NCBI GenBank assembly: GCA_027484265.1
Contig: JAIXTH010000215.1
Coordinates: 1 to 39,652, forward strand
Reading direction: 5' to 3'
DNA: 39,652 nt
From: Alphaproteobacteria bacterium
GTDB taxonomy: Bacteria; Pseudomonadota; Alphaproteobacteria; Caulobacterales; Aquidulcibacteraceae
Shown here: piece after piece, positions 1-39,652 of the stretch
Layout: every line of letters begins with the position of its first letter
Position numbering within the stretch: the stretch's first letter is position 1
Program-made: the position numbers and the translations under genes
Notes under the pieces: generated by a model
Database searches by the model: none
The model's input: the letters and a program-made list of their open reading frames with translations, nothing else
Told to the model about the DNA's origin: nothing

Positions 1-1025
1 CCGGCACTGGAGGCCGCAACGTCCGGCAGCTCGTAGGTCTGTCGCAGGTTCCGCCAGCCGCGGCCCTCGCCGCCAAACAGCGCTTCGATGCGGCGATAGC
101 CGTGCCAGAGCGGGCTGCTATGCGCGCGCCAGTAACGCCCGTCCAGCGCGCCGGCGCCTTCGTGTGGGGCTGGCTTGCGCGGGCTCTTGCCGGGTGCAGC
201 AGCGCCGCCGCTGTCGCCCTTCAGGGCGGCGGTCACCAGATCGCGCACGATCTGCTCCCGGTCGGCGGCGGGCGGGGCCGCGCGCAGCGACTGCAGCGCT
301 TCTGGCGCGGAGAGGATGCGCCAGTCCTGCGGCGCCAGTGCATCGATCCAGATCACCGTGCCACCCAGCGCCAGGGCGGTGGCCACCGTGTGCCCTGTGC
401 CGCCGACACGGCTGGTGCTGGCCCCATCCCAGATCGCGATCAGGATGTCCGACTGCTCCACCAGCAACCGCCCGGCCAGCGCCACGCGCCGGGCGCAGTC
501 GGCTTCGAAGGTCATGGCCACATGGGGATCGTCGGGGCGGTCCAGCCTGGCGAGATATGCGGCGGCAATCTCGGGATCATCATCGGCCAGTTCGAAACAG
601 GTGGCTTTGGCTGCCAGCGCATCGATCCGCTGCGCCCGGGCCTGTGCGGCGGGATCCAGCGGCATCCCGCCGGCCAGCATGCGGCGTGCATCCGCGGGGT
701 CCAGAGGGCCGGCATTGAGGGCGCGGTTCACCTGCTGGCCGAATGGCAGGGGCGCCACCAGGCTCCACCCGCGATCCAGGGCTTCCGTCGCCAGTGCCTG
801 GTCGGTGCCGTCGGCCAGCAGGCTGTGCAGGCGCACTGGTGGCGGCATTGCGGCAGGGCTGTCCACCGTCGCACCGGCTGCGGCTTCGGCGATCAGCGAT
901 AGGATCGTGCCCGCCACGGCGACGCTCGCGGCGCCGCCCGCGATCCAGGCAGGGTGGGTGGTCCGGTGACCGGTGACACCCAGCGACAGGCATGCCGACG
1001 GTACCGGCGGTGGAACTGCCGCCAT
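1..1025 (-). CDS. SLOG-like (Rossmann, TIR-associated) protein, C-terminus cut by window edge
   Basis: An open frame runs from ATG at 1025 to the left edge (341 codons, no stop seen), so the C-terminus is missing. The N-terminus has LGVTGHR (residues 15-21). This is followed by RLHSLLADGTDQA (about 65-77), GWSLVAPLPFG (86-96), SDILIAIWDG (192-201) and GGTGHTVATALALGGTVIWID (about 208-228). This order (GxTGHR, a 'LADGxD' strand, 'DxLIAxWDG', 'GGTxxxV') is what I know from SLOG/LOG-like Rossmann proteins that bind nucleotide ligands and often sit beside TIR or membrane effector genes. The ligand and activity are unknown. It is the third gene of the operon, starting 15 nt after the lipoprotein stop. 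Several longer plus-strand frames overlap it but have the Arg/Ser/Ala-rich look of antisense shadows. The family call is from motif memory; the coding frame itself is well supported by protein-like composition. Confidence 0.75.
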   Translation of the reverse strand, partial: MAAVPPPVPSACLSLGVTGHRTTHPAWIAGGAASVAVAGTILSLIAEAAAGATVDSPAAMPPPVRLHSLLADGTDQALATEALDRGWSLVAPLPFGQQVNRALNAGPLDPADARRMLAGGMPLDPAAQARAQRIDALAAKATCFELADDDPEIAAAYLARLDRPDDPHVAMTFEADCARRVALAGRLLVEQSDILIAIWDGASTSRVGGTGHTVATALALGGTVIWIDALAPQDWRILSAPEALQSLRAAPPAADREQIVRDLVTAALKGDSGGAAAPGKSPRKPAPHEGAGALDGRYWRAHSSPLWHGYRRIEALFGGEGRGWRNLRQTYELPDVAASSA

Positions 1026-1040
1026 GCTGACTGGCCAGCC

Positions 1041-1313
1041 TTAGCGTGGCGGCCGGTCGGCGCCAGTATCCCCGTCAGGCTGCGCTGGTGGCGGCGGTGG
1101 CGGCGGTGGCGGCGGCGGCGGCGGCGGTACTTCCGGCGGGCACCAGTCGGGGATCCGCTTGCCCTCGGCCCGCAGCTCGGCGCACTTCTGCGCGATGCCT
1201 TCGGGCGTCGCTGGCTTGATGACGCATCCGGATACCAGCCCGAGGCTGGCCAGGATCAGTACTCCCGCCGCCAAACCTGAAATTCTGCGCATCACCCAGT
1301 CCCCCGAATTCAT
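1041..1313 (-). CDS. small proline-run lipoprotein between TIR and SLOG genes
   Basis: Ninety residues. The ATG at 1313 overlaps the stop of the TIR gene (ATGA), which suggests translational coupling; a second in-frame ATG at 1292 (MRRISG) is an alternative start. A signal peptide with a lipobox (LGLVSGC) predicts a lipid-anchored mature protein beginning at Cys. The mature part is short: about 35 residues with two Cys, then an uninterrupted run of 14 prolines and an acidic/Arg tail. The proline run is encoded by a GGC/GGT-type run on the plus strand (about 1086-1130) that could slip in replication, so its length may vary between strains. No catalytic domain is present. A spacer or periplasmic tether role for the neighbouring TIR-TolB-TPR membrane protein is inference. 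I do not recognise a named family. Confidence 0.75.
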   Translation of the reverse strand: MNSGDWVMRRISGLAAGVLILASLGLVSGCVIKPATPEGIAQKCAELRAEGKRIPDWCPPEVPPPPPPPPPPPPPPAQPDGDTGADRPPR

Positions 1314-3349
1314 TGAGTTGTTGGCACTAGATCAAACCCGATCCGCGATAGCAAGGCCTGAAACCGGGCCAGCGGGTGCAGGGGGCTCAGAAAAGAGTCC
1401 GAACGCAGTTGCGCCAGCCCCGAGTCCCCTTGCTCATAGCCGCGCTCCAATGCGTCCATGGCGGCATCGGGTTCGCCGAACTGGGCCAGGATCTGGCCCT
1501 GCTGGAACAGGGCGCTGTCGCCAAACTGTGTGCGGAGCGCTTCGAGGCTGGCGAGGGCCTGTGTGGTGTTGCCCATCTTCCAGTCTGTCATCGCCAGGCC
1601 CGCCAGCTTGAAGGTCGGGCTCGGCTCGGCCTCATAGGCGGCGCGGGCATCGGGCAGCCGCCCGAGCTGGAATAGCGCCTCGCCCTTGAAGGCGTTGACG
1701 ATCGACATGCCGGGGTTCAGGCGCAGGGCCCGCTCCAGCTCGCCCAGCGCCTGTTCATAGTCACGGGCGATGATCGCGATGGTGCCGCTGATCCGGAAGG
1801 CCGAGGCGTTCAACGGGTCGAGCACAAGGGCGCGTGCCATGTCACGCCGGGCCTCGTCCAGCCGTCCTGTGCGGGCGCAGAACAGGGCGAAGGCCATCAG
1901 CGTATCCGCATCGCCGGGCGCCAGGGCGCGGGCGCGGTCGAATTCGACCTTCGCGCGGCGGGCGTCCAGCGCCTGATTGAACAGCACCCAGCCCAGGGTC
2001 GAGCGGGCCAGGGCAAAGTCGGGTGCCAGCTGCACGGCACGCGTTGCCGCCGCAATCGCATCATCACGCAGCGGGCGCATGGTGGCCGGATCGCCCGACT
2101 GTGCCGCCAGCACCGACAGCGCGCGCGCCCGCCAGGTATGGGCCGCTGCATAGTCCGGGTCCTTGGCGATCGCCCGGTCAAACCACATCAGTGCCTCGCG
2201 GTCGGTCTCCTCGCTGGCAGCCAGACTGTAGGCAGCGCGGCCGTGCAGCAGGTCTTCGAAGGCATCACCGTTGCCGGAGCCGCTGGCTGCATCGGGCTTG
2301 GCAGCGGTGGTGCGGGTCGATCCCGAAGCGGTTGCCCCAGCCACCGCCTCGCTGATCCGGGCCGCCAGGGCGTCCGCGACCTTGGCGGCGATCTCGCTCT
2401 GCACCGCGAAGATGTCGGCCAGGGACCGCTCGTACACCTGCGACCAGCGGGTCAGGCCCGCCCTTGCATCCACCAGATCGGCGCTGACCCGCACCTGTTT
2501 GCCTGCCTTGGCGACAGTGCCCTGCAGCAGGAATGCCACGCCCAATCGCGCGGCAATCGCACGGACGTCCGCGTCCGCCGCACCGGCGCTGCGCGACGAG
2601 GTTGGCGCCGCGACCTGGAGGTCCGGGTTGCGGGTGAGGGCGGCGCGCAGTTCGGCTGACAGGCCTTCGGAGAAATAGTCCTCGTCGGGATTGGCGCTGA
2701 TGTTGCGGAACGGCAGGACCGCCAGCGACTTGCTGCCCTCTTCGACCGCCGGATGGCGCCCCTGCCACAGGAACAGTCCACCCGCTCCGGCGATGGCGGC
2801 GCCGGCAGCCAGGCCGCCACCGATCAGAAACCGGCGCCGCGCTTGCTGGTTGCGAAAGCCGCCGGGCCGGGCGGACATGAGGGGCACGGCGCCGCTGCCG
2901 GCGGCCTTTCCGCCATTTGCGCTATCCGGACGCGCTGCGGCAGCGGGTGGCTTTCTCGGCGCAGCCATGAAGGCTTCCAGATCGGCCACAAAGGCGCGCC
3001 AGACCGGGTCTGCGCGAGCGCCGGTCCAGTGTGTGAGGTCGGCTGTCTGGGTCAGCTCGAACATCACCGGCCGCTCGCAGGCCTCGATCATCACGGGAAA
3101 CAGGGTGCCCTGACGCAGCCCCACCGTCGCCTCGGCCCGCACCCAGCGTGACGTCACCGAGCGCGGCGACCACAGCACCACCACCGCCCGCGCCGACCGG
3201 AGCGCTTCCTCGGTCACCTCGTCATAGGCCTCGCCGACCTTCAGCCCCGCGTCCCACCACACATCGAGGTCGCGCGCCTCCAGTGCCGCTGCGAAGCGCT
3301 CGGCGGCTGGCCGGTCCTGGCGATTGTAGGACAGGAAGATATCGGGCAA
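1310..3349 (-). CDS. TIR domain - TM - TolB-like - TPR protein
   Basis: A protein of 679 aa. Residues 1-130 are a TIR domain: DIFLSYNRQD at 3-12, WWD at 31-33, and SRWVRAE at 67-73, where E73 sits where the catalytic Glu of NAD-cleaving TIRs is expected. A Pro/Ala linker leads to one transmembrane segment (about 173-196, after RRRF). Then comes a TolB-N/FlgO-like alpha/beta domain (KSLAVLPFRNISAN at 207-220 to about 335, with LLQGTV and ADIFAVQSEIAAKVADAL). The C-terminus is a TPR array (about 360-660). The start is TTG at 3349 after a G-rich stretch; no ATG fits before the TIR fold. Bacterial TIR domains may hydrolyse NAD or only mediate assembly, and which applies cannot be told here. It is the first gene of the TIR > lipoprotein > SLOG operon. 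The TolB-TPR back half resembles that of the SARP-like regulator at 35636-37681. Confidence 0.85.
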   Translation of the reverse strand: MPDIFLSYNRQDRPAAERFAAALEARDLDVWWDAGLKVGEAYDEVTEEALRSARAVVVLWSPRSVTSRWVRAEATVGLRQGTLFPVMIEACERPVMFELTQTADLTHWTGARADPVWRAFVADLEAFMAAPRKPPAAAARPDSANGGKAAGSGAVPLMSARPGGFRNQQARRRFLIGGGLAAGAAIAGAGGLFLWQGRHPAVEEGSKSLAVLPFRNISANPDEDYFSEGLSAELRAALTRNPDLQVAAPTSSRSAGAADADVRAIAARLGVAFLLQGTVAKAGKQVRVSADLVDARAGLTRWSQVYERSLADIFAVQSEIAAKVADALAARISEAVAGATASGSTRTTAAKPDAASGSGNGDAFEDLLHGRAAYSLAASEETDREALMWFDRAIAKDPDYAAAHTWRARALSVLAAQSGDPATMRPLRDDAIAAATRAVQLAPDFALARSTLGWVLFNQALDARRAKVEFDRARALAPGDADTLMAFALFCARTGRLDEARRDMARALVLDPLNASAFRISGTIAIIARDYEQALGELERALRLNPGMSIVNAFKGEALFQLGRLPDARAAYEAEPSPTFKLAGLAMTDWKMGNTTQALASLEALRTQFGDSALFQQGQILAQFGEPDAAMDALERGYEQGDSGLAQLRSDSFLSPLHPLARFQALLSRIGFDLVPTTQ

Positions 3350-3452
3350 CCGGGCCCCCAGACCTCGAACTGGGTTCAGTGTTTAGTCTGCTGGTTCTAC
3401 ACGGTCTAGGGTCACTCCGGTTGCAATCGGCTACCTGGCAGGGGACGGGCAG

Positions 3453-3968
3453 CTAGGGTGCCGGATCGGGATTGCGGGCATCCGGCTGGCGTGGCCCGGC
3501 TCGCACCAGCAGCGTCGCGACCAGCAGCAGGGCTTCGTGCAGGACGCTGTCGAGCCGGTCGGGGGCCGCGAGGGCCAGCAGCTGCTCGCGGGCGGCACCG
3601 GTCCGGCGCAGCTGGAGGGCTTTCAGGGCCGCAAGCAGGCGGGCCTCGTCGCGCAGCGCGCCATCATGTCCGGGTGGGGCGATCTGCAGGGGACGTGCGG
3701 TCGACAGGCACAGGGCGCGCATGAAGCGGTCGAGCGGCACCACCCAGGCCGCCAGCCCGCGATCCACCAGCCGCCCGCTCATGTGGCGCAACGGGCATAG
3801 GCCCGCCACGGCCGCCATCGCCCACACCCGCACGCCGTCCAGCAGCGGGTCCTGCCAGACCTCCTGAACCGGCGGGGCAGCCAGTGGCCAGCGGATGATC
3901 CCGGACGACCCGCCGCCACCCGCTCCGGTCAGGCCAGCTCCCGCACTGATGGCTGCTTCACTCTTCAT
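3453..3968 (-). CDS. hypothetical protein, possibly iron-regulated
   Basis: I choose ATG at 3968 because an AGGAGA ribosome site lies 6 nt upstream; the longer frame from 4061 has no such support. The product is 171 aa. It has a Gly/Ala-rich N-terminus (about residues 5-24), then a helical body with WQDPLLDGVRVWAMAAVAG, LDRFMRALCLSTARP and a Leu/Ala-rich C-terminal half. No signal peptide, lipobox or catalytic motif is visible. I do not recognise the family. A Fur-box-like palindrome lies 41 nt upstream of the start, so iron control is possible. The gene stands alone on the minus strand between the VIT-transporter operon and the TIR operon. Confidence 0.65.
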   Translation of the reverse strand: MKSEAAISAGAGLTGAGGGGSSGIIRWPLAAPPVQEVWQDPLLDGVRVWAMAAVAGLCPLRHMSGRLVDRGLAAWVVPLDRFMRALCLSTARPLQIAPPGHDGALRDEARLLAALKALQLRRTGAAREQLLALAAPDRLDSVLHEALLLVATLLVRAGPRQPDARNPDPAP

Positions 3969-4009
3969 TCTGGTCTCCTGCCTTCCAATCCAACCCAAGC
4001 CCTTTGTTA

Positions 4010-4025
4010 TTAAGAATCGTTCGCA
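4010..4025 (-). promoter_or_regulatory. Fur-box-like site
   Basis: The plus strand reads TTAAGAATCGTTCGCA. It matches a classical GAGAATCATTCTC-type Fur box at most positions and lies 41 nt before the ATG of the hypothetical gene at 3968, within a local AT-rich island of an otherwise GC-rich window. Alphaproteobacterial iron control can also use Irr/RirA, so the identity is only suggested by similarity. Confidence 0.35.
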
Positions 4026-4096
4026 AACACAAGCTGCAATCCCGTGCTGGTGTGGTGGCAACCGCGCCGCGGTCAGGTCCCCGCTGATACGGGGCT

Positions 4097-4804
4097 TCAG
4101 GCCACCAGCGTGCCGAACAGCGCGCCGATGCCCCAGGTGGCGGCCATCGCCAGCGCGCCCCAGACCGTCACCCGCAGGGTCGGGCGCAGTACCGGGGCGC
4201 CGCCGACCCGCGCGCCGAGGGCGCCCAGCAGGGCCAGGAAGGCGAGGGCTGCACCGCTGACCATCAGTTCCAGCCCGGCTGCGGGTACCAGCGCTGCCAC
4301 CAGCAGCGGCAGGGCTGCCCCGGCAGCAAAGGTGAGGGCCGAGGTGATGGCGGCCTGGACGGGACGTGCGGCCGCCACTGCGGTCAGGCCCAGCTCGTCG
4401 CGCAGGTGGGCGCCGTAAGCGTCGCGCTCGGTCAGGGCGCGCGCCACCTGCGCCGCCAGCGGACGGTCGAGGCCGCGCGCCTGATAGATGCCGGTCAGCT
4501 CTTCCAGTTCGGCCTCGGGCATGGTGTCGAGCTCGAACCGCTCGCGGGCGCGGTCGGCGGCCTCGGTGTCGGCCTGGGCGCTGACCGAGACATATTCGCC
4601 GGCCGCCATCGACATGGCACCGGCCACCAGCCCGGCCACGCCAGCCGCCAGGATCGGCCCCTTGCCATCGGCCGCCGCCGCCACCCCGACGATCAGGCTG
4701 GCGGTGGAGATGATGCCGTCATTGGCGCCCAGCACGGCGGCCCGCAGCCAGCCGATCCGTTCCACCAGATGGCGCTCGGCATGGGAGATGGGGCGAAAGG
4801 GCAT
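4097..4804 (-). CDS. VIT/CCC1-family Fe(II)/Mn(II) transporter
   Basis: This 235-aa integral membrane protein has the VIT1/nodulin-21 pattern. An N-terminal HLVERIGWLRAAVLGANDGI is followed by STASLIVGVAAA (TM1) and AGAMSMAAGEYVSV (TM2, with the conserved M/E/Y residues). A cytoplasmic acidic helical domain (about residues 80-140, ELDTMPEAELEEL) corresponds to the metal-binding region of the family. Three more TM helices end the protein. Family members move Fe2+ or Mn2+ out of the cytosol. The ATG at 4804 lies 3 nt after the stop of the histidine kinase gene, so it is the last gene of the PepSY lipoprotein > regulator > kinase > VIT operon. That placement suggests the two-component system responds to metal or envelope stress; this is inference. 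Confidence 0.9.
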   Translation of the reverse strand: MPFRPISHAERHLVERIGWLRAAVLGANDGIISTASLIVGVAAAADGKGPILAAGVAGLVAGAMSMAAGEYVSVSAQADTEAADRARERFELDTMPEAELEELTGIYQARGLDRPLAAQVARALTERDAYGAHLRDELGLTAVAAARPVQAAITSALTFAAGAALPLLVAALVPAAGLELMVSGAALAFLALLGALGARVGGAPVLRPTLRVTVWGALAMAATWGIGALFGTLVA

Positions 4805-4807
4805 GGC

Positions 4808-6178
4808 TCAGGCTCCTGCGGCAGCGGTGCTGCCCGGCCACACCATCTGCACGGCAAGGCCACCGGCCTCGGCATCGTCCAGCATCAGCTGACCGCCCGA
4901 GCCCTCGACATACGCCCGCGCGATCGCCAGGCCCAGCCCTTGCGTGCCGCGCGCTTCATCAAGTCGCACCCCGCGGGTGAGCGCCGCATCGCGCAGCGAC
5001 GGAGCGAGGCCCGGCCCGTCATCGGCAATGCACAGCTGGAGGCTGCCGTCAGCTGCCACCGCGCCGGAGACCTCAACCCGGCTGCGGGCGTGGCGCAGCG
5101 CATTGTCGAGCAGGGCGCCAAAGGTCTCGAATGCCACCGGCTCGGCCAGCGGGATCGTCAGGCTGTCGGGCAGTGACAGATGCACCTGCACACCGGTGTC
5201 CGGGCTGCCGGTCCGCGCCAGCACCATGAGCAGCCGGTCGATCACCGGCTTGAGCTGGCAGGTGCCCCGCTCGGCCCCGGCGGCGCCTGCCCTGGCCAGT
5301 TCGGCCTGGACAGCGGTGTTCAGCACCTGGACGGTCTGCGCGATCTCGCCGCCAGCGGGATCAGGCAGGTCTGCTGCCTGCAGCTTGAGGGCTGCAATGG
5401 GGGGCTTGAGCGCATGGGCGAGGTCGCGGGCGCGGTGGCGGGCCGCTTCCATGTCGCGGGCGCGGGCATCGGCGAGGTCGTTGATCGCACCGGCGAGGGG
5501 GGCGATCTCGCGCGGGTGCGCCGCCGCATCGAAGCGGGCAGCGGGGTCTGCCTGCAGGGCCGACAGTTCTGCCCGTACCCGCGCCAGTGGCCGCAGGCCC
5601 ATGGTCACCTGCACCAGTGCCGCCCCCATCAGCGCGGCCCACAGCAGAGCAAGGAACGGTGCCAGCTCGGAGGCAAATCCCGCCCGCGCCTCGCTGACAG
5701 CGGCATGGGTGATCGCCACTTCCACCAGGACCGGCGGACCGCTGGCCTGGGGGCGGATCAGGCGGGCGGTGCGGATGATGCGCGGCTCGAACGGCCCCGC
5801 GGTGGTGTCGAACTGCCAGCTTGCACTGGCTGCCGCCGGACCCGCGTCCGGCCAGGGGCTCCAGCGCCCGTCCCACAGCGAGCGCGAGCGGACTTCACCG
5901 GCACCGGTCGATACCCGCCAGTACAGGCCGCTGGCCGGACGGGTGAAGCGCGGGTCCACCGGCGTGGCTGACAGCACCGGGCGACCGGTGCCGTCGGTGC
6001 GGACCGCTGCCGCCAGCATCTGGCCGGTGCGCTCGAGATCGGCCCCCACCTGCCGCTCGGCATGGCGCTCGAATAGCAGGGACAGCCCGACCCACGACAA
6101 AGCCAGGGCAAGGCCGCTGGCCAGGGCCGCGAAAGCCAGCAGCCGCAGCCGCAGGCTGGCGAACAGCAGCGGCCTCAT
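4808..6178 (-). CDS. sensor histidine kinase (PhoQ/QseC type)
   Basis: A protein of 456 aa. TM1 is at about residues 11-35, followed by a periplasmic sensor region of about 130 residues and TM2 at about 172-196. A HAMP-like linker (LRPLARVRAELSAL) leads to the H-box DLAHALKPPIAAL with phospho-acceptor His at 255. The ATPase domain has LLDNALRHA (N-box), DDGPGL (G1) and GLGLAIARAYVEGSGG (G2). The ATG overlaps the stop of the response regulator gene by 4 nt (ATGA), so the pair is translationally coupled. The DLAHALKxP H-box is typical of kinases partnered with PepSY proteins and OmpR regulators. The ligand is unknown; the operon ends with a Fe/Mn transporter gene, which hints at cation sensing. 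Confidence 0.93.
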   Translation of the reverse strand: MRPLLFASLRLRLLAFAALASGLALALSWVGLSLLFERHAERQVGADLERTGQMLAAAVRTDGTGRPVLSATPVDPRFTRPASGLYWRVSTGAGEVRSRSLWDGRWSPWPDAGPAAASASWQFDTTAGPFEPRIIRTARLIRPQASGPPVLVEVAITHAAVSEARAGFASELAPFLALLWAALMGAALVQVTMGLRPLARVRAELSALQADPAARFDAAAHPREIAPLAGAINDLADARARDMEAARHRARDLAHALKPPIAALKLQAADLPDPAGGEIAQTVQVLNTAVQAELARAGAAGAERGTCQLKPVIDRLLMVLARTGSPDTGVQVHLSLPDSLTIPLAEPVAFETFGALLDNALRHARSRVEVSGAVAADGSLQLCIADDGPGLAPSLRDAALTRGVRLDEARGTQGLGLAIARAYVEGSGGQLMLDDAEAGGLAVQMVWPGSTAAAGA

Positions 6179-6834
6179 GCCGGACCGGCCAAGCGATAGC
6201 CAAAGCCGCGCCGGGTCTCGATCACCCCGTCCCCCAGCTTGCGGCGCAGCCGGGCGACCAGCGCCTCCACGGCATTGGCATCGAGGCTGTCGGTGCCATG
6301 CAGGCGCTCGGCGATCTCGCCGGCTGGCACCGGACGCCCGTCGGCGTGTGCCAGCATGTCCAGCAGCCGGTATTCCAGCGGCGTGAGGCGCAGCGGCACC
6401 CCCTCCAGCGTCGCCGTGGCCCGGAACAGGTCGAGGCTCAGCGGCCCGGCGCGCACCACATTGCCGGTCCGTCCGCTGGCGCGGCGGATCAGGCCGCGCA
6501 GCCGCGCGATCAGCTCGGCGGGCTCGAACGGCTTGGCGAGATAGTCGTCGGCCCCGGCCTCGATCCCCTCCACCTTCTCGGCCCAGGAGCCGCGCGCCGA
6601 CAGCACCAGCACCGGCACGGCATTGCCTTCGGCCCGCCAGCGGCGCAGCACCGACAGGCCATCCAGGCGCGGCAGGCCAAGGTCCAGGATCACCGCGTCG
6701 AACGTCTCCTCGCCCCCCAGCTGCCAGGCCCGCTCGCCATCGCTGGCGCGATCGACATGGAAGCCGGCGGCCGCCAGCTGGTCGGCCAGGCGCGCCGCGA
6801 TCGTGGGGTCATCTTCCACCAGCAGCACCCGCAT
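6175..6834 (-). CDS. OmpR-family response regulator
   Basis: A 219-aa regulator from ATG at 6834; a GTG one codon upstream (6837) is possible. The receiver domain has the acidic pocket EDD (7-9), phospho-acceptor D51 in VILDLGLPR, the conserved Ser/Thr region VLSARG, and Lys in YLAKPF. The C-terminal winged helix (about 125-219) has LTPLEYRLLDMLAHADGRPV and the recognition region DANAVEALVARLRRKLG, then the wing RRGFGYRL. The ATG shares one base with the stop of the upstream PepSY lipoprotein gene (TGATG), and the stop overlaps the kinase start, so all three genes are coupled. It probably controls its own operon and perhaps the divergent PepSY/cytochrome b561 genes. Confidence 0.95.
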   Translation of the reverse strand: MRVLLVEDDPTIAARLADQLAAAGFHVDRASDGERAWQLGGEETFDAVILDLGLPRLDGLSVLRRWRAEGNAVPVLVLSARGSWAEKVEGIEAGADDYLAKPFEPAELIARLRGLIRRASGRTGNVVRAGPLSLDLFRATATLEGVPLRLTPLEYRLLDMLAHADGRPVPAGEIAERLHGTDSLDANAVEALVARLRRKLGDGVIETRRGFGYRLAGPA

Positions 6835-7208
6835 CACTCGACCTCCTGCTTGAGGATCTGGCCGGTGGTGGCATCGATCTCGAGTTCCAGCACCCGGCCT
6901 GAGGCTGCCAGCACCTTGATTTCATAGATCGCGGTCGCAGGGCCATAGCCGTCATCATCATCGACCTGCTCCAGTTCGACCTCGACGATCTCACCGGGGG
7001 CAGCGGCCTGCACGATGGCCTCGATCCGGGCATAGGGCAGGCGGCCTGGCGCGCTGGCAGCCAGCGGCCCCGGCGCAATGGCAGCCGGTGCTGCCAGCAC
7101 GGGCGTTGCGGGCGCCAGGGGCGCAGACGGCGCCGTGGGCTGCGCCGCGTCACAGGCTGCCAGCAGCAGCAGGCTGGCGAGGACGAGGGGGCGGATCGTG
7201 CGGGGCAT
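6834..7208 (-). CDS. PepSY-domain lipoprotein
   Basis: I choose ATG at 7208 (124 aa). The preceding in-frame 145 codons are low-complexity Gly/Ala and antisense to the divergent PepSY gene. The N-terminus MPRTIRPLVLASLLLLAACD is a lipoprotein signal with lipobox LAAC. An Ala/Pro linker (about 22-55) leads to a PepSY domain: ARIEAIVQAAAPGEIVEVEL, YEIKVLAASGRVLELEID and TTGQILKQE. The acidic QVDDDDGYG loop within it may bind cations. PepSY domains are thought to be periplasmic modulators. Being the first gene of a regulator-kinase operon, it may tune the sensor; that is inference. Confidence 0.88.
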   Translation of the reverse strand: MPRTIRPLVLASLLLLAACDAAQPTAPSAPLAPATPVLAAPAAIAPGPLAASAPGRLPYARIEAIVQAAAPGEIVEVELEQVDDDDGYGPATAIYEIKVLAASGRVLELEIDATTGQILKQEVE

Positions 7209-7323
7209 GCGGTTGGTGTCTCTGGCCGGGTCTGGCTGACAATCCGCTGACGCAGCGCAGCGGCGGGGCGTCAGGGCAACCGCGTCAGGATGGCAGGGCT
7301 GAAGCAGCAAAGGAACCACGCAC

Positions 7324-7797
7324 ATGCCCAACACGTCCACTCTCCGCATCCTGGCTGGCACACTCGTCGCCGGTGTTGCCGCCGTCGGCTTTGCCGCTGC
7401 CGCCGGTGCGTTCACGCCTGCGACGGCCGCAGCGCCCGCCGTTCTGCCCGTCCAGGTCCCGCTTGGCGCCGCCGCGCCAGTGCAGCCAACCCCGGTCCCG
7501 CTGGCGCCAGCCCCGAACGGAGCCGCACCCGCTCTCCAGCCGGTGCCGTCGCTGGCGCCAGTCCCGGCCCTCCCCGCAGCCGCGACCACAGCGCTGCCGA
7601 CCAGCGCCCAGCTGGCGGCAGCCGGTATCACCGACCCGATCAAGATCGAGCGCGATGACGGCCGGATCGAAGTCGAGCACCGCGATGCCGCCGGGCGCCG
7701 GTTCGAAACCTATTTCGATGCCCGCACCGGCGCCGTGATCAAGCACGAACAGGAAGGCCGGGATGATGACCGGCGTGGAGGCTACGCGGATGACTGA
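7324..7797 (+). CDS. secreted PepSY-like protein with Ala/Pro linker
   Basis: A 157-aa protein. An AAGGA ribosome site lies about 9 nt before ATG 7324. The N-terminal hydrophobic segment (about residues 8-29) is a signal peptide or anchor. About 65 residues of Ala/Pro/Val linker follow. The C-terminal 55 residues are one PepSY-type repeat (ITDPIKIERDDGRIEVEHRD, then GRRFETYFDARTGAVIKHEQE). It is divergent from the PepSY lipoprotein (115 nt between starts) and overlaps the cytochrome b561 gene by 8 nt. In comparable loci such pairs accompany membrane electron-transfer proteins. Confidence 0.85.
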   Translation: MPNTSTLRILAGTLVAGVAAVGFAAAAGAFTPATAAAPAVLPVQVPLGAAAPVQPTPVPLAPAPNGAAPALQPVPSLAPVPALPAAATTALPTSAQLAAAGITDPIKIERDDGRIEVEHRDAAGRRFETYFDARTGAVIKHEQEGRDDDRRGGYADD

Positions 7798-8449
7798 TGC
7801 CGCTACCGCAACCGCACCACCGCCTGCCGCGACCGTGAAGGTCTGGGACCTGGTGGTGCGGGTCGGCCACTGGGTGCTGCTGGCAGCCGTGGCCACCGCC
7901 CTGATCACCCGCGGCGAGCCCGAATCCCTCCACCAGTTCGCCGGTTACGTGATCGTCGGCTGGATCGTGGTGCGGCTGTTCTGGGGGATTGCAGGCCCGC
8001 CGGAGGCCCGGTTCGAGAGTTTTCTCACGGCCCCTGGCAAGGCAGTCGGCTATCTGGCCGATCTGGTGCGCGGGCGGGCCAGGCGCCATGTCGGACACTC
8101 GCCCGCCGGCGGCTGGATGGTGGTGGCCCTGATGGTGGCGCTGTCAGGTTCGGCTGTCACGGGCCTTGCCATGGAGAACCGGGTCGCCCCGCCTGCGCTG
8201 CTGGCTTCCGTCATGGGCGCTGGCGAGGCGGGCGAAGCCTATGAGGCCGGAGAGGCCGCTGAGGCTGGCGACAGCGGCGAGCGGGACGAGAGCCCGTGGG
8301 AAGGGGTTCACGAGGCCTTCGCCAATCTGGTGCTGCTGCTGGTGATCCTGCATGTGGCCGGAGTGACGCTGGCGTCGATGGCCCACCAGGAGAACCTGGC
8401 GCAGGCGATGGTGACGGGCCGCAAGCGCGCTCCGGATTCCGGAAGCTGA
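7790..8449 (+). CDS. cytochrome b561 family protein
   Basis: From ATG 7790 the product is 219 aa; an earlier in-frame ATG at 7763 would add 9 residues. Four TM helices carry the family's His ligands: VRVGHWVLLAAVATAL, ESLHQFAGYVIVGWIVVRLF, GGWMVVALMVALSGSAVTGL, and VHEAFANLVLLLVILHVAG. Between helices 3 and 4 there is an unusual acidic Gly/Glu/Ala stretch (GEAGEAYEAGEAAEAG). The family holds b-type haem and transfers electrons across the cytoplasmic membrane. The gene begins inside the end of the PepSY gene, indicating co-translation. The neighbouring two-component system may control it. Confidence 0.9.
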   Translation: MTDAATATAPPPAATVKVWDLVVRVGHWVLLAAVATALITRGEPESLHQFAGYVIVGWIVVRLFWGIAGPPEARFESFLTAPGKAVGYLADLVRGRARRHVGHSPAGGWMVVALMVALSGSAVTGLAMENRVAPPALLASVMGAGEAGEAYEAGEAAEAGDSGERDESPWEGVHEAFANLVLLLVILHVAGVTLASMAHQENLAQAMVTGRKRAPDSGS

Positions 8450-8463
8450 TCCTTCAAAGCAGA

Positions 8464-8491
8464 GGCGAGGCGGTCATCCGACCGCCTCGCC
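8464..8491. terminator. hairpin between convergent genes
   Basis: Arms GGCGAGGCGGT and ACCGCCTCGCC (11 bp, perfect) flank a 6-nt loop. The hairpin lies 14 nt after the cytochrome b561 stop and 48 nt after the end of terC on the other strand. There is no clear T-run, so termination is likely but not certain; it could serve both directions. Confidence 0.6.
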
Positions 8492-8539
8492 CCCTGAATT
8501 GGTGCCGGGACCTCGGGCCGGCAGGCCCGGTGATCAGGG

Positions 8540-9589
8540 TCAGGTGGTGCCCTCGGCGCCCTTGCGGGTCTTCCACAGCGAGAACAGCACCCCGCCTGCG
8601 ATCAGGCCGATGGTGATCGACAGCGACCATTCCGCCGGGAATTTGCCGCCCGGGAACAGGTCGCCCATGAAGATCTTCGAACCGATGAACACCAGCGTCA
8701 TGGCCAGCGCGTACTTGAGGTACTTGAACCGGTGCACCATCGCCGCCAGCGCGAAGAACAGCGCCCGCAGGCCCAGGATCGCGAAGATGTTCGAGGTGTA
8801 GACGATATAGGCGTCCGAGGTGATGGCGAAGATCGCCGGCACGCTGTCGATGGCGAACACGAGGTCCACGATCTCCACGAACATCAGCGCCAGCAGCAGC
8901 GGCGTGGCGAACCAGCGCAGCTTGCCGGTGTTGGGGTCGGGCAGCTGGACGCGGAACTTGTTGCCATGCAGCTCGGGCGTGACGTTCATCCGCTTCTTGA
9001 GCCACAGCAGGATCTTGTTGTCCGCCATGTCGGGCTCCTTGTCGCCCTTCAGGAACATCATGATCCCGGTGCCGATCAGGAACACCGCGAAGACATACAG
9101 GATCCAGCTGAACTGGCTGACCAGCGCGGCACCCAGGCCGATCATGATCGCGCGCAGCACGATCACGCCGATGATGCCCCAGAACAGCACCCTGTGCTGA
9201 TACTTGCGCGGGATGGCGAGGTAGGTGAACACCATAGATATGACGAAGACATTGTCCATCGCCAGGGTCTTCTCGACGGCAAAGCCGGTCAGATACAGCT
9301 GCCACGCGGTCCAGGCCCGCTCGGCGCCGGTCACTTCCAGCAGCTGCGGATCGATCGACCCGGTGGGGGATGCGTTGTTGTAGAGCAGCCAGATCACACC
9401 GGAGAAGGCGAGGCCGATCCCGATGTAGAAGGCGCTCATCTTGAGCGACTCGGCGACGCCGATCTCGTGATCCTGACGGTTCACGACACCAAGGTCGAAG
9501 GCAAGCAGGGCGATGACGGCAAGGATGAAGGCGTACCAGATCCAGGCCGCCTTGCCGAGAAACTCGGCAAAGAGGATTGCGTCGAGCAT
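8540..9589 (-). CDS. TerC/Alx-family membrane protein
   Basis: A 349-aa polytopic membrane protein with about nine hydrophobic segments. Diagnostic stretches are FDLGVVNRQDHEIGVAESL near the N-terminus, GFAVEKTLAMDNVFVISMVF, LMFVEIVDLVFAIDSVPAIFA and VFIGSKIFMGDLF. The conserved Asp residues in the DN and DS motifs lie in membrane helices as in other TerC proteins. The Alx branch of this family exports Mn2+. The ATG at 9589 has GGAG 9 nt upstream. The gene is divergent from chaA with 255 nt between the starts. Confidence 0.93.
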   Translation of the reverse strand: MLDAILFAEFLGKAAWIWYAFILAVIALLAFDLGVVNRQDHEIGVAESLKMSAFYIGIGLAFSGVIWLLYNNASPTGSIDPQLLEVTGAERAWTAWQLYLTGFAVEKTLAMDNVFVISMVFTYLAIPRKYQHRVLFWGIIGVIVLRAIMIGLGAALVSQFSWILYVFAVFLIGTGIMMFLKGDKEPDMADNKILLWLKKRMNVTPELHGNKFRVQLPDPNTGKLRWFATPLLLALMFVEIVDLVFAIDSVPAIFAITSDAYIVYTSNIFAILGLRALFFALAAMVHRFKYLKYALAMTLVFIGSKIFMGDLFPGGKFPAEWSLSITIGLIAGGVLFSLWKTRKGAEGTT

Positions 9590-9679
9590 GGGGGTTAGCT
9601 CCGGGCGTGTCGAAACGGGGACTGTTGTCCACCGACATCACCGCAGGCGCTCAGCGCTTGCGGCCAGAGGGGCCCGGAA

Positions 9680-9825
9680 GACGACGGGGAGCTAGTGTCA
9701 GCCCATGCCCCGGTCAAGCGCGGCGGCGGACGCCTGACGGTATCGTGATCCGTTCGTGCTCCGGTCGCAACATCACCGGTCCTGGCGGACGATCCGGGCA
9801 CGGATCGGGTTGGAAGAGCCTCGTC
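9680..9825 (+). promoter_or_regulatory. candidate yybP-ykoY-like (Mn2+) riboswitch leader of chaA
   Basis: In the plus-strand leader of chaA I see GACGAcGGGGAGcTAG at 9680-9695, resembling the family's conserved GGGGAGUAG element with one inserted base. A hairpin GTCAAGCG...CGCCTGAC (9713-9738) matches the conserved CGUCAA/UUGACG stem. CC-TCGTC at 9819-9825 can pair back with GACGA-c-GG to close a P1 stem. Known members of this class control terC, mntP, cation ATPases and Ca2+/H+ exchanger genes, which fits the context. The insertion in the core and a poor match to the 3' GAGACC element keep this tentative. Confidence 0.35.
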
Positions 9826-9844
9826 CCCGCCCTACCTGAACAGC

Positions 9845-10939
9845 ATGGCCACATCCGCATCGCGTCTTCCGCCCTGGACCCTTGCCGCCCCGGCCGCGGG
9901 TGTTCTGGCGTGCGTCGGCAGTGCGGTGGCGGACGGCGGCTGGCTGGTGGCAAGCCTGCTGGCTCTGGTGCTGATCGGCGTGGTGCTGGCGGCGGTGCAC
10001 CATGCCGAAGTGGTGGCGCACCGGGTGGGCGAGCCGTTCGGCACCTTCCTGTTCGCGGTGGCGGTGACGGTGATCGAAGTGGGCCTGATCGTCTCGATCA
10101 AGCTGGCGGGCGGGCCTGGTGCCGAGACGCTGGTGCGCGACACGGTGATGGCCGCCATCATGATCATTCTCAATGGCGTGGTGGGCATGTGCCTGCTGGT
10201 GGGCGGGCTGCGCCATGGCGAGCAGACCTATGTACAGACTGGCGTGTCGGCAGCGCTTGCCACGCTGGCGGCGCTGTCGGTGGTGGTGCTGATCCTGCCC
10301 AATCACGTCACCAGTCTCCCCGGCCCCTTGTTTGCGCCGGCGCAGCTGGCGTTCGTCGGGGTGGTGTCGTTCGTGCTCTACGCCACCTTCGTGCTGGTTC
10401 AGACCATCCGTCACCGCGACTATTTCCTGCCGGAGGACGAGCCGGAGCCGACCGGCGAGGCCACCCGCGCCCCGCTGCCGTCGGACCGGATGACGCTGGT
10501 CAGCGGCGGCCTGCTGCTGGTGTCACTGTGCGCCGTGGTGTGGCTGGCCAAGACACTGGCGCCCACCCTCGAGGGCATCGTCACCGGCGCCGGGCTGACC
10601 AAGGCCGTGGTGGGGGTTGCCATTGCAGGCCTCGTGCTGCTGCCCGAAGGGCTGGCGGCGGTGCGGGCAGCGCGGGCCAACCGGCTGCAGACCAGCCTGA
10701 ACCTGGCCATGGGATCGGCACTCGCCACCATCGGCCTGACGATCCCGGTGGTGGCAGCCCTGGCGCTGGTCTTCGACTGGCAGCTGGTGCTGGGGGTCAG
10801 CCAGACCAATACGGTGCTGCTGCTGCTGACCCTGCTGGTGGCGACCCTGTCGCTGTCCACCGGGCGCACCACCGTGATGCAGGGGGCGCTGCACCTGGTG
10901 CTGTTCGCGGTGTTCCTGTTCATGCTGGCAGTGCCGTGA
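9845..10939 (+). CDS. chaA: ChaA-type Ca2+/H+ (Na+/H+) antiporter
   Basis: A 364-aa protein with about eleven TM helices. The first CaCA repeat has VVLAAVHHAEVVAHRVGEPFGTFLFAVAVTVIEVGLIVS; the HHAE and EPFGT...AVTVIEV motifs are diagnostic of ChaA. The second repeat has VVGVAIAGLVLLPEGLAAVRAARANRLQTSLNLAMGSALATIGLTIP, with the PEG/NLAMGSALA equivalents. Between the repeats is a short acidic loop (FLPEDEPEPTGE). The ATG at 9845 has no clear Shine-Dalgarno; it lies 19 nt after the candidate riboswitch P1, so translational control is possible. The protein expels Ca2+ or Na+/K+ in exchange for protons at the cytoplasmic membrane. Confidence 0.93.
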   Translation: MATSASRLPPWTLAAPAAGVLACVGSAVADGGWLVASLLALVLIGVVLAAVHHAEVVAHRVGEPFGTFLFAVAVTVIEVGLIVSIKLAGGPGAETLVRDTVMAAIMIILNGVVGMCLLVGGLRHGEQTYVQTGVSAALATLAALSVVVLILPNHVTSLPGPLFAPAQLAFVGVVSFVLYATFVLVQTIRHRDYFLPEDEPEPTGEATRAPLPSDRMTLVSGGLLLVSLCAVVWLAKTLAPTLEGIVTGAGLTKAVVGVAIAGLVLLPEGLAAVRAARANRLQTSLNLAMGSALATIGLTIPVVAALALVFDWQLVLGVSQTNTVLLLLTLLVATLSLSTGRTTVMQGALHLVLFAVFLFMLAVP

Positions 10940-10944
10940 CGGGT

Positions 10945-10963
10945 CCGGGCACGGTGTGCCCGG
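10945..10963. terminator. hairpin between convergent chaA and NYN genes
   Basis: CCGGGCAC-ggt-GTGCCCGG is an 8-bp perfect stem with a 3-nt loop. It lies 5 nt after the chaA stop and 9 nt from the end of the opposing NYN gene. There is no T-tract. Confidence 0.55.
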
Positions 10964-10972
10964 GAGGGCCAG

Positions 10973-11803
10973 TCAGCCTGACGGTTTTGCGGGCCTCGCC
11001 CCAGACCTGGCGCCAGACCTGGCCCCGGACCGGGGTGCCGGTTTGGCCTCGGATTCGGCCTCGGTCCGGGTGACGGGCTTCACCCGCACCTGCAGCAGCC
11101 CGCTGGCGGTGCGCCGTGATTCGAAGGCTCCGGCCCTGGCCACCAGATCGCTGAGCTTGGCATGGCCATAGGTGCGCGGATCGAAGTCGGAGGCGAGCTC
11201 GGCCAGGCGCTGACCCACCGGGCCCAGCGCCACCCAGCCGCCATCATCATCCAGCTGGGCGATCGCCTTGCGGATCAGGGGCACGGCCGCACTGGGAGCC
11301 AGCCGTGTGGTCGCCGGCCGCTGGTCGGCGCGCTCGGGCTCGTCGGGCGCAGGCGCCTCGGGCAGCAGGTTCTCGGTATAGATGAAGCGGCGGCAGGCCT
11401 GGCGGAAACTCTCCGGGGTCTTCTGCTCGCCGAAGCCATAGACATCGATGCCCTGCTCGCGGATCCGTGCCGCGAGCCCCGTGAAGTCGCTGTCCGACGA
11501 CACCAGACAGAAACCGTCGAATCGCCCCGTGTGCAGCAGGTCCATGGCATCGATCACCAGCGCGATGTCGGAGGCATTCTTGCCGGTGGTATAGGCAAAG
11601 TTCTGCTGTGCCCGGATTGCATGGGTCGACAGCACATCAGCCCAGGCCCGCAGCCGTGTCCCGGAAAAGTCGCCATAGATCCGGCGGACGCTGGCTTCGC
11701 CAATCCGCGCGATCTCCTCGAACAGGCGGGTGGCAATGCGCGACGACGCATTGTCGGCATCGATCAGGACGGCGAGGCGCGGAGCGCGCGTTTCGGTGGA
11801 CAT
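10973..11803 (-). CDS. NYN-domain (PIN-like) RNase with OST-HTH/LOTUS domain
   Basis: I choose ATG at 11803 (276 aa); the 21 extra codons to 11866 are not conserved-looking. The N-terminal NYN fold has LIDADNAS (13-20), RIYGDFSG, a GKNASDIALVIDAMDLL stretch (74-90) and CLVSSDSDFTGLAARIRE. D15, D79, D104 and D106 are candidate metal ligands of a PIN-like nuclease. Residues about 190-255 (AVPLIRKAIAQLDDDGGWVALGPVGQRL...HAKLSDLVARAGAF) form an OST-HTH/LOTUS RNA-binding domain. The protein ends in a repeated RSGA tail encoded by 12-bp repeats. The family (LabA/MARF1-like, DUF88) acts on RNA, but the specific substrate is unknown. Confidence 0.9.
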   Translation of the reverse strand: MSTETRAPRLAVLIDADNASSRIATRLFEEIARIGEASVRRIYGDFSGTRLRAWADVLSTHAIRAQQNFAYTTGKNASDIALVIDAMDLLHTGRFDGFCLVSSDSDFTGLAARIREQGIDVYGFGEQKTPESFRQACRRFIYTENLLPEAPAPDEPERADQRPATTRLAPSAAVPLIRKAIAQLDDDGGWVALGPVGQRLAELASDFDPRTYGHAKLSDLVARAGAFESRRTASGLLQVRVKPVTRTEAESEAKPAPRSGARSGARSGARPAKPSG

Positions 11804-12081
11804 GGCACAGCTATGGTCCGCGGTGGTTAAGGGATTGGTCGCAATCTTGCCGACACCCCGGCCCACCGGATCGCAACCGCCAGGCGGATGTTGGGGAACT
11901 GTACAGATCTCATCGGAGCGCTGAACTGCAAACTACCTGGAGATGACGGGAGGCGGCCAAAATCTGTGCGGCCGGACCGAGCCTCTGTCGAGGTGCTTCT
12001 GAGGGGTAGGCAAAGGCTACCATTAATGCGTGAAGTGTGCCATGCACCCGATGTTTTGCAGGCTCTTGACCTTACGACAGG

Positions 12082-12093
12082 CGTCTGCAGACG
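12082..12093. promoter_or_regulatory. 12-bp palindrome upstream of luxR
   Basis: CGTCTGCAGACG is a perfect 12-bp palindrome about 180 nt before the luxR start, just downstream of a TTGACC (12066-12071) that could be a -35 element. It may be a regulator site. The rest of the 11804-12272 gap holds no convincing gene: a 35-codon frame from ATG 12159 (MAKDLDLL...) lacks supporting features. Confidence 0.25.
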
Positions 12094-12255
12094 TTAACCT
12101 TCGCCCTGCCAGCGGAAACACGCAGTATTTTCCCTTGGCTCCAACTCGTTGCTGCGTCATGGCAAAAGATCTTGATCTGCTTCTCGATACAGCATTCTCT
12201 GAGGCACGGGCCAACACTGGCCGCCGTGCACCCGGGGATCGCGGGGAGGGGAACC

Positions 12256-12276
12256 ATGCGGAGTAACCTGGCGTGA
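12256..12276 (+). CDS. six-codon leader ORF overlapping the luxR start
   Basis: ATG 12256 follows a purine-rich ribosome site (GGGGAGGGG, 12243-12251) and encodes MRSNLA. Its stop TGA (12274-12276) overlaps the luxR GTG (12273-12275) as GTGA. The luxR GTG itself has only a GGAG inside this mini-ORF. This arrangement would couple LuxR synthesis to translation of the leader. It may alternatively be a coincidence of an A/G-rich ribosome site. Confidence 0.4.
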   Translation: MRSNLA

Positions 12277-13001
12277 CTGCTGCGATCCTCTCCCGTGCTG
12301 CCGAGTTCATCAGCGCAACCCGGCGTGCGCCCTCCCTGTCGGACCTCGATGCGCTGTTCATGGCCGAGTGCGAACTGCTGGGTGTGGATCGTGCCGCCTC
12401 CGCCCGCATCGGCCACGTCGGGCGCCCGCTGAGCTTGGGCCGTGTGGTCGGACGCATCGACCAGGACTGGGTCAGCCGTTACCGGGACGAGCGCTTTGCC
12501 GAGCGCGACCCGGCAGCCCGCCGCGCAGTGGCCAGCCTGACACCGTTCTCGTGGGACGAGGCCGAGGAAGAGGCCGGTGACGATCCCGATGCCCGGGTGG
12601 TGTTTGGCGCCGCCCGCGAACATGATGACCGCTCGGGCTTTGTTGTGCCGGTGCACGGGGGCGACGGCTCCCTGGCGGTGGTGACGTTCCGGGGCCGGCA
12701 CATGTCGCTGGACCAGGAGGGCCGGTCCTACCTGCATCTGCTGGCGATCTATTTTCATATCGCAGTCGAGCGGCTGCGCCTGGTGGAACTGGCCAGCCAG
12801 CACCCGTCGATCACGCCCCGCCAGATCGAGTGTCTGAAGTGGGTCGCGGCCGGCAAGACCGACTGGGAAATCGGCAAGATCCTCGGACTGAGCGAGGCAA
12901 CCGTGAACCGGCATATCGAGCGCGCCAAGGAGCGCCTGGGTGTCCGCACCCGCGCCCAGGCTGTGGTTGGCGCAATGACGCATGGGATACTGGAGGTGTG
13001 A
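12273..13001 (+). CDS. LuxR-family quorum-sensing regulator
   Basis: A 242-aa protein. The N-terminal autoinducer-binding domain (about residues 15-165) keeps the usual AHL-pocket order: DWVSRYRDERF (65-75), RDP (78-80) and TPFSW (90-94). These correspond to the conserved Trp/Tyr, Asp and Trp of TraR-type receptors. The C-terminal GerE/LuxR HTH (about 180-235) reads TPRQIECLKWVAAGKTDWEIGKIL, then SEATVNRHIERAKERLG. The GTG start at 12273 gives the family's usual length. The gene is immediately upstream of luxI on the same strand, with 77 nt between. It probably binds AHL made by the neighbouring synthase and acts at the inverted repeats at 13010 and 15007. Confidence 0.92.
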   Translation: MTAAILSRAAEFISATRRAPSLSDLDALFMAECELLGVDRAASARIGHVGRPLSLGRVVGRIDQDWVSRYRDERFAERDPAARRAVASLTPFSWDEAEEEAGDDPDARVVFGAAREHDDRSGFVVPVHGGDGSLAVVTFRGRHMSLDQEGRSYLHLLAIYFHIAVERLRLVELASQHPSITPRQIECLKWVAAGKTDWEIGKILGLSEATVNRHIERAKERLGVRTRAQAVVGAMTHGILEV

Positions 13002-13009
13002 ATTCAGGC

Positions 13010-13054
13010 TGGTGGATTTCCACCAAGGGCAGACAGCCTCTGATGCACTAGACT
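13010..13054 (+). promoter_or_regulatory. lux-box-like operator and promoter of luxI
   Basis: TGGTGGA-TT-TCCACCA (13010-13025) is a perfect 7-bp inverted repeat. A TAGACT -10-like hexamer lies 23 nt further (13049-13054), predicting a transcript start near 13061. That puts the operator centre close to -43, the usual position of LuxR-type activator sites. luxI begins at 13079. The same arms recur at 15008-15023. Confidence 0.65.
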
Positions 13055-13078
13055 TCCTGATGAACCAGGAGGTCTCAC

Positions 13079-13852
13079 ATGATCCACGCTGTTACTGCTG
13101 CGAATGCCCCCCTTTACCGTGACCAGCTCGATCAGATGCACCGCATGCGCCATGACATGTATGTGGTCCAGCGCGGCTGGAGCGGGCTGAAGTCCGAGGA
13201 CGGTCGCGAGATCGACGAGTATGACACGGACGAAGCTGTCTATCTGATGAACCTGTCGCCGGAAGGCGAGCTGCTGGCGACGTTCCGGCTGATGCCGACC
13301 TCGTCGCCGTATCTGCTCCAGAAGCTGAGCCAGTTCGTGATCGGCGAGCCCCCGGCGTCGCCCAGGATCTGGGACATGACCCGGTGGATGATCGCGCCGG
13401 GCCAGCGCAAGAAGAAGGGCGAGGCGCGCAGCCAGGCCCAGGCCTTTCTGGCGTGCGGTCTGTTCGAGTTCGCGTGCACGCGCGGCCTCACGCACTACAC
13501 CACGCTGATGGACCTGCCGTTCCTGCCGCTGGTGGAGGCCGCCGGCTGGACCTACGAGCCGATCGGCCTGCCGATGCCCTATGAGGACGGCATGGGGATG
13601 GCGATCGCTGTCCGGATCGAAACCGGTGCCAAGGCGCTGGCGCATGTGCGGATGGTCTGCGAGATCGACCGCCCAGTGCTGTTCGAGGCGCCCCCGGCGA
13701 CCGCCGGTCTCGCGTCGGCCGACGTGATGGTGATGGCCAACATGATGGACGCCTACTATGCGATCCACGACGGCGGTGCGCGCGAGGTCCTCGGTGACCG
13801 CTGGATGAAGCTGGCAGCGACAGCCGGCTCCATCGCGAGCAACGCGGCCTGA
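13079..13852 (+). CDS. acyl-homoserine-lactone synthase (LuxI family)
   Basis: A 257-aa protein. The ATG at 13079 has AGGAGG about 6 nt upstream. Autoinducer-synthase landmarks are RMRHDMYVVQRGW (22-34), EIDEYDTDEAVYL (44-56), LLATFRLMPT (65-74), and WDMTRWMI (98-105), where D99 takes the place of the more common Glu. Then come LFEFACTRGLTHYTTLMDLPFLPLVEAAGW and AIAVRIETGAKALAHVR. The enzyme makes an AHL signal from S-adenosylmethionine and an acyl donor. It is about 45 residues longer at the C-terminus than typical LuxI proteins. It lies directly after luxR, and the lux-box-like repeat in its promoter implies positive feedback. A GC-rich hairpin follows the stop. Confidence 0.93.
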   Translation: MIHAVTAANAPLYRDQLDQMHRMRHDMYVVQRGWSGLKSEDGREIDEYDTDEAVYLMNLSPEGELLATFRLMPTSSPYLLQKLSQFVIGEPPASPRIWDMTRWMIAPGQRKKKGEARSQAQAFLACGLFEFACTRGLTHYTTLMDLPFLPLVEAAGWTYEPIGLPMPYEDGMGMAIAVRIETGAKALAHVRMVCEIDRPVLFEAPPATAGLASADVMVMANMMDAYYAIHDGGAREVLGDRWMKLAATAGSIASNAA

Positions 13853-13859
13853 TCCTGCT

Positions 13860-13881
13860 GCCGCGGGGCAAGCCCCGCGGC
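13860..13881 (+). terminator. hairpin after luxI
   Basis: GCCGCGGGGC-aa-GCCCCGCGGC is a 10-bp perfect inverted repeat starting 7 nt after the luxI stop. No T-run follows. Confidence 0.6.
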
Positions 13882-14054
13882 GGCTGGCCACCAGTGGATC
13901 GGCGGGACCGGGAGCCGGCAGGCCGTGTGCGCCTGCCGGCCCTGTCGTGCGTGCAGCGGCGCTTCGTCTCGCAGCCAGCGGCGGCAAGGTCCGGGAAGCA
14001 GGGTCCCGGTGGCAGGTCCTCTTTGCCACGGCGCGGTGCACGGCCCAAGCTGCA

Positions 14055-14552
14055 CGCCAGACCGGGCGCCGAACCTCGACCCTGGCCCCGAGTCCAACCC
14101 CGAGTCCAACCCCGAGTCTGACCCCAAGTCAGGACCCGCGACCGGCCCAAGGGGGTGAACCAGCGGTCTGGACGGGCGGGCTGAACCAGGGGTCTGGACC
14201 CAGGGGTCTGGCAGGAGACTGGCCCGAGGGTCCGGCCATGAGGTCTGGCCCCGAGTTTGACCCCGATTCTGACCCAGGTCCGGGCCGGAGACTGGCTCAG
14301 AGGTCTAGCCCCGAAGTCTGGCCCCGAAGCCTGGCATGGGCGCCAGGCAGGGAGCACCTTCATGGAACGGGCGCACGACTTTCCGCACCGTTTGGTCTGA
14401 GTCTGCAAGCCTGGAAGCCCGGGGCCTGCAAGCGCGGGGCCTGGCGGCGCGGGCGCTCCGGTTGCCCGTCATCGGGCCAAAGGTCGGGCCAAAGGTCGGG
14501 CTGACGATCGGGCCGGAGGTCGGGATGAAGTTCGGGTTGAAGACCGCCGGAT
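14055..14552. repeat. degenerate 12-bp tandem repeat array
   Basis: Most of the 890-nt gap between luxI and the 75-aa gene is built from imperfect 12-bp units. Block A (about 14067-14150) has AGTCCAACCCCG twice, then AGTCTGACCCCA and AGTCAGGACCCG in the same phase. Block B (14243-14339) has GTCTGGCCCCGA, GTTTGACCCCGA, TTCTGACCCAGG, GTCTAGCCCCGA and GTCTGGCCCCGA with a 1-nt slip. Block C (14471-14542) has six head-to-tail units, starting ATCGGGCCAAAG and GTCGGGCCAAAG. Short frames cross the blocks on both strands (for example PESN and VGPK repeats), but none spans the array with convincing composition. No transposase or known repeat family is recognised. Confidence 0.7.
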
Positions 14553-14743
14553 AACCGGTGCGGGCTGACAGGACCGTCTGGCCCTGCTGCTGACTGCCGA
14601 ACCGTCTGCTGCCGGCACCCATAGACCCCGGCTTGGTTGGGGGTGCTGTGCGAGCCCCCGCCGCATCAGCGCCTGGGCGCACACGTTCGGGCAGCCCGCC
14701 CGCGCCTGTGTTTCCGCAGCCAGCCCGAGGCCCCCTGACCGGA

Positions 14744-14971
14744 TCAGGTCTGGGTTTCGTCCGATCGGGCCGCGGAGATCGCGGCAACATGGGTCAGCAA
14801 CTCCTGCGGCGTCGTTGCCTGGATCAGCTCGATCAAGGCATAGGCGCGCAGTGCAATCAGCTCCGGCTGTTCAAGACGGAGTCGCTGGTTCAGCTCCGCA
14901 AGGGCCGTCTCGGCGATGAACCGGGACCGGTGAGCGGTGTGGACCGTTGATTTTGTATGGCTTGGCTTCAT
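14744..14971 (-). CDS. 75-aa protein, probably AHL-regulated
   Basis: A small soluble protein with a basic N-terminus (MKPSHTKSTVHTAHRSRF) and a helical body (AETALAELNQRLRL, ELIALRAYALIELIQATTPQELLTHVAAIS). It has no Cys, signal peptide or TM segment. I do not recognise a family. Support for the gene is the protein-like helical periodicity and its promoter: a lux-box-like repeat centred about 44 nt upstream with a TAGTAT -10 that would start the transcript at or next to the ATG, giving a leaderless message. It is convergent with luxI across the repeat array. It could be a quorum-regulated adaptor or a modulator of LuxR; this is inference. Confidence 0.6.
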   Translation of the reverse strand: MKPSHTKSTVHTAHRSRFIAETALAELNQRLRLEQPELIALRAYALIELIQATTPQELLTHVAAISAARSDETQT

Positions 14972-14977
14972 GAGACC

Positions 14978-15024
14978 ATACTAGGCCGCCGCCCCGGCCG
15001 GTGTCGTTGGTGGAAGTCCACCAA
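14978..15024 (-). promoter_or_regulatory. lux-box-like operator and promoter of the 75-aa gene
   Basis: TTGGTGGA-AG-TCCACCAA (15007-15024) is a perfect 8-bp inverted repeat. Its inner 14 arm bases are identical to the luxI operator. On the minus strand TAGTAT (14983-14978) follows 24 nt after the core repeat, against 23 nt at luxI. The rest of the 14972-15237 gap shows nothing certain. Confidence 0.6.
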
Positions 15025-15237
15025 GATGGCTCCGGCAAAACCAAGTATCGGTAGAAGATAGAGATTTTCGCGCAACTGCTCCAGCCCCGGGCAGCCCTGC
15101 GCGCACCAACGGTTCCATCCACGCAGACCCCCGGGCCATTCCCAAGGTGTCACGGGAAGCGGCACCCACGTGTTTTCCGGGTCAGGATGCTCCGCCGGCC
15201 CGCCAACGGGATCTCCAGCCGGCACGGCCAGCGAGGT

Positions 15238-16746
15238 TCAGATCGCCTGTGCAGGGCAGTATTGGCGCAGATAGTCGCCATGGGCCGGCATGTGCTGGAC
15301 GACAAAGCGGATCGACTGCTCGATGGCATCGAGCTCCTGCCGGGTGGATGGCTCCTTCAGGCTGTCGGCCATGGCATTGTGGCCGCCCATGGTGATCCCC
15401 TGTCCCATCATGACAGCCGCCCAGCTGGTCTCGGTGAACAGCTCGTCATCCTCCCGGAAGATCTGGCCGTTCTGCCGGAACAGGGTGGTCTTCTCGGTCA
15501 GGCTGTCGGGCACGCTCATGGTGCGGCAGTGGTTCCAGAACGGACTGTCGTCGCGGGAGGTGGCGTTGTAGTGCAGGATCAGGAAGTCGCGGATGCGCGC
15601 ATATTCCTTGCCGGTCAGGCGGTTGAAGGCATCCTCCTGCGCCTGGCTGATACCGTCCAGCGACAGAAGCGCGATCAGCTTGTTGATTCCGGTATTGATC
15701 AGGTGGATCGAGGTGGATTCCAGCGGCTCCATGAAGCCGGCTGCCAGGCCGAGGGCCACCACGTTCCGGTTCCAGAACTTCTTGCGCCGCCCGGTCACGA
15801 ACCGCAGGAAGTTGGGGTCTGCGCCCGGCTTGCCCGCCATGTTCCGCACCAGAATATCCAGCGCCTCGTCATCGCTCATGAAGCTGCTGCAATAGACATG
15901 GCCGTTGCCGTTGCGGTGCTGCAGGGGCACCTGCCACTGCCAGCCGGCGCTGTGCGCGGTGGCCCGTGTGTAGGGCAGGGGGCCGGAGCCGTCCTCGCGC
16001 ACGCACGGCAGCGCCACCGCCCGGTCACAGGGCAGATAGTGGCTCCAGTCCTCGTAGCCGGTCTTCAGGGCCTGCTCGATCAGCAGCCCGCGGAAGCCCG
16101 AGCAGTCGATGAAGAGGTCGCCGTGCAGGACATCGCCATTGTCCATGGTGACCGAGCGCACGAAGCCGTTGCCCGGATCGAGCGCCACATCCAGCACCTT
16201 GCCCTCCCGGCGCACCACCCCGCGCTGCTCGGCATAGGAGCGCAGGAAGCGGGCATACCGCCCTGCATCGAGGTGATAGGCATAGTTGATCGGCGGCAGG
16301 TCGTCGCGCTTGTAGTCGTCGGTGCGGGCGAACCGGCCAAAATGGGCGGCCATGGTCTCCATGTTGAAGACCTGGATGGGCCGCCTGTCGCCAGCCTGCC
16401 TGTACCGGTGCCAGACGTGATGGAACGACACCCCTTCCATCTGATAGCCGTAATTGCCGAAGGGGTGGATATAGCTGTCGCCCAGCTTGCCCCAGTTCAC
16501 GAACTGGATGCCCAGCTTGAAGCTGCCCTGCACGGCCGACAGCAGTTCGCGCTCGTCGATCTCCAGCAGGCGGTTGAAGTCGAGGAAGGGCGGGATGGTG
16601 GCCTCGCCAACACCCACGGTGCCGATCTGCTCGGATTCGACAACCGTGATGGCAACGGGCCGGCCGGCACGGATCCGCGACAGCGCCGCCGCTGCCATCC
16701 ATCCCGCTGTTCCCCCGCCCACGATGATGATGTGTTCGATCGGCAT
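15238..16746 (-). CDS. flavin-dependent tryptophan halogenase family protein
   Basis: From ATG 16746 the protein is 502 aa; ATG 16761 would add five residues. It has the FAD-binding GGGTAGW (10-16), GVGEATIP (45-52), the catalytic Lys position in SFKLGIQF (K77), and the halogenase signature WQWQVP (269-274, WxWxIP type). FMEPLESTSIHL (338-349) includes the catalytic Glu region. These are the PrnA/RebH-type features, so FADH2-dependent chlorination or bromination chemistry is possible. In alpha- and gammaproteobacteria many such genes sit beside TonB receptors in sugar-utilisation loci, where their substrate is unknown. It is divergent from the TonB receptor with two LacI-like operators between the genes, implying co-regulation. 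Confidence 0.9.
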   Translation of the reverse strand: MPIEHIIIVGGGTAGWMAAAALSRIRAGRPVAITVVESEQIGTVGVGEATIPPFLDFNRLLEIDERELLSAVQGSFKLGIQFVNWGKLGDSYIHPFGNYGYQMEGVSFHHVWHRYRQAGDRRPIQVFNMETMAAHFGRFARTDDYKRDDLPPINYAYHLDAGRYARFLRSYAEQRGVVRREGKVLDVALDPGNGFVRSVTMDNGDVLHGDLFIDCSGFRGLLIEQALKTGYEDWSHYLPCDRAVALPCVREDGSGPLPYTRATAHSAGWQWQVPLQHRNGNGHVYCSSFMSDDEALDILVRNMAGKPGADPNFLRFVTGRRKKFWNRNVVALGLAAGFMEPLESTSIHLINTGINKLIALLSLDGISQAQEDAFNRLTGKEYARIRDFLILHYNATSRDDSPFWNHCRTMSVPDSLTEKTTLFRQNGQIFREDDELFTETSWAAVMMGQGITMGGHNAMADSLKEPSTRQELDAIEQSIRFVVQHMPAHGDYLRQYCPAQAI

Positions 16747-16797
16747 ACCGTCCCCGCGCATCCGAAACCGCGCTGTCGATACCACAAACAACCGCTG

Positions 16798-16833
16798 TGT
16801 GAACGTTCTTTTTCCGTCTTGTGAACGATCACA
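16798..16833. promoter_or_regulatory. two LacI-type operator sites between halogenase and TonB receptor
   Basis: TGTGAACGTTCTTT (16798-16811) and TGTGAACGATCACA (16820-16833) have the central CG of LacI-family operators. The second is a near-perfect palindrome. Their centres are 22 bp apart, two helical turns. A third copy lies at 26258-26271. An extra inverted repeat GCCTTG-gat-CAAGGC (16845-16859) sits nearer the receptor gene. Confidence 0.6.
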
Positions 16834-16901
16834 TTTGACGTTAAGCCTTGGATCAAGGCGGGACTGATACCTGCCACGCACAGTACGTTTGGGAGGACAA
16901 C

Positions 16902-19900
16902 GTGGCTTCAAGGACCGTTATCGGGGCCGTGCGCCCGTCGCGCTGGCTGGCTCTGGCGACCGTTTCCGGGCTGGCGCTGGGCGCAGCGTGGGCCCAGCCC
17001 GCCCTGGCGCAGCAGGCCGCTGCCCAGCCCGCCGGGACCGAGCCCGCCGCAGCCACGCCCGAGGAGGCGCCGGTCGAGGAGGTGGTGGTGGTCACCGGCT
17101 TCCGCCGCTCGCTCCAGAACGCCCAGGGCATCAAGCGCGATGCCGATACCTTCATCGATGTGATCACCGCCGAGGACATCGGCGCGCTGCCGGACCGCTC
17201 GGTGGCAGAAGCGCTGCAGCGTGTGCCCGGCGTCAACATCTCGCGCTTCGAACAGCGCAACGACCCCGACCGGTTCTCGGTGGAGGGGTCCGGCGTGATC
17301 ATCCGCGGCCTGCCGTTCGTGCGCTCAGAGCTGAACGGGCGCGATATCTTCTCGGCCAATGGCGGCCGCGAGCTGTCGTTCAACGATGTGTCTCCCGAGC
17401 TGCTGGGCCGGGTGGAGGTGTTCAAGAACAGCACCGCCGACATGATCGACGGCGGGATCTCGGGCACGGTCAACCTCGTCACCCGCAAGCCACTGGACCG
17501 GCTGGGCCCGCAGCTGGCCGGGACGCTGGAAGGCAATTATGGCGACATGGCCCAGCAATGGTCGCCGGGCTTCTCGCTGCTGGCGTCCAACACGTTCGAG
17601 ACATCGGCCGGCACGTTCGGCATCCAGGTGGCCTATGCCCAGTCCGAGCTGATCACCCGCACCGATGCCTCCCAGGTCACCGACCCCTGCTACCGGGCTC
17701 CGTCGCTGGATGCGGCCTGTCTGCGGGTCCGTCCGGTGGGGTCGGGCGGCTTCAGCGGCGGCAACCAGTTCAGCAGCACCACCTTCCCGCCTGCCAACGC
17801 GGTGTTCGTGCCGAAGGGCGCCGGTGTGCGCACCACCGACCTCAGCCGCGACCGTGACGCACTGTCCGTGGTCGGACAGTGGGAAAGCACGGACCGGAAG
17901 TTCCTGGTCACCCTCGAGTATCTCAGCGCCGAGACTGCGGCGACCCTCAACGAATTCGCGGTCCTGGCGCTGGTGAACGATGACGGCCTGTTCCCGGTCA
18001 TCGCCCCCGGCACCACCCCTGTGTTCGCCGGCCGCCAGTTCGTGTCCGGTACCCTCACCCAGCTGCAGCCCTTCACCGGCGGGCGCGGCATTCCAACCGA
18101 GCTGCTGCGCTTCCAGCGCGAGGACACGGCGCGGACCGAGGATATCTCGTTCCAGGTCAAGTACGACCCCACCGACCGGCTGAGCTTCAATTTCGAGCTG
18201 CAGCGCATCGAGTCCGATCGCACGGAAGATGGCTTCATCTCGGCGATGCAGACCTACACCGATGTGTTCATCGACAATTCGGGCGACACGCCGCTGGTCC
18301 GCTTCCTGCAGCCCGGCTCGGCCAACTCGCCGTCCGCCTATTTCAACGACCCGTCGCGGACCTTCTACTGGTTCCTGATCGACAATCAGGTCAAGAATGA
18401 AGGCAGCCTGACCAGTGCCCGTCTGGATGGCGAATATGCCCTCAGCGACACCGGTTTCATCCGGAAGATCCGCTTTGGCGCCCGCTGGGGCGACCGCAAC
18501 CGGGTCACCCGCAGCGCCAACTTCTCGAACTGGGGCAATCTGGGCGCGCCCTGGACCGGACGCGGCGGCAACTGGAACTGCGGCGACTTCCAGGCTTTTG
18601 GCTGTGGCGGCGCCTATGTGCGTGACTTCCCGGGCTCGGCGCAGGTGCGCAATCCGTTCGGCGACAGCTTCCAGCGCGGCAATGCGCCGGTGCCACTGGG
18701 CGACGGCTCGGCGTTCTTCTTCGGAAGCGACAACATGGTGGCCGACTATCTCAGCGGCGCGATCCGCACGCAGGCCAATGCGATCACCGCCTCCACCCTG
18801 ACCCCCAATGCCTGGTTCCCGATCTCGGCAAGAACCAATGCGCTGCCGGGCGGCCCCTGGACCCAGGGCGAGATCTCCGATGTCGGCGAGAAAACCAGCG
18901 CCCTCTACATGCAGGTCGATTTCGGCCACGACTTTGGCAGCGACATCACGCTGAGCGGCAATCTCGGCCTGCGCTATGTCAAGACCACGGTTGAGAGCGC
19001 TGGCTCGATCGCCTTCCCCACCGGCCAGTTCTTCGACGCACCGCCGAACGGCAATGGCGACAACGTTGTCTCCGTGGCCGAACTGCAGGGGGCCTGCGCC
19101 CGTGTCCAGCCCGGACAGGTGGCACCTGGCTATTGCGGCCTGTCGGCGACCCGGCTGGCGGAGTTCGCCCGGGTCTTCACCGGCGAGCTGATTGACGACA
19201 GCGCCGATATCGAATGGGACAACTGGCTGCCCAGCCTCAATGTCAGGGTCGACTTCGGCAACGGCATGCTGGTGCGCGGTGCGATCTCGAAGGGGATCTC
19301 GCGGCCCGACCTGTCGGCCTTCGCCACCGGCGGCGGCATTTTCGACAACACCGGCAACCTGCGTGCAGGCGGCACCCTCGCCACCGGACCGCTGTTCGCC
19401 ATCGGAACGGGCAACCGTCTGCTGCGGCCGGTCGAAGCCTGGAGCTATGACTTCTCGTTCGAATGGTACTTTGCGCGGGTCGGCTCGATCGTGCTCTCGG
19501 GCTTCGTGAAGGAGATCGAAGGCATCGTGAATGGCGGCGCCAATGTCCGCAGCTTCACCAGCCCGCGCGGGGTCACGACCGATGTCCTGGTCAATGGGCC
19601 GGTGAACAGCGATGGCGGGACGCTGAAGGGCTTCGAGCTGTCGTACCAGCAGACCTACGACTTCCTGCCGGGCCTCCTGAGCGGGCTGGGTGCCCAGTTC
19701 ACCTACACCTATGTCGATGCAGGCAGCTTCGGAAACGCGACCCTGGGGGCCGAGCAGAGCCCGTTTGCCGGCGGACTTCCGCTGGCGGGCGTCTCCGAGC
19801 ACACGGTCAATGCGGTTCTCTTCTACGAGCACGGACCGCTTGCCGCGCGCCTTGCCTACAACTGGCGGTCCGAGTTCCTGCAGACGCCGCGTGACGTGAT

Positions 19901-20120
19901 CTTCCCGTTCTCGCCCATCTACGGCGAGAGCACCGGCCAGCTGGACGGGTCGATCTTCTATACCATCAATGACCAGTTCAAGGTGGGCATCCAGGGCGTG
20001 AACCTGCTGGATGAAGTCACGCAGACAACCCAGGTGATCGACTTTGCGGGCACCCGCTCGACCCGCTCTGCGTTCCGCAATGACAGGCGCTTCACGGTGA
20101 TGGTGCGGTACGAGTACTGA
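16902..20120 (+). CDS. TonB-dependent outer-membrane receptor (carbohydrate type)
   Basis: I choose GTG at 16902, preceded by GGGAGGACAAC, rather than the ATG at 16848; the product is 1072 aa. A signal peptide ends near ALAQQ (about residue 36). A Pro/Ala/Glu linker leads to a TonB-box-like VEEVVVVTGFRRSLQNA. The plug domain has AEDIGALPDRSVAEALQRVPGV, VIIRGLPFVRSELNGRDIFS and VEVFKNSTADMIDGGISGTVNLVTRKP. A long beta-barrel follows, ending in the aromatic terminus RRFTVMVRYEY. The size and plug sequence match the sphingomonad/Caulobacter receptors that take up oligosaccharides. Together with the GH16 and GH3 genes, beta-glucan oligomers are the likely cargo; that is inference. It is divergent from the halogenase gene. 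Confidence 0.95.
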   Translation: MASRTVIGAVRPSRWLALATVSGLALGAAWAQPALAQQAAAQPAGTEPAAATPEEAPVEEVVVVTGFRRSLQNAQGIKRDADTFIDVITAEDIGALPDRSVAEALQRVPGVNISRFEQRNDPDRFSVEGSGVIIRGLPFVRSELNGRDIFSANGGRELSFNDVSPELLGRVEVFKNSTADMIDGGISGTVNLVTRKPLDRLGPQLAGTLEGNYGDMAQQWSPGFSLLASNTFETSAGTFGIQVAYAQSELITRTDASQVTDPCYRAPSLDAACLRVRPVGSGGFSGGNQFSSTTFPPANAVFVPKGAGVRTTDLSRDRDALSVVGQWESTDRKFLVTLEYLSAETAATLNEFAVLALVNDDGLFPVIAPGTTPVFAGRQFVSGTLTQLQPFTGGRGIPTELLRFQREDTARTEDISFQVKYDPTDRLSFNFELQRIESDRTEDGFISAMQTYTDVFIDNSGDTPLVRFLQPGSANSPSAYFNDPSRTFYWFLIDNQVKNEGSLTSARLDGEYALSDTGFIRKIRFGARWGDRNRVTRSANFSNWGNLGAPWTGRGGNWNCGDFQAFGCGGAYVRDFPGSAQVRNPFGDSFQRGNAPVPLGDGSAFFFGSDNMVADYLSGAIRTQANAITASTLTPNAWFPISARTNALPGGPWTQGEISDVGEKTSALYMQVDFGHDFGSDITLSGNLGLRYVKTTVESAGSIAFPTGQFFDAPPNGNGDNVVSVAELQGACARVQPGQVAPGYCGLSATRLAEFARVFTGELIDDSADIEWDNWLPSLNVRVDFGNGMLVRGAISKGISRPDLSAFATGGGIFDNTGNLRAGGTLATGPLFAIGTGNRLLRPVEAWSYDFSFEWYFARVGSIVLSGFVKEIEGIVNGGANVRSFTSPRGVTTDVLVNGPVNSDGGTLKGFELSYQQTYDFLPGLLSGLGAQFTYTYVDAGSFGNATLGAEQSPFAGGLPLAGVSEHTVNAVLFYEHGPLAARLAYNWRSEFLQTPRDVIFPFSPIYGESTGQLDGSIFYTINDQFKVGIQGVNLLDEVTQTTQVIDFAGTRSTRSAFRNDRRFTVMVRYEY

Positions 20121-20392
20121 CCGCCCGCCGCGCGCGGCACAGGTGCAGGGGCGGGCCCGCGACACAAGGTCGGGTTCCGCCGCTGTCGTTGCCGCGCCGA
20201 AGCTGTCTCCGGTGAGGGGACGGTGTAAAGGTGGCGCCAGACCCCGTCCTGGACTGGACGTTGCCACGCAATCCGCCAGGATGTGATACTGTCGGCAGGT
20301 TTGTGATTGACCGGACCGGAACTTGCCGGTGTAACGCTTGCCCGGGGCAAGGCCTCGACCGCACAGATGGCGTCAATGGGAGTCCTGAGATC

Positions 20393-21448
20393 ATGGCGAG
20401 ACGCCGCCAAGCCGTTACGATCAAGCACGTTGCAGCCGACGCCAGGGTCTCCCTGCAGACCGTCAGCCGTGTGATCCACGACGAACCGAACGTGCGGCGC
20501 GCCATGAAGGAGCGGGTGCAGGCGTCGATCGACAAGCTGGGCTATGTGCCCTCGATCGCGGCCCAGCGCATGAGTGGCTCGCGCTCCTATTTGATCCTCA
20601 CGATCAACGACCGTGACCGCACCATTGCCGGCTGGCGGGCCCGCGAGGGGTCGGACTGGGTCGATCAGATGCTGCTGGGCGGTATGCTGAAGTGTGCCGA
20701 GCACGGCTACCGGATGATCTTCGAGCTGATCGACACCCACAGCGACCATGTCGAGCGGGAACTTGGCGCCGCGATCGCGGCGCTCCAGCCCGACGGCGTG
20801 ATCCTGACCCCGCCGCACTCGGAGAACCCGCAGATCATCAACCTGCTCGCCAGGAACGAGATCGCGTTTGCGCGCATCGGTTCGGTGCTGCCAGGTCCGG
20901 GGATTGCCATCACCATGGGGGACGATGCCTCGGCCCGGGTTGCCACCGAGCATCTTCTGGCCCTCGGGCACCGGCGCATTGGCTTCATCGCCGGCCCGGC
21001 CGAGTTCAGTCTGTCGCAGCGGCGGGTGGATGGCTGGCTGGGTGCGATGGCCGCTGCGGGGCAGGACGCCCGGGAGCTGTGCGCCGGGGGAGACTTCACC
21101 TTTGCCGGGGGTGTGGCCGCCACGCTGAGCCTGCTGGCCCTGCCGGATCCGCCCACGGCGATCATCGCCAGCAATGACCAGATGGCGCTGGCTGCGCTCG
21201 ACACGGCGCTGCGGCACGGCTTGCGGGTGCCGGAGGATCTGTCGCTGATCAGCTTCGACAATTCGCCGGTGGCGCGGTTCACCCACCCGCAGCTCACCGC
21301 CATCGACCAGCCGATTGCCGAGACGTTCTCGCAGGCGGTCGAGCTTCTGATCGCCCATGGTGACGAAGGCGATCCCGAACAGCCCGTGACCGTCAACAGC
21401 ACCCTGATCGTCCGCAGCAGCACCGCGCCGCCGGCGCGGGCATCCTGA
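20393..21448 (+). CDS. LacI-family transcriptional regulator
   Basis: ATG 20393, with GGGAG about 10 nt upstream, gives 351 aa, normal for the family. The N-terminal HTH is VTIKHVAADARVSLQTVSRVIHDEPNV (about residues 8-34), with the hinge helix KLGYVPSIAAQRMSG. The periplasmic-binding-like effector domain has GDDASARVATEHLLALGHRRIGFIAG, TAIIASNDQMALAALDTALRHGLRVPEDLSLISFDNSP and LTAIDQP. It lies between the TonB receptor and the convergent GH3 gene. The TGTGAACG motifs upstream of the receptor/halogenase pair and of the GH16 operon are its likely operators. No matching box was seen upstream of its own gene. Confidence 0.94.
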   Translation: MARRRQAVTIKHVAADARVSLQTVSRVIHDEPNVRRAMKERVQASIDKLGYVPSIAAQRMSGSRSYLILTINDRDRTIAGWRAREGSDWVDQMLLGGMLKCAEHGYRMIFELIDTHSDHVERELGAAIAALQPDGVILTPPHSENPQIINLLARNEIAFARIGSVLPGPGIAITMGDDASARVATEHLLALGHRRIGFIAGPAEFSLSQRRVDGWLGAMAAAGQDARELCAGGDFTFAGGVAATLSLLALPDPPTAIIASNDQMALAALDTALRHGLRVPEDLSLISFDNSPVARFTHPQLTAIDQPIAETFSQAVELLIAHGDEGDPEQPVTVNSTLIVRSSTAPPARAS

Positions 21449-21462
21449 TGCGGCAGGCCGCC

Positions 21463-23688
21463 TCAGGCGGTCAGCTCGAATTCCGCCTCCAGCCCGCCGA
21501 CTGCGCGCTGTGCCACCCACAGCCGGAAACGGCCCGGCTCGACACCCCAGCTGCCATCGCGCCGGTGGAAGGCCAGCATGTCGGGCGTCACCGCGAACTG
21601 GACCATCCGGGTTTCGCCCGGTTCGAGCTCGACACGCTGGAAGCCCTTGAGTTCGCGCACCGGGCGGGTCAGGCTGCCCACCAGATCCCGGACATAGAGC
21701 TGCACCACGTCCACCCCGCGCCGCTGGCCCGTGTTGGTGACCCGGCAGCGAACCGTGATCCGTCCCCCCGCAGCCAGCCTGTCTGAATCCAGCGTCAGCC
21801 CGTCCAGCGCCATCGTGGTGTAGCCCAGCCCGTGTCCGAACGGGAACAGCGGCTCCTTGCCAAGATCGAGGTGGAAGGACGACATGCCCAGCGAGGTCTG
21901 CCGGGCACCGACCGGGATGTCATCGATCAGCACCATTTCTGCATCGGTGGCCGGGCGGCCGCTGTTCTTGATGCTGTGATAGATCGGGATCTGGCCGACT
22001 GCGCGCGGGAACGTCACCGGCAGCCGCCCGCCCGGCTCTGCCAGGCCGAACAGCACATCGGCCAGGGCGGGTCCCGCCATGGTGCCGGGATGCCAGGCGT
22101 AGACCAGCGCATCGAGGTTCGGCAGATCCGCTTCGAGCGTCAGCGGGCGCCCGGCCATGATCACGCCGACGACTGGCGTGCCGGTGGCTTTCAGCGCGGC
22201 CAGCAGGGCGGATTGCGCGCCGGGCAGATCGATCTGCGCCCGGCTGTGGGCTTCGCCGGACAGGATCGATTCCTCGCCCAGGAAAACCAGGGCCACATCG
22301 CTGGCACTGGCGGCCTGAACGGCGGCTTCAAACCCCGATGTGTCCTGCTGGCGCGAGAAGGTCAGGCCCTCGGCATGGCGGACCGCGAACCGGTCGCCGG
22401 CCAGCGCGCGGATGGCGGCCAGCGGGGTGCGGGACATGGCCGGGTCGGCATCGAACACCCAGGTGCCCAGCTGCTCGTAGGGCGCATCCGCCAGCGGCCC
22501 GATCACCGCCACCGACCCCAGACCCTCGGCCTGCAGGGGAAGAAGGCCGTCATGGTTCTTGAGCAATACAAAGCTCTGGACCGCCGCCTCCCGTGCCAGC
22601 GCCAGCGCCGCGTCATCGCCCGGCTGGCGGGCGCCCTGCACACCTGCATAGGGCTGCTCGAACAGGCCCAGCCGGAGCTTCATCCGCAGGACATTCGCCA
22701 CCATCGCGTCGAGCCGTGCCACGCTGACGGCTCCGCTTGCCACCAGTGCCTCCAGATGGTCGCCGAAGGTGGCCCCGGCCATCTCCATGTCGATCCCGGC
22801 CAGCGCGGCCTCGCGCGCGGCATCGGCCGGGTTCTCGCACAGCCCGTGGGTCCGCAGTTCGTCCACCGCGTTCCAGTCGCTCACCACCAGTCCGTCGAAG
22901 CCCCAGTCTCTGCGCAGCAACGCATCGAGCAGGGGGCCATTGGCCGTGGCCGGCAGTCCGTCGAGATCGCTGAACGACGTCATCACACTGGCCACGCCGG
23001 CCTCCACCAGGCCCCTGAACGGCACCAGATGCACGTTGGCGAGCTCTGCCGGTGCGATATTGGTGGTGTTGTAGTCGCGCCCTGCCTCGCTGGCGCCATA
23101 GCCGACGAAGTGCTTGGCGCAGGCCGCCACCGCAGTGGACCCCTCCAGGCTGTCGCCCTGGAACCCCCGGACCATGGCAACGCCCAGCGTGGTGGTCAGG
23201 AACGGGTCCTCGCCAAAGCCCTCGGCGATGCGGCCCCAGCGCGGATCGCGCGAGATGTCCACCATCGGCGCGAACGTCCAGGTCACCCCTTCGCCGCGGC
23301 ATTCCTCGGCAGCAACCCTGGCCGAGGCCTCCACCAGCGCCGGGTTCCAGCTGGCCGCCAGCCCCAGCGGGATCGGGAAGATGGTCCGGAACCCGTGTAT
23401 CACGTCGCGCCCGAACAGCAGCGGGATCCCCAGCCGCGAGGCCTCCACCGCATGGCGCTGCAGGCGGTTGCAGCTGTCGCGGTCGGCCCGGTTGATCAGC
23501 GCCCCGACCCGTCCGGCAGCGATGTCATCCAGAAGCGGCTGCGGCACCGGCTCGGCGCTGGCATCGACCTGGCGCAGCTGCCCGATCTTCTCCGCCAGTG
23601 TCATGCGCTTCAGCAGGTCGGCGATCCTGGCATCGATCCCCGGGCTGGAGGGCGGCATCTGGCGCAGGGCAGCGGATGAGTTGGACAT
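21463..23688 (-). CDS. bglX: glycoside hydrolase family 3 beta-glucosidase (BglX-like)
   Basis: From ATG 23688 the protein is 741 aa; a TTG at 23721 would add 11 residues. There is no signal peptide, so it is probably cytoplasmic. The GH3 barrel shows MTLAEKIGQLRQVD (29-42), LFGRDVIHGFRTIFPIPLGLA, TWTFAPMVDISRDPRWGRIAEGFGEDP, AKHFVGYGA and GLVVSDWNAVDEL, where D271 is the nucleophile. The second domain has VIGPLADAPYEQLGTWVFD, and GVIMAGRPL follows. The C-terminal fibronectin-III-like domain has PLFPFGHGLGYTTM. It would release glucose from beta-glucan oligomers. It is the last gene of the GH16 > GPH > GH3 operon, 75 nt after the transporter stop, and convergent with lacI (14 nt between stops). 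Confidence 0.93.
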   Translation of the reverse strand: MSNSSAALRQMPPSSPGIDARIADLLKRMTLAEKIGQLRQVDASAEPVPQPLLDDIAAGRVGALINRADRDSCNRLQRHAVEASRLGIPLLFGRDVIHGFRTIFPIPLGLAASWNPALVEASARVAAEECRGEGVTWTFAPMVDISRDPRWGRIAEGFGEDPFLTTTLGVAMVRGFQGDSLEGSTAVAACAKHFVGYGASEAGRDYNTTNIAPAELANVHLVPFRGLVEAGVASVMTSFSDLDGLPATANGPLLDALLRRDWGFDGLVVSDWNAVDELRTHGLCENPADAAREAALAGIDMEMAGATFGDHLEALVASGAVSVARLDAMVANVLRMKLRLGLFEQPYAGVQGARQPGDDAALALAREAAVQSFVLLKNHDGLLPLQAEGLGSVAVIGPLADAPYEQLGTWVFDADPAMSRTPLAAIRALAGDRFAVRHAEGLTFSRQQDTSGFEAAVQAASASDVALVFLGEESILSGEAHSRAQIDLPGAQSALLAALKATGTPVVGVIMAGRPLTLEADLPNLDALVYAWHPGTMAGPALADVLFGLAEPGGRLPVTFPRAVGQIPIYHSIKNSGRPATDAEMVLIDDIPVGARQTSLGMSSFHLDLGKEPLFPFGHGLGYTTMALDGLTLDSDRLAAGGRITVRCRVTNTGQRRGVDVVQLYVRDLVGSLTRPVRELKGFQRVELEPGETRMVQFAVTPDMLAFHRRDGSWGVEPGRFRLWVAQRAVGGLEAEFELTA

Positions 23689-23722
23689 GGACACGGTCAC
23701 GCGGTTTTCTGTCAGGGGCAAG

Positions 23723-23758
23723 GTGATGGACGGGGTGATGGACGGGGTGATGGCGGGC
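23723..23758. repeat. three 12-bp tandem units between transporter and GH3 genes
   Basis: GGTGATGGACGG occurs twice head-to-tail (23723-23746), followed by a third unit GGTGATGGCGGG. The units fill much of the 75-nt spacer inside the operon. Confidence 0.7.
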
Positions 23759-23763
23759 GCGGT

Positions 23764-25245
23764 TCAGGCAGCTCCGGTTGCCGTGCTGGCATCGGCTTTG
23801 CCGCGCCGGGCCTCGAGGGTCTCGCGGGTCGCTTCCATGGTCGCCTGGCTCACGCCCAGGGTCGCCACCGCCCAGATCGCCAGCGCCGATGCCACCATCG
23901 GAATGCCGACATCGAACATCCGCATCAGGGTGATGGTGGTCTCGCTCTGGTTCCCGCCCAGCGCGACATCGAAGCCCGTCGCATTCAGCAGATAGCCGCT
24001 GGCCGCCAGTGCCGCCGCCATGCCCAGCTTCACGACCCACCAGTAGATCGAGCCGAACATGCCCTCGCGCCGCAGATGGGTCTTGACCTCGTCCAGGTCG
24101 ACGATGTCGGCAATCATCGCAGGCATCAGCGTGAACAGTCCGCCCAGCCCGAACGCCATCAGAGGCGCCGGAACCAGGACCAGCCAGGGCATCTCGGGGT
24201 TCATGCAGAACCACTTCAGGCCATAGCCGACAATCGAGATGCCGGTGGAGACCGCAAACGCCTTGATCTTGCCGATCCGGGTCGCAAGCCAGGTCACGAT
24301 GGCGATCACCGCGAATGTCGAGAACGTGCCGACGGTTCCGGCCCAGCCAGCATAGCGGGCGCCCGCCACCGTATCGCCGTCGAACACGTGGAAGATGATC
24401 ACATAGGTCTGGAACGATGCGATCAGGATGAAGCCATTGAACACCAGGAATGTCGCGATGCAGAGCTTCAGGAATGGCTTGAAGCGCAGCGCGGCCGCGA
24501 AACTGGAGAAGAAGGCACCTGTCCGGCGCACCATGGTGGTCCAGACCGACCAGTCCGGCTTGGCCGTCGGCAACGGGATCTCGGCCATCGCCACATTCTG
24601 GAGCCGCTCGCGCAGGAAGATCGCCGGCAGGATTCCCACCGCCATCACGAACAGCCCGATCAGGATCGACAGGCCGGCAGCCCCTTCGACCATCGTATCG
24701 AACCAGCGCTTGTCCTGCATCACCAGCAGCAGCCACGGCGGCAGGAAATAGGCCATCTGGCCGATGAAGTTCTGCGTCCCCATCAGCCGGGTGCGCTCGT
24801 TATAGTCCGGCGTCATCTCGTAGCCGAGCGCCACCCAGGGCGTGGCGAACACGGTATAGGCCAGATAGAACAGCAAGGAGCCGAGCAGGAAGTACCAGAA
24901 ATAAAAGTCTTCGCTCTGGCCCGACGGCAGCTGCCACAAGGCGATGAACACCACTCCGACCGAGAGTGCCCCGATGAAGATATAGGGTCTGCGACGTCCC
25001 CAGCGGCTCCTGGTATTGTCGGAGATGTAACCCATCAGCGGGTCGGTCATGGCATCGAACAGGCGCGGGATCGCGCCCAGCAGACCGACCAGGGCCGGAT
25101 TCATCCCGAGGCCGAGATTCAGCACGATCATCATGCCGCCAATGGCGCCGGCCAGCAGATTGTTCACGAAAGCGCCTGCGCCATACAGCAGCCGGTGCGA
25201 GAAGGGCACCCGGTCTTCCGGGCGGGTAACGGACGGACCCGACAT
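23764..25245 (-). CDS. GPH-family (MFS) sugar:cation symporter
   Basis: From ATG 25245 the protein is 493 aa; the ATG shares one base with the GH16 stop (TGATG). A TTG one codon upstream is an alternative. It has twelve predicted TM helices. Family landmarks are GAGAFVNNLLAGAIGGMM, IPRLFDAMTDPLMGYISDNTRSRWGRRRPYIFIGAL (the DPLMGxxSDxTRSRWGRRRP signature of glycoside-pentoside-hexuronide symporters) and TPWVALGYEMTPDYNERTRLMG. It probably imports oligosaccharides from the periplasm with a cation. It lies between an extracytoplasmic endoglucanase and a cytoplasmic beta-glucosidase, which fits a laminari- or cello-oligosaccharide substrate. Confidence 0.93.
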   Translation of the reverse strand: MSGPSVTRPEDRVPFSHRLLYGAGAFVNNLLAGAIGGMMIVLNLGLGMNPALVGLLGAIPRLFDAMTDPLMGYISDNTRSRWGRRRPYIFIGALSVGVVFIALWQLPSGQSEDFYFWYFLLGSLLFYLAYTVFATPWVALGYEMTPDYNERTRLMGTQNFIGQMAYFLPPWLLLVMQDKRWFDTMVEGAAGLSILIGLFVMAVGILPAIFLRERLQNVAMAEIPLPTAKPDWSVWTTMVRRTGAFFSSFAAALRFKPFLKLCIATFLVFNGFILIASFQTYVIIFHVFDGDTVAGARYAGWAGTVGTFSTFAVIAIVTWLATRIGKIKAFAVSTGISIVGYGLKWFCMNPEMPWLVLVPAPLMAFGLGGLFTLMPAMIADIVDLDEVKTHLRREGMFGSIYWWVVKLGMAAALAASGYLLNATGFDVALGGNQSETTITLMRMFDVGIPMVASALAIWAVATLGVSQATMEATRETLEARRGKADASTATGAA

Positions 25246-26234
25246 CAACGCACTCCTGTGGGCTCGACAGATTCGAACACCCGCACCCAGTCGACTTCCA
25301 TGGTCTTGGGGAAGCCTGTGCTGGACACGCCGCGCTCGTTCCGGTCCTCGGCAAGGTGGCCGCCGATCGCGAGGTTCATGATCAGATAGAAGGGGCGGTC
25401 GAACGGTGCCTGCGGCGGCAGGTCTGCCGGCATGGTATCGGACCGCCAGTCCGCCGATGTCAGGGTCAGATAGTGCTTGTCATCGACAAACCACTTGATC
25501 TCGCCCTCGCGCCACTCGATCGCATAGACGTGGAACCCATCCTCGGACGGGGGCAGGTCTGTGCGCTTGCCGGTATAGCGGTTGCGTGGCCAGGCGCCGC
25601 CGAAATGGATCGTCCCGAAGATGTTGTTCTCGCGGCCGTCCGGGCATTCGGCGCAGGCCGCCCCGATATTGACCGCCTCCATGATGTCGATCTCGCCCGA
25701 GGCGGCCCAGCCGCCATAGAAGTCCTCGGTCGGCAGCATCCAGACCGCGGCCCAGGCCCCCTGGCCCTCCGGCGCCCGCGCCCGGACCTCGATCCGGCCA
25801 TAGGTCCAGCTTGCCTTGCCCAGCGTGGTCAGGCGGGCGGAGGTGAAGGGCTGGGTCTTGAGCTGGCCCCGTTCGGCAGGGGGCAGCGCATTGTCGAGCC
25901 GAGGGGGCAGGGCGGGTCCCTCGGAGGTCTCCTGCCGGGCGACGATCTTCAAGGTGCCGTCGGAGACGAAGGCGTTCTGCGGGCGCGCCGTATAGCACTG
26001 GCGCTCGGCATTGCCGCCACCCCAGCAGTCGACATCGAACCCCCAGCGGGTGCGGTCGATCTCGGTGCCATCGAATTCATCCGCCCAGACCAGCCGCCAG
26101 GCATGCGGGTCCGCCATGGCCTGCGGGACCGGCGCGGCCGCGCCGGTGCCCTGTCCCAAGCTTGCTCCGTCACCCACCGTCGTACAGGCCGCAGTCGCGA
26201 GGGTCAGTACCGCAATTGATCGCCATGCCCGCAT
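25245..26234 (-). CDS. GH16 beta-glucanase (laminarinase-like) lipoprotein
   Basis: I choose ATG 26234 (329 aa), because it begins a lipoprotein signal MRAWRSIAVLTLATAAC with Cys17 as the anchor; the longer frame to 26294 would run through the operator. The catalytic domain starts at WRLVWADEFDG (46-56). The active site is GEIDIMEA (180-187), with E181 as nucleophile, D183 and E186 as acid/base, the ExDxxE form of GH16. Also visible are TYGRIEVRARAPEGQGAWAAVWMLP and the C-terminal MEVDWVRVF. It would cut beta-1,3 or mixed-linkage glucans at the cell surface. It is the first gene of the GH16 > GPH > GH3 operon, with a LacI-type operator 23 nt upstream. Confidence 0.93.
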   Translation of the reverse strand: MRAWRSIAVLTLATAACTTVGDGASLGQGTGAAAPVPQAMADPHAWRLVWADEFDGTEIDRTRWGFDVDCWGGGNAERQCYTARPQNAFVSDGTLKIVARQETSEGPALPPRLDNALPPAERGQLKTQPFTSARLTTLGKASWTYGRIEVRARAPEGQGAWAAVWMLPTEDFYGGWAASGEIDIMEAVNIGAACAECPDGRENNIFGTIHFGGAWPRNRYTGKRTDLPPSEDGFHVYAIEWREGEIKWFVDDKHYLTLTSADWRSDTMPADLPPQAPFDRPFYLIMNLAIGGHLAEDRNERGVSSTGFPKTMEVDWVRVFESVEPTGVR

Positions 26235-26257
26235 GCCCGCCCCGCCAAAGGAAGATG

Positions 26258-26271
26258 TGTGAACGTTCTCA
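26258..26271 (-). promoter_or_regulatory. LacI-type operator of the GH16 operon
   Basis: TGTGAACGTTCTCA matches the site at 16798 in its first 12 bases. It lies 23 nt upstream of the GH16 start, where bound repressor would block transcription. A TATGAT hexamer on the minus strand (about 26297-26292) could be the -10 element. Confidence 0.6.
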
Positions 26272-26432
26272 GACGGACTTGATGGCAGCATCATACCCTG
26301 ATGGCAAGTCTGATCTGGCCGCCGCAGCCGGACGGTAGCGGACAGATACGCTGCGACCCTGCCCGGGGCGGCGGTTCATGCCACGGCCAGATCACGCAGG
26401 CAGACCAGTGGCAGGGAGCCGGTCACACCGCC

Positions 26433-27386
26433 TCAGTCCGCCACCACCAGCGTGAAGGGCACTGTGATGGTCTGCCCGCCCTTGCGGACCTGCAGGAACA
26501 GCCGCGTCGGCCCGGCTGCCTCCGGGTGCAGCTCGAAGGCGAGGACCGGGCCACCCCGGTCGGTCTCGCTGGCGGGCTCGGTGCCTTCGGGGTGGGCATG
26601 CAGCATGCCAGCTGATCCGGCGGGGAAGCCGACGAGGTGGGCATAGGCCCCCATGATCGGCTCCAGGCCTGCAAAGGGCTGGCCTGTACCGGCGTCGGTG
26701 ACGGCAATGGTCACCGGCACAGGCGCACCGGCCGTGGCCGCGCCGCCCAGGGACACCGCGAACGCAAGGCCTCCGGCTGTTGCGGTGAGCGACTGCCCGG
26801 CCCCCACCGGCGGGGCAGGTTCACCGCCGACAGCAAGCGGCGCCGGTACCACAACCGGTCCGCCGCCGTGATCGTGGCCCGCACCCTGATCCTGGCTGTG
26901 GCCATCGCCGTGGCCGTGACCTGCACCATGGTCATGCCCATGCCCATGTTCGTCCGCCGGCCTGGCCGCCCCTGCCGGCAGGTACTCGGCATGGACCGTG
27001 TAGGCGCGGGCGAAGCGCGGCGTGAATGTGACCGACCATGTCCCTGGCTCGGTCGCGGGTGTGGCATGGGCATGGGTGTAGTCCTCGAGCCCTGCGTCCA
27101 CGATCATGACATGGACCTTCTCGGTATGGCTCACGGCGATCGCATCCGGGCCCAGCGGGGTGCCGACGGCGTCCTTCAGGACCAGGGTGAGGGTCACCGG
27201 CTGGCCGGGTGCCAGCGCCCCGGCGGGCGTGACCGCCAGCGAGCCCGCCCCGGCGGCAACGGCTGGCGCGGCCCCGCCCGGGGTCGCTGTTGCGGCGGTG
27301 GACGGCGTGGAAGGGCCTTCGCCACAGCCGGACAGGGTCAGCACGGCAGCGGCAGTCAGGGTCAGGATCGTGGACCGGGTACGCAT
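26433..27386 (-). CDS. His-rich metal-binding lipoprotein with YtkA/Ig-like domains
   Basis: ATG 27386 shares a base with the stop of the RND pump gene (TGATG); the product is 317 aa. A lipoprotein signal (LTAAAVLTLSGCGEG) leads to an Ala/Gly/Thr linker. A first Ig-like/YtkA-like domain includes SHTEKVHVMIVDAGLEDYTHAH and FTPRFARAYTVHAEYLPAG. A striking His/Asp/Gly segment follows (HGHGHDHGAGHGHGDGHS, then HDHGGG). A second similar domain has LEPIMGAYAHLVGFPAG, MLHAHPEG and TRLFLQVRKGGQTITVPFTLVV. It is anchored in the envelope and probably buffers or delivers metal for the efflux pump encoded just upstream. The metal is not defined. Confidence 0.85.
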   Translation of the reverse strand: MRTRSTILTLTAAAVLTLSGCGEGPSTPSTAATATPGGAAPAVAAGAGSLAVTPAGALAPGQPVTLTLVLKDAVGTPLGPDAIAVSHTEKVHVMIVDAGLEDYTHAHATPATEPGTWSVTFTPRFARAYTVHAEYLPAGAARPADEHGHGHDHGAGHGHGDGHSQDQGAGHDHGGGPVVVPAPLAVGGEPAPPVGAGQSLTATAGGLAFAVSLGGAATAGAPVPVTIAVTDAGTGQPFAGLEPIMGAYAHLVGFPAGSAGMLHAHPEGTEPASETDRGGPVLAFELHPEAAGPTRLFLQVRKGGQTITVPFTLVVAD

Positions 27387-30300
27387 CAGAAGGCCTCCTT
27401 CACATCGCCCGCAGCGCGGGCCATCATCAGATCGGCGAGGGGCTTCCCGCCGAACAGCTTGAACAGGATCGGGGTGATCAGGGCGTCGAGCAGCGTGGCG
27501 GACAGGAGCCCGCCGAAGATGGTCACCGCCACCGGCTGCAGGATCTCCTTGCCGGGCTCTCCGGCCCCCAGCATCAGCGGGATCAGGGCAAGACCCGCCG
27601 CCAGCGCGGTCATCAGGACCGGGGTCAGCCGCTCGAGCGTGCCGCGCACGATCAGGGCCTCGCCAAAGGTCTCGCCCTCCAGCACCACCAGATTGATATA
27701 GTGGCTGATCTTGAGGATGCCGTTGCGGGCTGCAATGCCCGTCAGCGTGACGAAGCCGATCAAGGTGGCAACCGACAGCGGCAGGCCTGCGATCCACAGC
27801 GCCGCCACCGATCCCACCAGGGCCATCGGCACGCCGGCCATCACGATCAGCGCCAGTCGCGCCGACCGGTAACGGGTGTAGAGCAGGGCGAAGATCAGCG
27901 CGAATGACACGAGGCTGAGCCCGGCGATGGTGGCGCTGGCGGCGGCCTGCGCCTGGAACTGTCCCTCCAGCCGGGCAAATCCACCTGCGGGCATCGCGGT
28001 TGCCGCGATGGCCGCCTCGATCTGCCGGGTGATGGTGGTGAGGTTCGCGCCGGGGGCGAGATTGGCCTGCACCACGATCCGGCGCTGGCCATTCTCGCGG
28101 GCGATCTGGTTGGGACCGTCGGTCTCCCGAATAGTTGCCAGCGACGACAGCGGTACCGCGCCTTGAGGTGTCTCGATCAGGGTGTCGGCCAGCGCCTGCG
28201 TGGTGCGGGCATCGTCCGGCAGGCGGATCACCACCTCGTAGCGGCGCACACCGTCCGCCACGCTGGACACCACCTTGCCACCCGACAGGGTCGTCAGCGC
28301 CTCGGTGATGGCGACAGGACTGGCGCCCCAGGTCGCGGCCCTCCGGTAATCCACTTCCACATCGATCTGCGGCACCCGCACGATCCGCTCGACCCGGACG
28401 TCGACGAGGCCGGGGATGGTGGCCAGGCGGGCGCGCAATGCCTCGGCAGCGGTCCGGGCGGCATCGAGGTCCTCGGCGAACACCTTGACCGCCACCGGCG
28501 AGGTCACGCCCGACAGCATGTGATCGATCCGGTGCGCCAGCGGCCCGCCGATGCCGATGCTGGCTGGCAGCGGCGCCAGTGCCGCGCGGATGTCGGCCAT
28601 CACCCGGTCGCGCTCGCGCGCTGTCAGTCCGGATTCAAGCCGGATGTCGATCTCGTTGGTATGGACCCCTTCCACATGTTCGTCCTGTTCGGCCCGTCCC
28701 GTGCGGCGTGACACGCTGGCAACACCGTCGACTGTCAGGATCAGGCGCTCGGCCTGCGCCCCGATTCGCGCACTCTCGGCGAGGCTGATCCCCGGCTGGA
28801 GCGACACGCCGGCGACCAGGGTGCTCTCATTGAAGACTGGCAGGAAGGCGCGGGGCAGGAGGGCTGCACCCATCAGCGCCACCGCGACCGCCGCGGCTGC
28901 GGTGCCCAGGACCAGCCCGGGGCGCGCGAACCCCCAGCGCAGGGCTTGCGCGTTCCAGCCCTTGAGCCGCGATGCCAGCCAGCTGTCGCCCCGCCCTGTC
29001 GCCCGCGCCTGGGGCAGCAGCCAATAGCACAGCACCGGGGTGATGGTGAGCGAGACAACCAGGCTGGCGAGAATCGCCACCACATAGGCGATGCCCAGTG
29101 GCTGGAACAGCCGCCCCTCGATGCCGCTCAGGAAGAACAGCGGCAGGAACACCAGGATGATGATCAAGGTGGCATAGACGATACCCGAGCGGACCTCGCT
29201 GGTGGCGCGCGCGATCACCCCGAGCGCCGGCTCGGGGGCGGCCCGCGCTGCAGTCTCGCGCAGGCGCCGCGTGACATTCTCGACCCCGACGACCGCATCA
29301 TCCACCAGCTCCCCGACGGCGATGGCCAGACCGCCCAGGGTCATGGTGTTGATGGTGAGACCCATCGCCTGGAACACCAGCGCCGTGATCAGGATCGAGA
29401 GCGGCAGGGCCGCGAGCGAGATGGCCGTGGTGCGCACATTGAGGAGGAAGGCGAACAGCACGACCGCCACCACGATGGCCGCCTCGATGATCACCTTCCG
29501 CAATGTATCGATCGAAGCCTCGATGAAGTCGGCCTGGCGCATCTGGATGCGGTCGGCGCGGATGCCCTGCGGCAGGGTGGCGGTGATCTCTGCCAGCGCC
29601 GTCTCGACGGCACGTGTCACGGCGATGGTGTCGGCCCCCGGCTGTTTCTGGACCCCGATGATCACGGCGGGCTCGCCGCGATAGCCGGCATCACCGCGCC
29701 GGAAGCGCGCCGAGAAGTCCACTGTGGCCACCCGCGACACCGGCACCACGGCACCCGAACGGGTGGCGACCGGCAGCCCGGCCAGTGCCTCCAGCTGCGT
29801 GGTACGGGCCACGGCGCGCACCACGAACTCCTGGCCGTTCTGGTCCACGAAGCCGCCGCCCTCATTGGTGGCGAAACCCGTTACCGCGCGCTCGAGCGCT
29901 TCAAGGCTCACGCCCAGCTGCGCCATGCGGACCGTGTCCGGGGCGATGCGGAACTGGCGGACCTCCCCGCCGATCGGGATCACCTGTGCCACGCCGGGAA
30001 TGGTCAGCAGGCGCGGGCGGATCTGGAAGTCTGCGATCTCGCGGGCGAGCTTGGGATCGGTGTCGCCGAACGGGATCGCCACCAGCATGATCTCGCCCAT
30101 GATGGACGTGACCGGCCCCATCTGCGGGGCATGGTCGACATCGCCGATCGCCTCGCGCGCCAGTGCCAGCCGCTCGGACACCTGCTGGCGTGCCACCAGC
30201 AGGTCCGATGACCAGCCGAACTCGACATGGACGATCGACAGCCCCACCCCCGACATCGACCGCACCCGCTCGACGCCGGGTATGCCGCTCATGGCATTCT

Positions 30301-30508
30301 CCAGCGGCTGGGTGATCAGGGCTTCCACTTCCGGCGGAGCCAGGCCACCCGCCTCGGTCATCAGGGTGACAGTGGGCTTGTTGAGGTCGGGCAGGACATC
30401 CACCGGCAGCCGCAGGGCCGAGAGGGAGCCGAGCACCACCAGGATCAGAGCGGCACAGGCCACCAGCACGCGGTGCCGCAGCGATGCGCGGACAAGGGTG
30501 TCGAACAT
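27386..30508 (-). CDS. heavy-metal efflux RND pump (CusA/CzcA family)
   Basis: This 1040-aa inner-membrane pump is the usual length for HME-RND proteins. The N-terminus has TM1 and LPVDVLPDLNKPTVTLMTEAGGLAPPEVEALITQPLE. TM4 has GELVDDAVVGVENVTRRL with the proton-relay Asp pair. The C-terminal TM region shows TLIGFVTLTGIAARNGIL, GTLERLTPVLMTALAAGLALIPLML and FGGLLSATLLDALITPILF. All are typical of the heavy-metal branch rather than drug pumps. It takes metal ions from periplasm or cytosol through adaptor and outer-membrane channel. It is coupled at both ends by TGATG overlaps to the adaptor and lipoprotein genes. A csoR-like regulator suggests Cu/Ag, but Ni/Co/Zn remain possible. Confidence 0.95.
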   Translation of the reverse strand: MFDTLVRASLRHRVLVACAALILVVLGSLSALRLPVDVLPDLNKPTVTLMTEAGGLAPPEVEALITQPLENAMSGIPGVERVRSMSGVGLSIVHVEFGWSSDLLVARQQVSERLALAREAIGDVDHAPQMGPVTSIMGEIMLVAIPFGDTDPKLAREIADFQIRPRLLTIPGVAQVIPIGGEVRQFRIAPDTVRMAQLGVSLEALERAVTGFATNEGGGFVDQNGQEFVVRAVARTTQLEALAGLPVATRSGAVVPVSRVATVDFSARFRRGDAGYRGEPAVIIGVQKQPGADTIAVTRAVETALAEITATLPQGIRADRIQMRQADFIEASIDTLRKVIIEAAIVVAVVLFAFLLNVRTTAISLAALPLSILITALVFQAMGLTINTMTLGGLAIAVGELVDDAVVGVENVTRRLRETAARAAPEPALGVIARATSEVRSGIVYATLIIILVFLPLFFLSGIEGRLFQPLGIAYVVAILASLVVSLTITPVLCYWLLPQARATGRGDSWLASRLKGWNAQALRWGFARPGLVLGTAAAAVAVALMGAALLPRAFLPVFNESTLVAGVSLQPGISLAESARIGAQAERLILTVDGVASVSRRTGRAEQDEHVEGVHTNEIDIRLESGLTARERDRVMADIRAALAPLPASIGIGGPLAHRIDHMLSGVTSPVAVKVFAEDLDAARTAAEALRARLATIPGLVDVRVERIVRVPQIDVEVDYRRAATWGASPVAITEALTTLSGGKVVSSVADGVRRYEVVIRLPDDARTTQALADTLIETPQGAVPLSSLATIRETDGPNQIARENGQRRIVVQANLAPGANLTTITRQIEAAIAATAMPAGGFARLEGQFQAQAAASATIAGLSLVSFALIFALLYTRYRSARLALIVMAGVPMALVGSVAALWIAGLPLSVATLIGFVTLTGIAARNGILKISHYINLVVLEGETFGEALIVRGTLERLTPVLMTALAAGLALIPLMLGAGEPGKEILQPVAVTIFGGLLSATLLDALITPILFKLFGGKPLADLMMARAAGDVKEAF

Positions 30509-32403
30509 CAGCGCACCTGTGCCAGCAGACCGGCCCCGGTGGTCACGATCCGCTGTCCGGGGGACAGGCCGGCGGTCACCAGGACGCGGCCCGCATCCAG
30601 ATCGAGGATTGTCACGGGAACAGGCGAGACCCGCTCGGCGCTGTCCTTGACGAACACCAGTGCCTGGCCGTTCGGGCCGCGCACGACGGCCTCGCGCGGG
30701 ACCGCCAGACCGTCGACCGGCAGGGGGCTGCGGACAAACACGCTGACCGGCTCGCCGACCCGCAGGCCGATATCGCTCAGGATCTGGAACCGCACCGGCG
30801 CGGCGCCGTCGATCAGGGCAAGGCCCGCACCGAGGCGCGCCAGGTCAAAGGTGCGCCCGTCGCCGGTGCGGCCGGAAGCGCGGCTGCCCAGCCGCGCACT
30901 CACCGCGTCCGGTGCCTGCGCCTGCACCAGAAGCGCGCCGGGCTGGATGATCGAGAACAGGGTCTCGCCCGGCGCCACCACCTGACCCTGGGTGACGTTC
31001 ACCGCCGAAACCACACCCGACACCGGCGCCCGGAGTGTCTCGCGGGGCGAGCGCGCCGCGCGCAGCGCGGACTGGCGTGCGGACAGGGCGTGCGCTTCGG
31101 CGCCCGCCTCGCCCACAAGGGCTGCACGGCGGGCCTGCAGGGCCCGCACCCGCGCGTCGGCTTCGGCCTGCTGCGCGGCGATCCGGGCCTCGATGCCGAG
31201 CACATCGGCGCGGGCCGCCTCGATGTCCCGCAGGGGGACCACGCCGTCGAGGCGCTGGAGGCGCTCCAGCCGCTGCCGCGCGGCAGCCAGTCCGGCGCGT
31301 GCTTCCGCGGTCGCGCCGCCCGCCGCCAGGGCGCGAGCGGCCGCCAGCTCGGCATCCACTTCGCTGGCGCCGCCGGCCGCAAGGCGTGCAGCCCGCTGGC
31401 GGGCCAGCGCCAGGTCCTGGGCAACCTGTCCCTGCGCTTCGACGATGCCCGCAGTACCGGCTGCATCGAACCCCGGGGTCACGGTGGCAAGCGCCTGACC
31501 CTGCACGACCGCCTGGCCGAGGGCGGGAAGACGCCCCGACACGCGGCCCGCGACCTGCGCCTGCACCACGCCGGATGCGTTGGGGTCCGCGATCACCTGG
31601 CCGATCAGCGTGATGGCTGCGCCCGTGTCCCCGCTGTCGGTGATCACGATGGTGCGCAGGCCGATCAGGCGCTGCATGGCCTTGGGAGCTGCAATCACCC
31701 CGTCGGGCAGCCTGATGGCCTGATCGCGCGATGCCATCGCGGGGGCGCCGGCTTCGCTGCCATGGTCGTGGCCGGGGCCGGCCTGTGCGCTGTCGGGTGC
31801 GGTGGCTGCCGCGGCGGCCACCAGGACCGTGGCCAGCGTCGCGGCCGCTGCGGCGGCCCGCCGCCTGCGGAACAGGAGGAGCCCGCCCCCGGCCAGCAGC
31901 AGCGCCACCGCGCCACCGGCAATCCAGACGGCCCCGCCACCGGGCAGGCCATCGAGGAGCCCGCCCGCGGCATGGTCTGCATGTGCCGCGTCGATCACCA
32001 GCTGCGCCGACAGCAGGGCTGGCGCACCATCGCCGTCAACCGCGATCAGGACCGGATAGGTCCCGGCGCTTGCAGCTTCGGGCAGCGCCACCTGGTAGGT
32101 TCCGTCCGGCGTGGCCGCCACCGCGTCGATCCTGCGCGGCCCGATGGTGATGGTGAGCGTTGCGGCGGTCACCGGCTCGTTGGTGGCGAACCGGTCGAGC
32201 CACAGACGCAAGCCATCGTCCTCGACCCGGCCGACAAGCTCATAGACTTCGGTTGCAGCCTCGAAGCGGGGTGCTGCCGGCATCACGGCCCCGGTGGCGA
32301 CAGGGTCGGTGCCATGATCATGGCCGGGGCCGGCTGTGACGGGCTGGATGGCGAGGGCTGCGAGGATGGCGGCGGCGCAGACGCGCGTGGTGGTGCGGAT
32401 CAT
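30508..32403 (-). CDS. RND periplasmic adaptor with extra N-terminal domain and TM segment
   Basis: At 631 aa it is far longer than common adaptors (about 400). After a signal peptide comes GPGHDHG, a beta-rich domain (about 45-145, with LRLWLDRFATNEPVTAATLTI and YPVLIAVDGDG), then a TM segment (VWIAGGAVALLLAGGGLLLF) and a second hydrophobic stretch. GPGHDHG then appears again, as if two proteins were fused. The adaptor proper (about residue 230 on) has GQVIADPNASGVVQAQVAGRVSG, a long Ala/Arg/Glu coiled-coil hairpin (about 330-430), LRAPVSGVVSAVNVTQGQVV (lipoyl), and beta-barrel/membrane-proximal parts ending at GLSPGQRIVTTGAGLL. It overlaps the outer-membrane factor gene by 4 nt and the pump gene by one base. 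The repeated His motif may bind the exported metal. Confidence 0.9.
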   Translation of the reverse strand: MIRTTTRVCAAAILAALAIQPVTAGPGHDHGTDPVATGAVMPAAPRFEAATEVYELVGRVEDDGLRLWLDRFATNEPVTAATLTITIGPRRIDAVAATPDGTYQVALPEAASAGTYPVLIAVDGDGAPALLSAQLVIDAAHADHAAGGLLDGLPGGGAVWIAGGAVALLLAGGGLLLFRRRRAAAAAATLATVLVAAAAATAPDSAQAGPGHDHGSEAGAPAMASRDQAIRLPDGVIAAPKAMQRLIGLRTIVITDSGDTGAAITLIGQVIADPNASGVVQAQVAGRVSGRLPALGQAVVQGQALATVTPGFDAAGTAGIVEAQGQVAQDLALARQRAARLAAGGASEVDAELAAARALAAGGATAEARAGLAAARQRLERLQRLDGVVPLRDIEAARADVLGIEARIAAQQAEADARVRALQARRAALVGEAGAEAHALSARQSALRAARSPRETLRAPVSGVVSAVNVTQGQVVAPGETLFSIIQPGALLVQAQAPDAVSARLGSRASGRTGDGRTFDLARLGAGLALIDGAAPVRFQILSDIGLRVGEPVSVFVRSPLPVDGLAVPREAVVRGPNGQALVFVKDSAERVSPVPVTILDLDAGRVLVTAGLSPGQRIVTTGAGLLAQVR

Positions 32404-33683
32404 GGCAGCAGCCCCTGGGCCTGATTGAGATCGGAGATAGCGGCGGCGGCGCCCACGCGGGCGAGCACCAGGGTCCGCGCGGCTTCACCTGCAACGGCCC
32501 GTGCCCGCAGTTCCTCGAGGAACGAAAGCTCGCCCTCCCGGCTGCCGCGCGCTGTCAGCACCAGCACCTCCAGCGCTGCGGCATGGGCGGCCTCGGCCTG
32601 CCGCAGGGCCGCCCGTGTGGCGGCGAGGCGCGTGCGGGCCTGGCGGACGGCAGTCTCGAGTTCCAGTGCCAGCTGGCGCAGCCTCGCCTGCGCCTGTGCG
32701 CGCTCGACACCGATCCCGGCTGCCCCGGTTGCGGCCGACGGGTCAGGCCCGAAGGGCCGCGCAGCCCGGATGCCGGTGGACACGCCGAGGTCCTCACCCC
32801 GCATCCCTCGCTCGGTCCGCACGTCGATGCCGACCCGCCAGCGGGGATCAGCCGACCCGGCCGCCAGCGCCTGGCGGGTTTCGAGGGCCGCCAGCTCGGC
32901 CTGCGCCAGCGCCAGCCTCGGATGGAGGTCGGTGGCGGCACCCTCCATCTCGGCCCCCAGCTCCGGCGCCGGATCACCCACGAGGGCGATCAGCGAGAGC
33001 CGGGCCGCTTCCGCCTCGGCGGCGCTGGAGCCTGCCCGGCGGGCGGCGTCTGCAGCTGACAGTTCGGCGCGGTGCAGGTCCAGCCGCGCCATCTCTCCGG
33101 CCTCGACCAGCTGCGCGACCCGCGCCGTGGCCTCCGCCTCGATCCGGGCCAGCCCGGCATCTTCGGCTGCAATGGCGCGCGCGGCGGCATAGGCCCACCA
33201 GCGCGCCCTCAGGTCGCCGGCCGCCTCGACGCGCAGCACCGCCCGGGCCTGCCGCGCTATCTCGCCCCCGGCTCGGGCCTGCGCCCGCAACAGGTCACGC
33301 TCGCCGGGCCGCAGCAACGGTACCGTCAAGGCCAGTTCGGTCTCGGCCGCTCCGCGACCTGACCCGATCGTGTCCTGGCGCAGGCTGGCCTCGGCCTCGA
33401 CCGGTCCGGCGAACCGCGCCCGGCTGGCGCGGTCCAGTGCACTGGCCTGGCTCTGATAGGCCCCGGCAACCGGGCGCAGACCCAGCGCTTCCTCGGCAAG
33501 GTCCAGCGCCTCGGACCAGCCGCCGGCCAGTGGCTGCGCTTGTGCGGCAGACGGGGTGGTGCGCGCGTGCGAGAGGGCGGGCCCGGCGACAGACAGGAGC
33601 GCTGCCAGGATGGCCGTGGCAGCGGTGGGCGTGGATGGACGGCGCGGGTTGGGGCGCGTCGGGGCGCCATGGGACAGATACAT
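32400..33683 (-). CDS. TolC-like outer-membrane factor of the metal efflux system
   Basis: ATG 33683, with GAGG 8 nt upstream, gives 427 aa; the longer frame to 33803 crosses the intergenic hairpin. A signal peptide ends near ALSHA. The rest is Ala/Glu/Arg-rich helical repeat typical of outer-membrane efflux proteins: AEEALGLRPVAGAYQSQASALDRASRARF, then AETELALTVPLLRPGERDLLRAQARAGGEIARQARAVL, and its second-repeat counterpart ending AAAISDLNQAQGLLP. It would form the trimeric channel/tunnel for the adaptor and pump encoded downstream. Its stop overlaps the adaptor ATG (ATGA). Confidence 0.85.
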   Translation of the reverse strand: MYLSHGAPTRPNPRRPSTPTAATAILAALLSVAGPALSHARTTPSAAQAQPLAGGWSEALDLAEEALGLRPVAGAYQSQASALDRASRARFAGPVEAEASLRQDTIGSGRGAAETELALTVPLLRPGERDLLRAQARAGGEIARQARAVLRVEAAGDLRARWWAYAAARAIAAEDAGLARIEAEATARVAQLVEAGEMARLDLHRAELSAADAARRAGSSAAEAEAARLSLIALVGDPAPELGAEMEGAATDLHPRLALAQAELAALETRQALAAGSADPRWRVGIDVRTERGMRGEDLGVSTGIRAARPFGPDPSAATGAAGIGVERAQAQARLRQLALELETAVRQARTRLAATRAALRQAEAAHAAALEVLVLTARGSREGELSFLEELRARAVAGEAARTLVLARVGAAAAISDLNQAQGLLP

Positions 33684-33721
33684 GATCGTGCCTCGGGACA
33701 TGCGGATGACAGGGGGCTGCC

Positions 33722-33747
33722 CGCCAGACCCGGACCCGGGTCTGGCG
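33722..33747. repeat. 12-bp-arm inverted repeat inside the metal operon
   Basis: CGCCAGACCCGG-ac-CCGGGTCTGGCG is a perfect inverted repeat with a 2-nt spacer. It lies 16 nt after the His-rich gene and 38 nt before the outer-membrane factor start. It could attenuate transcription or protect the mRNA within the operon. Its right arm contains GGTCTGGCGCC, also present at 11009 and 20233. Confidence 0.65.
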
Positions 33748-33763
33748 CCAGCCGGCGGCTGTC

Positions 33764-34183
33764 TCAGCTTCGCGGCGGCTCGATCGGCGGGTGGATGTCG
33801 CACCCGCTCAGCGCGTCATCAGGCGGCAATCCACAGCGTGCCGGGCGCGGCACCGGCGGGAGCACTGCCGGCTGCAGGCCGTTGCCAGGCGCCCAGGCGT
33901 GAAAATGGAGACAACAGGCCGCGCACTGCCGGTCGCAGCCAGGCCCGTCGCAGCCAGGATGGTCCTGTCCGGCCTGGCCGTCAGGACCCGCAGTCCCGGC
34001 CCCATCCATCCCGGTGGCGGGTGCTTCATGCCCGGTGTGGGGGCAGGGGTCGCTGACCGGGGCGGCATCGTGGTGGTGCTCCATCAGCGCCGGTGGATGG
34101 CCGGGATGGGCGAGCGAAAGCCCCGGCGTCAGCACCAGTGCCGACGCCAGCACGATCCGGACGAGGGAGCGCAGCAGGGCCAT
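33764..34183 (-). CDS. small secreted His/Cys-rich protein
   Basis: ATG 34183 (139 aa) starts a signal peptide (LVRIVLASALVLTPGLSLAHPG). The mature protein has many possible metal ligands: HPGH, MEHHHD, PCPHTGHE, HPGCDGPGCDRQCAACCLHFHAW and CGL...GCDIHPP. No enzyme motif is visible and I do not recognise a named family with confidence. It is the first gene after the csoR-like regulator, and the CsoR-type operator lies 12 nt upstream of its start. A periplasmic metal-binding role is likely. Confidence 0.75.
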   Translation of the reverse strand: MALLRSLVRIVLASALVLTPGLSLAHPGHPPALMEHHHDAAPVSDPCPHTGHEAPATGMDGAGTAGPDGQAGQDHPGCDGPGCDRQCAACCLHFHAWAPGNGLQPAVLPPVPRPARCGLPPDDALSGCDIHPPIEPPRS

Positions 34184-34195
34184 CGGCCCACCGCT

Positions 34196-34212
34196 ATACC
34201 CGTTGGGGGTAT
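34196..34212 (-). promoter_or_regulatory. CsoR-type operator of the metal efflux operon
   Basis: ATACCC-GTTGG-GGGTAT is an inverted repeat with the G/C-tract and TA ends typical of CsoR/RcnR-family operators. It sits between the csoR-like gene and the first structural gene, close to the start codon at 34183, so it can control the efflux genes separately from the regulator. Confidence 0.65.
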
Positions 34213-34264
34213 CTTTCAAGCGGCCGCGTTCCTGGCACGAACAGGGTCGCGGCACGGCGGACGC

Positions 34265-34543
34265 TCAGTCCTGCCGGGTCAGGGCATCCACCAGATCGGC
34301 GATGGCGGCACGCTGTGCGTCCTTGTCGCCGGTGGCGATCGCCGCTTCCACACAGCTCTCGACATGCCGCCGCACCACTTCGCCCTCGACCCGTGACAGG
34401 GCCGCCCGCGCTGCCTGGATCTGGATCACCACATCCATGCAGTCCCGGTTCTCTTCCAGCATCTTCTGGATCCCGCGCACCTGTCCCTCGATACGGCGCA
34501 GGCGCGTCAGCAGCAGGGCAGGGTCGGCGTGTGCATGGGGCAT
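34265..34543 (-). CDS. CsoR/RcnR-family metal-sensing repressor
   Basis: A 92-aa all-helical repressor of normal length, with AGGAAGGAGG just before ATG 34543. It shows TRLRRIEGQVRGIQKMLEE (13-31), DCMDVVIQIQAARAAL and RRHVESCVEAA. The Cys35-His60-Cys64 set matches the Cu(I) ligands of CsoR rather than the Cys-His-His set of RcnR. An N-terminal HAH (3-5) could add ligands, as in Ni/Co sensors. It would release DNA when metal binds, inducing the efflux operon immediately downstream through the operator at 34196-34212. Confidence 0.92.
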   Translation of the reverse strand: MPHAHADPALLLTRLRRIEGQVRGIQKMLEENRDCMDVVIQIQAARAALSRVEGEVVRRHVESCVEAAIATGDKDAQRAAIADLVDALTRQD

Positions 34544-34897
34544 GCCTCCTTCCTGTCGGATTGGGGCTGCCTTGTCGAGCTATCCCCGGCTGCCGCCGCC
34601 AGCTCTGCCGTCACCCCTGGACCACCCTGACCAGCGGCATGACCCATGAGGCCTTCGGCCGGCTGCTGTGCGCCCGTTACGGCAACGGCCTCAGGATGAT
34701 CCAGAGCCGTCCGGGCTTCTTCCATGCGCTCTGGCACCGCACCTGATCTGGTGGATGATTTTTCGCTTCCTGTGGACTTGCAGCCTGGCCGGAACAGGAA
34801 CGGAGCGGCTGCGGGTGTGGCAGCCGCTCCGGGACGGGCAGGCGGGGCTCTGTGCGGCATGGGCGGGACGCGGCCCCGCCGTTGTCCGGTGGTGGCA
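34544..34897. other. intergenic gap without a convincing gene
   Basis: The gap separates csoR from the secreted-protein gene. It contains the hairpin at 34801-34831 and a 35-codon plus-strand frame (MTHEAFGRLLCARYG..., from about 34639) without a ribosome site. Nothing else stands out. Confidence 0.5.
34801..34831 (-). terminator. terminator-like hairpin after secreted-protein gene
   Basis: CGGAGCGGCTGC and GCAGCCGCTCCG form a perfect 12-bp stem with a 7-nt loop. On the minus strand it follows the gene ending at 34898 by 66 nt and is followed by a pyrimidine-rich TTCCTGTTCC. Confidence 0.6.
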
Positions 34898-35467
34898 TCA
34901 GCCCATGTGCTGGATGATGAAGGCGGCTGCGAGGATGTCGCGTTCCAGCGTCGGGGGCAGGCCGTCAGCGAGCTCGATGCCTGACTGGTCCATGGAAGCA
35001 ACGGTCCGGCCATTGATCCTGAACTGCCAGACCTGGCCGGCGTCCGGGGTGACCGTGCGGTCCAGCCGCACCGACGAGCCGGCGCCGTGCAGTGTGCCTT
35101 CGGCGCGGGCGCCGCCGGCCGTCCAGTTCAGCACCAGCCGAATGCCCGTATCGGCGCCGCGATAGCCGAACTCGCAGGTGACCAGCGCAGTCCCATCGCC
35201 GGCGACGGTATCGCGGCAATGCCCTGCCGCGCCGCCGCGGATGCCCTGCCCGCGCAGCCGGAACGAGGTCGCATCGGCATCCCGCGTGAAGGTGGCCTGC
35301 ACGACCTGGTCATAGCCGCTGGGTGTGGACCCTGCGGAGAACAGCACCTTGCTGCCGTCGGTGACTGGCGACGATGCGTGTGCCGGTGTGCCGGTCGCCA
35401 GCAGCGCGGCTGCGCAGAGCGGGACAATGGAGTGGAGAGGGAGGCGGGGGAGGGGAGGCAGTCTCAT
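34898..35467 (-). CDS. secreted hypothetical protein under SARP-box promoter
   Basis: ATG 35467 (189 aa) begins a signal peptide (MRLPPLPRLPLHSIVPLCAA, cleaved near AHASS). The mature protein appears beta-rich: KVLFSAGSTPSGYDQVVQATF, FRLRGQGI, CRDTVAGDGTALVTCEFGY with two Cys that may pair, VLNWTAGGARAEGTLHG, and VWQFRINGRTVASMDQSGIE. I do not recognise the family. Its promoter shares paired 11-bp boxes with that of the outer-membrane protein at 37860, so the two are likely co-regulated by the regulator gene lying between them. Confidence 0.75.
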   Translation of the reverse strand: MRLPPLPRLPLHSIVPLCAAALLATGTPAHASSPVTDGSKVLFSAGSTPSGYDQVVQATFTRDADATSFRLRGQGIRGGAAGHCRDTVAGDGTALVTCEFGYRGADTGIRLVLNWTAGGARAEGTLHGAGSSVRLDRTVTPDAGQVWQFRINGRTVASMDQSGIELADGLPPTLERDILAAAFIIQHMG

Positions 35468-35532
35468 GGCTTGATCGATCCTGTGTTGGCACGGACGTCC
35501 GGATGGGCGTCGCGCCACAGACCGATGCCGCT

Positions 35533-35567
35533 GCAGCGTTTGAATCGATGTTGGAGCCAGCGTTGGA
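35533..35567 (-). promoter_or_regulatory. paired boxes upstream of secreted-protein gene
   Basis: In the direction of transcription the first box is TCCAACGCTGG (35567-35557) and the second TCAAACGCTGC (35543-35533), starting 24 nt later. The near box ends 65 nt before the ATG at 35467. The same pair, with the same 24-nt period and orientation, precedes the gene at 37860. Confidence 0.6.
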
Positions 35568-35635
35568 TTGAAGCCTGAGACGGCGTTGCCGCCTTAAATA
35601 TGCGTCATGTTCGGGGGCGGTGCCGGAGCTGTCCG

Positions 35636-37681
35636 TCAGGTGCCGGTGCGATCCAGGCCGGCCTGCACGGCATCAAAGTAACGGGCGCGGCAGGCCGGGT
35701 CCTCGAAGGGCAGGGCCTGGATGGCCAGATTGCCGATCCCATCGGGATAGATGCCGAGGAAGCCCCGGCTCCTGTGGCGCAGCTTCTCATCCAGCCCGAG
35801 GCCCGCTGCCGTGGCGATCCCGGTCATCAGGGCTGACGGATGGGAATCGTCGCCCGCCAGCGCCAGCTCGATGAAGCGCTCGGCGTCCGCCAGCCGTCCG
35901 ACCATGAAATCCGCCATGGCCCGGCCCGACATCAGTCCGTTGGCGCCATAGGCGAGCGGGTTGAGCCGCTCCGCCCGGTCGAACATGGCATGGGCGCTGG
36001 CCCAGCCGCCTTTCATCGCATCCATCCAGCCGCCGCAGATCCAGGCGGTGTATTCATTCGGATTGAGTTCGATGGCGCGGTTGATGGCAGCCCGGGCCGG
36101 GCCAAACTCGTGAGCCATATAGAATAGCGCCGTGCCGGCTGTTGCCAGGGTGCGCGCATCATCCCGGCCGATCCGCAACGCCTGCCGGCTCATGTCTGCG
36201 AAGCGCGCGAGGTCTGCCCGGGAGGCTATCCGGTTGGCATAGGCCGCGGCCCAGGGCGCAAAGGCGAGGGCCTGATGCAGCCGCGCGTCCAGGGCAATGG
36301 CCCGCTCGAGCAGGTCCAGCGCGCGGGCATAGTCGCGGCCCTCCAGACTGAAGCCTGCATACAGGGCCTGGAGATAGAAGTCGTATGCGGCCGGGTCGGT
36401 CGTGGGCCGATCCGCACGTGCCTTCACAGCCTCTTTCTGGGCTCTTGGCTCGACTTCCACCGCCAGGCTGGAGGCTGCCTGCTCCTGAAAATCCCAGAGG
36501 TCATCGAGCCTGCCTTCGATGTCGCCCACCGAGAGAATCCGGCCCGTCCGCCCCTCCAGCACACGCCAGCGCATCCGCAGCCGCCCGTCGCCGCTGGCGG
36601 CCAGGCTTCCGCCCACCAGCACATCGGCACCCACAGCGTCGGCGATGGCCACCGGGTCTTCCAGCTGGCCGGCCAGGCGGTCAGCCGAGGCATGGCTGAG
36701 GACGATCAGGGAACGGAAGCGCGAGAGGGCGTGGGTCAATCCATCCGTGAAGCCGGCCGGGATGTGGGCCGGCAGGGGTGTGCCGCTGAGGTCGGTCAGG
36801 GGCAGGACGACGACAACCGGCTTGACGGCGGGCTCGGTGGTCATGGCCGTGTCAGGGCTGTCCCTGAGATGCGCCGGAGCCCGCCCGTCGGGAACCTGCG
36901 CGCTTCCGGTGGCATCCGCTCCGGAACCAGCCGGACCGGTCTTGCCCGCGGAGGTCCGCACCAGGGGCGGCCTCGCCGGATTGCGCAGGCCAGCCCGCAG
37001 CGCGGGACTGGCTGACAGGCCCAGCTCCCGCAGCGCGCGCTCGCCGATCGTGGCCGCCTCGATCGCCTCGTCGCGCCGCCCGGACAGAACCAGCGCCTCG
37101 ATCAGCCGGGCGTGCACCGCTTCCTCCTGCGGCTCCACCAGCCGCCAGCGCTGCAGATAGGGAACCTGCCGCGCCGGATCGCCAGCCAGCTGCCGGACCC
37201 GCCCGGCAAGGAGCCGTGCCTCCAGTCGCGCAAGGTCCTGGCGCCAGCCCGACAGCCAGGTGCTGTAGTCCAGCCGGTTGGGCAGGTCGGCATCTTCCAT
37301 CAGCTGGTCCTGCAGCAGGGCAAGGCACGCATCGATGCGCGCCGGGTCCAGCGTGTCCTCCGGCTCGGCACCAGTGGTGAGGACGTCCAGCACATCGACC
37401 GTGACGCCATCCGGCACGAATGCCAGCTGGTCGCGCTCGGCGCGGATCCGGATGGTGCCATCGGCATCCAGCAGCTGCCGCAGCTTGTGCAGGCTCCAGC
37501 GCAGGGCAGCGCGCGGATCGTCGGGCAGGTCGAAGAACAGGTCACAGAGCCGCTGACGCGATACCGGGCGCGGCGACAGCACCAGATAGCCGAGGATCGC
37601 CCGGGTCTTGCGGGAGGCGGGCAGCGGCAGATCCTGGCCGTCCCGTTCCGCCGCCATCATCCCGAGCAGGCGCAGTTTCAT
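35636..37681 (-). CDS. SARP-like regulator: winged helix - BTAD - TolB-like - TPR
   Basis: A 681-aa protein; ATG 37681 has GGGGAG upstream. Residues 1-95 form an OmpR-type winged helix (LRLLG, ASRKTRAILGYLVLSP, SRQRLCDLFFDLPDDPRAALRWSLHKLRQLL). A bacterial transcriptional-activator (BTAD) helical domain follows (about 96-240, DYSTWLSGWRQDLARLEARLL, LVEPQEEAVHARLIEALVLSGRRDEAIEA). After a linker, a TolB-N-like domain begins at KPVVVVLPLTDLSG (about 288-420, with ADVLVGGSL and LWDFQEQAASSLAVEVEP). A TPR-type array ends the protein. There is no receiver or transmembrane domain, so the signal is probably sensed by the TolB/TPR half. It lies between two divergently placed envelope-protein genes with shared promoter boxes, its likely targets. 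Confidence 0.88.
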   Translation of the reverse strand: MKLRLLGMMAAERDGQDLPLPASRKTRAILGYLVLSPRPVSRQRLCDLFFDLPDDPRAALRWSLHKLRQLLDADGTIRIRAERDQLAFVPDGVTVDVLDVLTTGAEPEDTLDPARIDACLALLQDQLMEDADLPNRLDYSTWLSGWRQDLARLEARLLAGRVRQLAGDPARQVPYLQRWRLVEPQEEAVHARLIEALVLSGRRDEAIEAATIGERALRELGLSASPALRAGLRNPARPPLVRTSAGKTGPAGSGADATGSAQVPDGRAPAHLRDSPDTAMTTEPAVKPVVVVLPLTDLSGTPLPAHIPAGFTDGLTHALSRFRSLIVLSHASADRLAGQLEDPVAIADAVGADVLVGGSLAASGDGRLRMRWRVLEGRTGRILSVGDIEGRLDDLWDFQEQAASSLAVEVEPRAQKEAVKARADRPTTDPAAYDFYLQALYAGFSLEGRDYARALDLLERAIALDARLHQALAFAPWAAAYANRIASRADLARFADMSRQALRIGRDDARTLATAGTALFYMAHEFGPARAAINRAIELNPNEYTAWICGGWMDAMKGGWASAHAMFDRAERLNPLAYGANGLMSGRAMADFMVGRLADAERFIELALAGDDSHPSALMTGIATAAGLGLDEKLRHRSRGFLGIYPDGIGNLAIQALPFEDPACRARYFDAVQAGLDRTGT

Positions 37682-37764
37682 GGCCCGACAACTCCCCAGG
37701 TGCCCGCTCTGGTATCTGTCCCGTCGCGTGCCGTGGCTGCGCTTCTAGCCGAATTCCACGCGAT

Positions 37765-37799
37765 TCCAACGCTGGTTCTCCCGCTCGGTCCAACGCTGG
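37765..37799 (+). promoter_or_regulatory. paired boxes between SARP-like regulator and outer-membrane protein
   Basis: TCCAACGCTGG occurs twice (37765-37775 and 37789-37799), 24 nt apart, ending 60 nt before ATG 37860. A tandem ATTCCA (37753, 37763) overlaps the first box. The site is also 84 nt upstream of the regulator's own start, so autoregulation is possible. Confidence 0.65.
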
Positions 37800-37859
37800 C
37801 CACGCAGAGGGTGATTGCGGGCGGCGGAGAGGCCGCTGCCTCGGCATGGAAAGACAACA

Positions 37860-38456
37860 ATGAAAACCTCCCTTCTCTTCGCAGCCAGCACGGCTGCAAT
37901 CTTGAGCTTTGCGGCGCTGCCTGCTCTGGCACAGAGCTTTACCGGCCCCTCCATCGGGGTCGAGCTGGCAACCGAGGATCTCGGCAGCACCGACGGCACC
38001 ACCGCCACTGTGGTGGCTGGCTGGGACCTGGCTGTGGCGCCGGACTGGCGGGTTGGTGCCAGCCTGCGCTGGACCGTGGCCGATATCGAGGAAAGCCGGA
38101 CCGAGGCCGTCGGCACCAATTTCCAGGACATCAGCGTTTCCATCGAGAACCGCCGCGGCGTCACCACGCGCATGGGTCGTACCCTGGGCGACCGGTGGAT
38201 GGTCTATGCCGAGCTTGGCTTCGAGCAGTATGACGTCGATGCCCGGCGGGTTCTGCGGGCCCCCGCCTGCGTGCCCCCCACGGCTTGCGTGATCTCGCGG
38301 CTGGATGCGTCGTTCGATGAATCCATGACGTCGCTGGGCGTCGGCGTGGAGTGGGCTGTGACAGATCAAGCCCGCCTGCGCGCCAGCGTCAGCCGCGGCG
38401 AGAGCGACGCCTTCGACCGCAACCGCCTGTCCGTCTCGGCGGCCTGGCAGTTCTGA
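37860..38456 (+). CDS. outer-membrane beta-barrel protein (porin/OmpA-like fold)
   Basis: ATG 37860, after GGAAAGAC, gives 198 aa. A clear signal peptide (MKTSLLFAASTAAILSFAAL, cleaved after ALAQ) precedes alternating beta-strands: SIGVELATEDLGS, TTATVVAGWDLAVAPDWRVGASLRW, GVTTRMGRTLGDRWMVYAELGFEQYDV, TSLGVGVEWAVTDQARLRASVSRGES. It ends in LSVSAAWQF, the terminal Phe expected for BAM-assembled barrels. A loop carries two Cys (PACVPPTACV). About eight strands fit an OmpA/Opa-like small barrel. Function is unknown; it is a likely target of the adjacent SARP-like regulator. Confidence 0.85.
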   Translation: MKTSLLFAASTAAILSFAALPALAQSFTGPSIGVELATEDLGSTDGTTATVVAGWDLAVAPDWRVGASLRWTVADIEESRTEAVGTNFQDISVSIENRRGVTTRMGRTLGDRWMVYAELGFEQYDVDARRVLRAPACVPPTACVISRLDASFDESMTSLGVGVEWAVTDQARLRASVSRGESDAFDRNRLSVSAAWQF

Positions 38457-38465
38457 CGGTCAAGA

Positions 38466-38525
38466 CCGCCATGCGCGCCACGTCCCGGCTCCCCCCGGAT
38501 CCCCGGCCCAAGGCGCGCATGGCGG
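38466..38525 (+). terminator. long-arm inverted repeat after the outer-membrane protein gene
   Basis: CCGCCATGCGCGCC (38466-38479) and GGCGCGCATGGCGG (38512-38525) are perfect 14-bp complements separated by 32 nt. It begins 9 nt after the stop, which suggests termination or mRNA protection. There is no T-run. Confidence 0.5.
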
Positions 38526-38606
38526 CCCCCCGCCTCTGTTCCGCCCGAGCCTGATCCCATGTCCCAGTCCCCCACCCGCCGTTGCCGCGCAAACGAGGCA
38601 GGGAGC

Positions 38607-39652
38607 GTGGCTCAGACCGTGACGCGCCGTTCGGTGATCGCGGCCGGCAGTGCCTGTCTGGCAGGATGCGTCACGTCGCACCGGCCAGCGCAGGCCTGTG
38701 CCCTGACGGTGCCCGAGGCCTGGTCCGGCTCTGTGATCGCCCGTGAGGGAGAGCGGCAGGCCACCTCTGTCCGCGGCCTCGTCCATGCGGACGGGCCACC
38801 CGTCAGCCTGGAAACCCGCTTCAATATCCTGTCCCTGGGCAAGATGATGACGGGCGTCCTGATGGGCCAGCTTTTCGAGGGCGGGCATCTGCGCTTCACC
38901 GATCCGGTCCGGGCGCACCTTCCCGATCTGCCGGAACACATCGGCTCGCTCACCGTGGGCATGCTCCTCGATCACACCAGCGGGCTTGGCAACTACATCG
39001 AGGCCTGGAACTTCGCGGCCATCGCAGCGGCGCGATCGGCAACCCGGCTGCTGCCGTTGGTCCTCGCGGGGTCGCACACCGAGCCGGGTCCGATTGTCTA
39101 TTGCAACAGTGGCTATCTGCTGGCGGCAGCCGTGATCGAGCGTGTGACGGGGCAGACCTATGCAGACATCCTCGCCACGCGTGTTTTCCGCCGCTGTGGC
39201 ATGCGAGGCGCGGGGCTTGCCGTGCAGGACACCGACGCCCTGCCCGACCTGGCACGGTCCGCACGTGCGGCAGGACAGACCGTGGCCGCCATCCTGCCAG
39301 GTGGCCCGGCCGGGGGCGCGTTCATGTCAGCCCAGGACCTGATGCGCTTTGCCGACGCGCTGCTGGCGGGCCGGCTGGTGTCGCCAGCCGTGCTGGCTGT
39401 GATCGCCAGCATCCAGGCCGAGCGGCCGGGCGCCCCGGTCGACGGGCTGCGGCGCGGGTGGGGGTACGGCTTTGGCGTGACCGGGGAGGGGCCGGGCCGA
39501 TCCATCGGCCACACCGGCGGGCTGCCCGGCCTCAGTGCTGCCTGCCGGATGAATCTCGGTACAGGGCGCAGGGTCGTCGCCCTGTCGCATCAGGATATGG
39601 TGGACGCCGCTCAGGTCTCGCGCGACATCATGATGCAGACAGGGCTCTGCAG
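38607..39652 (+). CDS. beta-lactamase-family serine hydrolase lipoprotein, C-terminus cut by window edge
   Basis: The frame is open from ATG 38559 to the right edge; I favour GTG 38607, which has GAGG 8 nt upstream and begins MAQTVTRRSVIAAGSACLAGC. That is an RR-containing signal with a lipobox (LAGC). The class C beta-lactamase/DD-peptidase motifs are visible: SLGK (SxxK, in RFNILSLGKMMTG), YCNSGY (YxN) and GHTGG (in place of KTG). Also present are LLDHTSGLGNY and GWGYGFGV, common in this family. The true substrate (peptidoglycan, beta-lactam or other ester/amide) cannot be told. At least 348 codons are present and the end is missing. Confidence 0.85.
   Translation, partial: MAQTVTRRSVIAAGSACLAGCVTSHRPAQACALTVPEAWSGSVIAREGERQATSVRGLVHADGPPVSLETRFNILSLGKMMTGVLMGQLFEGGHLRFTDPVRAHLPDLPEHIGSLTVGMLLDHTSGLGNYIEAWNFAAIAAARSATRLLPLVLAGSHTEPGPIVYCNSGYLLAAAVIERVTGQTYADILATRVFRRCGMRGAGLAVQDTDALPDLARSARAAGQTVAAILPGGPAGGAFMSAQDLMRFADALLAGRLVSPAVLAVIASIQAERPGAPVDGLRRGWGYGFGVTGEGPGRSIGHTGGLPGLSAACRMNLGTGRRVVALSHQDMVDAAQVSRDIMMQTGLC

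Follow-up and report, generated by a model that had tools for sequence, protein, structure and literature searches.

How a LuxR-LuxI circuit is wired to the genes around it is the question raised by a locus of an alphaproteobacterium of the family Aquidulcibacteraceae, which we analyzed within a window comprising the whole stretch of 39,652 nucleotides. The original prediction held that the same palindromic repeat precedes both luxI and a 75-codon open reading frame (ORF) facing it, and that the adjacent LuxR together with its acyl-homoserine lactone (AHL) activates both genes. The relevant features are the following, in window coordinates:

12273 to 13001, plus strand: luxR, 242 aa, with AHL-binding domain (Autoind_bind, PF03472, E=2.8e-23) and GerE/LuxR helix-turn-helix (PF00196, E=5.6e-16; both Pfam)
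13010 to 13025, no strand: box 1, TGGTGGATTTCCACCA, putative LuxR operator of luxI, between the luxR end (13001) and the luxI ATG (13079)
13049 to 13054, plus strand: -10-like hexamer TAGACT, 23 nt after box 1 (sequence, promoter alignment), with a start inferred near 13061
13079 to 13852, plus strand: luxI, AHL synthase, 257 aa (PF00765, E=2.8e-18, Pfam)
13854 to 13887, no strand: strong G+C-rich hairpin without T run (inverted repeat I3) just after luxI, possible terminator
14744 to 14971, minus strand: orphan ORF of 75 aa, convergent with luxI (composition and codon scores; all-helical AlphaFold2 model with three helices)
14978 to 14983, minus strand: -10-like hexamer TAGTAT, 24 nt after box 2 (sequence, promoter alignment)
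15007 to 15024, no strand: box 2, perfect 18-bp palindrome TTGGTGGAAGTCCACCAA, putative LuxR operator of the 75-aa gene

The locus encodes an AHL circuit, with all three Pfam domains above their cut-offs and luxR lying next to the AHL synthase gene; luxI has a ribosome-binding site AGGAGG at about 13067-13072, and the recognition helix of this LuxR reads ...SEATVNRHIERAKERLGVRTRAQAV. A second protein resembling this LuxR is encoded elsewhere in the genome (locus L138, G000:C248). Degenerate direct repeats of 12 bp and longer (CCCCGAGTCCAA type) occupy 14070-14330, in the space that separates luxI from the 75-aa gene. Directly beyond box 2, a tryptophan-halogenase family gene (15238-16773, minus strand) diverges from a TonB-dependent-receptor-like gene (16899-20120, plus strand), and on the other side of the circuit an Rfam terC RNA (RF03067; 9623-9685, minus strand) lies just upstream of a gene for a TerC-like membrane protein.

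The two palindromes, which lie about 2 kb apart, were recovered exactly where they had been predicted, and all 14 of 14 arm bases are common to both. They share the core motif TGGTGGA-N2-TCCACCA (in box 2 this 16-bp core occupies 15008-15023); the start codon of luxI follows the first at 53 bp, and the 75-aa ORF follows the second at 35 bp. Although lux-box-like, the repeat does not fit the textbook consensus NNCT-N12-AGNN (PMC7432010), which calls for a dyad of 20 bp that has CT in positions 3-4 and AG in positions 17-18: The 20-mers on the same dyads are GCTGGTGG...CCACCAAG and GTTGGTGG...CCACCAAG with TG at positions 3-4, so that both boxes differ from a canonical lux box at the CT/AG positions. 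No description of this operator was found in the literature that we searched. The departure from the textbook motif speaks for the view that the palindromes are chance occurrences or sites of a different regulator that has no relation to LuxR.

Against this view stands, first, the rarity of the motif as determined by pattern search and a second-order Markov model built from the window. The genome (3,065,071 bases in 326 contigs), the sole representative of its genus among those searched, contains exactly 2 copies of TGGTGGA-N2-TCCACCA where about 0.02 (0.021) are expected, and the 7 matches with up to 3 mismatches inside the window exceed the number in each of 100 shuffles. The extended motif TTGGTGGANNTYCACCA was found in only 2 of 398 genomes of the order, namely at both sites of this genome and beside luxI in one genome of the sister genus g6 (same family). 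Four copies with one mismatch elsewhere in the genome all fall inside long ORFs and were dismissed as further sites; 24 stretches with exact boxes among 2.9 million viral contigs were taken as chance.

The second argument comes from the recurrence of the box exclusively at this lineage of luxRI circuits. Four species of g6 (G061, G014, G033, and G005) carry orthologous luxR-luxI genes, with 55-57% identity for LuxI and 45-49% for the LuxR proteins encoded next to it. In three of these species, a box TTGGTGGATTYTCACCAA is located about 400 bp downstream of luxI and some 58 bp before a gene of 101-108 codons that converges on luxI, with a tail-to-tail overlap of 14 bp in G061 and G014. In the opposite direction, the same box lies upstream of a gene for a 143-aa protein with weak similarity to 4HBT (hotdog thioesterase) proteins, which is followed by a gene for an 81-aa protein. 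The box and both genes are found on another contig in G005, with an IS66-type element beside the small gene, so that a box precedes the small gene in 4/4 g6 species with orthologous luxRI. In G033, the box-controlled hotdog gene (L038, about 9861-10292) has an in-frame stop and may be a pseudogene. A box-like match near luxI of G020 was dismissed because it lies inside a response-regulator-like ORF.

The luxI-linked small proteins of g6 are 56-87% identical to one another. They are predicted to be helical, yielded no significant fold match, and the luxI-linked copy matches no known family. The g6 species that we inspected, some of which lack this luxRI, also encode a paralogue at a core locus. 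TTGGTGN6CACCAA is absent from the eight core loci of this paralogous gene, 4/8 of which belong to species with no such luxRI, and the box in g6 therefore goes only with the luxRI-linked copy. Neighbors of the core paralogue (L061, L062, L067) include isochorismatase-like, GNAT-like, LysR-like, XRE-like (PraR/HipB type by eye), and metK-like genes.

The interval between luxR and luxI holds no box before luxI in any of the four g6 species. At this place (L036-L039; e.g., about 2290-2315 of L037) G005 and G033 show a sigma-54-promoter-like TGGCACG-N4-TTGCA, and G061 and G014 show variants of it. Judging from this resemblance, luxI of g6 may be driven by RpoN. In genus g40 of another family, where LuxI is 50-53% identical, a box does precede luxI in four species (TGGTGGATTTCCATCA in three, TGATGGATTTCCATCA in one); second g40 sites TGATGGAATTCCATCA were rejected since they lie inside ORFs in the two loci viewed. 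The operator is thus present at luxI in two genera and absent there in a third, and it stands at a small gene beside luxI in two genera. Since the g6 and g40 sites each stem from close relatives, these occurrences are not fully independent.

Third, the boxes pair with a particular type of LuxR. The LuxR of g40 is not encoded beside luxI and is only 35% identical to the one studied here over its best-matching part, and the recognition helix of the best g40 candidate, ...PTVNRHVEMAKKRIGVRSR, is close to ...ATVNRHIERAKERLGVRTR of this genome and ...ATVNRHVERAKERIGVRTR of g6. A TVNRH helix is common to the LuxR proteins of this genome, g6, and g40, while those read from box-less relatives differ at these positions. 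Across three genera and two families, LuxR proteins with a TVNRHxExAKxRxGVR helix pair with TGGTGGA-type boxes, which by sequence is a lineage-specific pairing.

Promoter layout agrees with this picture. An alignment of the box-bearing promoters of this genome, g6, and g40 revealed a TA-rich -10-like hexamer 23-25 nt after each box. If transcription starts 6-7 nt past the hexamer, the operator centers fall near -43 or -44, in good agreement with the originally proposed position near -43, and a class-II placement of both boxes near -43 is a fair inference from the computed spacing. At luxI, this arrangement (box 1 with a hexamer 23 nt downstream, relative to a predicted start) is kept in g40. 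For the 75-aa ORF, a start 6-7 nt past TAGTAT would fall at 14971-14972, i.e., at its ATG. Because an in-frame TAG at 14983-14981, itself part of TAGTAT, precedes the ORF, its translation cannot begin ahead of the ATG at 14971, in keeping with an mRNA that would be leaderless or nearly so. It is mainly on account of the promoter layout and the shared recognition helix that we regard the box as operator of this LuxR lineage: The palindrome very probably serves the adjacent LuxR, with class-II placement at luxI as well as at the 75-aa gene. Chance or a foreign regulator appears very improbable in comparison.

What would lie under the control of box 2 is a small orphan. Homologues of the 75-aa protein were sought in 60 relatives, the 398 genomes of the order, genome contigs, viral contigs, and plasmids, and none were significant; nor did Pfam (no match at E<=1), NCBIfam (none at E<=0.1), PHROGs, PDB sequences (none better than E=0.2), or PDB folds return anything significant. 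The amino-acid composition score of the ORF (0.184) is near the median of this genome's real proteins and higher than in any of 165 shadow ORFs of comparable length. The codon score likewise exceeds those of all 165 shadow ORFs, yet ranks in the lower half among real genes, and the frame-averaged value is no more than neutral, at -0.07 bits per codon. A moderate score in the coding test was also obtained for one control ORF from intergenic sequence. Composition, rather than any homologue, argues that the ORF is probably coding. A single-sequence AlphaFold2 model of modest confidence (pLDDT 70, pTM 0.38) consists of three helices and gave no significant fold match, and no helix-turn-helix was recognized or matched among families of this kind. 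We also considered the 75-aa protein as a relative of the small g6 protein and rejected this idea: There is no detectable sequence similarity (hmmsearch against the g6 101-108-aa family gave -1.4 bits, beaten by several of 193 scored shuffles, and hhalign a probability of 0.1%), and the predicted helix lengths differ too.

The convergent layout, seen here as well as in g6 with its 14-bp overlap in G061 and G014, would also suit a scenario in which box 2 works through the transcript or the act of transcription, running antisense towards luxI and damping it, with the ORF being incidental. Antisense damping of luxI may occur in g6 given the overlap, but is less plausible here where 891 bp and the strong hairpin part the ORF from luxI, and the small gene of g6 shows conservation at the protein level (at the identities given above for the luxI-linked copies). 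We therefore rate this scenario as distinctly unlikely.

If box 2 instead serves a protein, as we prefer, two roles can be envisaged for the product, and we consider modulator and effector about equally probable. A plain quorum-sensing effector without feedback on the circuit would resemble the output-like genes controlled by the box in g6, which include the hotdog (thioesterase-like) gene and the one for the 81-aa protein, although the placement against luxI and the recurrence of a small gene there weakly suggest a circuit role; such an effector is conceivable, but we would not favor it over all other readings taken together. Alternatively, the protein could set a threshold or provide negative feedback by inhibiting LuxR like TraM (PMC7856919), repressing luxI like RsaL (PMC10746200), or freeing another regulator like CinS, which acts alongside CinI (PMC4149787). 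Its small size, its predicted helical fold, the putative control by a LuxR box, and the gene's position next to luxI would all be in line with this role, and so would the second, unrelated small helical gene at the same place in g6. Conversely, the 75-aa protein is not conserved, has no sequence or fold match to known modulators, and has no recognized helix-turn-helix, so that we view a feedback function as tentative and rather doubtful. Still less likely, in our estimation, is the broader proposal that a LuxR lineage with a non-canonical operator repeatedly recruits unrelated small helical luxI-convergent genes as feedback proteins, with the slot being kept and the protein replaced.

Overall, we consider it likely that the palindromes are operators of the adjacent LuxR and that this LuxR activates both luxI and the small gene. 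LuxR-AHL would bind both boxes centered near -43, over the -35 region, in a class-II mode of activation, and thereby switch on luxI in a positive feedback; at the same cell density, it would also turn on the small gene that points towards the 3' end of luxI. The genes under the operator appear to have been swapped between lineages, with luxI and the orphan 75-aa gene here, a different small gene and the divergent hotdog gene in g6, and luxI in g40. A role of the small helical protein as circuit modulator (compare TraM, RsaL, and CinS) rather than effector would be speculative. Of the original prediction, the operator reading thus holds at both genes by virtue of rarity, recurrence, layout, and recognition helix, but autoinduction of luxI through the box is not general, as the four g6 species lack it. 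A lack of box conservation in relatives, named beforehand as a refuting outcome, was not observed: The box is kept at luxI in g40 and at the luxI-convergent small gene in g6. The 75-aa gene itself is not conserved. These results point to a specific operator and its putative regulator, testable as a pair, in an AHL lineage so far unstudied; the two exact sites of this genome are predicted to be the strongest direct targets, and the shifting gene partners of the operator display a rewiring of the circuit between genera. If the small genes are modulators, a single circuit would have recruited small feedback proteins independently.

A LuxR-controlled small modulator next to luxI would not be new as a type, contrary to the original suggestion, given the precedents of RsaL (PMC10746200) and CinS (PMC4149787). 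TraM, RsaL, and RsaM are named as down-regulating elements in a survey of how AHL genes are arranged (PMC3386692). RsaL is a LuxR-controlled regulator encoded next to the synthase gene, and in the lasR-rsaL-lasI system of Pseudomonas aeruginosa a LuxR-type activator with its AHL turns on both the synthase gene and this adjacent regulator gene (PMC10746200). However, rsaL and lasI share one bidirectional promoter, whereas the locus described here has two separate boxes 2 kb apart, and its 75-aa gene lies beyond the 3' end of luxI in convergent orientation. RsaL, moreover, acts as a DNA-binding repressor, whereas the 75-aa protein has no recognizable DNA-binding domain and matches no helix-turn-helix family. 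In cinR-cinI-cinS of Rhizobium leguminosarum, as putatively here, a small protein is under the control of a LuxR-type regulator (CinR) and made together with the AHL synthase (PMC4149787), but cinS is co-transcribed with cinI while the small gene here is preceded by a separate box and runs on the strand opposite luxI. CinS binds PraR, a repressor. TraM, the anti-activator of traR-traI-traM on Ti plasmids, is likewise a small protein that partners a LuxR-type regulator of Alphaproteobacteria, in this case TraR (PMC7856919), but the 75-aa protein matched no Pfam family, TraM included, and gave no NCBIfam or PDB sequence match at the thresholds given above. Loci of sphingomonads (Novosphingobium) share the tandem luxR-luxI arrangement and a convergent gene downstream of luxI, phyH, that was proposed to be quorum-regulated (PMC3704786), though the neighbor here is a small orphan with a recognizable operator and not a phytanoyl-CoA dioxygenase. 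The control logic is thus already known from RsaL and CinS, and what appears to be new are this operator and the lineage-specific genes that it would control.

Follow-up and report, generated by a model that had tools for sequence, protein, structure and literature searches.

SARPs are, to our knowledge, known almost only as antibiotic switches of Streptomyces. They bind DNA as side-by-side dimers and activate transcription, and their usual, though not defining, location is within the antibiotic gene cluster that they control. EmbR of Mycobacterium tuberculosis, which combines a SARP-type wHTH-BTAD half with an added sensor domain, is linked to envelope genes. In the described SARP-binding sites the repeats are spaced by 11 or 22 bp, and the one on the 3' side lies 8 bp from the -10 element; large SARPs have C-terminal control domains that include TPR (PMC10936776). 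The locus analyzed here suggests that an AfsR-type protein half and promoter geometry also occur in alphaproteobacteria, where they are joined to a TolB-like/TPR sensor and appear to be aimed at envelope genes. An uncultured proteobacterium thereby probably uses a switch of the antibiotic-activator type for an outer-membrane protein and a secreted protein.

The window is the whole analyzed stretch of 39,652 nucleotides from an alphaproteobacterial assembly of 3.07 Mb that is 87% complete. It contains a 681-aa regulator located between genes for a secreted protein and an outer-membrane beta-barrel (Table 1). The wHTH followed by BTAD that characterizes SARPs was recognized in the regulator by Pfam, with BTAD above the cut-off, and by an AlphaFold model (pLDDT 88, below 50 in the linker 237-284). 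Foldseek aligned residues ~1-250 with AfsR in an initiation complex (8k60_J, TMt 0.68), and also with AfsR 8hvr and EmbR 2fez, TMt 0.49; a profile of three regulator orthologues matches AfsR in the PDB (E 1.4e-4). The TPR region is below the curated Pfam cut-off but clear in the model. The TolB-N-like domain (AF2 pLDDT 91) resembles TolB 4pwz (Foldseek E 3e-7, TMq 0.62), and its members weakly match FlgO, TolB_N and LpoB in Pfam. The domain order given in the earlier note, winged helix, BTAD, TolB and TPR beside a barrel gene, was thus borne out by Pfam, the model and Foldseek.

Table 1. Predicted features of the regulator locus in the window
Feature	Positions	Strand	Details
Secreted protein, 189 aa, candidate target	34898..35467	-	signal peptide by eye
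Predicted -10 of secreted-gene promoter, CATCGG	35522..35527	-	A at +11, geometry as at barrel promoter
Secreted-gene operator (predicted)	35533..35567	-	TCCAACG 35567-35561, TCCAACA 35555-35549, TCAAACG 35543-35537; 12+12 bp triple
SARP-type regulator, 681 aa	35636..37681	-	wHTH + BTAD 1-235; disordered linker 237-284; TolB-N-like 285-425; TPR about 430-678
TolB-N/FlgO/LpoB-like domain, residues 285-425, predicted cytoplasmic	36407..36829	-	AF2 + Foldseek
wHTH-BTAD half (DNA-binding/activation, predicted), residues 1-235	36977..37681	-	44-46% identical in orthologues
Barrel-gene operator (predicted)	37754..37799	+	TTCCACG 37754-37760; TTCCAACG 37764-37771; degenerate middle unit 37776-37788; TCCAACG 37789-37795
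Predicted -10 of barrel promoter, CAGAGG	37805..37810	+	A at +11 after last AACG
Outer-membrane beta-barrel, 198 aa, main target (predicted)	37860..38456	+	Pfam OMP_b-brl 7e-13; conserved two-cysteine segment
Serine beta-lactamase/D-aminopeptidase-like protein	38559..39652	+	Pfam Beta-lactamase 9.5e-45; reaches contig end

In the window regulator the TolB-N-like domain replaces the NOD of AfsR, whereas EmbR has FHA in place of TolB-N/TPR; the likeness to EmbR is drawn from the protein alone, not from the operator. HilA/EilA-type regulators share the arrangement of a DNA-binding head and a TPR tail, but the head of the window regulator is a BTAD-type SARP, and the HilA/EilA NCBIfam equivalog, whose cut-off is 589, reached only 14.9 bits over part of the TPR. 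The sensor half shares the N-terminal domain fold of TolB/FlgO/LpoB/CsgG-type envelope proteins. In contrast to TolB, it has no export signal and no beta-propeller, TPR helices follow the domain, and the whole appears to be a cytoplasmic fusion to a DNA-binding head. Since neither a signal peptide nor a membrane segment was found in the regulator, its sensor half is most likely cytoplasmic; with the domain also being frequent among the other proteins that these genomes encode, the earlier proposal that this half senses an envelope state is not supported.

The box TCCAACGCTGG occurs exactly at 35557-35567(-), 37765-37775(+) and 37789-37799(+), whereas the fourth box, TCAAACGCTGC at 35533-35543(-), has two mismatches to it, so that calling the boxes identical was too strong. 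The period of exactly 24 bp at both sites, the equal orientation relative to the flanking genes and the distances of 65 nt to the ATG at 35467(-) and 60 nt to the ATG at 37860(+) were all confirmed on the sequence. On their own the boxes are no commoner than chance would give: allowing up to 2 mismatches yields 16 matches where 16.6 are expected. The 24-bp pair with up to 3 mismatches has two occurrences in the 3.07 Mb assembly, each of them in the window (none for the reversed control), and TYMAACGC-N16-TYMAACGC without mismatches gives the same two sites only. The pairs proposed in the earlier note are therefore present, but they belong to larger elements whose further half-sites had been missed: direct-repeat arrays of TTYMAACG with 3-4 half-sites at steps of 11, 12 or 24 bp. 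An extra GGCAACG with a weak half-site score is located at 35580-35591(-), ~23 bp upstream of the secreted-gene operator. A PWM built from 31 half-sites of other genomes, with the window sites excluded, puts these two arrays at the top of the window with 29.7 and 29.1 bits; among 100 resampled windows the maximum is 21.7. The window boxes are real and best read as SARP operators.

The same arrays recur in front of SARP genes throughout the order and the class and in one myxobacterium, and about half of the SARP loci have no array. In the cultured Sphingobium boeckii DSM 25079 (L051), a SARP/methyltransferase pair has four half-sites. In the upstream regions of 28 SARP loci outside the window, [CA]AACG was counted 48 times in the target sense and 5 times on the opposite strand (shuffle mean 19.9, maximum 33), in a comparison partly guided by the window, where the motif was first seen. 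The AACG spacings at these loci peak at 11-12 bp (15 pairs), 24 bp (7) and 35 bp (5). Another 18 loci were drawn almost entirely from beyond the order, mostly from the wider class, with one myxobacterial and one deltaproteobacterial record. In this second set, 8 loci have between them 16 pairs spaced by exactly 12 bp (shuffle mean 0.35, maximum 3); here the half-site was widened to [CA][CA]ACG after inspection of those sequences, which makes the shuffle comparison somewhat generous, and neither comparison is fully blind. The direct repeats of SARP type suggested earlier thus recur at orthologous and paralogous SARP loci. Their steps of 11, 12 and 24 bp agree with the spacing of known SARP sites if the 12-bp step is taken as a variant of the 11-bp rule.

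Could the boxes serve some other DNA-binding protein or a sigma factor? EcfG-type promoters have the consensus GGAAC-N16/17-CGTT, and the opposite strand of the boxes does present GGA and CGTT, placed ~15-17 bp apart by the 24-bp period. However, the spacing and the -35 misfit this consensus, and promoters of this kind would be directed away from the secreted gene, with no gene ahead of them, on which geometry the EcfG promoter reading was rejected. Any such factor is also at variance with arrays that track SARP genes, including those with 12-bp spacing only and a myxobacterial one, and that are missing at barrel genes without a SARP. We consider this explanation very improbable.

The SARP reading is further consistent with the promoter geometry. 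All ten arrays of the first locus set have an A at +11 after the last AACG (P 2e-7 per column), as do 7 of the 9 in the second set and the two window operators. Position +11 is where a -10 element has its most conserved base, and the invariant A is as expected for a -10 element at the SARP distance, the inferred -10 starting about 9-10 bases past AACG, or 8 bp past the 8-base unit TYMAACGC, in line with the ~8 bp of known SARPs. A consensus sigma-70 scan returned no site, and both -10 hexamers are poor matches to TATAAT, which suits activator-dependent promoters yet weakens the promoter call. The wHTH+BTAD fold, the repeats one or two helical turns apart and the fixed short distance from the last repeat to the -10 element are shared with AfsR and other Streptomyces SARPs; the window regulator differs in being proteobacterial, in its half-site TTYMAACG, and in the dominance of 12-bp rather than 11-bp steps.

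The direction of these elements also bears on whether the SARP binds them chiefly for self-control, by autoregulation or repression, with the effects on the barrel and secreted genes being incidental. As such self-control would have it, arrays accompany SARP genes in many genomes, and the divergent region of the window has one at 72-84 bp from the regulator start. Yet only the secreted gene lies in front of the second array, which has no SARP start nearby and keeps its orientation and +11 A toward that gene. In 10/10 arrays the -10-like A is also found on the side of the target. Self-control as the main role is therefore quite unlikely.

Comparison across loci brings out the arrays, their phasing and orientation, the -10 geometry, the association with SARP genes and the fold. 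We consider it likely that the regulator is a large SARP that activates both the barrel and the secreted genes from repeat arrays under the control of its TolB-N-like/TPR half. Its wHTH-BTAD half would bind direct repeats head-to-tail, namely the TTYMAACGC repeats with 11-12 bp steps before the two genes, and would recruit RNA polymerase to weak promoters, much as AfsR does, thus activating both. The cytoplasmic TolB-N-like/TPR half, on its flexible linker, would gate this activity via a ligand or a partner protein. Binding, activation rather than repression, and gating by the sensor are what we infer.

A single-sequence search of the genome contigs with P0001 gave no relative, and an alignment query was needed. 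Full-length regulator orthologues were identified in four MAGs: L046 (Sphingomonadales MAG Ga0077559), L047 (Sphingomonadales MAG D8_00024), L050 = G013 (MAG REEB506) and L048 = G006 (MAG RI_43). In L046, L047 and L050 the regulator has a homologous barrel gene as its divergent neighbour. The divergent regions contain five half-sites at 12, 11, 12 and 12 bp (L046) or three half-sites at 11 and 24 bp (L047 and L050), and the barrel-gene operator of the window aligns with these three arrays. The fourth locus, L048, has a TolB-type regulator without a barrel and one half-site only. Because the boxes are missing in G223 and G278, where a 35% identical barrel has no SARP neighbour, they can be said to travel with the SARP and not with the barrel. 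The recurrence of the boxes at orthologous loci, on which the earlier note had made its proposal depend, was therefore found for the barrel promoter, together with their absence from two barrel homologues without a SARP neighbour. The conserved unit, as judged from three other genomes, is the divergent regulator/barrel pair with its operator; the three-gene module described earlier is not conserved as such, the secreted gene having been seen as a target in this lineage only.

In L046, L047 and L050 the barrel gene is followed on the same strand by genes for a small protein and a lipoprotein, the latter ~52% identical among the three; these sets (L046:498-1578, L047:3961-5010, L050:4016-5043) have no Pfam family. 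The secreted protein of the window is not claimed as a homologue of this lipoprotein (BLASTP E 0.002 in one comparison, hhalign probability only 5.8%). The barrel gene of G013 (L050:5250-5836) has a frame change near its 3' part and is split into two frames, by an assembly error or as a pseudogene; MAG assemblies may hold errors.

The secreted protein (P0002) has, by eye, a signal peptide, in agreement with its earlier description, but no Pfam or NCBIfam family. Since no clear orthologue was identified and none was found beside a SARP, the gene looks like a second predicted target in this lineage only. For the barrel gene, three orthologous loci support its role as a target; for the secreted gene the evidence is its own array. 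This array might be a chance occurrence or a relic copy, with the barrel gene as the sole real target, given that no orthologue of the gene was found near a SARP and that the middle half-site is degenerate. Its PWM score of 29.67 bits, in contrast, is the top score in the window and above all 100 resampled windows, and it is one of the two perfect 24-bp pairs in 3.07 Mb. Because the bases between its half-sites differ from those of the barrel operator, it does not appear to be a recent copy, and it keeps the +11 A. We regard a chance or relic origin as unlikely, though not negligible. The earlier claim that the regulator controls both genes is supported in that both sites are most likely bound by the SARP next to them and that the barrel array is present in three orthologous loci, while the secreted-gene site has no orthologous locus. 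Predicted control of both flanking genes is, on these sequence comparisons, well supported.

The serine hydrolase gene starts 102 bp past the barrel gene on the same strand and is possibly part of the barrel operon. Because the other candidate sites examined in this genome are within long open frames and have no +11 A, the visible regulon appears to consist of two promoters, those of the barrel and secreted genes, the former perhaps also serving the serine hydrolase; with the genome 87% complete, further targets may be absent from the assembly. A CusA/CzcA-type RND efflux set (permease, adaptor and outer-membrane factor) is located downstream of the secreted gene (27386-33803, minus strand). 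With a barrel, a secreted protein, a serine hydrolase and an RND efflux set as its flanks by Pfam and NCBIfam, the regulator is not in an antibiotic cluster, and its predicted targets differ accordingly from those of Streptomyces SARPs.

The sensor half appears to have its own history. The SARP of L046 (L046:2367-5594) has two tandem TolB/TPR modules in one protein of 1075 aa. In the tree, the window sensor groups with the second of these modules (100/99), and the sensors of L047, L050 and L048 with the first. The window sensor is 62-63% identical to this module B, its closest relative, but the DNA-binding halves are only 45% identical. The simplest reading is that the sensor was exchanged through a two-module intermediate while the operator was kept, the direction of the exchange being inferred.

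No description of alphaproteobacterial SARP operators was found in the literature searched, which left subscription journals outside its scope, and the operator code is apparently undescribed. We see an even chance that proteobacterial and myxobacterial SARPs share one code, TTYM(A/C)ACG with 12-bp steps and a constant distance to the -10 element, and make up a wide class of local activators, so far unstudied, with swappable sensors (TolB-N/TPR, alpha/beta-hydrolase and others), in which the window regulator would represent a sensor swap via a two-sensor intermediate with the operator retained. Such an operator rule would make the targets of many unstudied SARPs readable from sequence alone. 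One perfect pair with 12-bp spacing, in the genome of L046, was discarded, as it lies within an argininosuccinate-lyase-like frame.

SARPs with other C-terminal halves, often alpha/beta-hydrolase by eye, occur in the order, and their upstream regions carry the same arrays. One such family, with an alpha/beta-hydrolase-like C-terminal half (by eye) and the same operator arrays, is represented by L041, L042, L043 and L057-L077. Several alpha/beta-hydrolase-type SARPs are divergent from genes that by eye encode sterol-desaturase-like, methyltransferase, P450 or small secreted proteins.
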